From Aquimarina sp. ERC-38 (lineage in GTDB: Bacteria > Bacteroidota > Bacteroidia > Flavobacteriales > Flavobacteriaceae): 64,000 bases of DNA. Positions 1-64,000 of the stretch are shown in pieces. How positions within the stretch are numbered: the first letter of the stretch is position 1; the number at the start of each line of letters is the position of its first letter. The stretch is from assembly GCF_026222555.1 (NCBI RefSeq), contig NZ_CP098511.1:2461501-2525500 (forward strand), in the 5' to 3' direction. The notes under the pieces were generated by a model. It was not told the DNA's origin, ran no database searches, and saw only the letters and a program-made list of their open reading frames with translations. Both the position numbers and the translations under genes were made by a program.

Positions 1-1
1 A

Positions 2-154
2 CCTAAAGAATTAGACCGCTTACAATATTTGGTGGGACATCTTAAAGTTACCATTCCGGTAGTCAGAGAAATGAACCGAACTAAAGAAGTAATTCAGATG
101 AACGGGCATTTTAAGAATTTTGACCCTTTAGATTTTGAAGATTTTGAATTGTAA
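2..154 (+). CDS. C-terminal end of an unidentified protein (partial)
   Basis: An open frame enters from the left edge and stops with TAA 125 bp before sucC. The visible 50 residues are hydrophilic and end in an acidic tail rich in Asp, Glu and Phe (DPLDFEDFEL). I do not recognise the family from this fragment, and no catalytic motif is visible. It is co-directional with sucC. A real coding region is likely because codon use resembles the neighbours and the frame is open to the window edge, but the short length leaves room for doubt. Confidence 0.55.
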   Translation, partial: PKELDRLQYLVGHLKVTIPVVREMNRTKEVIQMNGHFKNFDPLDFEDFEL

Positions 155-279
155 TCAATTTTTACCCATAATGCCGTAATTTAAGGTAAGACCGCACTAT
201 GTTTTTAAAGTAAAAAATGGTCTTTGAAGTTCTTTTTCTTATTTTTGGGCATCCTATATAAAAGGCAAATAAAATACGT

Positions 280-1473
280 ATGAATTTACATGAATATCAA
301 GGTAAAGAGATATTAAATAGTTTTGGGGTTCGCATACAACGAGGGATTGTGGCGCAGACAGCAAGTGAAGCAGTAGAAGCTGCCAAAAAATTAACCGAAG
401 AAACCGGTACCGGTTGGCACGTAATTAAAGCCCAGGTACATGCCGGGGGAAGAGGTAAAGGCGGTGGTGTAAAATTAGCCAAAAACCTGCAGGAAGTAGA
501 AAATATTGCCGATCAGATTATCGGAATGAATTTGATTACTCCGCAAACCTCTGCCGAAGGTAAAAAGGTACACCAGGTTTTAGTAGCAGAAGATGTATAT
601 TATCCCGGGGATAGTGAACCGGATGAATTTTATATGTCCGTATTATTGAATCGTACGACCGGACGTAATATGATCATGTATTCTACGGAAGGAGGAATGG
701 ATATTGAAACGGTAGCCGAAGAAACACCTCATTTAATTTTTACGGAAGAGATTGACCCTACCGTTGGGTTACTGCCATTTCAGGCGAGACGGGTAGCCTT
801 TAATTTAGGGCTAAGCGGTGGTGCTTTTAAAGAAATGACCAAATTTGTAAGTGCTTTATACAAAGCCTATGTATCTTCTGATTCTTCGTTATTTGAAATC
901 AATCCGGTATTAAAAACTAGTGATGATAAAATCATGGCGGTAGACGCCAAAGTATCTTTGGACGATAATGCGTTATTCAGACATAAAGATTACGTAGCCA
1001 TGCGGGATATTCGGGAGGAAAACCCGATTGAAGTAGAAGCAAAAGAAGTAGACCTGAATTATGTAGATCTTGACGGAAACGTAGGATGTATGGTGAATGG
1101 TGCGGGATTAGCCATGGCTACTATGGATTTAATCAAGCAAGCTGGTGGTGAACCAGCCAACTTCCTGGACGTAGGAGGTACTGCTGATGCTAAACGGGTA
1201 GAAACTGCATTTAAAATTATCTTAAAAGATCCGAATGTCAAGGCAATTCTGATTAATATCTTTGGTGGAATTGTACGATGTGACCGGGTAGCACAGGGTA
1301 TAGTAGATGCCTATAAAAATATGGGTGATGCGATTAAAGTACCTATTATCGTACGCTTACAGGGAACTAATGCGGATATTGCAAAAGAACTGATTGACAA
1401 TAGTGGATTGGACGTACAAAGTGCCGTTCAATTTCAGGAAGCTGCTGATAAAGTACAGCAAGTACTGGCATAA
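280..1473 (+). CDS. sucC: Succinate-CoA ligase (ADP-forming) subunit beta
   Basis: Beta subunit of the TCA-cycle enzyme that converts succinyl-CoA to succinate with formation of ATP or GTP; it pairs with the SucD alpha subunit. The 397-residue product has the family's usual length. It starts with the typical MNLHEYQGKEIL, has the ATP-grasp glycine-rich stretch GGRGKGGGVK near residues 56-65, and carries the C-terminal ligase motif NIFGGIVRCD. The start is ATG. sucD is not the next gene, so the subunits are encoded apart here. A strong intrinsic terminator follows the stop codon, so sucC probably ends its transcript. The assignment is secure. Confidence 0.98.
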   Translation: MNLHEYQGKEILNSFGVRIQRGIVAQTASEAVEAAKKLTEETGTGWHVIKAQVHAGGRGKGGGVKLAKNLQEVENIADQIIGMNLITPQTSAEGKKVHQVLVAEDVYYPGDSEPDEFYMSVLLNRTTGRNMIMYSTEGGMDIETVAEETPHLIFTEEIDPTVGLLPFQARRVAFNLGLSGGAFKEMTKFVSALYKAYVSSDSSLFEINPVLKTSDDKIMAVDAKVSLDDNALFRHKDYVAMRDIREENPIEVEAKEVDLNYVDLDGNVGCMVNGAGLAMATMDLIKQAGGEPANFLDVGGTADAKRVETAFKIILKDPNVKAILINIFGGIVRCDRVAQGIVDAYKNMGDAIKVPIIVRLQGTNADIAKELIDNSGLDVQSAVQFQEAADKVQQVLA

Positions 1474-1523
1474 CTGACTTATTAAAGTCTATGAGCTTTA
1501 GAATAAATAAAGTATAACTTATT

Positions 1524-1561
1524 AAAACCTTTAAAGTCTTTCCTGACTTTGAAGGTTTTTT
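1524..1561 (+). terminator. Intrinsic terminator after sucC
   Basis: The arms at 1524-1538 and 1545-1559 pair over 15 bp with a single G-U wobble around a 6-nt loop. The distal arm runs into a T tract ending at 1561. It lies 50 bp after the sucC stop and no gene on the other strand needs it. Confidence 0.9.
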
Positions 1562-1733
1562 AGTTCATTCAAAATACTTCTCGGATGAAGAAAATCTAGC
1601 AAAGTTTTTTTAATTATGGAAATTTTAGTTGTTTTCTCTAATAATTCAATTGATAATCTTAAGCTATGAACTTTTAAAAGTGTAGGGAAGGTATTATTAG
1701 ATCATGTATTTTTGTTTTTTAACAAAACTACAG

Positions 1734-3143
1734 ATGAAAAGATTACTTTGTTACACTTTACTTACCACATTACTTTTACTTACTTACCAAAGTAGTATCG
1801 CACAAAAGACCAATATCGTTTTATTGTTTGCGGATGATGCCGGATATCACGATTTTGGATTTCAGGGTAGTAAAACCTTTCACACCCCAAATTTGGATAA
1901 GTTAGCCTCCGAAGGTGTGGTTTTTAAGCAAGCTTATACCACGGCTGCCGTTTGTGGACCATCTAGAGCTGGTCTTCTTACCGGTAAGTATCAACAACGT
2001 TTTGGTTTTGAAGAAAATAATGTACCGGGTTATATGAGTAAGAATTCCAGAGATATCAAAGATGACATGGGACTTCCCTTAGATGAAAAAACCATTGCCA
2101 ACTATTTAAATACTTTGGGTTATACTTCCATTATTCTGGGTAAATGGCATATGGGTAATGCTGATCGGTATCATCCTTTAAACAGGGGATTCAAAGAGTT
2201 TTACGGATTTAGGGGCGGGGCCAGAAGCTTTTTTCCTTTGACTCTTGAAGAAGCATTGAGCAGACCTGAGGACCGCCTTGAAACTAATTTCGGTTTCTAC
2301 AAAGAACCTGAAGACTATCTCACTGATGATTTGGCTGCTAAAGCCTGTGACTTTATAGAAAAAAATCAGGATAAGCCTTTCTTTATGTACATGTCTTTCA
2401 ACGCAGTACATAGCCCTTTACACGCAACTGACCAGGATTTAGCCGAAGCTGAGAAATTAGGCTTAACCGGAAAACGAGCAAAACTGGCAGGAATGAATAT
2501 TGCTCTGGATCGAGCTTGCGGAATGATTATAGATAAACTTAAATCCCTGGGATTAGAAGAAAATACTTTAGTGGTTTTCGCTAACGATAATGGAGGACCT
2601 GTGGGAACACATACTAGTAATTATCCTCTGAGTGGTAGTAAATCAAATCATTTAGAAGGAGGAATTCGGGTTCCTTGTATTATAAAACTTCCTGGGGTCA
2701 TCCCACCTAAAACTACATATGATGCTGCGGTAAGTATGCTGGATGTATTACCTACCTTTTATAGTGTGGCTGGTGGAGATACCGCCGACCTAAACGATAT
2801 TGACGGTGTAAACCTTCTTCCATATATCACAGGAAAGAAGAATGAGCATCCTCATGAATATCTATTTTGGAAGAAAGAAAGTAGGGGCGTGGTACGTAAT
2901 GGAGATTGGAAATTGTTACGTTACCCGGATAGACCAGCGGAGTTATATAATATTGCTGAAGATATTAGTGAAAAGAAAAATTTAGCTTATAAATATCCGG
3001 AAAAAGTTCGTGAATTATTTAAAAAATTGTTTGAATGGGAAGGTACCTTAGAACGTCCTATGTTTATGCTTAAACGGGTTTACGAAACAAATGCTCTTAA
3101 ACGAATGGACGATAAAAGAGACCCTTTAAAAGTAGGACTTTAG
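1734..3143 (+). CDS. Secreted or periplasmic family S1 sulfatase
   Basis: Arylsulfatase-type hydrolase that removes sulfate esters, probably from sulfated glycans. I chose the ATG at 1734 because it opens a clean signal peptide (MKRLLCYTLL, ending near SSIAQ); an in-frame ATG at 1704 only adds 10 residues. Metal-binding Asp34-Asp35 lie in LLFADDAGYHD, and the formylglycine motif CGPSRAGLLTG places the modified Cys at residue 74. A C-terminal sulfatase subdomain includes GVVRNGDWKLL. Length (469 aa) fits the family. Activity needs a formylglycine-generating or anSME enzyme, none of which is in this window. No SusCD pair or glycoside hydrolase is adjacent, so the substrate cannot be inferred. 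Confidence 0.93.
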   Translation: MKRLLCYTLLTTLLLLTYQSSIAQKTNIVLLFADDAGYHDFGFQGSKTFHTPNLDKLASEGVVFKQAYTTAAVCGPSRAGLLTGKYQQRFGFEENNVPGYMSKNSRDIKDDMGLPLDEKTIANYLNTLGYTSIILGKWHMGNADRYHPLNRGFKEFYGFRGGARSFFPLTLEEALSRPEDRLETNFGFYKEPEDYLTDDLAAKACDFIEKNQDKPFFMYMSFNAVHSPLHATDQDLAEAEKLGLTGKRAKLAGMNIALDRACGMIIDKLKSLGLEENTLVVFANDNGGPVGTHTSNYPLSGSKSNHLEGGIRVPCIIKLPGVIPPKTTYDAAVSMLDVLPTFYSVAGGDTADLNDIDGVNLLPYITGKKNEHPHEYLFWKKESRGVVRNGDWKLLRYPDRPAELYNIAEDISEKKNLAYKYPEKVRELFKKLFEWEGTLERPMFMLKRVYETNALKRMDDKRDPLKVGL

Positions 3144-3177
3144 CCATAACTAGTTATAACAATACTCATTTAAAAAA

Positions 3178-3819
3178 CTAAACTATTCTGCTAATTGTCA
3201 GTCCGTCACGGATAGGTAGCATAATGCTTTCAACCCGGGGATCTTCGGCTAATAATTTATTGTATTGGAGCAAGGCCTTTGTAGATTCATCTTTATTAGA
3301 GACTTCTTGAATCACTTTTCCACTCCACAACACATTGTCCGAAAGTATAACTCCGCCGGAGCTCATTTTATCAATGATTAAGTGAAAATAGGCCGGGTAA
3401 TTCGGTTTATCCGCATCTATAAAAACCAGATCAAAAGTTGAAGATAACCTAGGTATAATATCCAGTGCCTCCCCGGTGTATTGTTTAATGTTCTTAGAGT
3501 AAGGCGAACCCGAAAAAATACGCTCTTGAAATTCAGCCAGTTCTTCATTTCTATCAATGGTATGCACTTGACCGTTTGGTAAAAGGCCTTCTGCCAGGCA
3601 TAAGGCAGAATATCCGGTGAAGGTTCCGATTTCCAGAATTTGTTTAGGACGAATTAATTTGGATAACATACTAAGCACCCGCCCCTGATAGGCTCCGCTT
3701 AACATTCTAGGTTGTAACACTTTTTGATAGGTTTCCCGGGTAAGTTGCTTTAATAAATCCGGTTCTTTTTCAGAATGATTGACAATGTATTCGTCCAGGG
3801 CTTCGGGAAGAAAGTGCAT
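3178..3819 (-). CDS. O-methyltransferase, SAM-dependent (caffeoyl-CoA OMT-like)
   Basis: A 213-residue class I methyltransferase of the small bacterial O-methyltransferase (COMT/CCoAOMT) family. Motif I appears as ILEIGTFTGYSALCLA, followed by the acidic HTIDRN that binds the SAM ribose, and by FDLVFIDADKPNY with the metal-binding aspartates typical of this cation-dependent family. The start is ATG at 3819. It is convergent with the sulfatase (34 bp between stops) and divergent from kynureninase. The natural acceptor cannot be deduced; catechol-like substrates are usual for the family. Its position beside kynU could hint at aromatic metabolism, but that is only context. Confidence 0.93.
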   Translation of the reverse strand: MHFLPEALDEYIVNHSEKEPDLLKQLTRETYQKVLQPRMLSGAYQGRVLSMLSKLIRPKQILEIGTFTGYSALCLAEGLLPNGQVHTIDRNEELAEFQERIFSGSPYSKNIKQYTGEALDIIPRLSSTFDLVFIDADKPNYPAYFHLIIDKMSSGGVILSDNVLWSGKVIQEVSNKDESTKALLQYNKLLAEDPRVESIMLPIRDGLTISRIV

Positions 3820-3923
3820 TTTATTTCAATTTGTTCAAAGGTATCTTTTTCTACCGAATTTTAAAATTCCTTAAAATTTCATTTACACGCCTAAACCTTG
3901 TATAAGGCCAGGTTTTAATTGCT

Positions 3924-3931
3924 TATTTTTG
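3924..3931 (+). promoter_or_regulatory. Probable -7 element of the kynU promoter
   Basis: TATTTTTG matches the Bacteroidota -7 consensus TAnnTTTG and lies 13 bp before the kynU ATG. A TTG at 3898-3900 is a possible -33 element, but its 23-bp spacing is longer than usual. Confidence 0.45.
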
Positions 3932-3944
3932 ATAAAAAGTGTCT

Positions 3945-5228
3945 ATGCTATTTGAAAACACACTATCCTTCGCTAAAAATCTGGACGATCAGGACCCATT
4001 AGCTTCCTATCGGTCACATTTTCATTTTCCGAAAGTAGATAATAAACCGGTGATCTATTTTACGGGCAATTCTTTAGGATTACAACCTAAGATTGCAAGA
4101 AAATATGTAGATGAGGTAATGCAAGATTGGGAAGCATTGGCAGTAGAAGGACATTTTCATGCGGATAAACCCTGGTGGGATTACCACGAGCGGTTAGCAG
4201 CACCTTTAGCTAAAGTGGTTGGAGCCTCACCTTCTGAAGTAACAGTAATGAATACCCTTACGGTTAATTTACATTTGTTAATGGCTACTTTTTATCGACC
4301 GAAAGGGAAGCGGGTTAAAATCATTTGTGAAGAAAAAGCATTTCCATCTGACCAGTATTTAATTAAAAGCCAAATACGTTTTCATAGCTTAGATCCGGAT
4401 GAAGTTATGGTCGAAATCAAAAAAAGACCGGGTGAACACAACTTTAGAACCGAAGATATTATTTCAAAAATTAAAGAAGTCGGTACCGAATGTGCTTTGA
4501 TTCTTATCGGAGGCGTTAATTATTATACAGGACAGGTATTTGATATGCATCAGATTACCAAAGCAGGAAAAAAAACCGGTGCCTTTGTAGGATGGGACCT
4601 CGCACATGCAGTAGGAAATATCGAACTCAAATTACACGAATGGGATGTGGATTTTGCCGCCTGGTGTAGTTATAAATACATGAACGCCGGACCGGGGAAT
4701 GCTTCCGGATGTTTTATCCACGAACGCTATCATCAAAAAACAGATATCCCCCGATTAGAAGGATGGTGGGGTACCCGTAAAGAGGTTCGTTTTCAAATGA
4801 AACCGGAATTTGAACCTATGCCTAATGCCGATGCCTGGCAGGTAAGTAATGCTTCTGTACTTTCCCTAGCTCCGTATTTAGCTTCGCTTCAATTATTTGA
4901 AGAAGTAGGGATGCAGGCTTTGATTGAAAAAAGAAAAAAAATAGTCAGTTATCTTGAGTTTATTCTAAAAGAGGTCGCAACAGAAGTCTCTGGAAATTTT
5001 GAAATTATCACACCGGCTAATCCGGAAGAACGGGGAACCCAGTTATCCGTATTCTTACACGGAGAAGGCAAAGCACTTTTTGATTATTTAATGAAAAACG
5101 AAGTCATTACCGATTGGCGGGAACCCAACGTTATTCGTTTAGCTCCGGCCCCTTTTTACTGTTCGTATGAAGATATGTACCGTTTCGGACAAATTCTAAA
5201 GGAAGGAGTTCTCAATTCAGAATTATGA
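3945..5228 (+). CDS. kynU: Kynureninase
   Basis: PLP enzyme of the aspartate aminotransferase fold that cleaves kynurenine or 3-hydroxykynurenine to (hydroxy)anthranilate and alanine in tryptophan catabolism. The PLP lysine is Lys244 in WCSYKYMNAGPG, which matches the family signature. VIYFTGNSLGLQP near the N terminus and GWDLAHAVGN are also characteristic. The 427-residue length is normal. An in-frame GTG lies two codons upstream (3939), but ATG at 3945 gives the usual N terminus and sits well behind the -7 box. No other kynurenine-pathway gene is adjacent, so it may act alone or with distant genes. Confidence 0.96.
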   Translation: MLFENTLSFAKNLDDQDPLASYRSHFHFPKVDNKPVIYFTGNSLGLQPKIARKYVDEVMQDWEALAVEGHFHADKPWWDYHERLAAPLAKVVGASPSEVTVMNTLTVNLHLLMATFYRPKGKRVKIICEEKAFPSDQYLIKSQIRFHSLDPDEVMVEIKKRPGEHNFRTEDIISKIKEVGTECALILIGGVNYYTGQVFDMHQITKAGKKTGAFVGWDLAHAVGNIELKLHEWDVDFAAWCSYKYMNAGPGNASGCFIHERYHQKTDIPRLEGWWGTRKEVRFQMKPEFEPMPNADAWQVSNASVLSLAPYLASLQLFEEVGMQALIEKRKKIVSYLEFILKEVATEVSGNFEIITPANPEERGTQLSVFLHGEGKALFDYLMKNEVITDWREPNVIRLAPAPFYCSYEDMYRFGQILKEGVLNSEL

Positions 5229-5900
5229 ATTGGTTAGTTAAGAGTTATGAGTTCAGAGTTAAGTGAGTTGTAAGTCCTTAATATAAATTAACTATCCTTG
5301 AATAAAAAGAGAAAAATAGTTGCAATTTTAAAGTGAAAAATCATACTATTATTGATGTTATCTAAGAACTAATAAAATAAAATTGTACTAGCACTAGTGC
5401 CTATTCCCCTTTTGCCTAGTATACTAAAACGAGGAATGAAGTTCCCACAATTTTGAAGTTTAAAGATAATAATATCACCAAAAAACCAATCAGAAATAAA
5501 ATAACAACTATTGCCCATTCACTTTTGCCTAGTAAACTAAAATGAGAAATGAGATTCCCACAATTTTAAAGTTTAGAGATGATAATAGAATAACAACTAT
5601 TGCCTATTTACTTTTGCCTAGTAAACTAAAGCGAGGAATAGGGCTTTTACAGTTTTAAAATTTAGAAAAATTATATCACTAGAAACACAAGTAACAGTAA
5701 AACTTAAACAACAACCAGTGCCTATTCACTTTTGCCTAACTAACTAAAACGAGGATGAGGCTCCCGAAGTCCGAGAAGCCTATCATCTAACCAAATAAAC
5801 CTATAAATCTTAATACTTCATACTCACTACTCAATACTAAAATCTCAATACTTATTACTCAATACTAATATCTCAATACTCAATACTAACAAAACAAAAC
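5229..5900. repeat. Repeat-filled gap between kynU and trmD
   Basis: No convincing gene in about 670 bp. The edges hold simple degenerate repeats: GAGTT/AGTTATGAG runs at about 5230-5275, and the roughly complementary ACTCAATACT runs at about 5811-5890. The centre holds four degenerate tandem copies of a 90-118 bp unit, listed separately. It appears to be decayed non-coding repeat sequence. Confidence 0.8.
5398..5775. repeat. Four degenerate tandem copies of an approximately 110-bp unit
   Basis: Copies begin at 5398, 5512, 5601 and 5719. Each starts with TGCCTATTC-ACTTTTGCCTAG-like sequence, followed by TA(A)ACTAAA-CGAGGAAT and a short stretch like TTCCCACAATTTT. Spacings are 114, 89 and 118 bp. 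The fourth copy departs into CTCCCGAAGTCCGAGAAGCC, which resembles the 28-bp repeat near 48.7 kb. No open frame is preserved across copies. Confidence 0.8.
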
Positions 5901-6575
5901 CTACTCCAACAAATCCGGTCTTCTTTCTTGAGTACGTTTGTAGGCCTCGTTTTCCCGCCATTCTTCTATCTTAGGAAAATTACCTGATGTTAATACATCC
6001 GGAACTTTCCAACCTTTATATTCCGCGGGACGGGTATAAATTGGGGGGGCTAATAAATTATCCTGATAGGAATCGGTAAGGGCAGAAGTTTCGTTTCCTA
6101 ACACTCCGGGAATCAACCGAATAATACTATCACATAATATCAAAGCACCCAATTCGCCTCCGGATAAGACATAATCACCTACGGATATCTCTTTGGTAAT
6201 AAAATGATCCCGTACTCGCTGATCTACTCCTTTATAATGACCACAAAGGATAATAATGTTTTCATACATAGAAATTTGATTGGCCATAGGTTGGCAAAGC
6301 GTTTCCCCATCCGGGGTCATATAAATAATTTCGTCATAAGACCGTTCTTTCTTAAGGTTACTGATGCATTTATCAATGGGTTCTATCATTAGTACCATCC
6401 CGGCGCCTCCACCAAATTGATAGTCATCTACCTGTCGATAGGTATTAGTCGTATACTCTCGTAAATTATGGAGGTGTATGGAAACCAATCCTTTGTCGAT
6501 AGCTCTCTTTAAAATCGAAGCTTCAAACGGGCTTTTTAGAATATCCGGGACTACGGTAATAATATCAATTCGCAT
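5901..6575 (-). CDS. trmD: tRNA (guanosine(37)-N1)-methyltransferase TrmD
   Basis: SPOUT-class methyltransferase that makes m1G37 in tRNAs reading CNN codons and so prevents +1 frameshifting. [12 protein letters not shown] is the standard N terminus, so I start at the ATG at 6575 rather than the in-frame ATG at 6590. The knot-forming motifs are clear: [13 protein letters not shown] and [16 protein letters not shown]. The Asp/Gly-rich substrate loop [12 protein letters not shown] is also present. Length (224 aa) is typical. It is followed upstream on the same strand by a small membrane protein, a neighbour often seen beside trmD in flavobacteria. The assignment is secure. Confidence 0.97.
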
Positions 6576-6644
6576 TTTGTAAAGGTACAAAAAGGCAGAA
6601 TGCTTCGGTTTATTTTAAAGGAAGGAAGATACCTAAAGTACCTG

Positions 6645-7262
6645 TTATTTTGTACCGGCTTTTCTTTGCTTGTTGATTTCGTCTTGAAGTTTTCGCATTA
6701 CTTTCTGCTCACGTTCCAGTGAGCGTCTCCTGTGATCTTCAAATTCAACTTCGGTTTCTGCTAATGCTTTTTTAGCTCTTACAGTAACTGCATTACTATT
6801 TTTAAATTGAAAAATAAAGAATGCTAGCAAGGCCAGTAATACTCCAACAATACTCCACATCATGGTTTTATAAGAAGATTTAGTCATTGCAACGCCCATA
6901 AAATTCATATTGTCCTTTTCTTCACTAACTGCTTCTAAGTCTTTATTAGTATCTCCCAGTGAAGTTTGTAAATCATTGATGGTAGTTTCCTGCTTTGCAA
7001 TTTCTTCCCTGGCAGTACTCAACTTATCTTCAAGGGTTTTTAAGGTATCAATAGTATTAGCCTTTAACTTATCCATCCAGGTACGTTTTACTACCTTATA
7101 TTCCTGATAGCGACCGGATTTTCTGATTACCATATCAAACTGCTTTTCTATACTTTCTTGTCGTAAAGCCTGCCCTGCCGTCATAGCTTCTTCCTGAGCA
7201 GTCATCACGTTAATCGAACAAAAACTTAATGTTAAAAGTAAACAGGATATTAGTAATTTCAT
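6645..7262 (-). CDS. Coiled-coil membrane protein, trmD neighbour
   Basis: No enzymatic family is recognised. I start at the ATG at 7262, where the frame opens a signal peptide (MKLLISCLLLTL, cut near MTAQ); the upstream 33 codons look non-coding. Residues about 60-125 form a predicted coiled coil (heptad-rich KTLEDKLSTAREEIAKQE...). A single membrane helix follows (about 135-155, MMWSIVGVLLALLAFFIFQF), then a basic, charged helix to the C terminus. In databases such proteins tend to inherit the name tRNA (guanine-N1)-methyltransferase from their neighbour, which the sequence does not support. It probably sits in the inner membrane with the coiled coil outside. Role unknown. Confidence 0.85.
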   Translation of the reverse strand: MKLLISCLLLTLSFCSINVMTAQEEAMTAGQALRQESIEKQFDMVIRKSGRYQEYKVVKRTWMDKLKANTIDTLKTLEDKLSTAREEIAKQETTINDLQTSLGDTNKDLEAVSEEKDNMNFMGVAMTKSSYKTMMWSIVGVLLALLAFFIFQFKNSNAVTVRAKKALAETEVEFEDHRRRSLEREQKVMRKLQDEINKQRKAGTK

Positions 7263-7504
7263 GAATTTAAATTTTAAGCCATCTTCTACAGGAATCAACA
7301 TTTTGCGCTGTAGAAAAGTTGAGGATTTGTGATTTCTTGAAAATGTTAATAACTCGAACAAATATACAATAATGTCTATAAATTAAAATATTTTAATTGC
7401 TTTGTTCAAAATGTTTTTGAACGCAATCCATCACCATTTTTCGTTGGTAAAACTTATGCGGAAAGTGGCAATTTTTCTATTTTACGAAGAGTATATTATA
7501 ATAG

Positions 7505-7880
7505 TAGTGTCCGGTTAAAGTTTATCAAGCTTTGTAAAATAAGGTAATTTTATACTTTAAAATATTTAAAAGTTACTTCTCTAACTTTTTTAATAGTAAC
7601 CTGGTTTTAAGGTTAATAAGGCTTTATTTTACAACAGCATTGGTGTGTCAAAATTAACTCAACTATTTTATTTACAGCTATCTATCCTATCCTAAATCCT
7701 TTCCAAAGGAAAGAACTTTTAGCTACCTTCCCTTTGAGAAGGGCTGGGGATGGGATTGATTTACATAATTTAGAATCATCTACGCTATTTTAAACTAGAG
7801 CCTTAGTCTTGATTCTTGGTTCCAGAAGCGATAGCGACCTGCCCGTCCGCAGGCGGGTCTTGAATCTATACCGGACACTA
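7505..7880. mobile_element. 376-bp element with perfect 11-bp inverted ends (MITE-like)
   Basis: TAGTGTCCGGT at 7505-7515 is exactly reverse-complementary to ACCGGACACTA at 7870-7880. No open frame of note lies between, and no clear target duplication flanks it. The right-hand 220 bp recur at 33.9-34.1 kb. Together this suggests a non-autonomous transposable element or its remnant; no transposase is present in the window. Confidence 0.6.
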
Positions 7881-7882
7881 AT
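7661..7882. repeat. Dispersed intergenic repeat, copy 1
   Basis: Related to 33867-34093 along its whole length. Shared landmarks in order are AACTATTTTATTTACAG, a CTTTCC-AAA-GGAAAG hairpin, CTACCTTCCCTTTG with its paired AAGGG, GGGGATGGGATT, CTATTTTAAACTA, CCAGAAGCGA-like sequence, a GACC...GGTC hairpin around CAGGCGGGTCTT, and the terminal GACACTAAT. It is non-coding and made of several small hairpins. Confidence 0.85.
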
Positions 7883-7887
7883 GATTT

Positions 7888-9336
7888 TTAATAATAAGTA
7901 AACCTTCTAACCTTAGCGATGTATTTTGCCAGCCGAATGACTTGATGGCTGTATCCATATTCATTGTCGTACCAAACGTATACTACGGCATTTGTTCCTT
8001 CTTTATTAGTCAAAGTTGCGTTACTATCAAAAATGGCCGGGGCAGAGGTGCCTACAATATCACTAGAGACCAATTCGTTATTTAAGGAGTACTTAATTTG
8101 TTCTACCAGGTTACCTTCTAAAGCATATTTTTTAATTCTTTTATTAATTCCGGCTACGCTTACTTTCTTCTTAAAAGTAAGATTTAAAATCGCTAAAGAG
8201 CCATTGGGAACCGGCACCCGAATCGCATTTGAAGTCAATTTGCCTTTAAGAGAAGGTAGTGCTTTTGCCACTGCTTCACCTGCCCCAGTTTCGGTAATCA
8301 CCATGTTTAAAGCGGCTGCTCTTCCTCTACGGTATTTTTTGTGCATATTGTCTACCAGGTTTTGATCATTAGTATATGCATGTATTGTTTCCAAATGACC
8401 ATTTACAATTTCAAATCCTTCGTCCAGTACCTTTAGGATAGGAGTGATGGCATTTGTAGTACAAGAAGCTGCTGAGAAGACATCAATTTTATCCGGATCG
8501 TATTCTAATTGATTGACTCCATGTACGATATTCGGAACTTCTTTTGCAGGAGCTGTAAGAAGTACTTTTTGAACTCCTTTTGCAGAAAGATGCCTGCTTA
8601 ATTCCTCTTTATTTCTATACACCCCGGTATTATCTATCAGTAGCGCATCGATGATACCATGTTTTAAGTAATCCACAGATTCCGGGTTGTCCGCACTGAT
8701 CATTTTGACGGTGGTACCATTAATAAGTAAGGCGCTATTTTTAATATCTACCTCAACGGTACCGGCAAAATCTCCGTGAATAGAATCATTTCTTAATAAC
8801 GAAGCACGTTTTTCCAGAACATCCCGGTTGATGGCACCACGAGTAATGATAGCTCGTAATCTTAATTGACTGCCTTTACCGGTAATTTTCATTAATTCAC
8901 GGGCAACCAAGCGTCCGATTCTACCAAAACCATATAGCACTACATCTTTAGGAACAATGGGTACAAACTTTCGAGCTTCTTTTAATTTATTCTGAACGAA
9001 GCGGTTGATAGAACCAAATTCATCACCTGATATGTGATTTTCAAAGGTAAGTTTGCCAATATCAATTTTGGAAGGAGGTAACTTCATTAATTTGATAGCC
9101 TGCGCAATTTCAACCGAATCAAAAATAGAAATAGGTTTTTCAACAAATTCACCCGCATATTCATGTAGGTTAATGATTTCGCTGACATTTTTATCAATCA
9201 ACGGATTTCTAAAAAGTACTAGTTCAACCGCATTGTCATACCATAAATCACTTACTATTTTTATCAGAGAAACGGTAGCACGTCTTCTGTCAGCTTGAAA
9301 GGCAAGTTCTTTTTCGTATGTTTGATTACTGCTCAT
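7888..9336 (-). CDS. Glyceraldehyde-3-phosphate dehydrogenase, long N-terminally extended form
   Basis: NAD(P)-dependent glycolytic/gluconeogenic enzyme oxidising glyceraldehyde 3-phosphate to 1,3-bisphosphoglycerate. The catalytic domain begins around residue 131 with VVLYGFGRIGR (Rossmann nucleotide-binding motif). The nucleophile is Cys292 in SAASCTTN, and the C-terminal WYDNEYGYSHQ motif is intact. Residues 1-130 are an extra helical region absent from standard 335-residue GAPDH. Such extended forms are known in Bacteroidota, where they coexist with a short form. The ATG at 9336 is the only sensible start. The downstream flank is the repeat element. Which metabolic direction it serves cannot be read from the sequence. 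Confidence 0.93.
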   Translation of the reverse strand: MSSNQTYEKELAFQADRRRATVSLIKIVSDLWYDNAVELVLFRNPLIDKNVSEIINLHEYAGEFVEKPISIFDSVEIAQAIKLMKLPPSKIDIGKLTFENHISGDEFGSINRFVQNKLKEARKFVPIVPKDVVLYGFGRIGRLVARELMKITGKGSQLRLRAIITRGAINRDVLEKRASLLRNDSIHGDFAGTVEVDIKNSALLINGTTVKMISADNPESVDYLKHGIIDALLIDNTGVYRNKEELSRHLSAKGVQKVLLTAPAKEVPNIVHGVNQLEYDPDKIDVFSAASCTTNAITPILKVLDEGFEIVNGHLETIHAYTNDQNLVDNMHKKYRRGRAAALNMVITETGAGEAVAKALPSLKGKLTSNAIRVPVPNGSLAILNLTFKKKVSVAGINKRIKKYALEGNLVEQIKYSLNNELVSSDIVGTSAPAIFDSNATLTNKEGTNAVVYVWYDNEYGYSHQVIRLAKYIAKVRRFTYY

Positions 9337-9404
9337 ACCTGTTTTGGTTTTATAATTTTCTGAATGCTAAAGTATAAATTTCAAATGTTTTCGTAAGAGG
9401 TAAA

Positions 9405-9442
9405 TAAAAAAATCCCAATAGGTTTTAACCATTGGGATTTTT
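9405..9442 (-). terminator. Intrinsic terminator for the DegP-type protease gene
   Basis: A-rich AAAAATCCCAAT (ending at 9419) pairs with ATTGGGATTTTT (9431-9442), and an inner GGTT/AACC extends the stem. Read on the minus strand the hairpin lies 22 bp after the protease stop and is followed by a T run. Confidence 0.85.
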
Positions 9443-9464
9443 AAATACTTATTAAATTTCTTTG

Positions 9465-10889
9465 TTAATCCTGAAAAACAAATTCTCTTTTCTCACCATT
9501 TTTATCAATCAAGCTTATAGTAATATCTTCATTCGGATATTTCTGATCAAGAATTTGTTTTACCTGAGCGGCATTATAAACTTTTTTACCGTCAATTTCG
9601 CTTATAATCAATCCAATGATATCGTAGCGTTGCATTTTAGGACTAATTGCTTTAGATATGACTACCCCATGATCTACTTTAAATCTTTTCAGATAATCTT
9701 TTGAAGGAATGTTTGCTATTTCAACCCCAATATCTCTAATAATATATGATTGAATTTCAAATTTAGATAAAGTTACCGGTACTACAATTTCTTTAGACTT
9801 CCGTACTACTTTTACCTTTATCACATCACTTGGACTTTTACTATTAACATATCCGGTCAAGTCAGAAAACTTTCGGATAGGTAGCCCATCAATCTCACGA
9901 ATAACATCTCCTCTTTGTAACCCAGCTTTTTTGGCCCCGCTTTTTTCTTCAACTGAAGCAATAAAAACACCTTGTGAAACACTTATATCAAAAGCTTCTT
10001 TGACTTCCGGGGTAATATTGTCCCCTGTTATTCCTAAAATACCACGTTGTACATCTCCAAACTCCAGAATATCATTTACAATTTTTTTAGCATTGTTAGA
10101 AGGAACTGCAAAAGCATATCCTACATAACTACCTGTTTGTGATGTAATTGCTGTATTGATACCAATTAGTTCCCCTTTAGTATTTACTAAGGCTCCACCA
10201 CTATTTCCAGGATTTACCGCAGCATCCGTTTGGATAAAAGATTGTGTATTATTATCCGTTTCGTCCAGGTCTCTGGATTTTGCGCTGATAATCCCAGCGG
10301 TTACGGTAGAAGTTAAATTAAACGGATTACCTACCGCTAATACCCATTCTCCAATTTTAGCCGTATTAGAATCTCCGAAGGGAATATACTTTAGTTTTTC
10401 ATCGGCATCAATTTTTAAAACTGCAATATCTGCTTGTGGAGCTTTCCCAATTACTTTAGCTTTATAGCTTTTGTTGTTATTAAGAGTAACTTCCAGGTCA
10501 TCTGTTCCTTTAATTACGTGATAATTGGTTACAATATATCCGTCTTCGGTAATAATAACCCCGGATCCAGCACCTTGTATCGTTCGCTGCTCTTCTCCCT
10601 GATTACTAAAATATTCCATAAAGTTACGGGGAGTTCTTCGGGTACCGTATTGTTTTACGTGTACTACTGCATTCACCGTTCTTTCGGCAGCTACCGTAAA
10701 ATCAATACTTTCTGCGGCAGCAGCTGAATTAGTATTATTTGTATAAGTAACCGGTATATAATTGGTTTCAGGTAATGAAGTTGTTGTTGCAACTTCTTCA
10801 CCTTTAGGTTCCAAAAATAGTTTATACGATAATAAGGTAACACCACCTGCCAGTAAAGCTACCAAAAACAAGCTTAAAAACTTTTTCAT
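9465..10889 (-). CDS. Periplasmic Do/DegP-family serine protease with PDZ domains
   Basis: HtrA-type envelope quality-control protease and chaperone. I start at the ATG at 10889 (MKKFLSLFLVALLAGG), which opens a signal peptide or N-terminal anchor; the 17 upstream codons do not fit. The trypsin-like domain has His124 (TNYHVIKG), Asp154 (ADIAVLKID) and Ser230 (NPGNSGGAL), a complete triad. Two PDZ domains follow: GILGITGD...GLQRGDVIREIDGLPI, and a more divergent C-terminal one ending in EFVFQD. Length (474 aa) fits DegP/DegQ. It is divergent from dapF and carries its own terminator. Stress control is likely, but no known operator is recognisable. Confidence 0.95.
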   Translation of the reverse strand: MKKFLSLFLVALLAGGVTLLSYKLFLEPKGEEVATTTSLPETNYIPVTYTNNTNSAAAAESIDFTVAAERTVNAVVHVKQYGTRRTPRNFMEYFSNQGEEQRTIQGAGSGVIITEDGYIVTNYHVIKGTDDLEVTLNNNKSYKAKVIGKAPQADIAVLKIDADEKLKYIPFGDSNTAKIGEWVLAVGNPFNLTSTVTAGIISAKSRDLDETDNNTQSFIQTDAAVNPGNSGGALVNTKGELIGINTAITSQTGSYVGYAFAVPSNNAKKIVNDILEFGDVQRGILGITGDNITPEVKEAFDISVSQGVFIASVEEKSGAKKAGLQRGDVIREIDGLPIRKFSDLTGYVNSKSPSDVIKVKVVRKSKEIVVPVTLSKFEIQSYIIRDIGVEIANIPSKDYLKRFKVDHGVVISKAISPKMQRYDIIGLIISEIDGKKVYNAAQVKQILDQKYPNEDITISLIDKNGEKREFVFQD

Positions 10890-11051
10890 ATTTCTTTTCC
10901 TTTTGTTTTCAATTAGTGTTTCATTTTTAAGACTTATCAAGTCTCTTAAAATTACAAATTTCTATACTTCTTTTCTACTTTTAACTCCTTGTTAACAATA
11001 TGCATTTTTCAACTTTCTTTGTACCTTTACCTGCCGTTTTAAAAAGCAAAA

Positions 11052-11837
11052 ATGAAAATTCCATTTTATAAATATCAAGGTACCGGAAATGACTTTGTCA
11101 TTATTGATAACAGGTCTCTACGTTTATCCAAAAATGATACCAAAATGATTAATCACTTCTGTGACCGTAAGTTTGGGATTGGTGCTGATGGATTGATGTT
11201 TTTAGAAAATGCTGATACCAATAATGATGATTTTAAAATGGTGTATTTTAATGCAGATGGAAACGAAAGTTCTATGTGTGGTAATGGCGGAAGGTGCCTG
11301 GTTGCTTTTGCCAGAGATCTGAACCTAATTACAACTACTGCCAATTTTACAGCTATTGATGGCCCTCATCATGCCATAATCGACGGAGATCAGGTAAAAT
11401 TACAAATGAAGAATGTATCTGATCTTAAGATACATGAAGGATTTACATTTCTGAATACAGGATCACCTCATCATGTTGAAATTGTAAAGGACCTTGAAAA
11501 TTTTGACGTGTTTGCGAACGGAAGAAAAATTCGGGAAGGGGCACCTTATTTTAAAGAAGGAACTAATGTGAATTTTGTAGAGCAAGAAAATCCTCATACT
11601 TTTTCAGTGCGTACGTATGAAAGAGGGGTCGAAAACGAAACTTTATCCTGTGGTACTGGTGTTACTGCGGTAGCATTAGCCATGCATGCACAAAATAAAG
11701 TAAAAAGTACGGAAGTTACCATCAAAACTCCCGGAGGCGAACTAGTAATTAATTTTGAAAAAACAGAAAATGGATATCAACAAGTATATCTAACCGGACC
11801 TGCCCTACAGGTGTTTAAAGGTGAAATTACATGGTAA
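11052..11837 (+). CDS. dapF: Diaminopimelate epimerase
   Basis: Cofactor-independent epimerase converting LL- to meso-diaminopimelate for peptidoglycan and lysine synthesis. The N terminus MKIPFYKYQGTGNDFVIIDN is the family signature. The two catalytic cysteines lie in SSMCGNGGRC and LSCGTGVTAVALA. At 261 residues it has the normal length. Its stop overlaps the start of the following acetyltransferase by 7 bp, so dapF, the GNAT gene and mltG form one operon on the plus strand. Two of the three serve cell-wall metabolism. dapA, acting earlier in the same pathway, is at 28.5 kb. Confidence 0.97.
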   Translation: MKIPFYKYQGTGNDFVIIDNRSLRLSKNDTKMINHFCDRKFGIGADGLMFLENADTNNDDFKMVYFNADGNESSMCGNGGRCLVAFARDLNLITTTANFTAIDGPHHAIIDGDQVKLQMKNVSDLKIHEGFTFLNTGSPHHVEIVKDLENFDVFANGRKIREGAPYFKEGTNVNFVEQENPHTFSVRTYERGVENETLSCGTGVTAVALAMHAQNKVKSTEVTIKTPGGELVINFEKTENGYQQVYLTGPALQVFKGEITW

Positions 11838-12355
11838 CCCTGAAGGATAATCAAATTCAATTAAGGCCTCTTGAACCGGAAGATTTGAATTTGTTATACA
11901 CTATTGAAAACGATGAATCCGTGTGGGAGGTAAGCGATACCCAAACTCCATATTCCCGATCCGTTTTAAAAAAATACCTGGATAATGCACATTTGGATAT
12001 TTATGAGACAAAACAACTTCGACTGGTCATTACTACGAGTCACAATCAACCGGTAGGGCTTATTGACCTATATGATTTTAATCCGAGACATAAAAGAGTA
12101 GGGGTGGGGGTTTTAATTATAAAGAATGAACAAAATAAGGGGTTTGCAAAAGCTGCTATCCAACTGGTTGACAACTTTACATCCTCTCATTTGCAGGTAC
12201 ATCAGTTATATGCTACTATCGCTTGTACTAATAGTGCCAGTATTTCCCTTTTTGAAAGTTTAGGTTTTCATAAAACCGGGGTTCGTAAAGATTGGAATTT
12301 TTACAATTCAAGATTTATAGACGAATATTTATATCAAAAGATACATGTACATTAA
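11831..12355 (+). CDS. GNAT-family N-acetyltransferase (RimJ/RimL-like)
   Basis: A 174-residue GCN5-related acyltransferase using acetyl-CoA. It opens with IQLRPLEPEDLNLLYTIEND, typical of the RimJ/RimL group. The acetyl-CoA-binding motif A region is around VGVGVLIIKNEQNKGFAKAAIQL, and the conserved C-terminal ASISLFESLGFHKTG is present. The acceptor is unknown: a protein N terminus, an amino sugar or a polyamine are all possible. The ATG overlaps dapF by 7 bp, and its end overlaps mltG by 11 bp, so translational coupling is likely. Confidence 0.92.
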   Translation: MVTLKDNQIQLRPLEPEDLNLLYTIENDESVWEVSDTQTPYSRSVLKKYLDNAHLDIYETKQLRLVITTSHNQPVGLIDLYDFNPRHKRVGVGVLIIKNEQNKGFAKAAIQLVDNFTSSHLQVHQLYATIACTNSASISLFESLGFHKTGVRKDWNFYNSRFIDEYLYQKIHVH

Positions 12356-13388
12356 AAAGATTATTTTACTTATTGCTATTATCGGGTTACTTGCCGGAGG
12401 ATGGTTTGCTTATTATGTATACAACGCAGTTTTTGCTCCTAACACCAATTTCGAAGAAGAAAAAGTTGTCCTGTTTATTCCTACTGGTACGGATGCTTCC
12501 GGACTTCAAAAAATTATCCGGCCTTTCCTTAACGATCTGCCTACTTTTTTTCGTATCGCCGAAAAAAAAGGATATCTAAGCAATATTAAACCCGGAAAGT
12601 ATGAAATTGAAAAAGGATTAAATAATAACGAAATTATAAATACCTTAAGAAGTAAAAACAAAGCCATTCGGGTTCAGTTTAACAATCAGGAACGCTTGGA
12701 AGCGCTTGCCGGAAGGATTGCCAACCAAATTGAAGCGGATAGTATTGCCTTAATACAAGCTTTTAAAGATCAAAATTTTCTCGCTGACCATGATTTTAAT
12801 CTAAATAATGCACTGGCAATGTATATTCCGAACAGTTATGAATTTTTCTGGAATACTTCAGCAGTTGAATTTAGAGACCGAATGTTTAAGGAATATCAGC
12901 GATTCTGGAATACTAACAGAAAAGAAAAGGCAACTACACTTGGATTAAATCCTAATGAAGTAAGTATCGTAGCATCTATTGTTCAAAAGGAAACAGCTAA
13001 GTCTGACGAAAGGCCTCGGGTTGCAGGAGTGTACTTAAACCGGTTAAAAGATAAATGGAAATTAGAAGCCGATCCTACGGTTATTTATGCAATTAAACAC
13101 ACAACAAAAAAATGGGATACGGTAATAAAACGGGTTTTGTTTAAAGACCTAGAACTAGATAGTCCTTATAATACATATAAATATATGGGGTTACCACCGG
13201 GTCTTATCAGTATGCCGGATATTTCTTCGATTGATGCGGTCCTTAATAAAGAAAACCATGATTACTACTTCTTTGTAGCAGATGTACAAAACTTCGGGTA
13301 CCACAAATTCGCTAAAAACTTACGACAACATAACAATAACCGGAAAGAATACATTCAATGGATTAACCAGCAAAGAATCCGAAGGTAA
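12345..13388 (+). CDS. mltG: Endolytic transglycosylase MltG
   Basis: Inner-membrane YceG-like enzyme that cleaves nascent glycan strands and sets their length. One N-terminal membrane helix (IILLIAIIGLLAGGWFAYYVY, about residues 4-25) anchors a periplasmic domain. The catalytic glutamate lies in the signature IVQKETAKSDERPRVAGVYLNRL. The C-terminal LPPGLISMPDISSIDAVLN and DYYFFVAD are also diagnostic. Length (347 aa) is normal. The ATG overlaps the upstream acetyltransferase by 11 bp, placing it third in the dapF operon. A non-coding AT-rich stretch follows. Confidence 0.96.
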   Translation: MYIKKIILLIAIIGLLAGGWFAYYVYNAVFAPNTNFEEEKVVLFIPTGTDASGLQKIIRPFLNDLPTFFRIAEKKGYLSNIKPGKYEIEKGLNNNEIINTLRSKNKAIRVQFNNQERLEALAGRIANQIEADSIALIQAFKDQNFLADHDFNLNNALAMYIPNSYEFFWNTSAVEFRDRMFKEYQRFWNTNRKEKATTLGLNPNEVSIVASIVQKETAKSDERPRVAGVYLNRLKDKWKLEADPTVIYAIKHTTKKWDTVIKRVLFKDLELDSPYNTYKYMGLPPGLISMPDISSIDAVLNKENHDYYFFVADVQNFGYHKFAKNLRQHNNNRKEYIQWINQQRIRR

Positions 13389-13960
13389 AAAGAATTTTAT
13401 TTGCTTATCTAAAAAATTTCAGGTTATGGTTTGCTTTTTCGCAACCATATAGAACTCAACTTAGTGTAACATATTAGCTTATTTTAAAGTCAATAATAAG
13501 TACAAAATAAGTAAGTATGACGTAATCACTACGACTAAAATCATACCTAAAATTAAAGAAAAAGGTATTTTATTTTATAAAGTACCTAGAAATCATTAAA
13601 AGGTACAAAATTTGTTCATTTGAAGTAAAAGTATGGTTTTTTTAACAAAATAATTAATTGTAGGAAAGTTTAAGAAAAATCTTACAAATTGTTTAGATGA
13701 AAAAGATTTAAAATTCTATATAAGTTAGATTTTTATCTTTAAAATACACAAAAATTGTTTTAAAATGTGAATAAGGGCAAAAGGGTAATCATTAGAACGT
13801 AATTAAAATTTTCTTATAATTTATTATAAACAATTGATAATTAGAATTTTAATAATTTTACGTTTTTGTCTTCTACATTAAAAAAAACCTTGTATCTTTG
13901 CAAATCCAAATTTAGAGTAGTGGGGAACATTCATTTGAATGACTACTTAAAATTTTTTAT
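13389..13960. other. AT-rich gap with a hairpin and the leader of the following gene
   Basis: About 570 bp without a gene. A hairpin with arms TATGGTTTGC (13425-13434) and GCAACCATA (13441-13449) lies after mltG but lacks a T tract. The right end holds a TATCTTTG box and a leader hairpin, listed separately. The rest is low-complexity A/T with no repeat I could pair elsewhere. Confidence 0.6.
13893..13946 (+). promoter_or_regulatory. Promoter -7 box and leader hairpin of the lysozyme-like gene
   Basis: TATCTTTG at 13893-13900 matches TAnnTTTG. Downstream, GTAGT (13917-13921) pairs with ACTAC (13942-13946), and CATTCA (13928-13933) pairs with TGAATG (13936-13941). The result is a hairpin with a GGGGAA bulge in the predicted untranslated leader, ending 14 bp before the ATG. 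I see no convincing -33 box at the right spacing. Confidence 0.5.
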
Positions 13961-14629
13961 ATGAAGAAAAAGTTGATCGGAATATCTGTGATTCTTACAA
14001 CAGCAGGAATTATAGCAACGGGTTTTACCACAAAGAAACAACCGAATTACAGTTCTTATAGCACAGCTGGTTTGGATCTTTATTACCTGGCTCCTAATTT
14101 TAATGAAGTAGATGATTCTGAAACCAATACGTTTGTCACACCGGTATTAGGTAAAACATTCGATGGGTTTAAGGAAGCATTAGCTTTTAAAGAATCAAGG
14201 GGTAGTTATAAGGTGATTAATCAATTTGGTTATATGGGTAAATACCAATTTAGTAAAGGAACACTGGCACTAGTTGGAATTAAGAGTACACGGGAGTTTA
14301 TGGCAAATCCTGAGTTGCAGGAAAAGGCATTCTATGCGTATGTATCCAGAAACAAATGGGTGCTTCGGAAGTATATCGAAAAGTATTCCGGTAAAATGAT
14401 GAATGGTATTAAAGTGACAGAATCTGGGATTTTAGCTGCGGCACATCTGGCAGGGCCGGGTGCAGTCAAGGATTATTTAAAAAGCGGAGGAGTTGCTGGT
14501 TTTGAAGATGCCTACGGCACAACTATTCGTTATTATATGAAACGTTTTGGTGGATATGACACTTCTATCATTGTTCCAAATAGAAAAGCTAAAGCAAAAG
14601 TAAAAATCATATCTAAGGAAATTGTTTAA
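13961..14629 (+). CDS. Secreted lysozyme/lytic-transglycosylase-like protein
   Basis: A 222-residue exported protein: MKKKLIGISVILTTAGIIATGF is a signal peptide or anchor. Residues about 65-185 resemble the lysozyme-like superfamily. FKEALAFKESRGSYKVINQFGYMGKYQF has a Glu-Ser pair in the position of the SLT catalytic glutamate. GILAAAHLAGPGAVKDYL resembles the conserved helix that closes the lytic transglycosylase cleft. The C terminus is basic. Homologues in flavobacteria are often named peptidoglycan-binding or LysM protein, though I see no LysM repeat here. Likely role: cleavage of or binding to peptidoglycan. Its last 4 bp overlap the convergent methyltransferase gene. Confidence 0.75.
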   Translation: MKKKLIGISVILTTAGIIATGFTTKKQPNYSSYSTAGLDLYYLAPNFNEVDDSETNTFVTPVLGKTFDGFKEALAFKESRGSYKVINQFGYMGKYQFSKGTLALVGIKSTREFMANPELQEKAFYAYVSRNKWVLRKYIEKYSGKMMNGIKVTESGILAAAHLAGPGAVKDYLKSGGVAGFEDAYGTTIRYYMKRFGGYDTSIIVPNRKAKAKVKIISKEIV

Positions 14630-15357
14630 TAATCCCTTTGTATAATAAAAATAGTCGGTCGCTTATGGAGTTCAATGGTCTCCATCTTCCAGTCTTCAAT
14701 AGTTTTAGTAGCAATAAATTCGGTAGTCAGGGTGATATCGCTAGCAATGCATAACCTGGTATTTACATTAAGGTAGGTTATCAAATCCGTAACCATTTTA
14801 TCGTTACGGTAAGGAGTTTCAATAAAAATCTGAGCTTGGTTTTTATCTAACGAAAGCTTTTCCAAAGCCTTAATTTTATTTTTCCTATCGTTTTTATCGA
14901 TGGGTAAATATCCGTTAAAGGCAAAATTTTGACCGTTCATACCACTGCTCATCAACGCCAAAAAAATTGAAGAAGGTCCTACTAACGGTACTACTTTAAT
15001 ATCTTTTTCATGGGCTAGCTTTACGATCTCTGCTCCCGGATCTGCAATCCCCGGGCAACCGGCATCAGATAAGAGCCCAATAGATATTCCATTAAGACAA
15101 GGATTTAAATACTCAGGAATCTCTAGAGCATCGGTAAATTTATTTACCGTATGTACTATTAAAGAGCGTTGTGATTTACTAGGACTTACTTTTTTAATAA
15201 ATCTTCTAGCGGGTTTTTCATTTTCTACGATGTAGTGATTTACCTGTTCTAATACTTTTTTTATTGAAATGGGCAACACTTCTAAAGGGACATCATCACC
15301 AAGCCGGGTAGGTATTAAGTATAATTTTCCTTTTGGGTCTAAAGGTTTGCTTTCCAT
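14626..15357 (-). CDS. RsmI-like tetrapyrrole-methylase-family SAM methyltransferase
   Basis: A 243-residue protein of the TP methylase fold. KLYLIPTRLGD is the N-terminal beta strand, GISIGLLSDAGCPGIADPGAEIV is the conserved SAM-site region, VVPLVGPSSIFLALMSSG contains the signature GPS, and FIETPYRND is the conserved RsmI-like segment. True RsmI (16S rRNA C1402 2'-O-methyltransferase) is somewhat longer. This protein belongs to the shorter branch often annotated simply as SAM-dependent methyltransferase, so the rRNA target is not certain. The start is ATG at 15357, only 4 bp from the stop of the upstream sugar dehydrogenase gene on the same strand. Confidence 0.87.
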   Translation of the reverse strand: MESKPLDPKGKLYLIPTRLGDDVPLEVLPISIKKVLEQVNHYIVENEKPARRFIKKVSPSKSQRSLIVHTVNKFTDALEIPEYLNPCLNGISIGLLSDAGCPGIADPGAEIVKLAHEKDIKVVPLVGPSSIFLALMSSGMNGQNFAFNGYLPIDKNDRKNKIKALEKLSLDKNQAQIFIETPYRNDKMVTDLITYLNVNTRLCIASDITLTTEFIATKTIEDWKMETIELHKRPTIFIIQRDY

Positions 15358-15361
15358 AAAG

Positions 15362-16762
15362 TTATTCTATAACTATCTTTTTAGACAGTTTATTTTGCTC
15401 ATAGTCTGTTAACTGAACAAAATATACACCTGAATTTAAATTGTCAATTATAAATTCGTTAGCCTTTTTATTTTTAAAATTCACCTTCTTTACTTGCTTA
15501 CCCTGCACATCAAAAATAATAATATTTTTAATATTCTTTTCATAGGTAATACGAATTTGATCAGTCGCAGGATTAGGGTAAATTGAAAAATCGACAATAT
15601 CCGGATTTTCAGATCCCAGCGTATTTTCATCAATAACCCGGTAAACTACTCCTCCGTAATCAATTATATAAAGTTCGTTTTTACTATCGATGCCAAAAGA
15701 AGAAATACCTCTGGTAATAGAAGAATTTACCCATGTAATCCCATCGTTCGTATTGTTACTATCAATGGTACCTATTTCATTAGTTAAATAATCACCAAAG
15801 ATATACAATCCCTGTAAAGAAGGATATTGCGTACCTCTATACACATAACCTCCGGTAACAGACTTAGCCGAACCTACATGATTGTACGTGGCAATAGGAT
15901 CAATTAAGGTTGTAAGATCGCTAGGACAGGCAGTGTCATCTCTTGTCGGATTAAACTTCTCACCACCTTCACGACAATCCCACCCAAAGTTTTGACCAGC
16001 TATATTACCCGGAGTTTTATTAATTTCTTCAAACGCATTTTGTCCTACATCAGCAATCCAAAGATCATTAGTTTGACTGTCAAATGAGAATCTCCAGGGA
16101 TTACGAAGACCATAAGCCCAAATTTCATCAGCTCCTGCTTTATTAACAAAAGGATTATCTGATGGAATATAAGGAGCCGGAGCATCTACGTCTATTCGAA
16201 GAATTTTACCCAGGAGGTTATTTATATTTTGTGAATTTTCCATAGGGTCTCCGCCGCTACCTCCATCACCACTGGCAATGTAGAGTAGTCCATCTGTACC
16301 GAAGGTAATATCTCCTCCGTTGTGATTGCTAAAAGGTTGATTGAATTCTAATAGTATCAATTCAGAATTAGGGTCTGCCAGGTTCGGATTATTAGTATTT
16401 CTGGAAAATCTAGAAATACGAGTTGAAATTTGATTATTTGCTGAATGGGTATAGTTTACATAAAAAAAGCCGTTAGTAGCATACTCCGGATGAAAAGCTA
16501 GTCCCAATAAACCGGGTTCTCCACCTCTTCTTATAAAAAATACTCTGTCTTGGATATTTAAAAAATCAGCAATAGCGACCGTACCATTCTCTTCTATAAT
16601 TTTGATAGCACCTTCCTGTTCAACTACAAATAATCTTTCGTCACCTGCATTTGTGACAAAAACAGGAAAGCTAAAACCATCTGCAACTAATTCAATATCA
16701 ATATCTTGAGCGTATATAAAAGGAGATAAACATAACAGTATTATATAGATACAAGTTTTCAT
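15362..16762 (-). CDS. PQQ-dependent sugar dehydrogenase-like protein with T9SS sorting domain
   Basis: A secreted beta-propeller of the GSDH/aldose-sugar dehydrogenase family. The signal peptide is MKTCIYIILLCLSPFIYAQ. Propeller motifs include LLGLAFHPEYATNGFFYVNYT, NHNGGDITFGTDGLLYIASGDGG, DEIWAYGLRNPWRFSFD and GQNFGWDCREGG, as in PQQ or Ca-binding soluble dehydrogenases. The last about 75 residues are a type A type IX secretion sorting domain (FSIYPNPATDQI ... GVYFVQLTD ... KKIVIE), so the protein is exported across the outer membrane by T9SS and trimmed or anchored. The presence of PQQ cannot be proven. It is co-directional with the RsmI-like gene and close to it. Confidence 0.92.
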   Translation of the reverse strand: MKTCIYIILLCLSPFIYAQDIDIELVADGFSFPVFVTNAGDERLFVVEQEGAIKIIEENGTVAIADFLNIQDRVFFIRRGGEPGLLGLAFHPEYATNGFFYVNYTHSANNQISTRISRFSRNTNNPNLADPNSELILLEFNQPFSNHNGGDITFGTDGLLYIASGDGGSGGDPMENSQNINNLLGKILRIDVDAPAPYIPSDNPFVNKAGADEIWAYGLRNPWRFSFDSQTNDLWIADVGQNAFEEINKTPGNIAGQNFGWDCREGGEKFNPTRDDTACPSDLTTLIDPIATYNHVGSAKSVTGGYVYRGTQYPSLQGLYIFGDYLTNEIGTIDSNNTNDGITWVNSSITRGISSFGIDSKNELYIIDYGGVVYRVIDENTLGSENPDIVDFSIYPNPATDQIRITYEKNIKNIIIFDVQGKQVKKVNFKNKKANEFIIDNLNSGVYFVQLTDYEQNKLSKKIVIE

Positions 16763-16910
16763 AGTGTTGTAAGTTTTAGAGATTGCAATTTTAAATATAC
16801 TAAAACTTAAAGCTAAGCATGTTCTTTTTGGATTATATTATCAATATTGACCTGACTTCCAAAATTTTTGTTAAGATCTATAAAGCTAAATTCCAAACTT
16901 TATAAAAGGT

Positions 16911-17375
16911 TTATTCGGGTTTCTGTATATCTTCGGCAATCATATCGCAGGCCTGATTAATTATTTTAAAAACGTAGGTAAATCCCTGTTCTCCGCCATA
17001 ATAAGGATCGGGAACTTCTTTTAAAGTTGGATCAGCAAGTACATCTAGTAATGAATGAACTTTATCTCTATCTTCCTGGGTTGAGGCTAAGGCTAGAACA
17101 TTATGATAATTATCCTCGTCCATCGTATAAATCATATCATAAATTTCAAAATACTCAATTTTGAATTGATCTGCCTTTTGATTTGAAATATCAATATGAT
17201 TAGCTTTGGCTACTTTAATAGACCTGGAATCCGGTGCTTTACCAACGTGGTAATTACCTGTTCCGCAGGAAGCCACTTTAAAGTTATCTGGATCCAGTTT
17301 AGATCGTAAGATACCTTCAGCTAGGGGAGAACGACAAATATTTCCTAAGCAAACCATTAAAATTTTAGTCTTCAT
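16911..17375 (-). CDS. Low-molecular-weight protein-tyrosine phosphatase
   Basis: A 154-residue LMW-PTP fold protein. The phosphate-binding loop is CLGNICRS with nucleophile Cys9 and Arg15, and the general-acid aspartate is in VPDPYYGG near residues 125-131. Family members dephosphorylate tyrosine-phosphorylated proteins or, in some lineages, arsenate; no arsenic genes are nearby, and the extra conserved Cys residues of arsenate reductases are not apparent. The ATG at 17375 gives the canonical N terminus MKTKILMVCLGNICRSPLAE. It lies just downstream of dnaA on the same strand, separated by 65 bp. Confidence 0.95.
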   Translation of the reverse strand: MKTKILMVCLGNICRSPLAEGILRSKLDPDNFKVASCGTGNYHVGKAPDSRSIKVAKANHIDISNQKADQFKIEYFEIYDMIYTMDEDNYHNVLALASTQEDRDKVHSLLDVLADPTLKEVPDPYYGGEQGFTYVFKIINQACDMIAEDIQKPE

Positions 17376-17440
17376 AAAAAGAAATATTTAAGTCTTATCG
17401 ATGATAAGACTAATACTTAAAGTTACTTTACCTGTATAAA

Positions 17441-18868
17441 TTATAAAGTCAATTTTTTACCCAGGTCTTCTACGTATTTTTTAAACTGCTTATCTGTTGA
17501 AGATAGATTGTCTACGGTTTTACAGGCATGAAGTACCGTAGCATGATCACGTTTACCAATTTGAGTACCAATACTGGCAAGTGAAGCTTTGGTTAGTTTT
17601 TTTGCAAAAAACATGGCTAATTGGCGTGCCTGGACAATATGTCTTTTTCTTGTTTTGGATTGTAGGGTCTCTACATCCATTTGGAAATAATCACTTACTA
17701 CTTTCTGAATATAATCAATAGATACTTCCCGTTTTGTGTTTTTTACGTAGTTATCTACAATAGCTTTAGCCAAATCAATAGTGATATCTTTTTTATTAAA
17801 AGAAGAGTGTGCGATTAACGAGATGATTGCCCCCTCTAACTCCCGGATGTTTGTTTTAATATTGTTAGCTAAAAATTCTACAATATTTTCGGGCATCTCT
17901 ACACCATCCCGGTATAGTTTGTTTTTAATTATAGAAATTCGAGTATCAAAATCCGGTTGATGTAATTCTGCGGATAACCCCCATTTAAAACGAGAGAGTA
18001 AACGTTGCTCAATATCCTGCATATCTACCGGTGCTTTATCACTGGTTAGAATTACCTGTTTGCCATTTTGGTGCAAATGATTAAAAATATGAAAAAATAC
18101 ATCCTGAGTTCCAGCCTTACCTGATAATAATTGAATATCATCCACAATTAAAACATCAATGATCTGGTAGAAATGGATAAAGTCGTTTCTATTATTCTTT
18201 TTTACGGATTCAATATATTGCTGTGTAAATTTTTCAGCAGAAATATAAAGTACGGTTTTCTCCGGATAGTTATCTTTAATATTTACCCCAATAGCATGAG
18301 CTAAATGGGTTTTACCAAGTCCTACTCCTCCAAATATTAACAAGGGGTTGAAAGAAGTTCCGCCAGGTTTATTAGCAACCGCCATTCCGGCAGATCTTGC
18401 TAGCCGGTTGGAGTCTCCTTCCAGAAAGTTTTCAAAATTATAACTTGGATTGAGTTGCGACTCTACCTTTACATTTCTAATGCCTGGAATTACAAATGGA
18501 TTACGTAATTCGGGATTTTTACTTTTGATAGGTACATCTACTTCCTGAGAACTTACGGCAGTACGATTTGCACTGGGTATCTTTTCAGTAAAAGGTTTTT
18601 TGTTACCGTAGGTGTTCTCCATTTTAATCACGTAAACCAATTTGGCCGTATCACCTAACTCACGGGTTAAAGAAACTTTTAAAAGATTTACATAATGTTC
18701 TTCCAACCATTCGTAAAAAAATTTACTGGGTACCTGAATACTCAATGCACACTCGGTAAGTTTAACTGCTTTTATAGGTTCAAACCAGGTTTTATATGCT
18801 TGTGGCGTAATATTATCTTCAATAAAAGACAGACAATTATCCCAGACTGATTGTGCAGTACTATTCAT
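17441..18868 (-). CDS. dnaA: Chromosomal replication initiator protein DnaA
   Basis: AAA+ initiator that binds DnaA boxes and opens oriC. Domain I is residues 1-90 (WFEPIKAVKL, YEWLEEHYVNLL). Domain III has Walker A GGVGLGKTHLAHAIG, Walker B VLIVDDIQLLSGK and LLSRFKWGLSAEL (sensor II region). Domain IV ends with the DNA-binding signature IGKRDHATVLHACKTV. Length (475 aa) is standard. The start is ATG at 18868. I looked for clustered DnaA boxes on both flanks and saw none convincing, and neither dnaN nor recF is adjacent, so an origin at this site is not supported. Confidence 0.98.
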   Translation of the reverse strand: MNSTAQSVWDNCLSFIEDNITPQAYKTWFEPIKAVKLTECALSIQVPSKFFYEWLEEHYVNLLKVSLTRELGDTAKLVYVIKMENTYGNKKPFTEKIPSANRTAVSSQEVDVPIKSKNPELRNPFVIPGIRNVKVESQLNPSYNFENFLEGDSNRLARSAGMAVANKPGGTSFNPLLIFGGVGLGKTHLAHAIGVNIKDNYPEKTVLYISAEKFTQQYIESVKKNNRNDFIHFYQIIDVLIVDDIQLLSGKAGTQDVFFHIFNHLHQNGKQVILTSDKAPVDMQDIEQRLLSRFKWGLSAELHQPDFDTRISIIKNKLYRDGVEMPENIVEFLANNIKTNIRELEGAIISLIAHSSFNKKDITIDLAKAIVDNYVKNTKREVSIDYIQKVVSDYFQMDVETLQSKTRKRHIVQARQLAMFFAKKLTKASLASIGTQIGKRDHATVLHACKTVDNLSSTDKQFKKYVEDLGKKLTL

Positions 18869-19057
18869 TGAAAGGTTGGATTATTTTTTAGGTATTAATA
18901 TAAAAAGTCGGTTAATAACTTTTTCTCTTTCTGCCAGACAAATATGTGAACAAAAAATGTAAAAAAAAAACAAATTTAGGGTTGAATATTAATTATTTTT
19001 TTTGCATCATTGATCAAATTGCGAAACCATCAGGTAAATAATTTAATTCATAAAAAT

Positions 19058-19474
19058 ATGCAAATTAATTCGGAAACTCAAATAAAAGTTCGGTATTCTG
19101 AAACGGATCAGATGGGAGTGGTATATCACGGCAATTACGCACAGTACCTGGAATTAGCAAGAATTGATTGGTTAGCAAAGTTGGGTATCTCTTATAAAGA
19201 AATGGAAGCGGAAGGGATTATGTTACCAGTTTATGAAATTAGCTTTAAATTTAAAAAATCCGCTTTTTTTGATGACACATTAACAGTAAAAACGTACCTT
19301 AGGAAAATTCCTACTGTATCAATAATTTTTTCCTATGAAATCCTTAATCAACATGGCAAGTTATTAACAATTGCAACGACAACTTTGGTTTTTGTCAACA
19401 GTAAAACCCGTAAACCTATTACGTGTCCGGATTACATTTTAAAGGTTATTTCCGCAAAATTTAAGAATTTTTAA
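19058..19474 (+). CDS. YbgC-type acyl-CoA thioesterase
   Basis: Hotdog-fold 4-hydroxybenzoyl-CoA thioesterase family protein, 138 residues, hydrolysing short or medium acyl-CoA. The active-site segment SETDQMGVVYHGNYAQYLELAR contains the catalytic Asp of the YbgC signature (TDxxGxVYHxxY). I chose the ATG at 19058; a TTG 16 codons upstream adds a tail that does not fit the family. It is divergent from dnaA, and an intrinsic terminator follows. The partner protein YbgC has in Tol-Pal operons is absent here, so the role is probably general acyl-CoA housekeeping. Confidence 0.93.
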   Translation: MQINSETQIKVRYSETDQMGVVYHGNYAQYLELARIDWLAKLGISYKEMEAEGIMLPVYEISFKFKKSAFFDDTLTVKTYLRKIPTVSIIFSYEILNQHGKLLTIATTTLVFVNSKTRKPITCPDYILKVISAKFKNF

Positions 19475-19477
19475 AGG

Positions 19478-19514
19478 ATGTTTTTTAAAGTTAAATCCGT
19501 AAAAAACATTTTTA
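19478..19514 (+). terminator. Intrinsic terminator after the thioesterase
   Basis: ATGTTTTTTA at 19478-19487 pairs perfectly with TAAAAAACAT at 19500-19509 and is followed by TTTTT. A second weaker inverted repeat (AAACG-AAG-CGTTT inside AAAGAA/TTCTTT, 19519-19549) separates it from the convergent YigZ gene. Confidence 0.7.
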
Positions 19515-19548
19515 GATTAAAGAAGATAAACGAAGCGTTTGTTTTCTT

Positions 19549-20163
19549 TTAAGCTGGTTTTTTACAAGTAATCTTGTTTAATTTTGAAAATAAATTAAAA
19601 ATAAGATCCAGATCTGATCGTAAAACTTCAATTTTAAAATTACATTCTTCCTCCATTTGCTTTTGAACGATCTTCAGACTATGCTTTTTTAAAATTCTCA
19701 TTATCGTATTTAATTCTGAATAAGGAAAAATCAGAAGTAAAGAGCGGGTGATAGGTCTTTTTACTATAGAGCTTCCTTCAATAGCTAATTTTGCAGTCTT
19801 TTTATATGCTTGAATTAGTCCGCCAACCCCCAGTTTAGTTCCCCCGAAGTATCTGACTACGACTATGAAGATATTGGTAGTTTTACTAGCCTGTATCTGT
19901 CCATAGATGGGTAATCCTGCAGAATTAGAAGGTTCACCATCATCATTGACCCGAAAATAACTGTTTTCAATCCCTAACTGAAAAGCATAGCAGAAATGAC
20001 CGGCATTTTTATGCTTCTTTTTTAATAACGCCAGATTAGTTTTTAAATCATCCTCGTTTTTTATAGGAAAGGTATACCCAAAGAACTTACTGGCTTTTTC
20101 TTTAAGAAGCACTTCCGGTCCTGGGGATGGTATGGTAAAGTAATAATCTATAGTTGTTTTTAT
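19549..20163 (-). CDS. YigZ/IMPACT-family protein, apparently with an ATA start
   Basis: IMPACT (YigZ) family protein; members contact the translation machinery, but their biochemical role is unsettled. Diagnostic segments are KEKASKFFGYTFPI, NDDGEPSNSAGLPIYGQIQ and VVVRYFGGTKLGVGGLIQAYK. No ATG exists in frame near the family's start. The position that aligns with the usual methionine is ATA at 20163, giving about 204 residues, and it overlaps the EamA stop as ATAA, where ATGA would be usual. The only standard in-frame codon upstream is a TTG at 20220, which would extend the protein 19 residues into the EamA gene. The start is therefore uncertain; the family assignment is firm. Confidence 0.85.
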   Translation of the reverse strand: MKTTIDYYFTIPSPGPEVLLKEKASKFFGYTFPIKNEDDLKTNLALLKKKHKNAGHFCYAFQLGIENSYFRVNDDGEPSNSAGLPIYGQIQASKTTNIFIVVVRYFGGTKLGVGGLIQAYKKTAKLAIEGSSIVKRPITRSLLLIFPYSELNTIMRILKKHSLKIVQKQMEEECNFKIEVLRSDLDLIFNLFSKLNKITCKKPA

Positions 20164-21032
20164 TTTATAGCTAAAGCTACTAATAGAATACTTATTATTG
20201 CTAATCCGATTCCTATCCAATTTTTTAAGTGTAGCTTTTCTTTAAAAAAAAGCATTCCCATGAGGGTGGAGGTAATAAGTATTCCGACATTATTGATAGT
20301 AAAAGTAGTTGAACTATCCATACCCTCAAAGCGTAAAGCCCGGATCAAACAGTAAATAGATCCGTAATTAACAATACCTAGTGTCATACCGGCAATGATA
20401 TTCTTTAGTTTTATAACAAGTGTTTTTCGAACTGCTTTATACAATAGAATTAGTAAACCAATGAAAGCAGCAACTCCAAATATAGTAGCCGAAAATATAG
20501 AAACCTCATCCTGAGAAACGTATTTATATTCTAAGTATTTAAGGCTGGTATCTATAATTCCGCTTCCTAAAAATACGAGTAAGGGATACATTAAATTTTT
20601 TCGGCTTACCTGTACCGTATCCTTACTTTTCATGGCAGTTAAATAAACCGAAATCAAGGCAGTGATAATACCAAATATTTTAATCCATTCAGTACTTTCT
20701 TTATATAATAAAATACCTACGATTATAGGAATGGCTAAACTCATTTTTGAAGCAACTGCGGCTACGGACAATCCGTTTTTTTGAGTGGTAATTGCCATTA
20801 GGTTAAAAACCGTAATAAAGATAATACCCAAAAGAAAAGCTCCGGTAAACCAATCTCTATAGGGAAATTCCTGTAGCGAGATCACCGTATCAGTAGCTAA
20901 CCAACCGGATAGGCATGCTATAAAATAATTAAATATAATAGCTTGTAAATTATCTACTTCAAACCGGTGGAAAAGCTTAAAAAGTATAAAAATAACCGTA
21001 GAAGCAGTGATACTTAAGGCCAGATATATCAA
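20160..21032 (-). CDS. EamA/DMT-family transporter
   Basis: A 290-residue inner-membrane protein with about ten hydrophobic helices arranged as two EamA repeats, as in drug/metabolite transporters. Examples are the first helix IYLALSITASTVIFILFKLF and the C-terminal IGIGLAIISILLVALAIK. MLFFKEKLHLKNWIGIGL is the conserved end of the second repeat. The start is a TTG at 21032 that overlaps the HAD stop as TTGA, consistent with translational coupling. It lies between the HAD phosphatase and YigZ in the ribD-headed cluster. Substrate unknown; riboflavin export or uptake could be imagined from the ribD context but has no direct support. Confidence 0.9.
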   Translation of the reverse strand: MIYLALSITASTVIFILFKLFHRFEVDNLQAIIFNYFIACLSGWLATDTVISLQEFPYRDWFTGAFLLGIIFITVFNLMAITTQKNGLSVAAVASKMSLAIPIIVGILLYKESTEWIKIFGIITALISVYLTAMKSKDTVQVSRKNLMYPLLVFLGSGIIDTSLKYLEYKYVSQDEVSIFSATIFGVAAFIGLLILLYKAVRKTLVIKLKNIIAGMTLGIVNYGSIYCLIRALRFEGMDSSTTFTINNVGILITSTLMGMLFFKEKLHLKNWIGIGLAIISILLVALAIK

Positions 21033-21637
21033 CGTAATGTAGTTTTTACCTTAAACAAATCAATAATGTCATCAGTTCCGGGGCGTAAGTTCCAGGTTTG
21101 AATCCCTAGTTTTTTAGCAACATCCGTATTTTCTTTGGTATCGTCAATAAATAAAACTTCGGTGGCTTTTAGGTCTTGTTGGTCCAGTACATATTTATAT
21201 ATTGCAGTGTCGGGTTTTCTTAAATGAATTTCATAAGAAAGATAAAAAACATCAAAGTAGGACTTAAACTCTTCGAAGTAAGGCACCTTCTTTTTTACCC
21301 AATTAATATGAGCTTCATTCGTGTTGCTCAGTAGTATTAACTTATATTCTTTAATAGCGGCCAGTTGTTTTAAAAATTCCAATCGGTACAATGGGAAGTC
21401 TTTTAAAATTGCATTCCAGGCGGTGCTTATCTGATCCGAGGTAGCTTCCGGAAACAGTTGTCCCATTGCTTCATAAAATTCCGAAGTACTCATCTTTCCA
21501 ACCTCATAAGATTCTGCCAGGGAATGGATTTGTTGGTAATTATCTGCATTGCCTAGTTTCAAAAATTCTCGTTCGGTCGCTGTTTTGTCCAGGTTAATAA
21601 ATACGTCTCCAAAATCAAAAAGTAAAGTTTTAATCAT
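21029..21637 (-). CDS. HAD-family hydrolase
   Basis: A 202-residue haloacid dehalogenase-like phosphatase. Motif I is LLFDFGDVFINLD (a Gly between the two Asp positions, as in the YihX/epoxide hydrolase-N subgroup), motif II is LILLSNTNEAH, the motif III lysine is in HLRKPDTAIYKYV, and motif IV is VLFIDDTKENTDVAKKLG. The subgroup includes sugar-phosphate phosphatases. It sits directly after ribD, overlapping it by 8 bp. Riboflavin synthesis needs a phosphatase for 5-amino-6-(ribitylamino)uracil phosphate, and HAD enzymes fill that step elsewhere, so such a role is an attractive but unproven inference. Confidence 0.92.
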   Translation of the reverse strand: MIKTLLFDFGDVFINLDKTATEREFLKLGNADNYQQIHSLAESYEVGKMSTSEFYEAMGQLFPEATSDQISTAWNAILKDFPLYRLEFLKQLAAIKEYKLILLSNTNEAHINWVKKKVPYFEEFKSYFDVFYLSYEIHLRKPDTAIYKYVLDQQDLKATEVLFIDDTKENTDVAKKLGIQTWNLRPGTDDIIDLFKVKTTLR

Positions 21638-22670
21638 TATAGTATATAGTTAAGTGATCACCGTGAATGGTGGCAGTGTTTATCTTTCTTCCATTTGATA
21701 ATACCGGTGCTTTTACCCCGGAAAATAAATTGCTATTTCCCCTGAATATTCGAGCTTCATCCCATATTCCGGATTCGATAAAAGATTGTAAAGTACGTCG
21801 TCCACCTTCAATAATTACCGATTGTAAATTCCGCTTATAAAGTTTTTTACAAAGTTGCTCTACAAAGTTTTCTTGGGGCGGTAAATGTATATATTTTAAG
21901 TTATTTATTTCTTTATCTTCTTTATTTGTGAAAATGTAAGTAGTCGCCTGGTCATTTAGAATTTTTGCAGTATCAAGGATACGGTTATTTCGGTCAATAG
22001 TAATACGTACGGGATGAGCTCCTTTCCAGTTCCGGGCTGTAAGTTCCGGGTCGTCTTTAAGTACGGTATTGGTTCCTACGAAGATGCCTTGCTCTTGTGT
22101 TCGCCATTGATGCACAAGTTGGCGTGAATAGGGGTTTGAGATCCAAAAAGGTTTGCCGTCAGCTTGTTGATTGGGAGCTATAAAACCATCTGAGGTTTCT
22201 GCCCACTTCAATATAAGATAAGGTCTTTTTTTTTGATGAAAGGTAAAAAACCTTTTATTCAGGTCGTCACAGATTTCTTTAAGGACATCCGTAACTACTT
22301 CGCAACCGGCATCTTTTAATTTTTGGATTCCGCTTCCGGCAACTTTAGCAAAAGGGTCTGTAGTACCTATGACTACCTTTTTAATTTGGCTTGCAATAAT
22401 TAAATCCGCACAGGGCGGGGTACGTCCGTAATGGCTACAAGGTTCCAGGCTTACGTATAAGGTTGCTTTTTTTAAAATGTTTTTATCGGTAACACTTTGG
22501 ATAGCGTGTACTTCTGCATGAGGTTTTCCTGCTTTTTGATGCCAACCTTCTCCGACAATTTTTTGATCATATACTACAACCGCACCTACCATAGGATTAG
22601 GATACGTAGTACCTAGTCCCTGTCGGGCAAGTTGTAAACATCTTTGCATAAATTTAGGATTTACTTCCAT
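21630..22670 (-). CDS. ribD: Bifunctional diaminohydroxyphosphoribosylaminopyrimidine deaminase / 5-amino-6-(5-phosphoribosylamino)uracil reductase
   Basis: Performs steps two and three of riboflavin synthesis. The N-terminal deaminase has the zinc ligands HAEVHAI and PCSHYGRTPPC (residues about 50-85) and the usual opening MQRCLQLARQGLGTTYPNPMVGAV. The C-terminal reductase begins near residue 150 (PYLILKWAETSDGFIA) and includes IIEGGRRTLQSFI. Length (346 aa) is normal. It is the first gene of a minus-strand cluster ribD-HAD-EamA-YigZ with overlapping ends throughout. The start is ATG at 22670. Confidence 0.96.
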   Translation of the reverse strand: MEVNPKFMQRCLQLARQGLGTTYPNPMVGAVVVYDQKIVGEGWHQKAGKPHAEVHAIQSVTDKNILKKATLYVSLEPCSHYGRTPPCADLIIASQIKKVVIGTTDPFAKVAGSGIQKLKDAGCEVVTDVLKEICDDLNKRFFTFHQKKRPYLILKWAETSDGFIAPNQQADGKPFWISNPYSRQLVHQWRTQEQGIFVGTNTVLKDDPELTARNWKGAHPVRITIDRNNRILDTAKILNDQATTYIFTNKEDKEINNLKYIHLPPQENFVEQLCKKLYKRNLQSVIIEGGRRTLQSFIESGIWDEARIFRGNSNLFSGVKAPVLSNGRKINTATIHGDHLTIYYND

Positions 22671-22853
22671 AGAGAAGAGACTTGTATAAAAGTTAAAAGA
22701 TGTTGATAATATCTATTTTATAAGGTTGTCCTATGTAACGAATAGCAGTATATTTCAAAATTAAAAAATAAGTATATTCATGGATGATTGCCGGTTGTAA
22801 ACAAAAGTAAATAACCATATTTAGATAAAGGCAATTTTTAGTAATAATAAGCA

Positions 22854-23348
22854 ATGATGGATAGAGATTCTGTAGTAATCAGGCCCGTACAACCAGAAGA
22901 TAATAAAGTGCTGGCAAAAGTGCTTCGTAAAGTATTAGTAGAAATGGGAGTACCCAAAAAGGGAACGGCTTATGAAGATACGGCCTTGAATTGTATGTAT
23001 GAAACTTACCAGCATCCGCGAATGGCATATTTTGTAGCAGTTGATAAAGGAGAAATTTTAGGTGGAGCCGGAATCGCACCCTTACCCAATGAGGAAGAAG
23101 GAATTTGTGAATTACAAAAGATGTATTTTTTACCGGAACTCCGGGGAAAGGGCATAGGTAGCCGGATGATGGAAACCTGTCTGGATTATGCAAAACAGCA
23201 AAAATTCGAGAAGTGTTATCTGGAAACCATGCCTACCATGACCGAAGCCAGAAAGTTATACAAAAGAACCGGTTTTACGGATATCACCGGACCGATGGGA
23301 AATACCGGACATTACAATTGTCAGGCCTGGATGCTAAAAACACTTTAA
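22854..23348 (+). CDS. GNAT-family N-acetyltransferase
   Basis: A 164-residue GCN5-related acetyltransferase. The N terminus (VVIRPVQPEDNKVLAKVLRKVL) and the acetyl-CoA pyrophosphate-binding motif LQKMYFLPELRGKGIGSRMMETCLDYA fit the family well. The C terminus has ARKLYKRTGFTDI. The start is one of two adjacent ATG codons (22854 or 22857). The stop is 2 bp before the TTG start proposed for prmC, so the two genes are probably coupled. The acceptor substrate is unknown. Confidence 0.92.
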   Translation: MMDRDSVVIRPVQPEDNKVLAKVLRKVLVEMGVPKKGTAYEDTALNCMYETYQHPRMAYFVAVDKGEILGGAGIAPLPNEEEGICELQKMYFLPELRGKGIGSRMMETCLDYAKQQKFEKCYLETMPTMTEARKLYKRTGFTDITGPMGNTGHYNCQAWMLKTL

Positions 23349-23350
23349 AG

Positions 23351-24205
23351 TTGAATGTAAGAGAACTACGAGAAGCCTTTATAAAGCAATTAATACCTAT
23401 ATACGGTATTGATGAGGCACAATCCTTTTTTTATCTGGCAAGCGAAAAATGGTTAAAAAAATCGCGTGTTCAAATTGTTATTGATAGTTCTGAAGAAATT
23501 GATTTACAAGAAGCATCTCTTTTTAAGGATGCTTTAGAACGACTTAAAAAAGAAGAACCTATTCAATATATCCTGGGAGAAGCTTTTTTTTATGATACTT
23601 ATTTTAAAGTAAATAAAAATGTCCTAATTCCACGACCGGAAACCGAAGAACTGGTACGTTGGATTATACAAGATGTAAAATCTATAGGAAATTATAAAAC
23701 GAACATCCTGGATATTGGTACAGGAAGCGGATGTATTGCTGTTACCTTAGCCAAAAAATTAAAACAAGCGAGTGTAAGTGCTATGGATATTTCAAAAGAA
23801 GCTTTACACATTGCAGTTAAAAATGCAGAAGCACAAGAACAAAGAATGCATTGGATCCAAAAAAATATTTTAACTACGGATCAGTTACCGGACACCTATC
23901 AGGTTATCGTTTCAAATCCCCCTTATGTGAGATGTATGGAAAAAGAACAGATGCAGGCAAACGTTCTTGCATATGAACCCGGGTTAGCACTATTTGTAGA
24001 AGATCATAATCCGTTGTTATTTTATCAAAAAATAGCCGAACTTGGTACAAAACATTTAGTAAAAGGCGGGCATCTTTATTTTGAAATCAACGAATACTTA
24101 GGATCGGAGACTATGAGGCTTTTAGAGAAAATAGGATATCAGGATATACAATTAAGAAAAGATATGTACGGAAAGCATCGATTTATTCGGGCAACTAATA
24201 AATAA
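23351..24205 (+). CDS. prmC: Peptide chain release factor N(5)-glutamine methyltransferase
   Basis: Methylates the Gln of the GGQ motif in release factors RF1 and RF2. The SAM-binding motif is NILDIGTGSGCIAVTLAKKL, and the catalytic signature NPPYVR is intact at VSNPPYVRCMEKEQM. The PrmC-specific region IPRPETEELVRW is also clear. I start at the TTG at 23351, which gives 284 residues and the family's usual N terminus (NVRELREAFIKQLIPIYG). The frame stays open further upstream only through the overlapping acetyltransferase gene. It is third-from-end in a GNAT-prmC-LOG-ligA series with very short gaps. Confidence 0.95.
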   Translation: MNVRELREAFIKQLIPIYGIDEAQSFFYLASEKWLKKSRVQIVIDSSEEIDLQEASLFKDALERLKKEEPIQYILGEAFFYDTYFKVNKNVLIPRPETEELVRWIIQDVKSIGNYKTNILDIGTGSGCIAVTLAKKLKQASVSAMDISKEALHIAVKNAEAQEQRMHWIQKNILTTDQLPDTYQVIVSNPPYVRCMEKEQMQANVLAYEPGLALFVEDHNPLLFYQKIAELGTKHLVKGGHLYFEINEYLGSETMRLLEKIGYQDIQLRKDMYGKHRFIRATNK

Positions 24206-24208
24206 ACA

Positions 24209-24802
24209 ATGAAACAATTCAAATCCATCTGTGTATTTTGCGGAAGTAGTGAAGGTAAAGACCCTGACATTCTTCAAGCTGCATATGAATTAGGAACCAT
24301 ATTGGCCGAGCGTAACATTGAACTGATTTATGGCGCGGCCAAAATTGGGGTTATGGCACGGGTGGCTAAGGGCGTTCAGGATCATCAAGGTAAAGTTACC
24401 GGGGTTATTCCTAAATTTCTAACCACCAAAGAAGTAGTTCACGAGGGGTTAGATGATTTAATAGTGACCACAACTATGCATGAACGTAAAACAAAAATGC
24501 ATGAGCTCAGTGATGCTTTTATTACCTTGCCGGGAGGTTTTGGTACCTTAGAAGAGCTTTTTGAAATTATTACCTGGGCGCAACTAGGATTGCATCAAAA
24601 ACCGATAGGATTGTTAAACATAAACGGATTTTACGATCCGCTGGTAAACATGTTATCTACTATGGTTTCCCAGAAATTCTTAAAACAAGAAAATATGGAT
24701 TTACTCTTAGTTGCAGATACTAACAAAGAGTTATTCCGTAAAATAGAAGCGTATCAACCTACGGTAGTACCTAAATGGTTAAATTCTTTACCAAAAACCT
24801 AA
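24209..24802 (+). CDS. LOG-family (TIGR00730) Rossmann-fold protein
   Basis: A 197-residue protein of the lysine-decarboxylase-like/LOG family, whose characterised members release cytokinin bases or cleave nucleoside 5'-monophosphates. The catalytic motif PGGFGTLEELFEIITWAQLGLH is complete, as is the N-terminal ICVFCGSSEG. The usual glycine-rich VYGGGxxGLMG is here IYGAAKIGVMARVAKG, a noticeable departure. It starts at ATG 3 bp after the prmC stop. The name lysine decarboxylase found in older annotations is misleading, because the motif shows a phosphoribohydrolase-type site. Confidence 0.92.
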   Translation: MKQFKSICVFCGSSEGKDPDILQAAYELGTILAERNIELIYGAAKIGVMARVAKGVQDHQGKVTGVIPKFLTTKEVVHEGLDDLIVTTTMHERKTKMHELSDAFITLPGGFGTLEELFEIITWAQLGLHQKPIGLLNINGFYDPLVNMLSTMVSQKFLKQENMDLLLVADTNKELFRKIEAYQPTVVPKWLNSLPKT

Positions 24803-24809
24803 TAAATAG

Positions 24810-26822
<2,013 letters not shown>

Positions 26823-27189
26823 AAGCAAGTAGGTTTCTCAATAGCTCTAATGGTACCATACTTCTTCTTCTTCTTTTTCCTTAAATTATAATTCTCTTGT
26901 AGTAAGCGCGGATTTTACCATTTTCATGGACCATTTATAAGCTTATTTTCAAACCTATATTATTAAAAACCAATAAGTCTACGGTTTTGAATTGATTTTT
27001 TCCCATAATTATACATGAGATCACTTCATATATTAAGAATATAATAGTTTGAAATTTTTAGTTAAAATAAAGCTATATTTTTAATATTTTTACAACTTAA
27101 TTATGGATTAACCGTAAAAATTTTATATTTTTCCGTTTTATTTTATTCTTACAAAGAATCATAAATATATAAATGCTTTTACACAAATC
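26823..27189. other. AT-rich gap between ligA and the membrane protein
   Basis: About 367 bp without a recognisable gene. It contains a CTTCTTCTTC-type pyrimidine run near 26860 and several A/T homopolymers. I see no hairpin with a T tract after ligA and no clear TAnnTTTG box before the next gene. Confidence 0.55.
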
Positions 27190-27882
27190 TTGGGACTCTT
27201 TCAACTTAAAATACCGTACCTTTTATTCTACAGTTCTTTATTTATAATAGCTACAACCATAGCTGTTTTTGAAAAGTTAACTCTAGTATATGTCAAACCT
27301 TTTGCTATTATTGCATTAATGTATCTATACCTTTCTCAAACCAGAAAGGTAAATCCATGGTATCTAGTCGGGATGGTAGCCTTATTCATAAGCGATATTT
27401 TTATTTCCATAAATTTTGAATATTATTTTGCTATGATCTCCCTGTTAATTACGTTCTTTTATATCAGTTTTTCTATGGTATTAAAAGATTTTATAACCTT
27501 TAAAGATTTCAAACTAGCAGACCTGGTTTCTTTTCCGATTATCATCAGTTTATTACTGGTATTTTATATGATATATTCTATTACAGAATTGATTTGGCCT
27601 CATGTTTTAAGTTCTTTACTCTATCTGGTCATAATTTTACTTAGTCTCCTGGTGTTTGTAGGCTTATGTTTTTTAATTTATATCAGAGATCGTTATCAAC
27701 ATAATGTCTTATTGTTTGCATCTGCTTGTTGTTGCCTATTTGTTAATTCGCTATTGCCTATTAATGAATTATATTATTACACCAGGGTTTTTAGTATTAT
27801 CCTCGCTATAACGCAGTTTACCAGTATCTTCCTGTTAACTCAATTTTTGATTGTTACTGACTTAAAGAAGCAATTTATATGA
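27190..27882 (+). CDS. Multi-pass membrane protein, possibly YhhN/TMEM86-like
   Basis: A 230-residue very hydrophobic protein with about seven or eight membrane helices and short polar loops. GMVALFISDIFISINFEYYFA, with the helix-embedded Asp, resembles the conserved GxxxSxxGD region of the YhhN (lysoplasmalogenase-like) family, but the rest is too divergent for a firm claim. The frame opens with a TTG at 27190. No ATG fits near the first helix, so the start is provisional. It is an isolated gene with gaps on both sides. Confidence 0.6.
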   Translation: MGLFQLKIPYLLFYSSLFIIATTIAVFEKLTLVYVKPFAIIALMYLYLSQTRKVNPWYLVGMVALFISDIFISINFEYYFAMISLLITFFYISFSMVLKDFITFKDFKLADLVSFPIIISLLLVFYMIYSITELIWPHVLSSLLYLVIILLSLLVFVGLCFLIYIRDRYQHNVLLFASACCCLFVNSLLPINELYYYTRVFSIILAITQFTSIFLLTQFLIVTDLKKQFI

Positions 27883-27976
27883 ACTAAAAAGTTGTATGTT
27901 TCAATGATAACCTCATTTTTATAAAGTTTGCCTATTTGTACATAGGCTTAGGTACTGTTATCATAGTTAAAATAGC

Positions 27977-27984
27977 TACCTTTG
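27977..27984 (+). promoter_or_regulatory. Probable -7 element before the DUF6913 gene
   Basis: TACCTTTG matches TAnnTTTG and is 17 bp before the ATG at 28002. No clear TTTG is seen at the expected -33 spacing. Confidence 0.45.
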
Positions 27985-28001
27985 TAGTTTATCCGTAACT
28001 T

Positions 28002-28526
28002 ATGATCTTAAAAGGTTTTAAACAAAACGCATTAAAGCGAAGTATAGAATCTTATATTACAAAACGTAAAAAAGAAGCTTTCCATAAAAAAGGTATTGAT
28101 AGTCTGGGGGTTCTGATTGACGCTTCGGCACCTGTTAATGTAGTATTATTATTAAAATTGGCTAATGAATTGGGAGTGCCGTCAGAAAAGTTAACGGTAC
28201 TGGGGTATCAGGAAGATCAAAAGGAAATTACAGAAAGTCCCGATTCTTCTTATTATAATGATAAAGCAATTGGTGTAAACGGGAGCTTTAAAAGTAATAC
28301 AGTCAATAATTTTATAAATCAACCTTTTGATGTATTGATTAACTTTTACGGTGAATCCAAACCTGCTTTGGATATTGTAGCCTCAGCCAGTAAAGCCCGG
28401 TTTAAGGTAGGGTTTGCGGCAATTGATCATCGAATTAATGATTTGGTCATTGGGGGTGCGGAAGGAGATAATAATTTGTTTATAAACGAGTTAAAGAAGT
28501 ACTTAAAAATTTTAGAAATAATTTAA
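28002..28526 (+). CDS. DUF6913-type conserved protein of the dapA operon
   Basis: A 174-residue soluble protein without known catalytic motifs. It has an N-terminal basic helix (KGFKQNALKRSIESYITKRKKEA), then alternating beta/alpha segments such as SLGVLIDASAPVNVVLLLKLAN, DVLINFYGESKPALDIVA and FKVGFAAIDHRINDLVIGG. The architecture and position directly before dapA match the flavobacterial family I know as DUF6913. The function is unknown. The stop codon abuts the dapA ATG with no spacer, implying co-translation. Confidence 0.8.
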   Translation: MILKGFKQNALKRSIESYITKRKKEAFHKKGIDSLGVLIDASAPVNVVLLLKLANELGVPSEKLTVLGYQEDQKEITESPDSSYYNDKAIGVNGSFKSNTVNNFINQPFDVLINFYGESKPALDIVASASKARFKVGFAAIDHRINDLVIGGAEGDNNLFINELKKYLKILEII

Positions 28527-29411
28527 ATGAAAGGTTTTTTACAAGGTACGGGAGTTGCATTGGTGACCCCTTTTTCAAGCGATTTATCAATTGATTATCC
28601 TGCACTGACTAATTTGATAGAATATAACATTGCCAGAAATGTAGACTACCTGGTAGTAATGGGAACTACTGCCGAATCTGCTACCTTATCAAAACCTGAA
28701 AAGAAAGAGGTAATTGCTCACATTCGGAAGGTAAACAGTAATCGTGTTCCTATGGTACTGGGCATAGGAGGAAACAATACGGAACAAGTACTTCAGGAAA
28801 TTGAAGAAACGGATTTAGCTGATTTTTCGGCGATTTTATCTGTAGTTCCTATGTATAATAAACCAACACAAGAAGGTATATATCAGCATTATAAAAAGAT
28901 TGCAGAATATGCTCCCCTTCCTATTTTATTATATAACGTACCTTCACGTACAGGTACTAATATGGAAGCTGATACCACCTTACGATTATCTAGTTTAACT
29001 AATATTATAGGGATTAAAGAGGCTACATCAGATATAGGTCAGGTATTAGCCATACTTAAAGACCGTCCTGAAGACTTTTTGGTAATATCCGGCGATGATA
29101 TGCTTGCTTTATCCTTAGTGGCAGCAGGGGGTGACGGAGTGATCAGTGTGGTAGGTCAAGGCTTTCCAAAACAATTCTCTGAACTGATAAGTAACGGGAT
29201 CGAAGGAGATCTTGCTAATAGTTATGAGCAGTTATTTCAGTTATTACCAGCTATAAATTACGCCTTTGAAGAGGGAAATCCGGCAGGTATTAAAAGTATT
29301 CTGGCAGCTAAAGATATTTGTAAACCATACGTTCGTTTACCTTTAGTAAAAGCTTCAAAAAAATTGGAGACTACTATTAAAGAATTTGTAAACCGCCTTC
29401 CTGTACAATAA
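28527..29411 (+). CDS. dapA: 4-hydroxy-tetrahydrodipicolinate synthase
   Basis: Condenses pyruvate with aspartate semialdehyde, the first committed step to diaminopimelate and lysine. The class I aldolase lysine is Lys164 in IIGIKEATSD; the tyrosine motif is in LLYNVPSRTGTNM, and GTTAESATL is the substrate-loop signature. Length (294 aa) is standard. It begins directly at the DUF6913 stop and ends 3 bp before an ion-channel gene. With dapF at 11 kb, two steps of the same pathway lie in this window but in different operons. Confidence 0.97.
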   Translation: MKGFLQGTGVALVTPFSSDLSIDYPALTNLIEYNIARNVDYLVVMGTTAESATLSKPEKKEVIAHIRKVNSNRVPMVLGIGGNNTEQVLQEIEETDLADFSAILSVVPMYNKPTQEGIYQHYKKIAEYAPLPILLYNVPSRTGTNMEADTTLRLSSLTNIIGIKEATSDIGQVLAILKDRPEDFLVISGDDMLALSLVAAGGDGVISVVGQGFPKQFSELISNGIEGDLANSYEQLFQLLPAINYAFEEGNPAGIKSILAAKDICKPYVRLPLVKASKKLETTIKEFVNRLPVQ

Positions 29412-29414
29412 GGT

Positions 29415-30323
29415 ATGTTTAAAAAGGTAAAAGATCCGGGGATTGGAATTTCTTCTGATGAAAGAGCTAAACGCTTTATCAATCCGGATGGTACTTTTAA
29501 CATTAGGCATATCAACAGAAGAACTTCTTTTTCCCGAAGTTATTCCTACCTGATTGGAATTAGTTGGTTAAAATTCTTTGGCTGGGTGACCCTGGGCTAT
29601 ATCGTAATTAATTTAATTTTCGCAGTAATTTATGTATTGCTGGGAATATCGGCAATTACTAAGCCTACAGGTAGTTACGTTCTCGATCTTTTAAATGCTT
29701 TTTTCTTTTCAGCTCAAACCATCACCACCGTTGGTTATGGGGCCATGGCACCTAAAGGATTATGGTTTGGTATCATATCATCATTTGAAGCTTTAATCGG
29801 ATTGTTAAGCTTTTCTTTTGTAACCGGACTTTTATACGGTAGGTTTTCCCGACCTAAGGCGAATGTCCGCTTTAGCAGCACTATTATTATTAAAGAGCAT
29901 AAAGGGCAGGATAGTTTAATGTTTCGTTTAATGAGTAGAACTACAAACGTAATGATTCGACCAAAAATTCAGGTTACTTTGTCTTTGTCAAAAGAATCTA
30001 ATAAAAAATATATTAACGAGTTTTATAATTTGGATTTACAGCGAAGTAATATCACATACTTACCCACAACCTGGACGGTAGTACATCCCATTAATAAAAA
30101 CAGCCCATTATGTCAATTTAAAAGAAATGAAATTCCTAAGCTTAACGGAGAGATTTTAATTTTAGTTAGTTATTACGATCGTTCCTTTAATCAGGAGGTT
30201 CACCAGGCACATTCTTACGTTTTAAATAATATTATATTGGACAAGTCCTTTATTCCGGCTTTTTATTATGGAGAAGAAGGATACACCATTCTTGATCATA
30301 CCAAGTTAAGTAAACTTGATTAA
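29415..30323 (+). CDS. Inward-rectifier (Kir/KirBac)-type potassium channel
   Basis: A 302-residue two-helix channel. TM1 is about residues 52-78 and TM2 about 115-142. The pore loop TITTVGYGAMAP carries the filter TVGYG at 105-109, with the preceding slide helix typical of Kir. From about 150 to the end is an immunoglobulin-like cytoplasmic Kir domain (RFSRPKANVRFSSTIIIKEHKG ... LMFRLMSRTTNVMIRPKIQV). It follows dapA by 3 bp. Gating ligands are unknown. This is one of three unrelated potassium-channel designs in the window. Confidence 0.93.
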   Translation: MFKKVKDPGIGISSDERAKRFINPDGTFNIRHINRRTSFSRSYSYLIGISWLKFFGWVTLGYIVINLIFAVIYVLLGISAITKPTGSYVLDLLNAFFFSAQTITTVGYGAMAPKGLWFGIISSFEALIGLLSFSFVTGLLYGRFSRPKANVRFSSTIIIKEHKGQDSLMFRLMSRTTNVMIRPKIQVTLSLSKESNKKYINEFYNLDLQRSNITYLPTTWTVVHPINKNSPLCQFKRNEIPKLNGEILILVSYYDRSFNQEVHQAHSYVLNNIILDKSFIPAFYYGEEGYTILDHTKLSKLD

Positions 30324-30398
30324 AACCGGTAAGTATTGTCACATCTTTTTAATTATGCCGTATTTACGCAATAATAGCCGTATTAGTATAAGTAAAGT

Positions 30399-30428
30399 TT
30401 TGAGATAAAGTAGAATTACCTATTTTTG
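30399..30428 (+). promoter_or_regulatory. Promoter of the bamD operon
   Basis: TTTG at 30399-30402 and TATTTTTG at 30421-30428 are separated by 18 bp, close to the Bacteroidota sigma-A pattern. The -7 box ends 17 bp before the bamD ATG at 30446. Confidence 0.65.
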
Positions 30429-30445
30429 CCAAACGTTTGAAATTT

Positions 30446-31240
30446 ATGAAGAAATTATTAATTTTTGTTCTTTTAGGAAGCGTCTTTTTTAGCTGTAGCG
30501 AATACCAGAAAGTATTAAAGAATGAAGATATTGCGCCAAAGTATAAAATGGCGGAAAGTCTTTATAAAGAAGGTAAGTATAAAAAAGCCTTACGTTTATT
30601 TGAACAAATAGTGCCCCAATATCGAGGTAAACCTCAAGCGGAACGGGTGATGTATTATTATGCGGATACGTATTATCAATTACGTGACTATTACCTGGCG
30701 GGATATCAATACGAGCGTTTTGTAAAATCATATCCGCAAAGTGCTAAAGCAGAAGAAGCCGCTTTTAAATCGGCAAAGAGCTATTACGAGAATTCTCCAA
30801 GATTTTCCCTCGATCAGGCAGATACTGATAAAGCTATAGAAAAACTACAGGGGTTTATTAATAAATATCCTGAAAGTGATAATCTGGCAATTGCTAACGA
30901 GTTAGTTCTGGAACTAAGAACAAAAAAAGAACAAAAAGCTTTTGAGGTGGCCAAAGGATATCACCATCGTGAAGATTATAAAGTAGCAATCAAAACTTTT
31001 GACAACTATTTAATTGATTATCCCGGGTCTAAGTTTAAAGAAGATGTTTTATATTACCGCTTGGAATCGGAGTATCTTCTTGCTATTGGTAGTTATGAAA
31101 GCCTGGTAAAAGACAGGCTAACAACAGCTCAGGAATTTTATAAGAATTATAGAAAATATTACAATGAAGAAGGGGCTTATTATGACCGTGCCCAGGATAT
31201 AAAAGAAGATTTAGAAAAACGATTAGAACAACTTAATTAA
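30446..31240 (+). CDS. bamD: Outer membrane assembly lipoprotein BamD
   Basis: TPR lipoprotein of the BAM complex that inserts beta-barrel proteins into the outer membrane. The signal MKKLLIFVLLGSVFFSC ends in a lipobox with the acylated Cys. TPR-like repeats follow (YKMAESLYKEGKYKKALRLF, YYADTYYQLRDYYLAGYQYERF, YKVAIKTFDNYLIDYPGS). I use ATG at 30446; a TTG three codons upstream (30437) is also in frame. Length (264 aa) is normal. It heads the operon bamD-rpoZ-coaBC-DUF4835, a conserved flavobacterial arrangement. Confidence 0.94.
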   Translation: MKKLLIFVLLGSVFFSCSEYQKVLKNEDIAPKYKMAESLYKEGKYKKALRLFEQIVPQYRGKPQAERVMYYYADTYYQLRDYYLAGYQYERFVKSYPQSAKAEEAAFKSAKSYYENSPRFSLDQADTDKAIEKLQGFINKYPESDNLAIANELVLELRTKKEQKAFEVAKGYHHREDYKVAIKTFDNYLIDYPGSKFKEDVLYYRLESEYLLAIGSYESLVKDRLTTAQEFYKNYRKYYNEEGAYYDRAQDIKEDLEKRLEQLN

Positions 31241-31252
31241 GTTATATAGAAG

Positions 31253-31591
31253 ATGGATTTAAAGAAGAGTAGTGCCCCGGTAAACACCATTACCATTGAT
31301 AAAAATTTAATTGATCAACCTACCAGTAATATTTACGAAGCGATTTCGATTATCTCTAAAAGAGCAAATCAGATCAATACGGATATTAAAAAGGAATTAT
31401 TAGAAAAACTGGATGAGTTTGCTACCTACAATGATAGTCTGGAAGAGGTTTTTGAAAATAAGGAACAAATAGAAGTTTCTAAATTTTATGAAAGATTACC
31501 CAAACCTCATGCTCTTGCCATTCAAGAATGGGTAGATGGAAAAATTTATTACCGTAACACAAAAGCGGACGGAAGTACAGAATCATTCTAA
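31253..31591 (+). CDS. rpoZ: RNA polymerase omega/Rpb6-like subunit
   Basis: A 112-residue small RNA polymerase subunit of the Bacteroidota Rpb6/omega type. NIYEAISIISKRANQINTDIKKELLEKLDEFA corresponds to the helix that holds the beta' subunit in place. The C-terminal half (KPHALAIQEWVDGKIYYRN) is specific to the phylum and not found in the proteobacterial omega. It lies 12 bp after bamD and 3 bp before coaBC, so expression is shared with envelope assembly and CoA synthesis. Confidence 0.9.
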   Translation: MDLKKSSAPVNTITIDKNLIDQPTSNIYEAISIISKRANQINTDIKKELLEKLDEFATYNDSLEEVFENKEQIEVSKFYERLPKPHALAIQEWVDGKIYYRNTKADGSTESF

Positions 31592-31594
31592 TAT

Positions 31595-32812
31595 TTGAAA
31601 CCTTCTTTTCTTAATAATAAGAAAGTACTTTTAGGAGTAACTGCAGGAATAGCCGCTTATAAAACAGCGGCTTTAGTGCGTTTATTTATAAAAGCAGGAG
31701 CTCAGGTTAGAGTCATTATGACTCCTGCGGCTAAAGATTTTGTAACTCCTTTAACCCTGTCTACCTTATCAAAAAACCCGGTAGAAAGCGAATTTTATAA
31801 TAAGAATGACGAAAATGCTGTTTGGAATAACCATGTAGAACTAGGGCTTTGGGCGGATGTGTTTTTAATAGCCCCTGCTACTGCAAATACCCTGTCTAAA
31901 ATGGTTAACGGGGTGAGTGATAACTTATTACTGGCTACCTATCTTTCAGCCAAATGCAAGGTGTATTTTGCTCCGGCTATGGATTTGGATATGTATAAAC
32001 ATCCCTCCACAACTATAAGTTTAACCTCATTACAGGAATATGGTAATCGTATGATACCAGCTACAAGCGGAGAATTGGCCAGTGGTTTATCTGGTAAAGG
32101 TCGTATGGCAGAGCCCGAAGATATTATTTCTTTTATCGAAAAAGATCTGAGTACAGGTTTGCCATTGCACGGTAAAACTATTCTAATTACCGCAGGTCCT
32201 ACCTACGAAGCTATTGATCCTGTACGATTTATTGGGAATCATTCCAGTGGTAAAATGGGAATAGCCATAGCAAAAAATGCAGCTGACCTGGGGGCTACGG
32301 TTCATTTGATCCTAGGACCATCTTCTGAAACAATCGAACATCCTTTAATAAGTGTAACCCCGATAATAAGCGCTCAGGAAATGTTTGAAACCGTACAAAA
32401 TCTATATACAAAAGTTGATATCGCTATTGCCGCTGCCGCAGTTGCTGATTACCGTCCTAAAGAGGTGGCTCACCAGAAGATAAAAAAGAAAACCGAAGAG
32501 TTCGTTTTAGAGTTAGAAAAAACAGTGGACATTTTAAAATGGATGGGTTCTCAAAAAGAACATCAATTTCTGGTAGGATTTGCATTAGAAACTCAGAATG
32601 AACTGGAGAATGCGAAGAAAAAATTACAAAACAAAAACCTGGACCTTATCGTTTTAAATTCTCTTAATGACAAGGGGGCGGGTTTTAAAAAGTCCACAAA
32701 TAAAGTTACCTTAGTAAATCATAAATTAGAAGTTCAAGCGTTTTCTTTAAAAACAAAAAACGAAGTCGCTCAAGATATTTTATCTGCTATACAAAAGGAT
32801 TTACATGACTAG
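31595..32812 (+). CDS. coaBC: Bifunctional phosphopantothenoylcysteine decarboxylase / phosphopantothenate-cysteine ligase
   Basis: Two consecutive steps of coenzyme A synthesis. The flavin-dependent CoaC half covers about residues 1-180, with the active-site His in WNNHVELGLWADVFLIAPATANT. The CoaB half begins near residue 190 (ILITAGPTYEAIDPVRFIGNHSSGKMG) and has the AAAVADYRPK motif. The 405-residue length is normal. It starts with TTG 3 bp after rpoZ; no ATG is available at the conserved N terminus. Its end overlaps the next gene by 8 bp. coaE, the last step in CoA synthesis, is at 39.2 kb. Confidence 0.96.
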   Translation: MKPSFLNNKKVLLGVTAGIAAYKTAALVRLFIKAGAQVRVIMTPAAKDFVTPLTLSTLSKNPVESEFYNKNDENAVWNNHVELGLWADVFLIAPATANTLSKMVNGVSDNLLLATYLSAKCKVYFAPAMDLDMYKHPSTTISLTSLQEYGNRMIPATSGELASGLSGKGRMAEPEDIISFIEKDLSTGLPLHGKTILITAGPTYEAIDPVRFIGNHSSGKMGIAIAKNAADLGATVHLILGPSSETIEHPLISVTPIISAQEMFETVQNLYTKVDIAIAAAAVADYRPKEVAHQKIKKKTEEFVLELEKTVDILKWMGSQKEHQFLVGFALETQNELENAKKKLQNKNLDLIVLNSLNDKGAGFKKSTNKVTLVNHKLEVQAFSLKTKNEVAQDILSAIQKDLHD

Positions 32813-33692
32813 AATATTAGTTGTTATATTGTTTTCTTTTTCTTCAGTGTTATTGGCACAGGAGTTCAATGCTACCGTTGTAGTCAATGCACAACAAACG
32901 GCTAACCCCAATTTGCAGGTATTTAAAACCCTTGAACGTTCCTTAACTGAGTTTGTAAACAATACAAAATGGACGGACGTTGACTACAGGACAGAAGAGC
33001 GTATTGATTGTAACTTTATTATCAATATCCTGGATTTTAATAATGATTCTTTTACTGGAACCCTACAGGTGCAGGCAGCAAGGCCGGTATTTCAGTCGGA
33101 TTATAAAACTAATTTATTGAATATTGTTGATAACAACCTTAGTTTTCAATACGTAGAGTTTCAACCTTTGAACTATAATCCGAATAGTTTTGAAAACAAC
33201 CTGATCTCCGTATTTGCGTATTACCTGTACACCATACTGGCAGTAGAAGCAGATAGTTTTGAACGTAAGTCAGGAACAGATTATTATGAACAGGCAAGAA
33301 TTGTAATAAACAGTGTTACCGATCCGAATCTAAGCGGATGGAAGCGAGAAAGAAACCCTAACCGGTTTAGTTTTAACGACGATATACTTTCCGGTACGTA
33401 CGATGGGTATCGAGAAGCTATGTATACCTATCATAGAGAAGGACTGGACCTTATGAGTACGCAGTTAAAAGAGGGAAAATTAGCCGTTATTGCCAGTCTT
33501 GATAATTTAATGGAAATGCATAGCAACCGCCCTAATTCTTATCCGATGCGGGTATGGTTTGATGCTAAAGTAGATGAATTTTCAAAGATTATGTCCGGAG
33601 GACCTCCAGTCAATATAGCGGATGTAAAAACCAAATTATCCCGTATAGCACCTTTTTATTCCGATAAATGGAGTTCCATAGAATCCAAGTAA
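32805..33692 (+). CDS. DUF4835-family secreted protein
   Basis: A 295-residue exported protein of a Bacteroidota family without known function. The signal peptide is MTRILVVILFSFSSVLLAQ. Recognisable segments are EFNATVVVNAQQTANPNLQVFKTLE near the start and AYYLYTILAVEADSFERKSG in the middle. No catalytic motif is visible. Its constant neighbours (coaBC upstream, recN downstream) match other flavobacteria. It starts within coaBC (8-bp overlap), so it is translated from the bamD operon mRNA. An outer-envelope role is likely only by location. Confidence 0.88.
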   Translation: MTRILVVILFSFSSVLLAQEFNATVVVNAQQTANPNLQVFKTLERSLTEFVNNTKWTDVDYRTEERIDCNFIINILDFNNDSFTGTLQVQAARPVFQSDYKTNLLNIVDNNLSFQYVEFQPLNYNPNSFENNLISVFAYYLYTILAVEADSFERKSGTDYYEQARIVINSVTDPNLSGWKRERNPNRFSFNDDILSGTYDGYREAMYTYHREGLDLMSTQLKEGKLAVIASLDNLMEMHSNRPNSYPMRVWFDAKVDEFSKIMSGGPPVNIADVKTKLSRIAPFYSDKWSSIESK

Positions 33693-34474
33693 TTCTACAG
33701 AACTTTGCTATGTGTAGGTTTAAATGTTTAGAAGTTTGTAATTGAAATTACCGGTTTACATCTTTTTATCAACAGTAATAATATATAAATTTAGTACACA
33801 ATCCTACTTCCTTTTAAAAGAAAGTAAAGTTATTTCCTAATATGTATCACGCATCATAATCGATCTAACTATTTTATTTACAGATATCTATCTTATTATA
33901 AATCCTTTTCAAAGGAAAGGGTTTTTAGCTACCTTCCCTTTGGGAAGGGCAGGGGATGGGATTAATTTATAAGGATTAGAATTATCTAAGCTATTTTAAA
34001 CTAAAGCCAATAATTTTGACTCTTAATTCTAGAAGCGAGAACGACCTACCCGTCTACAGGCGGGTCTTAAGTCTCCACCAGACTGACACTAATAAGTGCG
34101 TTTTAAAATTCTTCTTTTGATAGTAATATTATATTTGATAGAGTTTTAAATCTGTAGTATCTTTAGCTGTTTAATAGATGTTTTATTCGCTTAAAACAAA
34201 ATCTTAAAAATTGTTTTTTTAAAGAAAAATACGACTTTAGCTATTACTTTTGATAGCGGTTAGTTGTACTAACTTTATGAAGTGGTTTAAACTTTTCTGA
34301 TTGAAGCGAAAAATAGGTATTTTTTGCTTAATTGAAATCGTTTTTCAGTTGCATAGCCATAGCTACGGAACTTAAAAATGATAAAAAGTAAGTGAAAAAG
34401 AACATTTTGCAGCCAATTAAGGAAAGTTTAAACAACTTCTATTTATAAGATACTAAAAAGTAAAGAAATAACTT
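33693..34474. repeat. Long gap with dispersed repeat copy 2
   Basis: About 780 bp without a gene. The segment 33867-34093 is the second copy of the dispersed repeat. The sequence to its left lacks the 11-bp inverted end that flanks copy 1. The right part (34094-34474) is AT-rich. I see no clear TAnnTTTG promoter box immediately before recN. Confidence 0.7.
33867..34093. repeat. Dispersed intergenic repeat, copy 2
   Basis: Degenerate copy of 7661-7882 in the same orientation, with the same order of landmarks: AACTATTTTATTTACAG, CTTCCCTTTG with AAGGG, GGGGATGGGATT, CTATTTTAAACTA, AGAAGCGA, CAGGCGGGTCTT, and GACACTAAT at the end. Small substitutions and short indels distinguish the copies. Confidence 0.85.
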
Positions 34475-36133
34475 TTGATTAAAAGCCTTACCATACGTAA
34501 TTATGCATTGATTGAGCAATTAGAAGTTTCTTTTGATGCAGGTTTGACTACAATTACCGGAGAAACCGGTGCGGGAAAGTCTTTATTGCTAGGAGCTCTG
34601 GGTTTATTATTAGGAAAAAGAGCAGACCTTAATAGTATTCGGGATAAAGATAAAAAATGTGCTATTGAAGGAGTTTATAATATTAAAAATTATAATCTGA
34701 CTTCTGTTTTTGAAAAGGAAGATTTGGATTATGAAGAAGAAACAATTATCCGAAGAGAAATATTGCCTTCTGGTAAATCCCGTGCTTTTATCAATGATAC
34801 TCCGGTAACTCTACAATCTCTACAAACTATAGGTTCGTATTTAATTGATATTCATAGCCAGCATCAAACAATGGCGGTAACTACCAATACCTTTCAAATG
34901 CAGGTATTGGATGCTTTAGCTAGTAACGAAAAAATCCTTACTTCCTATAAAAGAGGATTGGTTATTTTAAAAAACAAAGAAAAAGAAAAACTTCAGCTGG
35001 AAGCTAATAAATCAGAATTTGTAAAAGAATACGATTATAATTCTTTTCTATTAAAAGAATTGGATGAAGCAAAGCTTAAAGAAAACGAACAAACCGAACT
35101 CGAAGAGCAAATTGAAACCTTAAGCAATGTTGAAGAAATCAGGGAACGTTTAACTACTTCGTTGGCAATCACTTCAAATGAAGAAGTAGGGGTGTTGGAT
35201 ATGCTAAACACGGTAAAAGCGAATTTAACCAAAATCGAAAGTTACAGCGCGGATTTCCAGGAATTATCTACAAGATTACAAAGTGCTTATTTGGAGTTAG
35301 AAGATATTACCGAAAATATCAGTGAAGCTGTTGAAAAACTGGATGCTGATCCGCAACAGTTAGAACAATTAAATGACCGCTTACAGTTTATACATAATTT
35401 ACACCTTAAACATACTACGGGTACCGTTTCTGAATTACTGATTATTCAAAAAGAATTACAGGAAAAAGTAAGTAAAACGGACTCGCTGGATGAAGAGATC
35501 GGAATACTTGAAAAAGAAATTATAAAAATTAAGGGTCAATTAAACCAGGTGGCAGAAAAACTTCATGTACGAAGGTCTAAAGCCTTACCAAAATTAACCA
35601 AAGAATTAGAGAAGTTGCTTAGTGGTTTGGGAATGCCCAATGCCCGTTTTAAAGCTAGCATCACATTAAATGATAGCTACGGAGATTCAGGTAAAGACAC
35701 GCTTGAGTTTCTCTTTTCTGCTAATAAAGGAGGTAATTTTGACGAACTGAAAAAGGTAGCTTCGGGTGGAGAGTTGTCTCGAATCATGATTGCTATTAAA
35801 GCCGTTTTATCTAACTATCAAAAGTTGCCCACCATAATTTTTGATGAGATAGATACCGGGGTTTCCGGTGAGGTGGCTCAAAAAATGGCAGATATGATGA
35901 TGGATATGAGCAAAAATCTACAAGTTTTTAGTATTACGCATCTACCTCAAATCGCTGCTAATGGTCAACACCAGTTTAAAGTGTATAAAGAAGATATTAA
36001 TAACGTAACAGTTACTCAACTTCGGTTGTTAAATCAAGAAGACCGGATTAAAGAAATCGCCGAGATGATCGGGGGTAAAGATATCTCAGAGTCCGCACTT
36101 ACCCATGCTAAAGCACTTTTGCTAGCACATTAA
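34475..36133 (+). CDS. recN: DNA repair protein RecN
   Basis: SMC-like ATPase acting in double-strand break repair. The N-terminal Walker A is TTITGETGAGKSLLLGALG, a long central coiled coil spans about residues 150-380, and the C-terminal ABC signature VASGGELSRIMIAIKA and Walker B TIIFDEIDTGVSGEVAQKMA are intact. At 552 residues the length is normal. It starts with a TTG (IKSLTIRNYALIEQLEVSF is the expected N terminus) and no nearby ATG is in frame. It stands alone after a long repeat-bearing gap. Confidence 0.96.
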   Translation: MIKSLTIRNYALIEQLEVSFDAGLTTITGETGAGKSLLLGALGLLLGKRADLNSIRDKDKKCAIEGVYNIKNYNLTSVFEKEDLDYEEETIIRREILPSGKSRAFINDTPVTLQSLQTIGSYLIDIHSQHQTMAVTTNTFQMQVLDALASNEKILTSYKRGLVILKNKEKEKLQLEANKSEFVKEYDYNSFLLKELDEAKLKENEQTELEEQIETLSNVEEIRERLTTSLAITSNEEVGVLDMLNTVKANLTKIESYSADFQELSTRLQSAYLELEDITENISEAVEKLDADPQQLEQLNDRLQFIHNLHLKHTTGTVSELLIIQKELQEKVSKTDSLDEEIGILEKEIIKIKGQLNQVAEKLHVRRSKALPKLTKELEKLLSGLGMPNARFKASITLNDSYGDSGKDTLEFLFSANKGGNFDELKKVASGGELSRIMIAIKAVLSNYQKLPTIIFDEIDTGVSGEVAQKMADMMMDMSKNLQVFSITHLPQIAANGQHQFKVYKEDINNVTVTQLRLLNQEDRIKEIAEMIGGKDISESALTHAKALLLAH

Positions 36134-36185
36134 TAGTTTTTTGATTATTGCGTAATTCTCTTTTAGGAGTAAAGGGTGCTTTTAG

Positions 36186-36193
36186 TATATTTG
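36186..36193 (+). promoter_or_regulatory. Probable -7 element of the fabI promoter
   Basis: TATATTTG fits TAnnTTTG and ends 25 bp before the fabI ATG. The -33 region reads TTTTAG at about 36161, an imperfect match. Confidence 0.45.
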
Positions 36194-36218
36194 GCGATTC
36201 ATTCCAATAGATACAATT

Positions 36219-37040
36219 ATGGCTTATCATTTACTAAAAGGAAAACGTGGAATTATTTTCGGAGCTTTAGATGAAAATTCTATTGCCTGGAAAACTGCGG
36301 AAAAGGTTTATGAAGAAGGAGGGAAGTTTGTATTGACAAATGCCCCTGTAGCACTTCGTATGGGTACGTTACAAAGCCTGGCAGAAAAAACCGAATCAAA
36401 AATTATTGGTGCCGATGCCACTTCTGTTGAAGATCTTGAAAAACTGGTAGATGCTGCGGTTGAAGAATTAGGAGGGCCTTTGGATTTTGTATTGCATTCT
36501 ATAGGAATGTCGGTAAATGTTCGTAAAGGCCGTCATTATACGGATCAAAAATACGATTGGACTGCAAAAGGTTGGGATATTTCAGCCTTATCTTTCCATA
36601 AAACCATGCAGGTATTATACAAAAAGAAAGCCATGAGGGAATGGGGTAGTATTGTTGCCCTATCATATATGGCGGCACAACGTGTATTTCCGGATTATAA
36701 TGACATGGCAGATAATAAAGCTTATCTGGAATCTATTGCCCGTAGTTTTGGTTATTTTTTCGGCAGGGATCATAAAGTAAGGGTGAATACCATTTCGCAA
36801 TCACCCACACCTACTACAGCTGGAAAAGGAGTAAAAGGTTTTGATAGCTTTATTGCTTATGCAGATAAGATGTCCCCGCTAGGAAATGCAACGGCAGATG
36901 AATGTGCTGCTTATACCATAACGTTGTTTTCTGACTTAACCCGAAAGGTGACGCTACAGAACTTATACCACGACGGCGGCTTTGCAAATGTAGGAGTCAG
37001 TGACCGGGTTATGGATCTTTTTGAAAGTGAAGATGTATAA
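36219..37040 (+). CDS. fabI: Enoyl-[acyl-carrier-protein] reductase (NADH)
   Basis: Short-chain dehydrogenase that completes each cycle of fatty acid elongation. The FabI-type Tyr-x6-Lys active site is in DYNDMADNKAYLE, preceded by a second tyrosine in ALSYMAAQRV. GKRGIIFGALDENSIAWKTA is the atypical Rossmann motif of the family, and NTISQSPTPTTAGKGV is the substrate-loop region. The 273-residue length fits. It is followed 48 bp later by a glycosyltransferase with a TTG start. Confidence 0.97.
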   Translation: MAYHLLKGKRGIIFGALDENSIAWKTAEKVYEEGGKFVLTNAPVALRMGTLQSLAEKTESKIIGADATSVEDLEKLVDAAVEELGGPLDFVLHSIGMSVNVRKGRHYTDQKYDWTAKGWDISALSFHKTMQVLYKKKAMREWGSIVALSYMAAQRVFPDYNDMADNKAYLESIARSFGYFFGRDHKVRVNTISQSPTPTTAGKGVKGFDSFIAYADKMSPLGNATADECAAYTITLFSDLTRKVTLQNLYHDGGFANVGVSDRVMDLFESEDV

Positions 37041-37088
37041 ATTAATACTTAGCAGTAAAGGAAATAGGGTTTTTGTAAAGATACTTTT

Positions 37089-38090
37089 TTGTATTTCTCA
37101 TTTATAATACCAGTATACAACCGGCCGGAAGAAATTGATGAACTTCTGGAAAGCATGTCTTATCTACAGTACAATGAGCCTTTTGAAGTTGTAATTGTTG
37201 AAGATGGTTCCACCTTAGCATCAGACCAGGTGATTGCTAACTATAATGATACATTAGCTATAAGTTATTATGTAAAGAAAAATACAGGACCGGGGGATTC
37301 CAGAAACTACGGAATGCAAAAAGCACGGGGGGAATATTTTTTAATTTTGGATAGCGACGTTATACTTCCTTCCAACTATCTGCTGGAAGTTGCTTCCTTT
37401 TTAAAGAAAGAATATGTTTCCTGTTTTGGAGGGCCGGATGATGCACATGCAGACTTTACTGCTTTGCAAAAAGCCATCAATTACAGTATGACTTCTTATT
37501 TGACGACCGGGGGTATTCGTGGGAAGAAAAAAGTAGTGGATAAATTTCAACCCCGAAGTTTTAATATGGGTTTGTCAAAAGAAGCTTTTCTTGCCTCACA
37601 AGGATTCGGGAATATCCATCCCGGCGAAGACCCGGATCTGACGATACGTTTATGGAAGTTAGGATATCATACGGCATTTATTCCTGAGGCTAAAGTATTT
37701 CATAAACGGCGAATTTCCTGGAAAAAGTTTTTTCAACAGGTGAAGAAATTCGGTTTGGTACGTCCCATCCTTACTAAATGGCACCCGGAAACGAGTAAAA
37801 TTACCTATTGGTTTCCAAGTGTATTTATCTTGTGTAGTATAGTGGCTCTCGTTCTTTTATTATTTGGTGTACAGTTTCCGGTGTATGTGTTGCTTTTATA
37901 CATTATAGGTATTTTCATTGAAGCTACCTTAAAAAATAACTCGGTAAGAATAGGAAGCTTAGCTATTATTGCCGTAGGTATTCAATTTTACGGATATGGC
38001 ACTGGATTTTTACAATCTTATTTTAAAATACATCTTTTACATAAAAATCCGGAAACTACTTTCCCTAAATTATTTTTTAGAAAAAAATAA
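37089..38090 (+). CDS. Family 2 glycosyltransferase, membrane-anchored
   Basis: A 333-residue GT-A fold enzyme. FSFIIPVYNRPEEIDELLESM is the nucleotide-sugar binding start, EDGST follows, and LDSDVILP is the DxD-type metal site. GEDPDLTIRLWKLGY contains the catalytic ED-type acidic pair. Two or three C-terminal membrane helices (about 245-315) suggest a lipid-linked acceptor at the inner membrane. The start is a TTG at 37089, needed to include the conserved first strand. Sugar and product are unknown. The fabI-GT2-YbbR-coaE order recurs in flavobacteria to my knowledge. Confidence 0.92.
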   Translation: MYFSFIIPVYNRPEEIDELLESMSYLQYNEPFEVVIVEDGSTLASDQVIANYNDTLAISYYVKKNTGPGDSRNYGMQKARGEYFLILDSDVILPSNYLLEVASFLKKEYVSCFGGPDDAHADFTALQKAINYSMTSYLTTGGIRGKKKVVDKFQPRSFNMGLSKEAFLASQGFGNIHPGEDPDLTIRLWKLGYHTAFIPEAKVFHKRRISWKKFFQQVKKFGLVRPILTKWHPETSKITYWFPSVFILCSIVALVLLLFGVQFPVYVLLLYIIGIFIEATLKNNSVRIGSLAIIAVGIQFYGYGTGFLQSYFKIHLLHKNPETTFPKLFFRKK

Positions 38091-38186
38091 GACCCATGTT
38101 GTATGTTAATTTTGTATTTTAAATTTTACTGAACAGTATAGAACTGTTATAAAAGAATTTCATAACTAAAATGCTGGTACGATATT

Positions 38187-39167
38187 ATGAAGAAGAAACT
38201 ACATAAATTATCTTTCAGAAGGCATAATGTAAAGGTGTTCTTATTTTTCTTATTGTTTACCTCTGTACTCTGGGTGGTCATTCAGTTTTCTAAAAATTAT
38301 ACGCAAGAAATTGAGGTATTACTGGCTTATCAAAATTTACCGGAAAATGAAGTAATAGATATTTCAAATAGTGACCAACAACTAAAATTACTTTTAAGTG
38401 GTAATGGCTTCCGTTTTATCAACTATTTATTTGATCAACCTGTCGTTAAAATGGATATTAAAGAAGCAATAAGTAATGAAAGTAATACGTATGAGTTTAA
38501 AATCAACAAAGAAGATCCTGACTTAAAGAGTCAATTGAACTTTAAAGGGAACATTATCAATATTCAAAAAGACATAGTACAGGTAAAAACGACGACTAAT
38601 ACCGAAAAAAAAGTACCTATTGTGGTAAAAACCAAAATTAAGTACGCTCCCGGTTACGGTACGGATCAACCTATTTCTTCAAGTCCGGATTCTATATTAA
38701 TTCGCGGACCTAAAAGGAGCCTGGATACTATTCGCGTTTTAGCTACTGAATTACTAACTATTCGGGACCTTAAATCTGATTTTAAAGGAAATTTAAAAAT
38801 TGACATATCTGCAATCCCGGATGATATTGATATTTCCCGGGAATTTGTAACGGCTTCTATCGATGTATCTAAGATTACGGAAGGTAATAAAGAGGTACCG
38901 GTTCAATTAATCAATGTGCCTAAGAATATTCAGGTAACTATATTTCCTAAAACCGTACAGGTAGTTTATCGTATTAACCTGGATAAAATAGATGATATTA
39001 CTGCCTCAGATTTTGTAGTGGAAGCTGATTTTAGCGAAGCCGTAGTTTCCAGTGAATTTTTAGTTTTAAACCTTAAAGTAGTTCCAAAAGAAGTAAAAGA
39101 TGTTCGTTTAATGACTAATAAAATACAGTACGTTATTATTAATTCACCAGAACCTAAAAACAATTAA
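38187..39167 (+). CDS. YbbR-like domain protein
   Basis: A 326-residue single-pass membrane protein: a helix at about residues 15-32 (VKVFLFFLLFTSVLWVVIQFS) precedes extracytoplasmic YbbR-type beta repeats (VPIVVKTKIKYAPGYGTDQPIS ... KEVPVQLINVPKNIQVTIFP). In Firmicutes, YbbR/CdaR proteins modulate the c-di-AMP cyclase CdaA; no cyclase gene is adjacent here, so that link is not shown for this organism. The stop overlaps nothing, but coaE starts at the very next base, indicating coupled translation. Confidence 0.88.
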   Translation: MKKKLHKLSFRRHNVKVFLFFLLFTSVLWVVIQFSKNYTQEIEVLLAYQNLPENEVIDISNSDQQLKLLLSGNGFRFINYLFDQPVVKMDIKEAISNESNTYEFKINKEDPDLKSQLNFKGNIINIQKDIVQVKTTTNTEKKVPIVVKTKIKYAPGYGTDQPISSSPDSILIRGPKRSLDTIRVLATELLTIRDLKSDFKGNLKIDISAIPDDIDISREFVTASIDVSKITEGNKEVPVQLINVPKNIQVTIFPKTVQVVYRINLDKIDDITASDFVVEADFSEAVVSSEFLVLNLKVVPKEVKDVRLMTNKIQYVIINSPEPKNN

Positions 39168-39752
39168 ATGCTGACAGTAGGTTTAACCGGAGGTATTGGC
39201 AGCGGTAAGTCTACCGTAGCCCGAATGTTTTCAGACTTGGGGATTCCAGTATATATCGCAGATATCAAAGCAAAAATTATCATGCAGGAAGATGAAGAAG
39301 TTAAAAAAGCAATCCAAAATTTAATTGGAGAGGATGCTTATCTTCCGGATGGAAAACTCAACCGAACATTTATTGCAGATAAAGTATTTAAAAATAAAGA
39401 AAGCTTACAATCTTTAAATCATATTGTTCACCCGGCAGTAGCAAAAGATTTCAATAAATGGAAAGAAAACCAGAATACCCCTTATGTAATTAAAGAAGCT
39501 GCTATTCTTTTTGAAAACGGGGGGTACAAAGCCTGCGATCAGGTAATATTGGTGATAGCTCCTAGCAAATTACGTTTGGAAAGAGTGGTAAAAAGAGATC
39601 AAATTAGCGAGGAATCCATAAAAGAACGGATGCAACATCAATGGGAAGATGTCAGAAAAATACCTTTAGCAGATTATGTGCTAAATAATGAGGATTTAGA
39701 GAAAACTTTACAACAAGTTCGTAAAATCCACAATAAATTGACTACTTTTTAG
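39168..39752 (+). CDS. coaE: Dephospho-CoA kinase
   Basis: Last step of coenzyme A synthesis: phosphorylation of the 3'-OH of dephospho-CoA. The P-loop is VGLTGGIGSGKSTVARMF, the acidic dephospho-CoA site is VYIADIKAK, and HPAVAKDFNKW and the lid region KLRLERVVKRDQIS match the family. The 194-residue length is normal. The ATG follows the YbbR-like stop codon with no gap. Confidence 0.96.
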   Translation: MLTVGLTGGIGSGKSTVARMFSDLGIPVYIADIKAKIIMQEDEEVKKAIQNLIGEDAYLPDGKLNRTFIADKVFKNKESLQSLNHIVHPAVAKDFNKWKENQNTPYVIKEAAILFENGGYKACDQVILVIAPSKLRLERVVKRDQISEESIKERMQHQWEDVRKIPLADYVLNNEDLEKTLQQVRKIHNKLTTF

Positions 39753-39802
39753 TTAAAAATTAAAAATATCTTATTTTGTTAACATTTGGTTAAACGTGAA
39801 AG

Positions 39803-39829
39803 TTGTTAAATGTTAAAGTTTTAATTTTG
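39803..39829 (+). promoter_or_regulatory. Possible promoter of the two-component operon
   Basis: TTG at 39803-39805, 16 bp, then TAATTTTG at 39822-39829. The ATG of the kinase is only 4 bp after the box, so the transcript would be nearly leaderless or would use another start. Confidence 0.35.
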
Positions 39830-39833
39830 AACT

Positions 39834-41384
39834 ATGAATAAACGGCTTTTTGTCCTACTCATTGCTTTAATGAGTTTGTCACTAATCGGAATTATTTTTG
39901 TTCAGGGATATTGGATTCAAAATACCGTTGAAAACAACGAAGTTCAGTTTTCATTTAATGCAAAACAGATTTTAAGTTCCGTATCAAAAAAGATACAATA
40001 TAGAGAGTTTGAAGAGATTTATTATCCGCTTCAGGATATATTAGACAGTATTGAAGAACCAGATGATAAAACGATACAACAACTCTTAGATATTAGTATT
40101 GACCGGGCATCTTATACATTTGGAGATGGTTTTTTAGAAGACAATTATAAATTGTCTACTTCTGTTTCTAACCTGGATAATATTGATACGATCAAGCTTA
40201 AAAACTTATTAAACCGTAATGCTGAAATAAATGAGGTGAAGGATGCAAAAGATTCCTACCGCAGTAAATTAGATCGTTTGAGTGGTCTTACGGATTTACA
40301 GCGAAGGGATTTTGAAGTAGTCGTAGGAGAATTAGCAGATTTAATTCCTATACGCCGCAGGGTAAAAAAGGAAGAAGTGCAGCAACTATTGGCACAGGAA
40401 CTGGAAGAGAGAGATATGAATATTGATTTCGAATATGCAATTTACAGCAACGCGTTAGCCACACGAGTTCGATCTGAGGACTTTAGTCTTGACTCTCCTT
40501 CAACGTATGGAGTGCCATTATTTATAGATCAGGAAGGGTTAAGTAAATACCAGTTATACGTTAATTTTACCGGAAAGAAAAAGTATATATTATCTTCTAT
40601 TAAGGGGATGGCTATCTTATCAGTCATTTTTACATTGATTATTGTAGTTGCTTATTCCAGTGCGCTATCACAGTTGCTTCAGCAAAGACAGATATCCCAA
40701 ATCAAGACGGATTTTATTAATAACATGACGCATGAATTAAAAACGCCGATCGCCACTATCAACCTTGCTTTGGATGCTATTAAAAATCCAAAAATAGCCG
40801 GCGATGCTGAAAAAACGAAGCGGTATATTAATATGATCCGGGAAGAAAATAAGCGTATGCTCGCCCAGGTAGAAAATGTACTACGTATCTCACAGCTGGA
40901 AAAAAACGAACTGAATATCACTAAAGAGAAGCTTGAGTTACATGATATCATTGAAGATGCCATTACCCATGTTTCTCTGATTGTAGAAAATCGGGAAGGT
41001 TATATCAAAACACATTTAGGCGCCCTAAAATCTTCAATATTAGCTAATGATAGTCATATGACTAATGTGGTTGTAAACATGCTGGATAATGCTATCAAAT
41101 ATTCTGAAGAACAACCTAAAATTGACATTTATACGGAAAATGTCAAAAATAGTATTGTATTGAAGGTAAGGGATCAGGGTATTGGTATGAGTAAAGTTGC
41201 CGTAAAAAAGATTTTTGAAAAGTTTTTTAGAGAACATACAGGTGACCTTCACAATGTAAAAGGTCATGGGCTTGGGCTTACGTACGTAAAGAGAATAGTA
41301 GACGACCATCACGGTCAAATATCAGTAGAGAGCGAAAGGGGAAAAGGCTCTACGTTCATTATTAAATTACCGTTAATATCTTAA
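39834..41384 (+). CDS. Membrane sensor histidine kinase
   Basis: A 516-residue class I kinase. TM1 is about residues 5-27 and TM2 about 257-278, enclosing a roughly 230-residue periplasmic sensing region without a recognised domain. HisKA follows with phospho-acceptor His300 in NNMTHELKTPIA. The HATPase_c domain has the N box (VVNMLDNAIKYSEE), G1 (DQGIGMS), F box (FEKFFRE) and G2 (GHGLGLTYV). There is no HAMP motif of usual form between TM2 and HisKA. It is paired with the response regulator 2 bp downstream. The stimulus is unknown. Confidence 0.96.
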   Translation: MNKRLFVLLIALMSLSLIGIIFVQGYWIQNTVENNEVQFSFNAKQILSSVSKKIQYREFEEIYYPLQDILDSIEEPDDKTIQQLLDISIDRASYTFGDGFLEDNYKLSTSVSNLDNIDTIKLKNLLNRNAEINEVKDAKDSYRSKLDRLSGLTDLQRRDFEVVVGELADLIPIRRRVKKEEVQQLLAQELEERDMNIDFEYAIYSNALATRVRSEDFSLDSPSTYGVPLFIDQEGLSKYQLYVNFTGKKKYILSSIKGMAILSVIFTLIIVVAYSSALSQLLQQRQISQIKTDFINNMTHELKTPIATINLALDAIKNPKIAGDAEKTKRYINMIREENKRMLAQVENVLRISQLEKNELNITKEKLELHDIIEDAITHVSLIVENREGYIKTHLGALKSSILANDSHMTNVVVNMLDNAIKYSEEQPKIDIYTENVKNSIVLKVRDQGIGMSKVAVKKIFEKFFREHTGDLHNVKGHGLGLTYVKRIVDDHHGQISVESERGKGSTFIIKLPLIS

Positions 41385-41386
41385 AC

Positions 41387-42106
41387 ATGGAGACAGAAAA
41401 CAAAAAGATTTTATTAGTTGAAGACGATCCGAATTTCGGAACTGTCTTAAAAGATTACCTTGTTATGAATGACTATGATGTAGTTCATGCCAAGAATGGA
41501 ATGGAAGGATTTGAAAAGTTTAAAAAGGATGACTATGATATGTGTATCCTTGATGTAATGATGCCTTATAAAGACGGATTTACATTAGCTAAAGAAATTC
41601 GAGAGAAAAATGAAGATGTTCCTATTATCTTTTTAACAGCTAAGGCTATGAAAGAAGATGTGTTAAAAGGATATAAAGTTGGGGCAGATGACTATCTTAA
41701 CAAGCCTTTTGATAGTGAAGTATTACTCATGAAGATACAGGCAATCATGCAACGTAAAAATACGGAGTCTGTGGCGGATAGTAAACAATTTGAATTTAAA
41801 ATTGGTAATTTTCACTTGAATTCAAAACTTCGTTTTTTAACCTATCATGATCAGGAGCCAATTAAATTATCTCCTAAAGAAAACGAATTGTTACGTCTGT
41901 TAGCTTTACATCTTAACGATCTGATGCCTAGAGAGTTGGCGCTAACTAAAATATGGAGGGATGATAATTATTTTACTTCTCGAAGTATGGATGTGTATAT
42001 TGCTAAATTGCGAAAGTACCTTAAAAAAGATGAAGACGTAGAGATTCTTAACATTCACGGAGAAGGTTTCAGACTGGTTGTAAGAGAACCAGTAGCTGCT
42101 AATTAA
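41387..42106 (+). CDS. OmpR/PhoB-type response regulator
   Basis: A 239-residue transcription factor. The receiver domain has the acidic pocket in LLVEDDPNF, phosphorylated Asp56 in CILDVMMPYKDG, and the Thr/Lys switch in IFLTAKA and LNKPFD. The C-terminal winged helix (KLSPKENELLRLLALHLND ... SMDVYIAKLRKYLKKDE ... IHGEGFRLV) is of the OmpR class. It lies 2 bp after its kinase, so the pair is co-expressed. Target genes cannot be inferred from this window. Confidence 0.96.
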   Translation: METENKKILLVEDDPNFGTVLKDYLVMNDYDVVHAKNGMEGFEKFKKDDYDMCILDVMMPYKDGFTLAKEIREKNEDVPIIFLTAKAMKEDVLKGYKVGADDYLNKPFDSEVLLMKIQAIMQRKNTESVADSKQFEFKIGNFHLNSKLRFLTYHDQEPIKLSPKENELLRLLALHLNDLMPRELALTKIWRDDNYFTSRSMDVYIAKLRKYLKKDEDVEILNIHGEGFRLVVREPVAAN

Positions 42107-42147
42107 GTAGTATAGAATTTAATAGAAATAAACGGTAACTTTTATGG

Positions 42148-43074
42148 TCACTTCGTTGCAAGCTGTTGTAGCGAAGTGTCTATATGGGTTATAATATCTT
42201 CAATTGGAGTTGTATAGTCAAACCATCGAATATCCTTATTTTTTCTAAACCAGGTGCCCTGACGTTTGGCAAACCTTCGGGTATTTTTTTGTATCTCGTT
42301 TATAGTAAAATCCAAGCTATAATTCCTTTCTAAATATTTAAAAACTTCTTTGTATCCTACGGTATTCAAAGCGTTTAAATGTTGATAAGCTTGTAAGGAT
42401 TTTACTTCTTCAATCAATCCTTCAGTAATCATTTTTTCAACTCTTTTATTTATTCTTTCATAAATAACGGTCCGGTCAGCGGTTAAGCCTATAAAAACCG
42501 GTGTGAAATTTCGCGTTTTTACCGCATTTGTTAGAAAAGAAGAGTAAGGTTGAGAGGAACTCAAGGTAACTTCAAGAGCTCGCAATACCCTTTGTATATT
42601 CTGTAGGTCCACTATTTTACTATATTCCGGATCATTTTCAATTAGCAACTTCTGTACGGAGGCAAATCCTTCATTTTTGTATAATGCGGCAACCTCTTCT
42701 TTTATTTCAGGTCGTACCACAGGAAATACATCTAAACCTTTGGTAACTGCGTCTATATATAAGCCTGACCCACCAACCAATATAGCCGTATTGTTTTTAT
42801 TATATAAAGTGTCTAAAAGTTGTATGGCATCGGTTTCATAATCTCCTACAGAGTAGGTAGGTTCATGAATACTACGATGTTGGATAAAATGGTGTGTTGC
42901 AGCAGCCAGTTCAGAAGGAGTAGGAACTGCAGTACCTATATTCATTTCCTTATAAAATTGCCGGCTATCTGCGGATATGATCTCGCATTTATAATGTTGT
43001 GCCAACTGTATGGCCACATTCGTTTTTCCGATAGCGGTAGGCCCTACAACAACCAGAAGTGTTTTTTTAGCCAT
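42148..43074 (-). CDS. miaA: tRNA dimethylallyltransferase MiaA
   Basis: Adds an isopentenyl group to A37 of tRNAs reading UNN codons. The P-loop is VVVGPTAIGKTNVAIQLA, the substrate Asp motif is IISADSRQFYKEM, and GGSGLYIDAVTKGLD and TVGYKEVFKYLE are characteristic. I start at ATG 43074, where MAKKTLLVVVGPTA gives the family N terminus and 308 residues; the frame is open 20 codons further up but into the channel gene. It overlaps that gene by 8 bp. With trmD, this is the second position-37 tRNA modification gene in the window. Confidence 0.96.
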   Translation of the reverse strand: MAKKTLLVVVGPTAIGKTNVAIQLAQHYKCEIISADSRQFYKEMNIGTAVPTPSELAAATHHFIQHRSIHEPTYSVGDYETDAIQLLDTLYNKNNTAILVGGSGLYIDAVTKGLDVFPVVRPEIKEEVAALYKNEGFASVQKLLIENDPEYSKIVDLQNIQRVLRALEVTLSSSQPYSSFLTNAVKTRNFTPVFIGLTADRTVIYERINKRVEKMITEGLIEEVKSLQAYQHLNALNTVGYKEVFKYLERNYSLDFTINEIQKNTRRFAKRQGTWFRKNKDIRWFDYTTPIEDIITHIDTSLQQLATK

Positions 43075-43906
43075 TTCGCAAACTTTCTCCGCAATTATAA
43101 CAATGTTTAGCCATGTCCTGATGCTTTTTTGCATTACAATTCCAACAGGACTGTGTGTTTACGTGAACGATATTTTTGTTAGTTGCAGCAGCATATTCGG
43201 CACTCACAATTCCGGTAGGTACGGCAATAATACCATATCCTAATATCATAATGACCGCAGCAAGAAATTGTCCGAAGGGTGTAACGGGAGCAATATCACC
43301 AAAACCAACGGTGGTTAAGGTTACAATACACCAGTATACACTTACCGGAATATTTTTAAATCCGCTTTCTTCCCCTTCTACAATGTACATCAGCGTTCCC
43401 ATCATAATACAAACTATAAGTACGGCAAACAAAAAGACAAGTATTTTTGCTTTACTATCCTTAATAGCTTTCGCCAGTTTATTCGATTCCCCGACATACC
43501 TAGTAACTTTTAATACCCGGAAAACGCGAAGTAAGCGCAAGGCCCGAACGGTAAGTAAAGCTGCGGTACCCGTCATAAAGAAGGATAAATAAAGTGGGAG
43601 GGTAGATAATAAGTCAATAATACCGTAAAAACTAAAAATATATTTAGAAGGTCGGTTAATAGAGACAATTCTCGCAAAATATTCTAAGGTGAAGAAAATA
43701 GTAATAATCCATTCGGCAACGTAAAGATAATCGTAGGTTTTTTCTTCAAAACCTTTAACGCTCTCTAACATTACAAAAATAATACTCAGGATAATCATAA
43801 TAAGTAGTAGCACGTCAAAAAGTTTACCTGCAGGAGTGTCTGCCTCGTAAATAATTTCATGGACTTTTTGTTTCCATCCGGTAATTTTATCTTTAGATAT
43901 GGACAT
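43067..43906 (-). CDS. Voltage-gated-type potassium channel with C-terminal zinc ribbon
   Basis: A 279-residue six-helix ion transporter. S1-S3 lie between residues 30 and 110. S4 is the arginine-rich helix RALRLLRVFRVLKVTR (121-136), and the pore TLTTVGFGDIAPVTP has the filter TVGFGD at 199-204. The last about 25 residues form a compact four-cysteine pattern (Cys254, Cys257, Cys269, Cys272; CWNCNAK ... CYNCGESL), resembling a zinc ribbon. Its role could be metal- or redox-dependent gating or assembly, but this is inference. It is upstream of miaA and overlaps it by 8 bp. Confidence 0.94.
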   Translation of the reverse strand: MSISKDKITGWKQKVHEIIYEADTPAGKLFDVLLLIMIILSIIFVMLESVKGFEEKTYDYLYVAEWIITIFFTLEYFARIVSINRPSKYIFSFYGIIDLLSTLPLYLSFFMTGTAALLTVRALRLLRVFRVLKVTRYVGESNKLAKAIKDSKAKILVFLFAVLIVCIMMGTLMYIVEGEESGFKNIPVSVYWCIVTLTTVGFGDIAPVTPFGQFLAAVIMILGYGIIAVPTGIVSAEYAAATNKNIVHVNTQSCWNCNAKKHQDMAKHCYNCGESLRNG

Positions 43907-43944
43907 TGCTTTAAAGTTGCGTTACTACAATAGTATAACTAAAA

Positions 43945-45306
43945 TTAGATTTTTTTGATCTTTAAACGCTTGTTTTTTCTCAAGTAGTTTTGAAAAATAT
44001 GTTTGGTATTAGCAGTATGTGCAATTGGTGTGAGAATAGTTTTCAAAATCTCGGTATTTTGTATTTGATGGTATAGGGTAAAATAGGTGTATCCTATTAA
44101 TTTTCCGTTTTCTACGTACACAAGGCTTTGTTCTCCGGGAACCCTTCCTTTATCAAAAACCATAAAGGTTTTGTCCTGTAAGGATTGTTCTTCCATTAGC
44201 CTGATTACTTTTTGATTATAAACCTTGACATCCTCCTCTTGAGAGTGATCCTTCTTTGTATTAAAAGCAGATTTCTTGTGATTACGATTTATTTTTTGAA
44301 AAGTAACTTTAGACGGATCAAGATCGTACTTTTTAATCCATTGGGAGAGTAACATTTGCGCTTGCGGACGATTGGTAAACGTTGTAATTTCCGATTCCAA
44401 ATACGAAGGCTTTTGTATTAAAAGCTCAAGGTAGCCTTCCGTCTCCTCTTTACTGTATAAAGCCTGGTTAAACTTGGGTTTATGGGCATGCGTATTAAAT
44501 TTCGGACGATTTTTTGAAACTTCCTCATTTTCCTTAAGCAAGGCTATAAGTTCGCTTCCGGTTAGGTCATAACTAACATTTGCTACATGTTCCTGTAGGT
44601 TTTGTGATTTTCTATTAGTGTTAGTAAAATGTTGGGTAATTTTCCTTTTTAAATTTCTGCTTTTCCCCAGATAGATAATTGTTCCTCTTTTATCAAAAAG
44701 ATAATATACTCCTGTAGCTGAAGGTATATTTTCTAATAATTGTACTAATCGCTGATCAATTTCTTTAAAAGTTTGGGTCTGGATGGTTTGAGTAACAATA
44801 GTTTTGGTTACATCTTTACTTAACAGAAGTTTAAACAGTTGTACGGTAGCCAAAGCATCTCCAGTAGCTCGATGCCTATCAGCCAGTGGGATACCTAAGC
44901 TACGAACAAGTTTACCCAAACTATAGGATTTTTGATTAGGGAGTAATTTTTGTGCTAATTCAACGGTACAGAGCGATTGCCGTTCAAAAGGAAAACCTAA
45001 ACGTTCAAACTCCGTTCGTAAAATCCGATAATCAAACACCGCATTGTGCGCAACAATAATGCAATCTTCGGTAATCTCGACAATACGTTTGGCCACCTCA
45101 TAAAATTTGGGAGCCGTTTTTAACATATCATTATTGATTCCGGTAAGGTTAATTACAAAAGGTTGAATCGGAATTTCCGGATTGACCAGGCTGATAAATT
45201 GGTCAGTAATCTCGTGTCCGTCAAACTTGTAAATAGCAATTTCAGTAATTCCTTCTTCATTATATTTACCTCCGGTGGTTTCTATGTCTAAAATTGCGTA
45301 ATTCAA
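43945..45306 (-). CDS. DnaQ-type exonuclease fused to a GIY-YIG (UvrC-N-like) nuclease domain
   Basis: A 453-residue fusion. The N-terminal DEDDh exonuclease (about 1-165) has YAILDIETTGG (ExoI), VAHNAVFDYRIL (ExoII) and HRATGDALATVQLF (ExoIII). The middle (about 195-275) is a GIY-YIG nuclease like the start of UvrC or Cho: TGVYYLFDKRGTIIYLGKSRNLKRKI. The remaining 180 residues are uncharacterised. Bacteroidota commonly carry this arrangement. It may act in nucleotide excision or another repair pathway. The start is a TTG at 45306, just before the conserved first strand. Isolated gene. Confidence 0.92.
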   Translation of the reverse strand: MNYAILDIETTGGKYNEEGITEIAIYKFDGHEITDQFISLVNPEIPIQPFVINLTGINNDMLKTAPKFYEVAKRIVEITEDCIIVAHNAVFDYRILRTEFERLGFPFERQSLCTVELAQKLLPNQKSYSLGKLVRSLGIPLADRHRATGDALATVQLFKLLLSKDVTKTIVTQTIQTQTFKEIDQRLVQLLENIPSATGVYYLFDKRGTIIYLGKSRNLKRKITQHFTNTNRKSQNLQEHVANVSYDLTGSELIALLKENEEVSKNRPKFNTHAHKPKFNQALYSKEETEGYLELLIQKPSYLESEITTFTNRPQAQMLLSQWIKKYDLDPSKVTFQKINRNHKKSAFNTKKDHSQEEDVKVYNQKVIRLMEEQSLQDKTFMVFDKGRVPGEQSLVYVENGKLIGYTYFTLYHQIQNTEILKTILTPIAHTANTKHIFQNYLRKNKRLKIKKI

Positions 45307-45449
45307 AAAAACTAAATGCTGTTTAAGTGTTTAAAATACGGAAAGCATTTATAAAATACCCTAAATCCATTGATTAAAATTTACATAACTTTAGTAAATA
45401 ATAATTGATTTATTTTTAAAGGTAACCTTGATATCTGTAATTATCTAGT

Positions 45450-46103
45450 TTACCTTTCTCCAAAAATAGCACTTCCAATTCGTACCATGGTACTCCCTTT
45501 TGTAATCGCAATCTGATAATCCCCACTCATTCCTGTGGAAAGCTCATTTAAAAACGGATATTTCGGTTGTAAGTCCTGCATCAAGTTGGCAATTTTATTA
45601 AATTCATTTTTAATTATTGAAGTATCCGCAGTAAAGGTAGCCATTCCCATAAGTCCATTGATTTCCAGGTGTTTCATATCCTTAAAAATCTCAGAATCAA
45701 GAATTTCGATTAACTCTTCTCCGTTTAAACCGAATTTCTCTTCTTCCTTTGCAATTTTAAGTTGTAATAAGCATTTAATAGTCCGGTTGTACTTACTTGC
45801 TTGTTTATTAATTTCTTTTAATAATTTCAAGCTATCTACTGCATGAATCATATAGACATAAGGAGCCATGTACTTTACCTTGTTAGTTTGTACATGTCCG
45901 ATCATATGCCATCTGATATCCTTAGGTAATTGTTCGGATTTTTCGGTCATTTCCTGAATTTTATTTTCACCGAAATCCCGTTGACCAGCGTCATAAGCTT
46001 CCTGTAAATCAGCAATAGGTTTGGTTTTAGAAACAGCAATTAGGCGTATGTTTTCGGAAAGCGTTTTATAAATTGCCTCAATATTCTTTTGAATAGTACT
46101 CAT
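45450..46103 (-). CDS. YggS/PROSC-family PLP-binding protein
   Basis: A 217-residue PLP homeostasis protein with an alanine-racemase-like barrel. The PLP lysine is in RLIAVSKTKPI, and the family motifs DFGENKIQEM, WHMIGHVQTNKVKY, and LSTGMSGDYQIAITKGSTMVRIGSAIFG are all present. The last of these binds the cofactor phosphate. The start is ATG at 46103. Members buffer free PLP and affect amino acid and keto-acid pools. It stands 64 bp before the metalloprotease gene end on the same strand. Confidence 0.95.
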   Translation of the reverse strand: MSTIQKNIEAIYKTLSENIRLIAVSKTKPIADLQEAYDAGQRDFGENKIQEMTEKSEQLPKDIRWHMIGHVQTNKVKYMAPYVYMIHAVDSLKLLKEINKQASKYNRTIKCLLQLKIAKEEEKFGLNGEELIEILDSEIFKDMKHLEINGLMGMATFTADTSIIKNEFNKIANLMQDLQPKYPFLNELSTGMSGDYQIAITKGSTMVRIGSAIFGER

Positions 46104-46166
46104 ACCTGCAAAGATACTTGAACTAAAAGAAATTTTTTAATTCAAACGCTAAGAAGGATGGATTAT

Positions 46167-46922
46167 TTATTTACCACCCATAACACGCAATCTTTCCAGG
46201 CACTCATTATCCAGTTGAAGTACTGTGTTTTTTGTACCGTCATATTGAGTGAAGTCCATATGTGCCGCCATTAAGCATTTTGTATTAGCACAATGTTCAG
46301 GAACCTTTGATAACGTTACATTCTCATTGTGAGAAGAAGAAGTATTGACTAATCCTAACAAATGCGAAAATTCATGTTGCAAAGTAGCAGAGGTAATGGT
46401 TTGAGCAGTAACTGCTACTAATGAATCAGAAACTTCATTAATGGTCTTTCCAAAAAGAACAATGGAGGTATTCAAATATGCTGTACCTAAGGTTTTCTGT
46501 TCTGTAGAGTCATCAATATGCCGGGCATCCGAAAAATAGATAAAAACCCTTATTTCTTCCTGATTGGTAAAAGCCGTCCGGTGTTTTTGTTCGATTTCTA
46601 TAATTCGGTCTAAGGAATAATTAGAACCCTCCGTTGAAGGTATTAATTTTTTAGTAATATTAATTTCAGATTTATAAAGTCTATCTTCTAAAAAAGTAGT
46701 GAAATCTGAAATAACTTGAGTAGAAGGTAAAAAGCCTTCTTCATAAACAATTTCAACACTAAGCTTTTTAAATTTAGAATCAGTTAATAAATCTTCTGCC
46801 GAAGAACCTAAAATCTTAAAGTTTTCAGATTTGGTAAAATCAGTAAAACCATCATCGTCCGCACAAGCTACTAAAAATAGAGAGGTAAAGAGAAAGATTC
46901 CAACATTTTTGAGCCAATTCAT
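46167..46922 (-). CDS. Lipoprotein zinc metalloprotease-like protein
   Basis: A 251-residue predicted lipoprotein. I start at ATG 46922 (MNWLKNVGIFLFTSLFLVACAD), which gives a lipobox with Cys after LFLVA; an ATG 20 codons upstream makes no sensible signal. The zinc site HEFSHLLGLVN (HExxHxxGxxN) lies near residue 180, and a downstream CANTKCLMAAHMDF resembles the Met-turn of metzincins. Residues 20-170 have no recognised domain. It is most likely exposed on an envelope membrane. The substrate is unknown. It resembles proteins named membrane metalloprotease in flavobacteria. Confidence 0.85.
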   Translation of the reverse strand: MNWLKNVGIFLFTSLFLVACADDDGFTDFTKSENFKILGSSAEDLLTDSKFKKLSVEIVYEEGFLPSTQVISDFTTFLEDRLYKSEINITKKLIPSTEGSNYSLDRIIEIEQKHRTAFTNQEEIRVFIYFSDARHIDDSTEQKTLGTAYLNTSIVLFGKTINEVSDSLVAVTAQTITSATLQHEFSHLLGLVNTSSSHNENVTLSKVPEHCANTKCLMAAHMDFTQYDGTKNTVLQLDNECLERLRVMGGK

Positions 46923-47047
46923 AGGACATACTGATTGGGATACAATATCCTCAAAATTTAAAAACAAAGTAAATTTTACCATATAATTAACATGTTAATT
47001 AACAAAATGGATGCCACAAATAAAATTACTTGCAACAATGATTTGGA

Positions 47048-47761
47048 CTAGGTAATCCTTGTTAAGCGTGCAAGGTAATCGCAATGAGTTCCTTCTTGTA
47101 CATATTCGCAATAAAAACCATTAGTGATGGCAGCATTTTGTAAAGTTTTAAAGTCAATATACAACCAGTCAAACCAGTCCGATTTTAAATTTTTATAGGC
47201 TATTTGGTACTTTAATTCACCATAATAGTTTTGGAAAGCATCTATCCAAAAAGATCCATCTTCTTCTTGAAATAAATAAGATACGTCTGATGAGTCTAGT
47301 AGAAGTTGACCCTGAGGTGCTAATAGTTTTTTAACTTGTAGAAAGAAAGTATCAATATGTTCCAATTTACCTATAATACCTGCGCCGTTCATTAAAAATA
47401 AAAGCGTATCAAATTCTCCTGTTGAACAATCATAAAAATTTTGTTGTATAGTATTAATGACACCTCTTTTTCGTGCAACTTTAATTGCAACTTTAGACAT
47501 ATCATTAGCAGTAACCTCGCAGCCAGTATAATTTTGAAGATATAAGGAATGGCTTCCGGCTCCGCAACCTACATCAAGTACCCGCCCCTTACATAAATCC
47601 AGTGCTTTTTTTTCAATTTCAGGCATTTCCTCATAATTCCTGAATAAATGCTTTACAGGAATGCAATCATCGTCAAAATCCGGTGATATTACTGTGATTT
47701 TTTGGTCTGCCGGAATATGATAAAAATCTTCAATCGCTTTTCCAAAAACATCTGGTTGCAT
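47048..47761 (-). CDS. Class I SAM-dependent methyltransferase
   Basis: A 237-residue Rossmann methyltransferase. Motif I is GRVLDVGCGAGSHSLYLQ, with the acidic VTANDMS at the end of strand 2; FDTLLFLMNGAGIIGKLEHI and QGQLLLDSSDVSYLF follow. The C-terminal part (DWFDWLYIDFKTLQNAA) is specific to an unnamed subfamily. The acceptor is unknown. The start is ATG at 47761. The upstream flank carries a remnant of the dispersed repeat. Confidence 0.9.
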   Translation of the reverse strand: MQPDVFGKAIEDFYHIPADQKITVISPDFDDDCIPVKHLFRNYEEMPEIEKKALDLCKGRVLDVGCGAGSHSLYLQNYTGCEVTANDMSKVAIKVARKRGVINTIQQNFYDCSTGEFDTLLFLMNGAGIIGKLEHIDTFFLQVKKLLAPQGQLLLDSSDVSYLFQEEDGSFWIDAFQNYYGELKYQIAYKNLKSDWFDWLYIDFKTLQNAAITNGFYCEYVQEGTHCDYLARLTRIT

Positions 47762-47835
47762 AGTAACTAATTAAACCTCAAAAGTAATCTAAATATGTTG
47801 GGTTGAAAAAGAAGACCCTATAGTAATTTATTAAA

Positions 47836-47880
47836 AATATTAGTCCTAGTTCTAGATTCTAGAAGCAACAACGATCATGA
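47836..47880. repeat. Possible remnant of the dispersed repeat
   Basis: TTAGTCCTAGTTCTAGATTC followed by TAGAAGCAACAACGA resembles the segment CCTTAGTCTTGATTC ... CCAGAAGCGATAGCGA of copy 1 at about 7800-7835. The flanking landmarks are absent, so this is only a short decayed fragment. Confidence 0.4.
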
Positions 47881-47985
47881 TTCTCTACTTGATATTAATA
47901 AACCAAAATAACAAATTTTTAAAAATATAAGACTCTTTTAAATCACTTCCATACTGCTTAATCATTCTTTAATGTATTTTTGAGT

Positions 47986-48501
47986 ATGTCAACGGATATG
48001 GAACAATTAAAAAAGGCAGCTAAAGCACTTCGTAAAGAGAATGAACGCTTCTTTAAGAATTTAAAGAAAAAACCACCTAAAGATTTAGATCAAACTATGG
48101 AGCGATTGCACGAAGAAGAATTTCGAAAAACGGATTGCTTGACCTGTGCCAACTGTTGTAAAACCACCGGACCACTATTTACAAATAAGGATATTGTTCG
48201 GATTGCCAAACATCTCAAATTAAGACCATCTCAATTTGAGTCCACTTATTTAAAAAAAGATGAAGACGGAGATTTGGTATTACAAGAAACCCCCTGTGCT
48301 TTTCTAGCGTCAGATAATTATTGTTTAATTTACGAAGTACGACCCAAAGCCTGTAAAGAATATCCGCATACCAATCGGAAGAACTTTCAGCAAATTTCAA
48401 ACCTGACACTTCAAAACATAGCCATCTGCCCAGCAACATTTAATATTGTAGAAAACATGAAAAAGAACATCGCAATAGGGTATAAAGGGAAAAGAAATTA
48501 A
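47986..48501 (+). CDS. YkgJ-family cysteine cluster protein
   Basis: A 171-residue small protein with a CxxCxxCC cluster (CLTCANCCKTTGP) and further cysteines (CAFLASDNYC, ACKEYP, ICPATF), the UPF0153/YkgJ pattern thought to bind zinc or an iron-sulfur cluster. The N terminus is a basic helix. The start is ambiguous: TTG 47980, ATG 47986 or ATG 47998. A TATTTTTG box at 47975-47982 would act as the -7 element, and its overlap with the 5' end argues for a very short leader or the third start. The function is unknown. Confidence 0.88.
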   Translation: MSTDMEQLKKAAKALRKENERFFKNLKKKPPKDLDQTMERLHEEEFRKTDCLTCANCCKTTGPLFTNKDIVRIAKHLKLRPSQFESTYLKKDEDGDLVLQETPCAFLASDNYCLIYEVRPKACKEYPHTNRKNFQQISNLTLQNIAICPATFNIVENMKKNIAIGYKGKRN

Positions 48502-48814
48502 AATTTAAATAAATAGTAAAAAGGCACTAGGCAGAAGTTGACGTTTGTAAAGCCAGAAGTTATTTGTTACTAAGTTATTGGTTACCAAGCTTACTATTTC
48601 AAGGTACCAAGTATTAAGTATCAAGTATTTTTCCTATAATAAATAAAACCCTCAAAACTTAACATGGGCTGAGGCTCTCGAAGCACATATCGTGGGCTGA
48701 GGCTCTCGAAGCCCATATCGCCGGCTGCGGCTTTCAAAGCACATATCATGGGCTGAGGTTCTCGAAGCCCTCGAAGCCCTCGAAGCCCATTAAGTAGGCT
48801 GAGGTACTCGAAGC
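48502..48814. repeat. Gap with short degenerate and 28-bp tandem repeats
   Basis: No gene. The left part has TACCAAGTATTAAGTATCAAG-like degenerate repeats at about 48601-48636, related to the simple repeats flanking the 5.2-5.9 kb gap. The right part is the 28-bp array described separately. Confidence 0.75.
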
Positions 48815-48816
48815 CT
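48666..48816. repeat. Five-copy 28-bp tandem repeat
   Basis: Units begin at 48666, 48694, 48722, 48750 and 48797 with the core GGGCTGAGGCTCTCGAAGCC and a CATATC linker. The fourth unit contains an extra internal triplication of CCCTCGAAG. Ends GGGCT and AGCCC are complementary, so each unit can fold on itself. The array ends against the stop of the NamZ-like gene. Confidence 0.9.
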
Positions 48817-50113
48817 AATACAATAAATACCGCTCCCGAACTTTTAAAAACGCTTCCAAATCAGGTTTCCATAAAGCTTCCACTTCAGATAAAGGCGTGT
48901 TGTTTTCGATTGCTTTTTGTAAAGAAGTATTTCCGGCGTGTAACGTAAAAGAAGCAGTTTTAAAAAAATCCTTTTTATTAGTAGTATTTTGATACGCATC
49001 AAACAACCATTGTAAGTTCACTTTATTTAAGGGTTGTACGCTTCGTAAATCCATACCGTAGCATAATTGATTCTTGTATTTAGGACTTTTTGAACCAAAG
49101 TTGGGTTGTGGAGTATAGGTATACGTATATTTCTCCTTAAGAAGATAGGGAGACCCAAAAATTTGAAATTGCATTTCAGTTCCTCTTCCGGCGTTCATTG
49201 TAGTTCCTTCAAATAATCCTAGGCTTGGGTATAACATGATTGACTGATCATTCGGTAAATTAGGAGAAGGCCGGATCGGTAAATGATAGCTTTTTTTTCG
49301 ATCATAATTTTTTAATGGAATTACAGTTAGGTCGCATTTTGCATCCAATGTAAGCCAATTTTCTCCGTTAATCATTTGTGCATATTCTCCTATGGTCATT
49401 CCATAAACTAACGGGACAGGATGCATCCCAATAAAACTGGAATGTTCCGGTTCTAAAACCGGCCCGTCAACATAATGAATATTAGGGTTCGGACGATCCA
49501 GTACCATAACCGGAATATTATTTTCGGCGCAAGCCTGCATAACATAATGTAACGTAGAAATATAAGTATAAAACCGAACCCCAACGTCTTGTATATCAAA
49601 AACTACCAGGTCTATACCTTGTAACATTTCGATATTAGGTTTTTTGTTTTTTCCATATAATGAAATGATAGGTAATCCGGTGATTGCATCTTTTCCATCA
49701 ACCACCACTTCCGCAGCATCTTGTTTTCCTCTAAAGCCGTGTTCAGGGGCAAAAACCTTAATAATATTTACTTCTAATCTAAGCAAAGAATCTACCAAGT
49801 GAGTAAAAGGCAAACCACCATCTATTTCTTTCTTAAAAATTACCGAAGTCTGGTTTCCCACAATAGCAATCTTTTTATTTTTTAGCAATGGTAGATAAGC
49901 TTCCGGTTGATTTGCAGCAACTATAATATCATCAGGTGCCTGATCTGGTGGTAAAAGGGGTAATTGTTTGGATAATGTATCCTGATAAGGTGTCTCAGTA
50001 TTCTTATGGCTTAAAGAATCTTTAGAAGTAGTCGTTTTATGACAACTTGTATAAAGTAGGCAAACAGCAAAAAATAAAAGAGTATTTTTGGAAAGAATAG
50101 AAAACAAAATCAT
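48815..50113 (-). CDS. DUF1343/NamZ-like lipoprotein (exo-beta-N-acetylmuramidase family)
   Basis: A 432-residue lipoprotein. The signal LLFFAVCLLYTSCHK ends in a lipobox Cys. From about residue 75 the DUF1343 domain runs to the end: KKIAIVGNQTSVI, FAPEHGFRGKQDAAE, LVVFDIQDVGVRFYTYISTLHY, MVLDRPNP, LPNDQSIMLYPSLGLFEGTTMNAGRGT. A characterised member of this family, NamZ, removes terminal N-acetylmuramic acid from peptidoglycan fragments, so a cell-wall recycling role is probable. The ATG at 50113 is only 8 bp from the divergent permease start. Confidence 0.92.
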   Translation of the reverse strand: MILFSILSKNTLLFFAVCLLYTSCHKTTTSKDSLSHKNTETPYQDTLSKQLPLLPPDQAPDDIIVAANQPEAYLPLLKNKKIAIVGNQTSVIFKKEIDGGLPFTHLVDSLLRLEVNIIKVFAPEHGFRGKQDAAEVVVDGKDAITGLPIISLYGKNKKPNIEMLQGIDLVVFDIQDVGVRFYTYISTLHYVMQACAENNIPVMVLDRPNPNIHYVDGPVLEPEHSSFIGMHPVPLVYGMTIGEYAQMINGENWLTLDAKCDLTVIPLKNYDRKKSYHLPIRPSPNLPNDQSIMLYPSLGLFEGTTMNAGRGTEMQFQIFGSPYLLKEKYTYTYTPQPNFGSKSPKYKNQLCYGMDLRSVQPLNKVNLQWLFDAYQNTTNKKDFFKTASFTLHAGNTSLQKAIENNTPLSEVEALWKPDLEAFLKVRERYLLY

Positions 50114-50121
50114 CGTACTTT

Positions 50122-51357
50122 TTGAATTTTGAATATTTTATTGCCAAAAGGCTTATCAAAGGTAAGGAACATAAAAGTAGCATTTCTTCTACGATTATTA
50201 GAATTGCCATTTTTGCTATAGCCGTGGGTACTATTATGATGCTGATTACCATTGCCACCGGTATTGGTTTGCAGCGTAAAATTAGAGAAAAAGTTTCTGC
50301 CTTTAATGGACATGTAAGTATTACCAGTTTTGATAATAACCAGAGTGCTGAATCCCTTAAACCTATTTTGCTACAGCAACCTTTTTACCCTGTTTTTAAA
50401 GAGGTAGAAGGTATTGCTAATAGCTATCCTTATGCCAATAAGGCGGGTGTTATTCGTACTGCCACTGATTTTGAAGGGATTGTAATTAAAGGAGTAGATA
50501 CCAGCTATAATTGGCAGTATTTTGAACCTTATTTAATAGAAGGGCGTCTTCCGGACTTTTCAAAAGCTAAAAATAGCGAAACTCTCATTTCCAATTACAC
50601 TGCAAACCGAATGGGTTTTTCACTAGGAGATAAAGTAAATGTTTTTTTTCTAAAAAAAGGCTCAAAAACAAGTGCCAACATCCGGGTATTTACTATTGTA
50701 GGTATCTTTGATTCGGGTTTACGTGAATTTGACGAAACTTATATTTTCGCCGATATCGAACATATCCGACGGATGAACAAATGGAAAGAAAATGAAGTAG
50801 GGGGATTTGAAATCTTCCTGGAAAATTTTGATGAAATTGAATCGAAGGGGCTTGAGATTTATCAAAACATTCCTTCAAACCTTGAAGCTGAAACCATTAC
50901 GTATAAATATGCTAATATTTTTGAATGGCTTAAATTGTTTGACCTTAATATCTTTGGGATTATCAGCATCATAATTATAGTAGCAGGTATTAATATTATA
51001 ACTGCTCTCCTGGTACTAATCCTGGAACGTACACCTATGATAGGAATTTTAAAGGCTGCCGGGGCTTCGGATTGGAGTATCCGGAAAATCTTTTTGTACA
51101 ATGCAGGGTATCTTATTTTGGTAGGACTTTTTTGGGGGAATCTATTAGGTATGACCCTACTTTTACTTCAGAAGTATTTCGGGATTATCAGCTTAAATCC
51201 TGAGACTTATCATGTAGATACTGCTCCGGTTCATATAGACCTGTTTTTAATTTTCTTACTCAATTTGGGTACGATGGTGTTATGCCTATTAATGTTATTA
51301 ATTCCTTCTTATATAATTTCAAAAATAGCGCCTTCCAAAGCTATAAAGTTTGATTAA
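50122..51357 (+). CDS. FtsX/LolC-type ABC transporter permease
   Basis: A 411-residue inner-membrane permease of the MacB/LolCE group. It has one N-terminal helix (IRIAIFAIAVGTIMMLITIATGIGL), a large periplasmic domain (about 50-265), and three C-terminal helices (IISIIIIVAGINIITALLVLI; AGYLILVGLFWGNLLGMTLLLL; LFLIFLLNLGTMVLCLLMLLI). It may move lipoproteins or extrude substrates, but its ATPase partner is not adjacent. It starts with a TTG that yields the family N terminus NFEYFIAKRLIKGKEHKSSIS. It is divergent from the NamZ-like lipoprotein gene with 8 bp between start codons. Confidence 0.92.
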   Translation: MNFEYFIAKRLIKGKEHKSSISSTIIRIAIFAIAVGTIMMLITIATGIGLQRKIREKVSAFNGHVSITSFDNNQSAESLKPILLQQPFYPVFKEVEGIANSYPYANKAGVIRTATDFEGIVIKGVDTSYNWQYFEPYLIEGRLPDFSKAKNSETLISNYTANRMGFSLGDKVNVFFLKKGSKTSANIRVFTIVGIFDSGLREFDETYIFADIEHIRRMNKWKENEVGGFEIFLENFDEIESKGLEIYQNIPSNLEAETITYKYANIFEWLKLFDLNIFGIISIIIIVAGINIITALLVLILERTPMIGILKAAGASDWSIRKIFLYNAGYLILVGLFWGNLLGMTLLLLQKYFGIISLNPETYHVDTAPVHIDLFLIFLLNLGTMVLCLLMLLIPSYIISKIAPSKAIKFD

Positions 51358-51518
51358 TACTATAAGCACTCAGATTATTTAATAGGAATTTGATAGTTAA
51401 TAAAGATTATTAGCTATTTAATATAGATTCGGCTATAGTTAAAAGTTTAAAACTTTCTAAACACTTTTACTTTTTCAAACCTGTACCTTAGCATCACAAC
51501 TATTACAATACTAATTAC

Positions 51519-52880
51519 GTGGAGTACGCAAATAATATCCTGGAAACCATAGGGAACACCCCAATGGTAAAAATGAATGCTTTAGTTAAAGAAATTGATG
51601 CGCTGGTTCTGGCAAAATATGAAACTTTTAACCCCGGTAATTCCGTAAAAGACCGTATGGCCGTGCAAATGATAGAAGATGCAGAAGCAGATGGACGTTT
51701 GCAACCGGGCGGAACTATTATTGAAGGTACTTCCGGAAATACAGGAATGGGCTTAGCTCTGGCTGCAATCATTAAGGGCTATAAGTTAATTTGTGTAATG
51801 GCAGATAAACAATCCAAAGAAAAAATGGATATTCTAAGGGCGGTAGGAGCCAAGGTAATGGTTTGCCCAACAAATGTAGAACCTGATGATCCACGTTCTT
51901 ACTATTCCGTTTCAAAAAGATTAGCCGATGAAACACCTAATAGTTGGTATGTAAATCAATACGATAATCCGTCTAATTGCAAAGCACACTTTCAAAGTAC
52001 AGGACCTGAAATCTGGGAACAAACAGATGGTAAAGTTACTCATTTTGTAGTAGGAGTAGGAACCGGCGGAACCATTTCAGGAGTAGGCTCTTACCTAAAG
52101 ATGAAAAACCCAAACGTTAAAATTTGGGGGGTAGATACTTATGGTTCTGTATTTAAAAAGTACCATGAAACCGGTATTTTTGATGAAAACGAGATATACT
52201 CTTACATCACAGAGGGGATCGGAGAAGATATATTACCTAAAAATGTTCGTTTTGAAATTATAGATGGCTTTACTAAAGTGACAGACAAAGATGCCGCTAT
52301 ATATACACAGCGACTAGCCAAAGAAGAAGGAATGTTTCTGGGAAACAGTGCTGGTGCAGCCATCAAAGGGGTGTTACAGCTAAAGGAACATTTTAAAAAA
52401 GATGACGTAGTTGTAGTATTATTTCATGATCATGGAAGTAGGTATGTGGGTAAAATGTTTAATGATGAATGGATGCGCGAACGTGGTTTTCTGGAAGAAG
52501 AAGTGACAACTGTTTCGGATTTAATCAATAATCATGATGAAAAAGAATTAATCACTGTTAAAACCGAAGAGCTGGTTTCACATGCGATTGAACGAATGCG
52601 AAAATTTAAAATTTCACAATTACCGGTTGAAGATAGCGAGGGAATTGTAGGGTCAGTAGATGAAAGTGCCTTATTTTCAGCTTTTATTGATAATCAAAAT
52701 TCCGGTGATACTCCTATTAAAGAAATTATGAAGCCTTCTTTTCCTATAGTTAAAGAAGATACTTCGCTAGAAGAAGTATTTAAAATGATAAAGAAAGGAA
52801 ATCCCGCCGTACTTGTTGCTATTCTTGAAAATAAGTATAAGATCATTACAAAATATGATGTAATAAGCCATATGAAATAA
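51519..52880 (+). CDS. Cystathionine beta-synthase-type PLP enzyme with CBS pair
   Basis: A 453-residue fold-type II PLP enzyme. The PLP lysine is in FNPGNSVKDRMAVQM, the phosphate loop is VGTGGTISGVGSYL, and TSGNTGMGLALAA is the substrate loop. Residues from about 335 form two CBS domains (HAIERMRKFKISQLPV, IKEIMKPSFPIVKEDTSLEEVFKMI), as in cystathionine beta-synthases. It probably condenses serine (or O-acetylserine) with homocysteine or sulfide; cysteine synthase activity is the main alternative. The GTG start at 51519 gives the conserved YANNILETIGNTPMVKM. Confidence 0.94.
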   Translation: MEYANNILETIGNTPMVKMNALVKEIDALVLAKYETFNPGNSVKDRMAVQMIEDAEADGRLQPGGTIIEGTSGNTGMGLALAAIIKGYKLICVMADKQSKEKMDILRAVGAKVMVCPTNVEPDDPRSYYSVSKRLADETPNSWYVNQYDNPSNCKAHFQSTGPEIWEQTDGKVTHFVVGVGTGGTISGVGSYLKMKNPNVKIWGVDTYGSVFKKYHETGIFDENEIYSYITEGIGEDILPKNVRFEIIDGFTKVTDKDAAIYTQRLAKEEGMFLGNSAGAAIKGVLQLKEHFKKDDVVVVLFHDHGSRYVGKMFNDEWMRERGFLEEEVTTVSDLINNHDEKELITVKTEELVSHAIERMRKFKISQLPVEDSEGIVGSVDESALFSAFIDNQNSGDTPIKEIMKPSFPIVKEDTSLEEVFKMIKKGNPAVLVAILENKYKIITKYDVISHMK

Positions 52881-53018
52881 TTGATTATTTTCGCTCTACA
52901 AAATAGCTTCATTTTTTTTAAAAGTAATCCTTTACCGTAAGGAAAGTAGTGTTGTACTGACTGAACAAAACGCTAATTCATTATAAATAGAGGGATAAAA
53001 CTAATAAATACGTTTGGG

Positions 53019-53999
53019 ATGATTCAATATTCATTTGATTTTGCTGATATTGATGCGTTGAGAGAATACTATCGGTCAGAATTAAACGCTGATGAAAATG
53101 CTGATCGGATTTTCTTTCCTGAATCTATTGCAGACGGATACCTTTCTTACTACAAAATATCTCCCGAAGTTTTTTTATTGATCAATAATTATGTTGCGAA
53201 TACGGATATTGAATACGAGCGAAAAGCAATTAAGGAAAAAGATTTAATCCTTCATTTTAGAAAATATGCGGTAAGCCATGATACGAATAACGGATTTTTA
53301 AAGAGTGATTATATTAATGACTATACGCCTGGCAATATGCGTTGTATCGACGCACAACAGGGAGAGAAGGTTTTTATCCCTAAAGGAGCGACTGTAAAAT
53401 CAACGATGATTGTGCTAAAGAGATCATATACAGAGGCTTATCTTAATCAAAATAAAGATATTGCTCAAAAGGTTGCAAGTTATATCAAGTATTCACACGA
53501 ACACATAAATAAGTTATATTTTAACTACAAACAAACCAAGTTATTTGATCAAATTGTAGATCCTGATTTAAATCGAGTAGAACATCAATTGTATTACATT
53601 TCTCGTGGAATCCGGTTATTAGAAACGTTTTGGCGGGATGTACTGTTATGGGATGCAGGTCAAAACCCTTTTGGAATAGATAGTAGTCAGGTCAATCATA
53701 TATATAAAGTAACTAATTTTTTAGATAAAAATCTAAAAGAAGCATTTGTAGGGGTTGATAAACTTGCAAGTATGGCATATATGAGCCGAACTAATTTTTT
53801 TACCATTTTTAAAGAAATTCATAATAAAACACCGTTGGAATATTTTAATAGTAAACGTCTGGAAAAAGCATTTAACCTCATTTTTACAAACAGAATGTCC
53901 GTACGCGACGTTATGGATGAATTAAATTATTCAAATTCTTCAAAATTTAGGAAAGCGTTTTTTAACAAGTTTAATATGTATCCTGAAATTAAAGAATAA
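53019..53999 (+). CDS. AraC-family transcriptional regulator
   Basis: A 326-residue regulator. The C-terminal about 100 residues form the two helix-turn-helix units of AraC: KLASMAYMSRTNFFTIFKEIHNKTPLEYFNSKRLEKA and MDELNYSNSSKFRKAFFNKF. The N-terminal about 210 residues are an unrecognised sensing domain with no cupin motif that I can see. It is a solitary gene with a terminator 100 bp downstream. Targets are unknown; the adjacent CBS gene is co-directional but separated by 138 bp. Confidence 0.92.
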   Translation: MIQYSFDFADIDALREYYRSELNADENADRIFFPESIADGYLSYYKISPEVFLLINNYVANTDIEYERKAIKEKDLILHFRKYAVSHDTNNGFLKSDYINDYTPGNMRCIDAQQGEKVFIPKGATVKSTMIVLKRSYTEAYLNQNKDIAQKVASYIKYSHEHINKLYFNYKQTKLFDQIVDPDLNRVEHQLYYISRGIRLLETFWRDVLLWDAGQNPFGIDSSQVNHIYKVTNFLDKNLKEAFVGVDKLASMAYMSRTNFFTIFKEIHNKTPLEYFNSKRLEKAFNLIFTNRMSVRDVMDELNYSNSSKFRKAFFNKFNMYPEIKE

Positions 54000-54100
54000 T
54001 TTTTAAAAATACCAGGTAAGATATTCAATAGGACATATAACGATGAAGTAATTAATATAATAAGCTACAATTAGTTAAAGTAATATTACTACAAAAACAA

Positions 54101-54124
54101 AAAACCAGATAAATCTGGTTTTCT
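54101..54124 (+). terminator. Intrinsic terminator after the AraC gene
   Basis: AAAACCAGAT (54101-54110) pairs with ATCTGGTTTT (54113-54122), leaving a TAAA tetraloop; the arm runs into TTTTCT. The A-rich left flank would make it bidirectional. Confidence 0.8.
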
Positions 54125-54304
54125 ATTACCTAACACAAACTCAACTAAGCTTAGGATTTATAAATTATATTGTTATATTCAGTCAGTATCTCTTTTTGTT
54201 GACACAAAGAAAGCACAAGTAAGTAAATTATGGATTTCCAATAATACATAAATCATTTCCAATAGTACAGAATTGTAAATCTTATCGTTTTTTAGGATAA
54301 TTAC

Positions 54305-54312
54305 TATTTTTG
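54305..54312 (+). promoter_or_regulatory. Probable -7 element of the DUF2851 operon
   Basis: TATTTTTG fits TAnnTTTG and ends 16 bp before the DUF2851 ATG. No -33 box is seen at the expected spacing. Confidence 0.5.
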
Positions 54313-54328
54313 AAACCACCTACAGCCT

Positions 54329-55627
54329 ATGAAAGAAGACTTTTTACATTATATCTGGAAATTTCAAAAATTTAATACTCGGTCACTTACTACCACAACT
54401 CAAGAGACTATTAAAATCAAAAGAGTAGGAGATTACAATACTACTCGTTCCGGTCCTGATTTCTTTAATTCGCAAATTTATATAGACGAACAACTTTGGG
54501 CAGGCACCGTAGAAATTCATATCAATTCCAGTGACTGGTATGTACATCATCATGAGGCGGATGCAGCTTATGATAATGTTATTTTACACGTAGTCTGGCA
54601 GGATGATGTAGAATTGTATCGAAAAGATGGTACTCAGGTACCTACCTTAAGTCTTAAAGAAAAAGTTTCTCCTGAACTCCTTAATAATTATCAAAACTTA
54701 CTACAAACTTCTACAAACAAGTGGATCTATTGTGAAGGTCAATTAGAAGAAATACCACAAATCGCTAAAACCCTTTGGAAAGAACAATTGTACATTCAAC
54801 GCTTGATCCGTAAATCCGAGAATCTTAAAGAATTAGTTACTTCGCTAAAAGGTGATTGGGAAGCAGTTTTATACCAACAATTATTTCAAAACTTCGGTTT
54901 AAATGTAAATGGTAATGCTTTTAAAAGTATTGCAAGAGCAACTGATTTTTCTATTGTACGAAAAGTAAATCGCAATAATGAAAATATAGAAGCGCTATTT
55001 TTTGGACAGGCGCAACTACTAAGGAAGACTACAGAAATAGAAGACGTATCTTATAAAATAGAACTTCTAAACCAATACACCTATTACCAGTCAAAATATA
55101 AGCTGTCCAATAATGGAGTTTTACCAGTCGAATTTTTTAGATTACGACCTCCTAATTTTCCTACCATTCGTATCGCTCAGTTCTCTGCATTGTATAGCAT
55201 GCACAAAGATTTATTCTTTAAAATTATCGAGGCTAAAAATGTAGATGAATTGTATAAATTATTTGAAGTAACTCCTGGCGAATTTTGGAATACTCATTAC
55301 ACCTTTTACAAAGAATCAAAACCCCGTAAAAAGAAGCTTTCTAAAGCTTTTGTAGACTTAATTATCATTAATACCGTTATCCCGGTTAAGTTCTTATATG
55401 CTCAAAGCATAGGAAATGATATTGTTGAAGAAATAATAACTATAATCGGAGAATTACCTCCGGAACATAACAATATAACTAAAGGTTTTGCTAACAATAG
55501 CATTTCAATTGCTTCTGCCCTGGATAGTCAGGCAGTAATTGAATTAAAGAAGGAGTACTGTAATAATAAAAAATGTTTGCATTGCTCCTTTGGCAATTAT
55601 TTGCTTAATAAAGGAAAAAAAGTCTAA
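54329..55627 (+). CDS. DUF2851-family protein
   Basis: A 432-residue Bacteroidota-specific protein. Recognisable are the opening MKEDFLHYIWKFQKFNT, the central GDYNTTRSGPDFFNSQIYID and WAGTVEIHINSSDWYVHHH, and a C-terminal four-cysteine cluster (YCNNKKCLHCSFGNYLLNKG). The mix of acidic and His residues in the first 120 positions suggests a nuclease-like or metal-binding fold, but I know of no demonstrated activity. It heads a three-gene set with a PspC-like protein and a K+ channel. Gaps are 21 and 0 bp. Confidence 0.88.
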   Translation: MKEDFLHYIWKFQKFNTRSLTTTTQETIKIKRVGDYNTTRSGPDFFNSQIYIDEQLWAGTVEIHINSSDWYVHHHEADAAYDNVILHVVWQDDVELYRKDGTQVPTLSLKEKVSPELLNNYQNLLQTSTNKWIYCEGQLEEIPQIAKTLWKEQLYIQRLIRKSENLKELVTSLKGDWEAVLYQQLFQNFGLNVNGNAFKSIARATDFSIVRKVNRNNENIEALFFGQAQLLRKTTEIEDVSYKIELLNQYTYYQSKYKLSNNGVLPVEFFRLRPPNFPTIRIAQFSALYSMHKDLFFKIIEAKNVDELYKLFEVTPGEFWNTHYTFYKESKPRKKKLSKAFVDLIIINTVIPVKFLYAQSIGNDIVEEIITIIGELPPEHNNITKGFANNSISIASALDSQAVIELKKEYCNNKKCLHCSFGNYLLNKGKKV

Positions 55628-55648
55628 TTTTTATACCTATTTTGCAGT

Positions 55649-55870
55649 ATGTTTTCCAATCTGAGACATATTTTAGAAAGAAACGGATATTATGTTTCTA
55701 ACCGGTTAGCCGATCGGTTAGGAATGCGCACTAAAAATGTTCGGCTATTTTTTATCTATCTTACTTTTGCAACGGCGGGATTGGGCTTTGCTATTTATCT
55801 TACCTTGGCTTTTTGGTTAAAATTAAAAGATCTAATTTATACTAAAAGAACTTCCGTTTTCGATATTTAG
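55649..55870 (+). CDS. Small PspC-domain membrane protein
   Basis: A 73-residue single-domain PspC-type protein. NRLADRLGMRTKNVRLFFIYLTFATAGLGFAIYLTLAFWL matches the PspC core, with one or two membrane helices. No other domain is fused to it. PspC proteins take part in envelope-stress signalling elsewhere; here the partner may be the adjacent channel. Its TAG stop is immediately followed by the ATG of the channel gene, so the two are translationally coupled. Confidence 0.88.
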   Translation: MFSNLRHILERNGYYVSNRLADRLGMRTKNVRLFFIYLTFATAGLGFAIYLTLAFWLKLKDLIYTKRTSVFDI

Positions 55871-56878
55871 ATGAGAGCAATATTTGGTTCTAAAATCACC
55901 ACTGCATTTACACTACTGCTAATTGTCAGTTTAATTGGTATTATTGGTTTTCGCTATGTCTCTCAATATAGTTGGATAGATGCCGTTTACATGACGGTTA
56001 TTACCATGTCGACCGTAGGTTTTGGCGAAGTGCAACCTTTAGATGATTCCGCAAAACTATTTACCGTTGTTCTTATTATATTTAGTGTGATTATTTTTGC
56101 CTATGCCATTTCTGTAGTAACCGAATATATTTTTAGTAAAAGTGATCCGGAACGCTTGCAAAATAAACGTTTACAAAAAATCATGAACAAAATTGAAAAT
56201 CATATTATTATTGTAGGCTATGGCCGAAATGGAAGACAGGCCGCAGATAAACTACTAGCTTACAGAAAACCCTTTTTAGTTATAGAAAATAACCGACAGG
56301 TAATTGAAAAAAATCAAAATGAGGATTTCAATTTTATCGAAGGAAATGCTACCGAAGATGAAGTATTACTTGCAGCCAAGATCAAAAATGCCTCCTGCTT
56401 AATCTGTACCTTGCCGGAAGATGCAGATAACTTATTTATTGTTCTTTCTGCACGACAGATAAATAAGGATCTTAAAATTATAAGCCGTGCTTCTCAAGAT
56501 ACTTCCTATAAAAAAATCCGTTTAGCTGGAGCCGATAATGTAATCATGCCCGATCGAATAGGAGGGGATCATATGGCTAGTTTAGTTGTAGTTCCTGATT
56601 TGATTGAATTTTTGGATAATCTGTCAATAATAGGTAAAAGGTCGATAAATATTGAAGAAGTTACTTTTGAAGCCATGTTTGATGATCAAAAATCCCGAAC
56701 AATCAAGGATATAGATCTCAGGTCGCGTACCGGATGTACAATCATAGGTTATAAATCTGCAGATGGTGAATATACCGTAAACCCCGAAGCTGACTTATCC
56801 TTAACTCCCGGTTCCAAAATTGTAGTCTTAGGACGCCCGGAACAGATCAATTCCTTAAATAAAGAATTTGATTTATAA
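55871..56878 (+). CDS. Two-helix potassium channel with cytoplasmic TrkA/RCK domains
   Basis: A 335-residue channel of the MthK/Kch type. TM1 is about residues 10-27, the pore TMSTVGFGEVQP carries the filter TVGFG at 48-52, and TM2 is about 62-85. An RCK/TrkA-N domain follows (NHIIIVGYGRNGRQAADKL, a GxGxxG NAD-binding fold), then a TrkA-C lobe (about 255-335) that ends KIVVLGRPEQI. It is regulated presumably by nucleotide or divalent ligands. It starts at the base after the PspC stop. Confidence 0.95.
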   Translation: MRAIFGSKITTAFTLLLIVSLIGIIGFRYVSQYSWIDAVYMTVITMSTVGFGEVQPLDDSAKLFTVVLIIFSVIIFAYAISVVTEYIFSKSDPERLQNKRLQKIMNKIENHIIIVGYGRNGRQAADKLLAYRKPFLVIENNRQVIEKNQNEDFNFIEGNATEDEVLLAAKIKNASCLICTLPEDADNLFIVLSARQINKDLKIISRASQDTSYKKIRLAGADNVIMPDRIGGDHMASLVVVPDLIEFLDNLSIIGKRSINIEEVTFEAMFDDQKSRTIKDIDLRSRTGCTIIGYKSADGEYTVNPEADLSLTPGSKIVVLGRPEQINSLNKEFDL

Positions 56879-56975
56879 GTAAACTTCCACATTTAACAAA
56901 TAAAATTTTGTTCCACACTATTTTTTTTATGATCTTGCTCGTTTGATACATTAAACAATAACAAATTCACGCAAT

Positions 56976-58577
56976 ATGAATAGGGTGCTACCTTTTTTTC
57001 TATTTATTTTTTCTTCAATACTATCTGCGCAGGAAGAACCTGCAGAAATTGGACTGGACCAGCAAATTGATCAAGCTTTTGCACCTATATCAGATTTCTT
57101 TTCGGCTTTGATCTTTTTTGAAATTGGCGGAATTCCTTTTGTATTAATTGTATTGGTATTGAGTGCCCTGTTTTTTACAGTGTATTTTGGTTTTCCCAAC
57201 GTACGCTATTTCGGTACAGCAATTAATGTAGTGCGAGGAAAATACGATGATGTTGAGAAACCAGGAGTTGGAGATCCTAATGCCGCAGTAGATGGTGATA
57301 TTCCGGATACTATTCGCGATGAAAGTGAAGAAGGTGAAGTTTCACATTTTCAGGCTTTGGCAACTGCCGTTTCGGGTACCGTAGGTAACGGTAACATTGC
57401 AGGAGTAGCATTGGCTATAGCTTTGGGGGGTCCCGGGGCTACCTTCTGGATGATTATATGCGGATTATTAGGTATGTCAACTAAATTTGTCGAATGTACA
57501 TTGGGTTTACAATATAGGGATATTGGAGAAGACGGTACGGTATATGGAGGTCCTATGTATTACCTTAGTAAAGGGTTAAAAGAACGTGGGTTTACGGTAC
57601 TTGGTAAAATTACAGCAGTTTTATTTGCTATCTTCTGTATTGGAGGTTCTTTCGGAGGGGGTAATGCAGCACAGTCTAATCAGGCAACCATCGTTATCAA
57701 AGATATACTTGGGTTAAGCAGTACGGGTGCTGGATTTTGGATAGGAGTGGCTTTGGCGGTTCTTGTGGGTGTTATAATTATTGGTGGAATTAAAAGAATT
57801 GCCTCTGTTACGGAGAAAGTAGTACCTTTTATGGCAGTTATGTATTTATTAGCTTGTCTATATATAATTTTTAGCAATTTTTCGTTGGTAGATGATGCTA
57901 TAGGATTGATTTTTAAAGAAGCATTTAGTCCTACGGCTATTGGAGTAGGTACCATTATTGGGGTACTCCTTGTTGGTTTTAAAAGAGCAGCATTCTCAAA
58001 TGAAGCTGGAGCAGGGTCTGCTTCTATTGCACACTCTGCGGTACGAACAAAATTTTCAGCAAGTGAAGGTTTGGTAGCATTATTAGAACCTTTTATTGAT
58101 ACGGTGGTTATTTGTACCATGACTGCATTAGTTATTGTTATTTTTAACTTTGGCGGTGCTTTTGAATATGGAGGAGATGGTAGCGGTATGGTATTTATTA
58201 ATGGAGAAGGCTATGAAGGAGCCGGCATAACCTCTATTGCCTTTGCGGAATACATCCCTTATTCAAACGTATTTTTAACTATAGCCGTAGTGCTATTTGC
58301 GGTTTCTACTATGATATCATGGTCTTATTACGGATTACAGTCATGGAAATATTTATTTGGTCGGGGAAAAGTTGCCGATATGGTTTATAAACTACTATTT
58401 TTAACTTTTATCATTATCGGTGCGGCAGCTAGTATGAAATCTATCTGGGATTTTTCAGATGCTATGATTTTTGCTATGGTATTTCCTAATATGGTAGGAT
58501 TATTTATTTTATTCCCAGTTGTTAAAAAGCAGCTAGCCAGGTATTTTGAAGCTATTCGAATTTCAAAAGGAAATTAG
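56976..58577 (+). CDS. AGCS-family sodium:alanine symporter
   Basis: A 533-residue transporter. The start MNRVLPFFLFIFSSILSAQ looks like a signal peptide followed by about 30 polar residues, a longer N terminus than in classical DagA. The core then has 10-11 helices with the family signatures ATAVSGTVGNGNIAGVALAIALGGPGATFW, GGPMYYLSKGL, and KRAAFSNEAGAGSASIAHSA. Likely substrate is alanine or glycine with Na+. Downstream is the HHH protein gene, 6 bp away, whose beginning carries a terminator-like hairpin. Confidence 0.95.
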   Translation: MNRVLPFFLFIFSSILSAQEEPAEIGLDQQIDQAFAPISDFFSALIFFEIGGIPFVLIVLVLSALFFTVYFGFPNVRYFGTAINVVRGKYDDVEKPGVGDPNAAVDGDIPDTIRDESEEGEVSHFQALATAVSGTVGNGNIAGVALAIALGGPGATFWMIICGLLGMSTKFVECTLGLQYRDIGEDGTVYGGPMYYLSKGLKERGFTVLGKITAVLFAIFCIGGSFGGGNAAQSNQATIVIKDILGLSSTGAGFWIGVALAVLVGVIIIGGIKRIASVTEKVVPFMAVMYLLACLYIIFSNFSLVDDAIGLIFKEAFSPTAIGVGTIIGVLLVGFKRAAFSNEAGAGSASIAHSAVRTKFSASEGLVALLEPFIDTVVICTMTALVIVIFNFGGAFEYGGDGSGMVFINGEGYEGAGITSIAFAEYIPYSNVFLTIAVVLFAVSTMISWSYYGLQSWKYLFGRGKVADMVYKLLFLTFIIIGAAASMKSIWDFSDAMIFAMVFPNMVGLFILFPVVKKQLARYFEAIRISKGN

Positions 58578-58583
58578 CATAAT

Positions 58584-59450
58584 ATGAAAATAAAAAAATC
58601 CCATTTCGAATTTCACGATCGTGTTCGAAATGGGATTTTACTTTTTGCCGTTTTACTCTTAGGAATTATCGTATTTACTTGGAATTATCCATTTACAACC
58701 TCTCAAAAAAGTGTTTTTTCTGAAAATATTGTTTACCAGGCTAAGGTAGACAGTCTTAAAAGAATACTGGAAAGGAAACAAAAAGAAAAAATCATACTTA
58801 AACCTTTTAATCCTAACTTTATTAATGACTATCGGGGAGATCAATTAGGGATTTCCGCAGAAGCTTTAGATAAAGTATATCAATACAGAAAACAAGAAAA
58901 ATGGATCAATTCTGCTGAACAATTTCAGCTGGTAACCGGAGTTTCAGATAGTCTTCTTCAAAAAATTAAACCCTATTTTAAATTTCCGGAATGGAAAACA
59001 GACTATGCTGCAGTAAAAAATAAAAATCGAACAGTTCACAACCTTCCTTTTCACAAAAAAGGAGATTTAAATAAAGTTACTGCGCTGCAGTTACAAGAGG
59101 AAATTGGTATTCCCGACTTCGTTGCAGAAAAAATTATAACTTATCGAGAAGAAATAGGAGGTTTCCGTGATGCTATTCAGCTCCAGGATATACCTTCTCT
59201 TTACACTAAGCAGAGAAAAAAACTAAACTCTTTATATAATGTTAAAAACAAAAATAACCTTAACTACATTAATATTAAAGAAGCTTCGGTAAAAGAACTG
59301 CTTTCCGTACCTTATTTCGATTTTGAGATGGCACTGGCTATTCACGATTTTATACTACAATTCCCAAATTTTTCCAAAATTGAAGAATTAAAAGAAATTG
59401 AAGGTTTTCCGTTTGAAAAAATTGATAGAATAGCGTTATATTTGAAGTGA
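58584..59450 (+). CDS. ComEA-like helix-hairpin-helix protein
   Basis: A 288-residue protein with one N-terminal membrane helix (about 14-32, VRNGILLFAVLLLGIIVFTW) and several helix-hairpin-helix repeats: LGISAEALDKVYQYRKQEKW, LQEEIGIPDFVAEKIITYREEIGGF, ELLSVPYFDFEMALAIHDFI. HHH repeats bind DNA without sequence specificity, and ComEA homologues act in DNA uptake. A role in transformation is possible, but no com genes are adjacent. The first 16 codons contain a 16-bp perfect inverted repeat. Confidence 0.88.
   Translation: MKIKKSHFEFHDRVRNGILLFAVLLLGIIVFTWNYPFTTSQKSVFSENIVYQAKVDSLKRILERKQKEKIILKPFNPNFINDYRGDQLGISAEALDKVYQYRKQEKWINSAEQFQLVTGVSDSLLQKIKPYFKFPEWKTDYAAVKNKNRTVHNLPFHKKGDLNKVTALQLQEEIGIPDFVAEKIITYREEIGGFRDAIQLQDIPSLYTKQRKKLNSLYNVKNKNNLNYINIKEASVKELLSVPYFDFEMALAIHDFILQFPNFSKIEELKEIEGFPFEKIDRIALYLK
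58595..58639 (+). terminator. Terminator-like hairpin inside the 5' end of the HHH gene
   Basis: AAAATCCCATTTCGAA (58595-58610) pairs perfectly with TTCGAAATGGGATTTT (58624-58639). The 13-nt interval contains the palindrome CACGATCGTG. The right arm ends in TTTT and a further T-rich run. It starts 18 bp after the symporter stop and probably attenuates or ends symporter transcription within the next coding region. Confidence 0.7.
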
Positions 59451-59554
59451 ATTAAATTTTTAATAGAAAATACTTGATTTTATAAGAATAATGCAATAAA
59501 AATTGCCATTATTAGAAATTTATTTTCAAGTAACAAACTCTATACCTTCTACCT

Positions 59555-60712
59555 ATGTATTTCACTGAAGAACATCAGTTATTTAGAGAAAGTCTTCAGG
59601 ATTTTCTGAAAAAAGAAGTAGTGCCTCATATTGATAAATGGGAAAAAACCGGAACCATTGAACGTTTTATTTGGAAAAAGTTCGGCGAAATGGGATATTT
59701 CGGAATTACCTACCCCGAACAATACGGAGGTATGGATTTAGATATCTTCTACATGATTATATGGTTAGAAGAAATGCAAAAAATAAATTCAGGCGGTTTT
59801 GCAGCAGCGATGTGGGCACATGCTTATTTGGCAATGACGCACTTAAATGTAGAGGGAACTCCTTATATTAAAGAGAAATACTTGGAGCCAAGTATTGCCG
59901 GTGAAAAAATTGGATGTTTATGTATATCAGAACCCTTTGGTGGCTCAGATGTTGCAGGTATGCGAACGGTAGCAATCGAAAAAGAAGATCATTTCTTAAT
60001 TTCCGGATCTAAAATTTTTATCACTAACGGAGTTTATAGTGATTATCTGGTAGTAGCAGCAAAAACAAATCCTGAACTAGAACATAAAGGAATTAGTATG
60101 TTTGTAATGGATAGGGAAGCGGCCGGAATTAATGCAACTAAACTGGATAAATTAGGTTGGAGGGCTTCGGATACAGCCGAATTAGCTTTTGATCAAGTGA
60201 AAGTGCCAAAGGAAAATTTGTTAGGTGAAGTAAATAAAGGTTTTGCTTATATCATGCAACATTTTGCATCAGAACGCCTGATCATGGGGGTCAATGCACA
60301 TGCTAGGGCACAATATGCACTGGATTATACCATAGATTATATGGGGCAAAGAGAAGCCTTTGGTAAGAAAATTGATCAATTTCAGGCTTTACGACATACG
60401 ATTGCTGAACTAGTTAGTGAAGTGGAAGTAATTAAAGAGTTTAATTATACCGTTGCAAAAAGGCTGGATGCTGGAGAATATGTGGTTAAAGAAGCTAGTA
60501 TGTCAAAATTGTTAGGAACTAAAATTGCAGATGAAGTTATCACAAAGTGTTTACAAATGCTGGGGGGATACGGGTATACAGAAGAATATCCGTTAGCTCG
60601 AATGTTTAGAGATAGCAGGTTAGGGCCTATAGGAGGTGGAACTTCTGAAATTTTAAGAGAGATTATTGCAAAAATGGTGATCGATAAAAAGGACTATAAA
60701 CCGGCTACTTAA
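59555..60712 (+). CDS. Acyl-CoA dehydrogenase
   Basis: A 385-residue flavoprotein of fatty-acid or amino-acid catabolism. Motifs are CLCISEPFGGSDVAGM (flavin and substrate binding), MGQREAFGKKIDQFQALRH, and QMLGGYGYTEEYPLARMFRDSRL. The position that holds the catalytic Glu in medium-chain enzymes (YEGT) reads IGGGTSEI, whereas FASERLIM keeps a Glu where isovaleryl-CoA and long-chain enzymes place theirs. This suggests an isovaleryl/long-chain type base. The start is ATG at 59555. It stands alone before rpsU. Confidence 0.93.
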   Translation: MYFTEEHQLFRESLQDFLKKEVVPHIDKWEKTGTIERFIWKKFGEMGYFGITYPEQYGGMDLDIFYMIIWLEEMQKINSGGFAAAMWAHAYLAMTHLNVEGTPYIKEKYLEPSIAGEKIGCLCISEPFGGSDVAGMRTVAIEKEDHFLISGSKIFITNGVYSDYLVVAAKTNPELEHKGISMFVMDREAAGINATKLDKLGWRASDTAELAFDQVKVPKENLLGEVNKGFAYIMQHFASERLIMGVNAHARAQYALDYTIDYMGQREAFGKKIDQFQALRHTIAELVSEVEVIKEFNYTVAKRLDAGEYVVKEASMSKLLGTKIADEVITKCLQMLGGYGYTEEYPLARMFRDSRLGPIGGGTSEILREIIAKMVIDKKDYKPAT

Positions 60713-60774
60713 TTTATTTTTATATAAAATTTTACTTTTAATCACTTCTTAAATAAAAAGTAAAAGTATTATGT

Positions 60775-60808
60775 TATATTTGCAATCTAATTTTTAAAGA
60801 AAGGAGGT
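60775..60808 (+). promoter_or_regulatory. rpsU -7 box and perfect Shine-Dalgarno
   Basis: TATATTTG at 60775-60782 fits the -7 consensus. AAAGGAGGT at 60800-60808 is a full-length Shine-Dalgarno with 6 bp to the ATG at 60815. The neighbouring genes have no such sequence. In Bacteroidota the ribosomal anti-SD is usually masked, partly by bS21, the product of this gene, so the site probably serves autoregulation. Confidence 0.8.
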
Positions 60809-60814
60809 TTATCT

Positions 60815-61009
60815 ATGTTAATTATACCAGTAAAAGACGGAGAAAATATTGATAGAGCGCTAAAGCGTTTTAAACGTAAATTTGATAGAACCGGGACGAT
60901 GCGCCAGCTTCGTAAACGACAACAATTTACTAAACCTTCTGTAGAGCGAAGAGCTCAAATTCAAAAAGCGCAGTATATACAGCACTTAAGAGATCAGGAA
61001 GATATTTAA
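60815..61009 (+). CDS. rpsU: 30S ribosomal protein bS21
   Basis: A 64-residue basic protein with the bS21 pattern: IIPVKDGENIDRALKRFKRKFDRTGTMRQLRKRQ. In Bacteroidota it sits beside the 3' end of 16S rRNA and helps to bury the anti-Shine-Dalgarno. The length is normal. It is preceded by a complete Shine-Dalgarno and followed by a strong terminator, indicating an independently controlled single-gene transcript. Confidence 0.96.
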   Translation: MLIIPVKDGENIDRALKRFKRKFDRTGTMRQLRKRQQFTKPSVERRAQIQKAQYIQHLRDQEDI

Positions 61010-61070
61010 AACGTAAAATGGTTCTAGGTAAGGATAGTTCCTTCCTCCGTTTTACACCGTATAAGTATAG

Positions 61071-61117
61071 CCGTTGGGATTCAAAAAAATCTTATTTTTG
61101 AACCTCAACGGTTTTTT
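61071..61117 (+). terminator. rpsU terminator, containing a possible xerC promoter
   Basis: CCGTTGGGATTCAAAAA (61071-61087) pairs with the segment TTTTTGAACCTCAACGG (61095-61111) with two mismatches, followed by TTTTTT. The T tract touches the ATG of the recombinase gene. The loop and right arm contain TATTTTTG (61093-61100), and TTG at 61074-61076 lies 16 bp upstream of it, so a promoter may be nested in the hairpin. Confidence 0.85.
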
Positions 61118-62014
61118 ATGTTAATAGAAAAGTTTTTAGAATATCTGACTTTAGAAAAAAAATATGCGCAGCATACGATAACTGCATACAGAGCTGATAT
61201 TACCTCATTCCAACAATTTTGTATAGAAGAGTTTCAAACTTCGGATATATCCAAAGTTAATTATGTAGAAATTCGAAACTGGATTACCAGTTTAATTACT
61301 AAAGATATAAGTAATCGCTCGGTAAATCGAAAGATAACTTCCCTTAAATCCTTTTTTAGATACCTGGTTCAGATCGAACATCTTGACAAATCACCATTAG
61401 ACAAACACAAAGCGCTTAAAACATCTAAAAAAGTACAGATTCCATTTTCTGTAGATGAAGTTCGAACAGTACTTGATAGTTTAGAAACAGATTCTGAGAA
61501 TATATTTAAATCTAAACGAGATCGGCTAATTATCGAATTATTATATACTACTGGTATTAGGCGTACAGAATTAGTAAATATAAAATTAAAAGATGTTGAC
61601 CTTGCGAATTTAAAACTTAAGGTAATTGGTAAACGCAATAAAGAAAGAATTATTCCCTTATTATTAACTATAGAAAAATCCTTTAAAGCGTATCTAAATC
61701 AGCGTAAATTACTGGAAAACAGTAACAATACAGATTTCTTATTTTTAACTGAACGTGGAGTTAAAATTTATGAAATGCTTGTTTATCGTGTTGTAAATTC
61801 ATACTTTAGTTATGCTTCCACAAAATTAAAAAAGAGTCCTCACATGTTGCGACATTCATTTGCAACACACTTGTTGGGCAACGGAGCGGATTTAAATGCA
61901 ATAAAAGAATTACTGGGACATGCTAGTCTGGCATCTACTCAGATATATACACATCAAAGTATAGTAAAGTTGAAGGAAATGCATAAAAATGCACATCCGC
62001 GTAATAATCGCTGA
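61118..62014 (+). CDS. xerC: XerC/D-type tyrosine recombinase
   Basis: A 298-residue site-specific recombinase. The N-terminal SAM-like core-binding domain (about 1-85, FLEYLTLEKKYAQHTITAYRADI) precedes the catalytic domain with Arg in YTTGIRRTELVNI, HxxR in HMLRHSFATHLL, His/Trp position in LLGHASLASTQIYTH, and the nucleophilic Tyr in QIYTH. Size and lack of adjacent phage genes favour a housekeeping Xer recombinase for chromosome dimer resolution. Its position next to hpf and the translation genes is common in Bacteroidota. The start ATG follows the T tract of the rpsU terminator. Confidence 0.92.
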   Translation: MLIEKFLEYLTLEKKYAQHTITAYRADITSFQQFCIEEFQTSDISKVNYVEIRNWITSLITKDISNRSVNRKITSLKSFFRYLVQIEHLDKSPLDKHKALKTSKKVQIPFSVDEVRTVLDSLETDSENIFKSKRDRLIIELLYTTGIRRTELVNIKLKDVDLANLKLKVIGKRNKERIIPLLLTIEKSFKAYLNQRKLLENSNNTDFLFLTERGVKIYEMLVYRVVNSYFSYASTKLKKSPHMLRHSFATHLLGNGADLNAIKELLGHASLASTQIYTHQSIVKLKEMHKNAHPRNNR

Positions 62015-62054
62015 CACCTTCCTTCCAATAGTGTTTAATTTTAAATCTTTTTTT

Positions 62055-62357
62055 ATGAAAGTAAATCTTCAGTCTGTAAACTTTAACGTTGATCAAAAGT
62101 TAGTAGTTTTTACACAACATAAGTTGGATAAGTTAGAAAATCATTTTAGTAAAATTATTTATGCGGATGTATTTTTAAAAGTAATGAATACAAAAGGTAG
62201 AGAAAACAAAATAACAGAGATTTTACTAAGTGTTCCGGGAGATGAATTTATTACAAAGAAGATCAATAAATCCTTTGAAGAAGGTGTAGATGAATGTGTT
62301 ACTTCTTTAGAGCGACAATTGCGAAAAAGAAAGGAAAAATTAAATGCACATGTTTAA
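62055..62357 (+). CDS. hpf: Ribosome hibernation promoting factor, short form
   Basis: A 100-residue HPF/RaiA-family protein that inactivates or stores ribosomes when growth slows. VNLQSVNFNVDQKLVVFTQHKLDKLENHF and the beta strand ADVFLKVMNTKGRENKITEILL are typical. It lacks the C-terminal dimerisation domain of long HPF. I use ATG at 62055; an ATG at 61989 adds 22 residues that overlap the recombinase gene and are not conserved in the family. It lies 40 bp after xerC and probably is co-transcribed. Confidence 0.93.
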   Translation: MKVNLQSVNFNVDQKLVVFTQHKLDKLENHFSKIIYADVFLKVMNTKGRENKITEILLSVPGDEFITKKINKSFEEGVDECVTSLERQLRKRKEKLNAHV

Positions 62358-62377
62358 ATAAAATATTTTAAAATTTA

Positions 62378-62408
62378 TTTGGTTAAAAAAATAAATTATA
62401 TACATTTG
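62378..62408 (+). promoter_or_regulatory. Promoter of the tRNA-tuf operon
   Basis: TTTG at 62378-62381, exactly 19 bp, then TACATTTG at 62401-62408. This is the best match to the flavobacterial sigma-A consensus in the window. The expected start of transcription falls inside the hpf terminator hairpin. Confidence 0.85.
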
Positions 62409-62410
62409 CA

Positions 62411-62436
62411 GTCCGTTAGAAATAGCGGACTTTTTT
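62411..62436 (+). terminator. hpf terminator overlapping the tRNA operon start
   Basis: GTCCGTTAGAAATAGCGGAC (62411-62430) folds into a GTCCG/CGGAC stem, extended by T-G, T-A and A-T pairs around GAAA, and is followed by six Ts. It begins 2 bp after the -7 box of the tRNA promoter. Confidence 0.85.
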
Positions 62437-62455
62437 GTTCTTAAACATAATAAAA

Positions 62456-62529
62456 GCCGATGTAGCTCAGCTGGCTAGAGCAGCTGATTTGTAATCAGCA
62501 GGTCGTGGGTTCGAGTCCCTCCATCGGCT
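62456..62529 (+). tRNA. tRNA-Thr (TGT)
   Basis: Acceptor GCCGATG/CATCGGC, anticodon loop TTTGTAA with anticodon TGT, T-loop TTCGAGT. One T-T mismatch lies in the T stem. CCA is not encoded. First tRNA of the operon. Confidence 0.95.
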
Positions 62530-62778
62530 CTTGATTTTGATAATCGTAAAGGATGTATGAGTAATATATTATTTGTACAGTTAGGGGCGAGAAACTTATC
62601 CCAAAAAAGATAAAGAGAGTTCTTCCATCGGTTATTAACTGAAAGTAAAGGTACAGTTCTGATATTTGTTTCTGAAGTTGAAAATGATTTTTAATTTTTG
62701 ATTGAATAAGATATATTTTTGTACTTTTGCACAGCTTTAAAAAAATGTATCGTAATTATTTTAAAGTTGTTTGAAATT
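62530..62778. repeat. Spacer with a decayed copy of the tRNA-Thr 3' end and a second promoter
   Basis: The segment 62617-62636 matches the tRNA-Thr 3' end plus flank (62513-62532) at 16 of 20 positions. A GGGGCGAGAA block lies at 62584-62593. A promoter for tRNA-Tyr follows. No gene. Confidence 0.75.
62697..62729 (+). promoter_or_regulatory. Second promoter, before tRNA-Tyr
   Basis: TTTG at 62697-62700, 21 bp, TACTTTTG at 62722-62729. It lies downstream of the inserted repeat and could restore expression of the distal tRNAs and tuf. Confidence 0.7.
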
Positions 62779-62861
62779 GGGGAGATACTCAAGCGGCCAA
62801 CGAGGACAGACTGTAACTCTGTTGTCTTTCGACTTCGCAGGTTCGAATCCTGCTCTCCCCA
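62779..62861 (+). tRNA. tRNA-Tyr (GTA)
   Basis: Class II tRNA with a long variable arm. Acceptor GGGGAGA/TCTCCCC, anticodon GTA in CTGTAACT, T-loop TTCGAAT. CCA is not encoded. Confidence 0.95.
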
Positions 62862-62912
62862 CGAATTTGAAATAATGAATACCTTTAATTTCTGTAGATA
62901 GAAATTATAAAT

Positions 62913-62985
62913 GCGGGAGTAGCTCAGTTGGTAGAGCGTCAGCCTTCCAAGCTGAATGTCGCCGGTTCGAACCCGGTCTCCCGCT
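62913..62985 (+). tRNA. tRNA-Gly (TCC)
   Basis: Acceptor GCGGGAG/CTCCCGC, anticodon TCC in CTTCCAA, T-loop TTCGAAC. CCA is not encoded. Its last 16 nt are repeated twice downstream. Confidence 0.95.
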
Positions 62986-63211
62986 CAAAAGTTCATTGAT
63001 TGTTGAAATTTATATTTTATATATGTTTTATTAAGAAATGAACAACTTGGGTGAGAAGCCTGTGCCGAACTTGTTGAGGTAAACCCGGTCTCCCGCTCAA
63101 AAGTTCATTGATTGTTAAAATTTACATTTATATGTAGGTTTTATTGAAAAATGAAAAATTGGGGTGAGAAGCCTGTACCGAACTTGTTGAGGTAAACCCG
63201 GTCTCCCGCTC
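62970..63211 (+). repeat. Tandem repeat carrying the tRNA-Gly 3' end (two and a bit units)
   Basis: AACCCGGTCTCCCGCTC occurs at 62970-62986 (end of the functional tRNA), 63082-63098 and 63195-63211, giving periods of 112 and 113 bp. The units share AAAAGTTCATTGATTGTT after the tRNA end and (G)GGGTGAGAAGCCTGT plus CCGAACTTGTTGAGGTAA before the next copy, with scattered differences in the AT-rich middle. The repeated copies lack the rest of a tRNA, so they are not functional tRNA genes. Confidence 0.9.
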
Positions 63212-63329
63212 TGATTAAAATTACAATCTCGATGCTATTTAGGCATTAGGTTTTTAAAAAAGAAGCACATTTGTTTAAAGCATTACTTCAATAAAATGGC
63301 TTTAAATGAATGTTTTAGTACTTTAAAAA

Positions 63330-63401
63330 GCCGGTGTAGCTCAGGGGTAGAGCGTTTCCTTGGTAAGGAAGAGGTCACGAGTTCAAATCTCGTCATTGGC
63401 T
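63330..63401 (+). tRNA. tRNA-Thr (GGT)
   Basis: Acceptor GCCGGTG/CATTGGC with two G-U pairs, anticodon GGT in CTTGGTA, T-loop TTCAAAT. CCA is not encoded. It is the last tRNA before tuf. Confidence 0.94.
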
Positions 63402-63460
63402 CATAAAGTATAGATATAAAGTAAACACTAATATATAACTAAGATTAAATAAAACTAATT

Positions 63461-64000
63461 ATGGCAAAGGAAACTTTTGATCGTTCCAAACCGCACTTAA
63501 ATATTGGTACTATTGGACATGTTGATCACGGTAAAACAACGTTAACCGCAGCAATTACCAAGGTGTTGTCTGATGCGGGTCTTTCTGAAGCAAGAGATTT
63601 CGATACGATCGATAATGCTCCTGAAGAAAAAGAAAGAGGTATCACTATTAACACATCTCACGTAGAGTATCAGACTGAGAACCGTCACTATGCACACGTA
63701 GATTGTCCGGGTCACGCCGATTATGTTAAGAACATGGTAACAGGAGCTGCTCAGATGGATGGAGCAATATTAGTTGTTGCTGCTACTGATGGTCCGATGC
63801 CGCAAACAAGAGAGCATATCCTTTTAGGACGCCAGGTAGGTATTCCAAGAATCGTAGTATTCTTGAATAAAGTAGATATGGTTGATGATGAAGAGCTTTT
63901 AGAATTAGTTGAAATGGAAGTAAGAGATTTACTTTCTTTCTATGAATATGATGGTGATAATGGTCCGGTAATCGCTGGTTCAGCTTTAGGTGCACTTAAT
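63461..64000 (+). CDS. tuf: Elongation factor Tu (5' part, cut by window end)
   Basis: GTPase that delivers aminoacyl-tRNA to the ribosome. 180 codons are visible without interruption. The G1 loop [14 protein letters not shown], the effector region [14 protein letters not shown]3 [12 protein letters not shown] and G4 NKVDMVDD are intact. It lies 59 bp after tRNA-Thr(GGT); no separate promoter is evident in that gap, so it is probably co-transcribed with the tRNAs, the arrangement known from the E. coli thrU-tyrU-glyT-thrT-tufB operon. Confidence 0.97.

Follow-up and report, generated by a model that had tools for sequence, protein, structure and literature searches.

Two tRNA genes in a 64,000-nt stretch of the Aquimarina sp. 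ERC-38 genome, hereafter the window, are followed by short elements that end in a further copy of the host tRNA's own 3′ end. On balance, these units and their relatives probably constitute a family of insertion elements that enter tRNA genes, spare the host by restoring its end and spread by GIY-YIG homing, the window units being relatives that lack an open reading frame (ORF). The analysis shows directly the architecture of the units, their association with tRNA genes, the covariation of element and host, two empty sites of short units, the conserved catalytic residues of the encoded enzymes, and the tracking of the tRNA by protein lineage; cutting in the loop, homing by repair and a driving role of GIY-YIG proteins for the short units are inferred.

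The tRNA block of the window is ordered Thr-Tyr-Gly-Thr according to ARAGORN and precedes a gene that we take to be tuf (EF-Tu). The motif KGGGYGAGAA occurs three times in the window as compared to 0.31 expected, a number reached in 0 of 100 shuffles. A first-pass annotation had placed such blocks at 62584, 63048 and 63161, and they lie at these positions. The tRNA-end copies that it described are also present, each starting 33 bp after the start of its block rather than at the 33, 34 and 34 bp proposed (Table 1). According to TRF, 62970-63211 is a tandem repeat with a period of 113 bp and 2.2 copies, comprising the tRNA-Gly 3′ end, an AT-rich flank, a TGGGTGAGAAG head, a worn palindrome and the tRNA-Gly 3′ end, and so on again. 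A single worn unit follows the first tRNA-Thr, and its displaced tail is worn as well; in relatives, Thr genes carry conserved elements at the same place (L099, L104, L107). Because one Gly copy is a tandem duplicate of the other, the window contains two independent cases, not three. The suggestion of an element of about 110 bp was not borne out: the conserved common core is only ∼35 bp, and the remainder of the 112/113-bp unit is tRNA end and flank.

In Rfam searches of 62000-64000, only tRNA families reached the gathering score. When the window was compared with a phage collection, the matches listed (20 of 777) covered, insofar as annotated, tRNA portions of the query, and one uncultured-phage match among those listed extended past tRNA-Gly. 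Unrelated tandem repeats occur elsewhere in the window, at 5495-5666 and 48557-48788, with periods of 89 and 9-28.

Table 1. Features of the tRNA-Thr and tRNA-Gly loci, in window coordinates.
Feature	Position	Strand	Basis or remark
tRNA-Thr(tgt), intact; host of the worn copy	62456..62530	+	ARAGORN
Worn short element after tRNA-Thr: GGGGCGAGAA head and decayed palindrome	62584..62616	+	
Displaced tRNA-Thr 3′ end, 14/18	62617..62634	+	
tRNA-Gly(tcc), intact host gene	62913..62986	+	ARAGORN
3′ flank after tRNA-Gly, insert-borne; no detectable homology to the G177 empty-site flank	62987..63048	+	score 33, shuffle mean 26, max 41
Short element 1 (Gly): GGGT pairing with ACCC of the tail, GAGAAG, worn palindrome	63049..63080	+	pairing shown for relatives
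Displaced tRNA-Gly 3′ end, copy 1, 17/18	63081..63098	+	
Insert-borne flank of tRNA-Gly, second copy	63099..63161	+	
Short element 2 (Gly)	63162..63193	+	
Displaced tRNA-Gly 3′ end, copy 2, 17/18, native flank behind	63194..63211	+	
Native tRNA-Gly 3′ flank, homologous to the sequence directly after tRNA-Gly in G177	63212..63329	+	score 68, shuffle max 51

The window's own genome was searched as a single contig of 4.43 Mb; for one of its ORFs, the named close relatives are from Aquimarina and Flavobacterium. KGGGYGAGAA yielded 21 matches and the reversed pattern 11. Twelve of the 21 were in arrays at tRNA-Lys, -Gln, -Met, -Thr and -Gly; among the other nine loci, a tRNA occurred at one alone (L012), >700 bp further on. 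The stricter pattern GGGCGAGAAGNTTN had 12 exact matches, all of them directly downstream of tRNAs or inside their arrays (Lys 2, Gln 6, Met 3 and a second Met 1). It had another 12 matches with one mismatch, of which the window Thr match alone adjoined a tRNA, and the reversed-pattern control had 15 matches at ≤1 mismatch. The 3′ end of a tRNA recurred at ≥14/18 within 1400 bp downstream for 12 of 40 tRNAs, as compared to 26 of 1540 other-tRNA controls. Ten such tRNAs remained after removing Glu, where the repeat is a second whole gene, and Leu-taa, where it is, by eye, a decayed whole copy. Displaced ends stood in tandem, five at Gln and six at one Met. Each unit of these arrays contains a local terminator-like flank, then the head, then a palindrome (e.g., CCCTGAG..CGAAGGG) and, last, the local tRNA sequence from the T-loop to the gene end; a different palindrome is present in some units of the Met array.

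The short-unit observation is real and family-wide. A 19-nt core, GGCGAGAAGYTTRYCCYGA, was found in 27 of 299 family genomes, own included, as compared to 0 for the reversed pattern. A same-strand tRNA lay upstream in 28 of the 29 loci examined, which include the own Gln array and two overlapping loci (L103, L127); the exception was L106. Because GGCGAGAAGYTTRYCCYGA fixes the bases before the block, the search was repeated with GAGAAGTTTATCCYG, which occurred in 60 of the 299 genomes (reversed pattern, 2 matches). In 86 of 99 distinct contexts a same-strand tRNA was present <700 bp upstream, in 70 of these at ≤100 bp, in agreement with the earlier proposal that the block lies near tRNAs. The accompanying proposal, that the tail equals the 3′ end of the adjacent tRNA, was likewise upheld, a copy at ≥13/18 being present in 75 of the 86. 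The tail followed the local tRNA at Thr, Gln, Trp, Met, Lys, Ala, Gly, Ile, Asn, His and Leu genes, and started at +29 in 44 of the 70 heads tested. Inspected by eye, four of the 13 matches without such a tRNA (L270, L280, L306, L324) still showed a palindrome and a tail-like end, and the remaining nine showed none. At L106/L270 (G024:C2, ∼483.5 kb), two units have a tRNA-Leu-like tail with no tRNA called nearby, and one of the two appears by eye to lie in the apparent start of a mannose-6-phosphate isomerase gene.

The bases preceding GAGAAG vary with the tRNA: TCGGAG corresponds to the Ala tail CTCCGA, GCAGAC to Ile GTCTGC, GGGT to Gly ACCC and ACTGGAC to GTCCAGT of one Met. Pairing was evaluated in 70 of 75 heads, the other five being excluded for tails not starting with GA; by eye, none of these five has A/T59-T60. 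Watson-Crick pairing occurred at tRNA positions 59, 60, 61 and 62 in 65, 61, 65 and 63 of the 70, respectively, and dropped to 39, 33, 24 and 17 at positions 63, 64, 65 and 66. Consecutive pairs between the pre-block bases and the local tail, with G-T allowed, averaged 4.9 as compared to 2.99 for shuffled tails (largest of 2000 shuffles 3.56, n = 70). Part of this pairing is expected of any T-stem (61-65); the pairs at 59-60 are outside the stem. Because the pre-block bases pair with the local tail, the unit is a displaced T-arm with CGAGAAGTTTA and the palindrome in its loop. The hosts of short units are selective: A/T59-T60 occurred in 0 of 58 host tRNA genes versus 17 of 35 distinct own tRNAs. 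The motif of the phage endonuclease SegB, considered as the cut site of the short elements, was rejected, the host tRNAs being without W59-T60. At L109, L114, L119 and L121, a second palindrome, of the GTGCTGAGC..GTCGAAGTA kind, interrupts displaced tails.

Other units carry an enzyme. At an own tRNA-Met gene (2801930), a unit lacking an ORF is followed by one with an 83-aa GIY-YIG ORF ahead of the displaced end. Relatives of this ORF were present at 20 loci. The 3′ end was displaced behind the ORF in 10, including a tRNA-Ile on an 8.2-kb contig of a Dehalococcoidales MAG, for which mis-binning is possible (L147); at L141, where two ORFs form an array, it was displaced behind the first of them. 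In a mirror form, seen at two of the 20 loci, the 5′ end was displaced ahead of the ORF. Seven loci had no displaced end, four of them without a tRNA call. The own mirror case (G000:C1:552055-552390, L092) consists of a 5′ piece of tRNA-Leu(caa) with a palindrome, a GIY-YIG ORF and the intact tRNA-Leu; L210, from another genus, has nearly the same palindrome and place.

In 60 genomes, at least 114 rows of solo GIY-YIG ORFs were found, with tandem ORFs of one array counted separately and one ORF counted twice (L173 and L214). Among the 114 listed, 24 rows (19 loci) were ≤500 bp from a tRNA, 24 of 24 on the same strand, and 90 were not near a tRNA. A displaced end was present in 18 rows (13 loci), one of them 643 bp from its tRNA. 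Rows first scored as tRNA-distant include arrays at contig ends or relics (L203, L213, L253, L180). At L174, L218 and L214, the ORF is located at the GGAGF/IG motif of an epimerase-like gene; the start of this gene is duplicated and the full gene is restored downstream, the displaced starts having been identified by eye. At ∼1490-1760 of L197, a GIY-YIG ORF seems, by eye, to break a four-helix-bundle protein gene at a VPSN motif, with no restoration. A third own solo GIY-YIG ORF (G000:C1:94147, L093) belongs to the non-tRNA clade described below and lies within an array of other palindromic repeats.

Three unit ORFs matched PF01541 (E = 2.8e-15, 2.9e-19 and 5.3e-17); the window units have no such ORF. 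Across 33 GIY-YIG ORFs, the Tyr of GIY was conserved in 32, and the Tyr of YIG, an Arg and a Glu in all 33; these are the catalytic residues of GIY-YIG enzymes. I-TevI possesses a separate DNA-binding domain. Such a domain is absent from the unit ORFs, in which the catalytic domain takes up nearly all of the ∼80-95 aa. TIGR01453 matched two of the three unit ORFs, far under the cut-off.

The displaced piece of GIY-YIG units usually bears a palindrome, in the anticodon, D or T arm. Its stem had a median of 7 as compared to 4.8 in control windows (n = 31 units; ≥7 in 19), although at single loci up to 90% of control windows had a stem as long (L254, first unit). Most palindromes of GIY-YIG units are in the anticodon or D arm, as compared to the T-loop in short units. 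The head GAGAAGTTTA is not part of the GIY-YIG units examined, and their palindromes differ too. The short units are linked to the GIY-YIG units by their build and by shared arrays, both kinds occurring in one array at L114 and also at L207, where the tail is truncated. They are not linked by co-occurrence: by hand count, short elements were present in 8 of 60 genomes and tRNA-type GIY-YIG units in at least 17, with an overlap of at least 3 versus 2.3 expected.

The lineage of the GIY-YIG protein tracks the tRNA. Counting one ORF per locus, with tRNA labels set by hand, nearest neighbours among the GIY-YIG proteins shared their tRNA in 30 of 37 cases versus 6.5 expected; with the Met clade collapsed, the count was 15 of 24 versus 2.4. 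ORFs with stops or of <65 aa were left out of the GIY-YIG tree, in which L141 was labelled displaced-end for the copy behind its first ORF, and L135, L137 and L144 were labelled near without a tRNA call. A clade of 75 rows (support 100/85) was nearly tRNA-free (73/75), and the other 57 rows contained all 33 labelled displaced-end. A single origin of the tRNA-associated GIY-YIG proteins was rejected: in this tree they form no single clade (13 changes versus 29.8 shuffled; 99 columns, 132 rows, many forks open).

We considered whether the short units might be REP-like palindromes put into the T-loop hairpin by a Y1 (RAYT-type) single-strand transposase, the tRNA surviving only where a duplication accompanied insertion and the GIY-YIG units being separate and convergent. 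The palindrome CCTGAGCGNAGTCGAAGG is dispersed as such a system would have it: it occurs in 28 of 148 genomes of the order, and 0 of 31 occurrences examined of the palindrome alone were within 300 bp of a tRNA. The exception among further listed places was a set of four in G174, which is the tRNA-Trp array of L120. Y1_Tnp itself is encoded in 27 of 60 genomes, own included. However, it was found in 4 of the 8 short-element genomes, about as 27/60 predicts, and was rejected as the driver on this lack of association. Y1 elements make no target duplication, which we therefore counted against an origin of this kind. Overall, we judge it unlikely. A tmRNA reading of the palindrome in L387, L389 and L390 was also discarded, none being found there by ARAGORN or Rfam.

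It is similarly doubtful, and slightly more so, that the units arose by local tandem duplication of the kind seen in the E. coli tyrT repeats, replication slippage or unequal exchange having copied the tRNA end with its flank and a common palindrome having chanced at the break. The units are indeed tandem and nearly identical inside arrays, and copy number varies among Aquimarina genomes at tRNA-Met (three, two and one displaced ends at L128, L129 and L130, respectively), but duplication could account for array growth and not for the first insertion. Nor does it fit with a single head common to 11 tRNA kinds at a largely constant +29, with the covariation of pre-block and tail, or with the non-native flank that follows the intact tRNA in the Gly and Ile pairs.

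This last point rests on two empty sites, at rrn tRNA-Ile and tRNA-Gly, both for short units. In one own rrn operon, tRNA-Ile is followed by TTTATCAATT; in another, 61 extra bases ending in a tRNA-Ile end precede the same TTTATCAATT; in a third, the insert is present too, with a different flank behind. The Gly-Thr spacer is 123 bp in a same-genus genome, G177, versus 343 bp in the window. The sequence after tRNA-Gly in G177 aligned with that after the last displaced end in the window and not beyond the largest shuffled score with that after the intact gene (Table 1). At tRNA-Ile, the sequence after the own displaced end is collinear with the G177 flank. These two were the informative loci of the 10 own loci compared with G177: Lys, Gln, two Met and Trp were too diverged, Leu-caa has no 3′ copy, no counterpart of the third Met (2801930) was present among the loci compared, and Thr could not be used, as a worn copy seems to persist in G177. 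Since the native flank is behind the displaced end at both comparable loci, the sequence that flanks the intact gene downstream arrived with the insert; in both pairs, the native end is displaced downstream and the new end is in the intact gene. The tail had been described as taken from the target tRNA or as restoring it, and restoration fits better. Judged from these alignments, the short units at Gly and Ile appear to have arisen by insertion, not by duplication alone.

Two further possibilities fare worse. It is very unlikely that the units are functional tRNA 3′ trailers, that is, a conserved hairpin RNA for processing or regulation: the head is conserved and compensating bases preserve the stem across 11 tRNA kinds, but the units are missing from the same-genus Gly site, occur in 60 of 299 genomes, exchange palindromes in the Met array and, within 62000-64000, match no Rfam family except tRNA at the gathering score. 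Many integrative islands use the 3′ part of a tRNA gene as attachment site and the duplicated tRNA block here does run from the T-loop to the gene end, but cassettes integrated by a site-specific recombinase at this part are scarcely credible: units of ∼60-400 bp are too small for an integrase gene, no ORF of that size was present in those examined and the ORFs seen are GIY-YIG, the same core occurs at 11 tRNA kinds, and mirror 5′ forms exist.

For the enzyme-bearing units, homing by end restoration is the most likely account because of the build of the units, the end-replacing endonuclease genes of fungal mitochondria and a phage GIY-YIG enzyme that cuts tRNA genes and amplifies them in tandem. 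According to this account, a nuclease would open the tRNA gene in an arm loop, and repair would bring in a unit consisting of a fresh tRNA end and its flank, then the element, then a GC-rich palindrome. In full units, the element would be the solo GIY-YIG endonuclease ORF. The host's own end would come to lie on the far side as a defunct fragment that has the palindrome in its loop and would be expected not to serve as a target any more. The intact copy would stay open to further rounds or to unequal exchange, yielding tandem arrays, and the mirror form would replace the 5′ end. The window units would be short versions that lack the ORF and whose palindrome occupies the loop of the displaced T-arm, and GIY-YIG proteins may drive them. 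Against this account, an intact and presumably cuttable tRNA stays beside the elements, and their self-protection is not explained by it.

More broadly, it is quite possible, though we would stop short of calling it probable, that the units represent a minimal selfish class (a GIY-YIG protein of ∼80 aa plus a palindrome), perhaps cross-phylum in view of the one Dehalococcoidales MAG contig (L147), that colonizes tRNA genes by end restoration, one tRNA per protein lineage, with ORF-less satellites that have ∼35 bp of their own sequence and are directed to T-arms in trans. No description of tRNA-end-restoring elements was found in the open-access literature searched; within that scope, this seems to be a previously undescribed way in which selfish DNA can persist in essential genes. 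The ways known to us are splicing, by introns and inteins, and the replacement protein end of fungal mitochondria. Here, the end-replacement trick would be applied to bacterial tRNA genes, each subfamily being matched to a single tRNA and the satellites spanning a few dozen bases. The enzymes would be a source of natural, very small candidate tRNA-addressed nucleases. The same account would cover the tandem arrays, the pseudo-tRNAs and the rrn-spacer difference of the own genome, the arrays being a record of repeated hits in one gene.

Among known systems, the 178-bp tyrT repeats of E. coli (rtT RNA, RF00391) are arranged in tandem behind a tRNA whose 3′ end is copied in every repeat, and in this they resemble the present units; to our knowledge, they occur at a single locus only. 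No rtT match was obtained at E up to 1 in 62000-64000. REP/RAYT systems combine dispersed palindromes with a RAYT gene. The palindromes of REPs with RAYT transposases are repeats of 20-40 bp in many copies, with a terminal tag of GTAG or CGTC (PMC3733652). The palindrome studied here is dispersed. Unlike the REPs, as far as that account describes them, the unit is bound to tRNA genes and brings a restored gene end with it. Bacterial tRNA genes also contain group I introns that carry homing endonucleases (PMC3984707), which are similar in being a mobile endonuclease in an RNA gene that is harmless to the gene. As presented in that source, however, harm is avoided by self-splicing and not by end restoration, and Rfam found no group I intron in 62000-64000 of the window or in seven loci.

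The closest parallels are two endonuclease systems. SegB, a free-standing GIY-YIG enzyme of T-even phages, cuts inside tRNA genes and drives tandem amplification of tRNA and its own gene, recognizing the motif RAWTSGAAC (PMC13096335). We read the complement, GTTCSAWTY, as T-loop sequence, the terms "T-loop" and "T arm" being absent from PMC13096335. The GIY-YIG enzyme, the tRNA genes and the tandem amplification are common to both systems. By contrast, SegB is phage-borne, that report describes no displaced tRNA ends as far as it bears on this, and the short elements avoid the W59-T60 tRNAs that the SegB motif, as given there, would favour. In fungal mitochondria, mobile ORFs of the LAGLIDADG or GIY-YIG type insert in atp6, atp9, cox2 and nad3 with a replacement C-terminus (PMC3630166). 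As in that system, an endonuclease ORF is located in an essential gene, a replacement end is supplied and the native end persists downstream as a duplicate. Unlike the fungal ORFs, in the form in which that source presents them, the units described here are in bacterial chromosomes, target tRNA genes and an epimerase-like gene, take 3′ and 5′ forms, carry a palindrome in the displaced piece, and occur as ORF-less short forms and tandem arrays.
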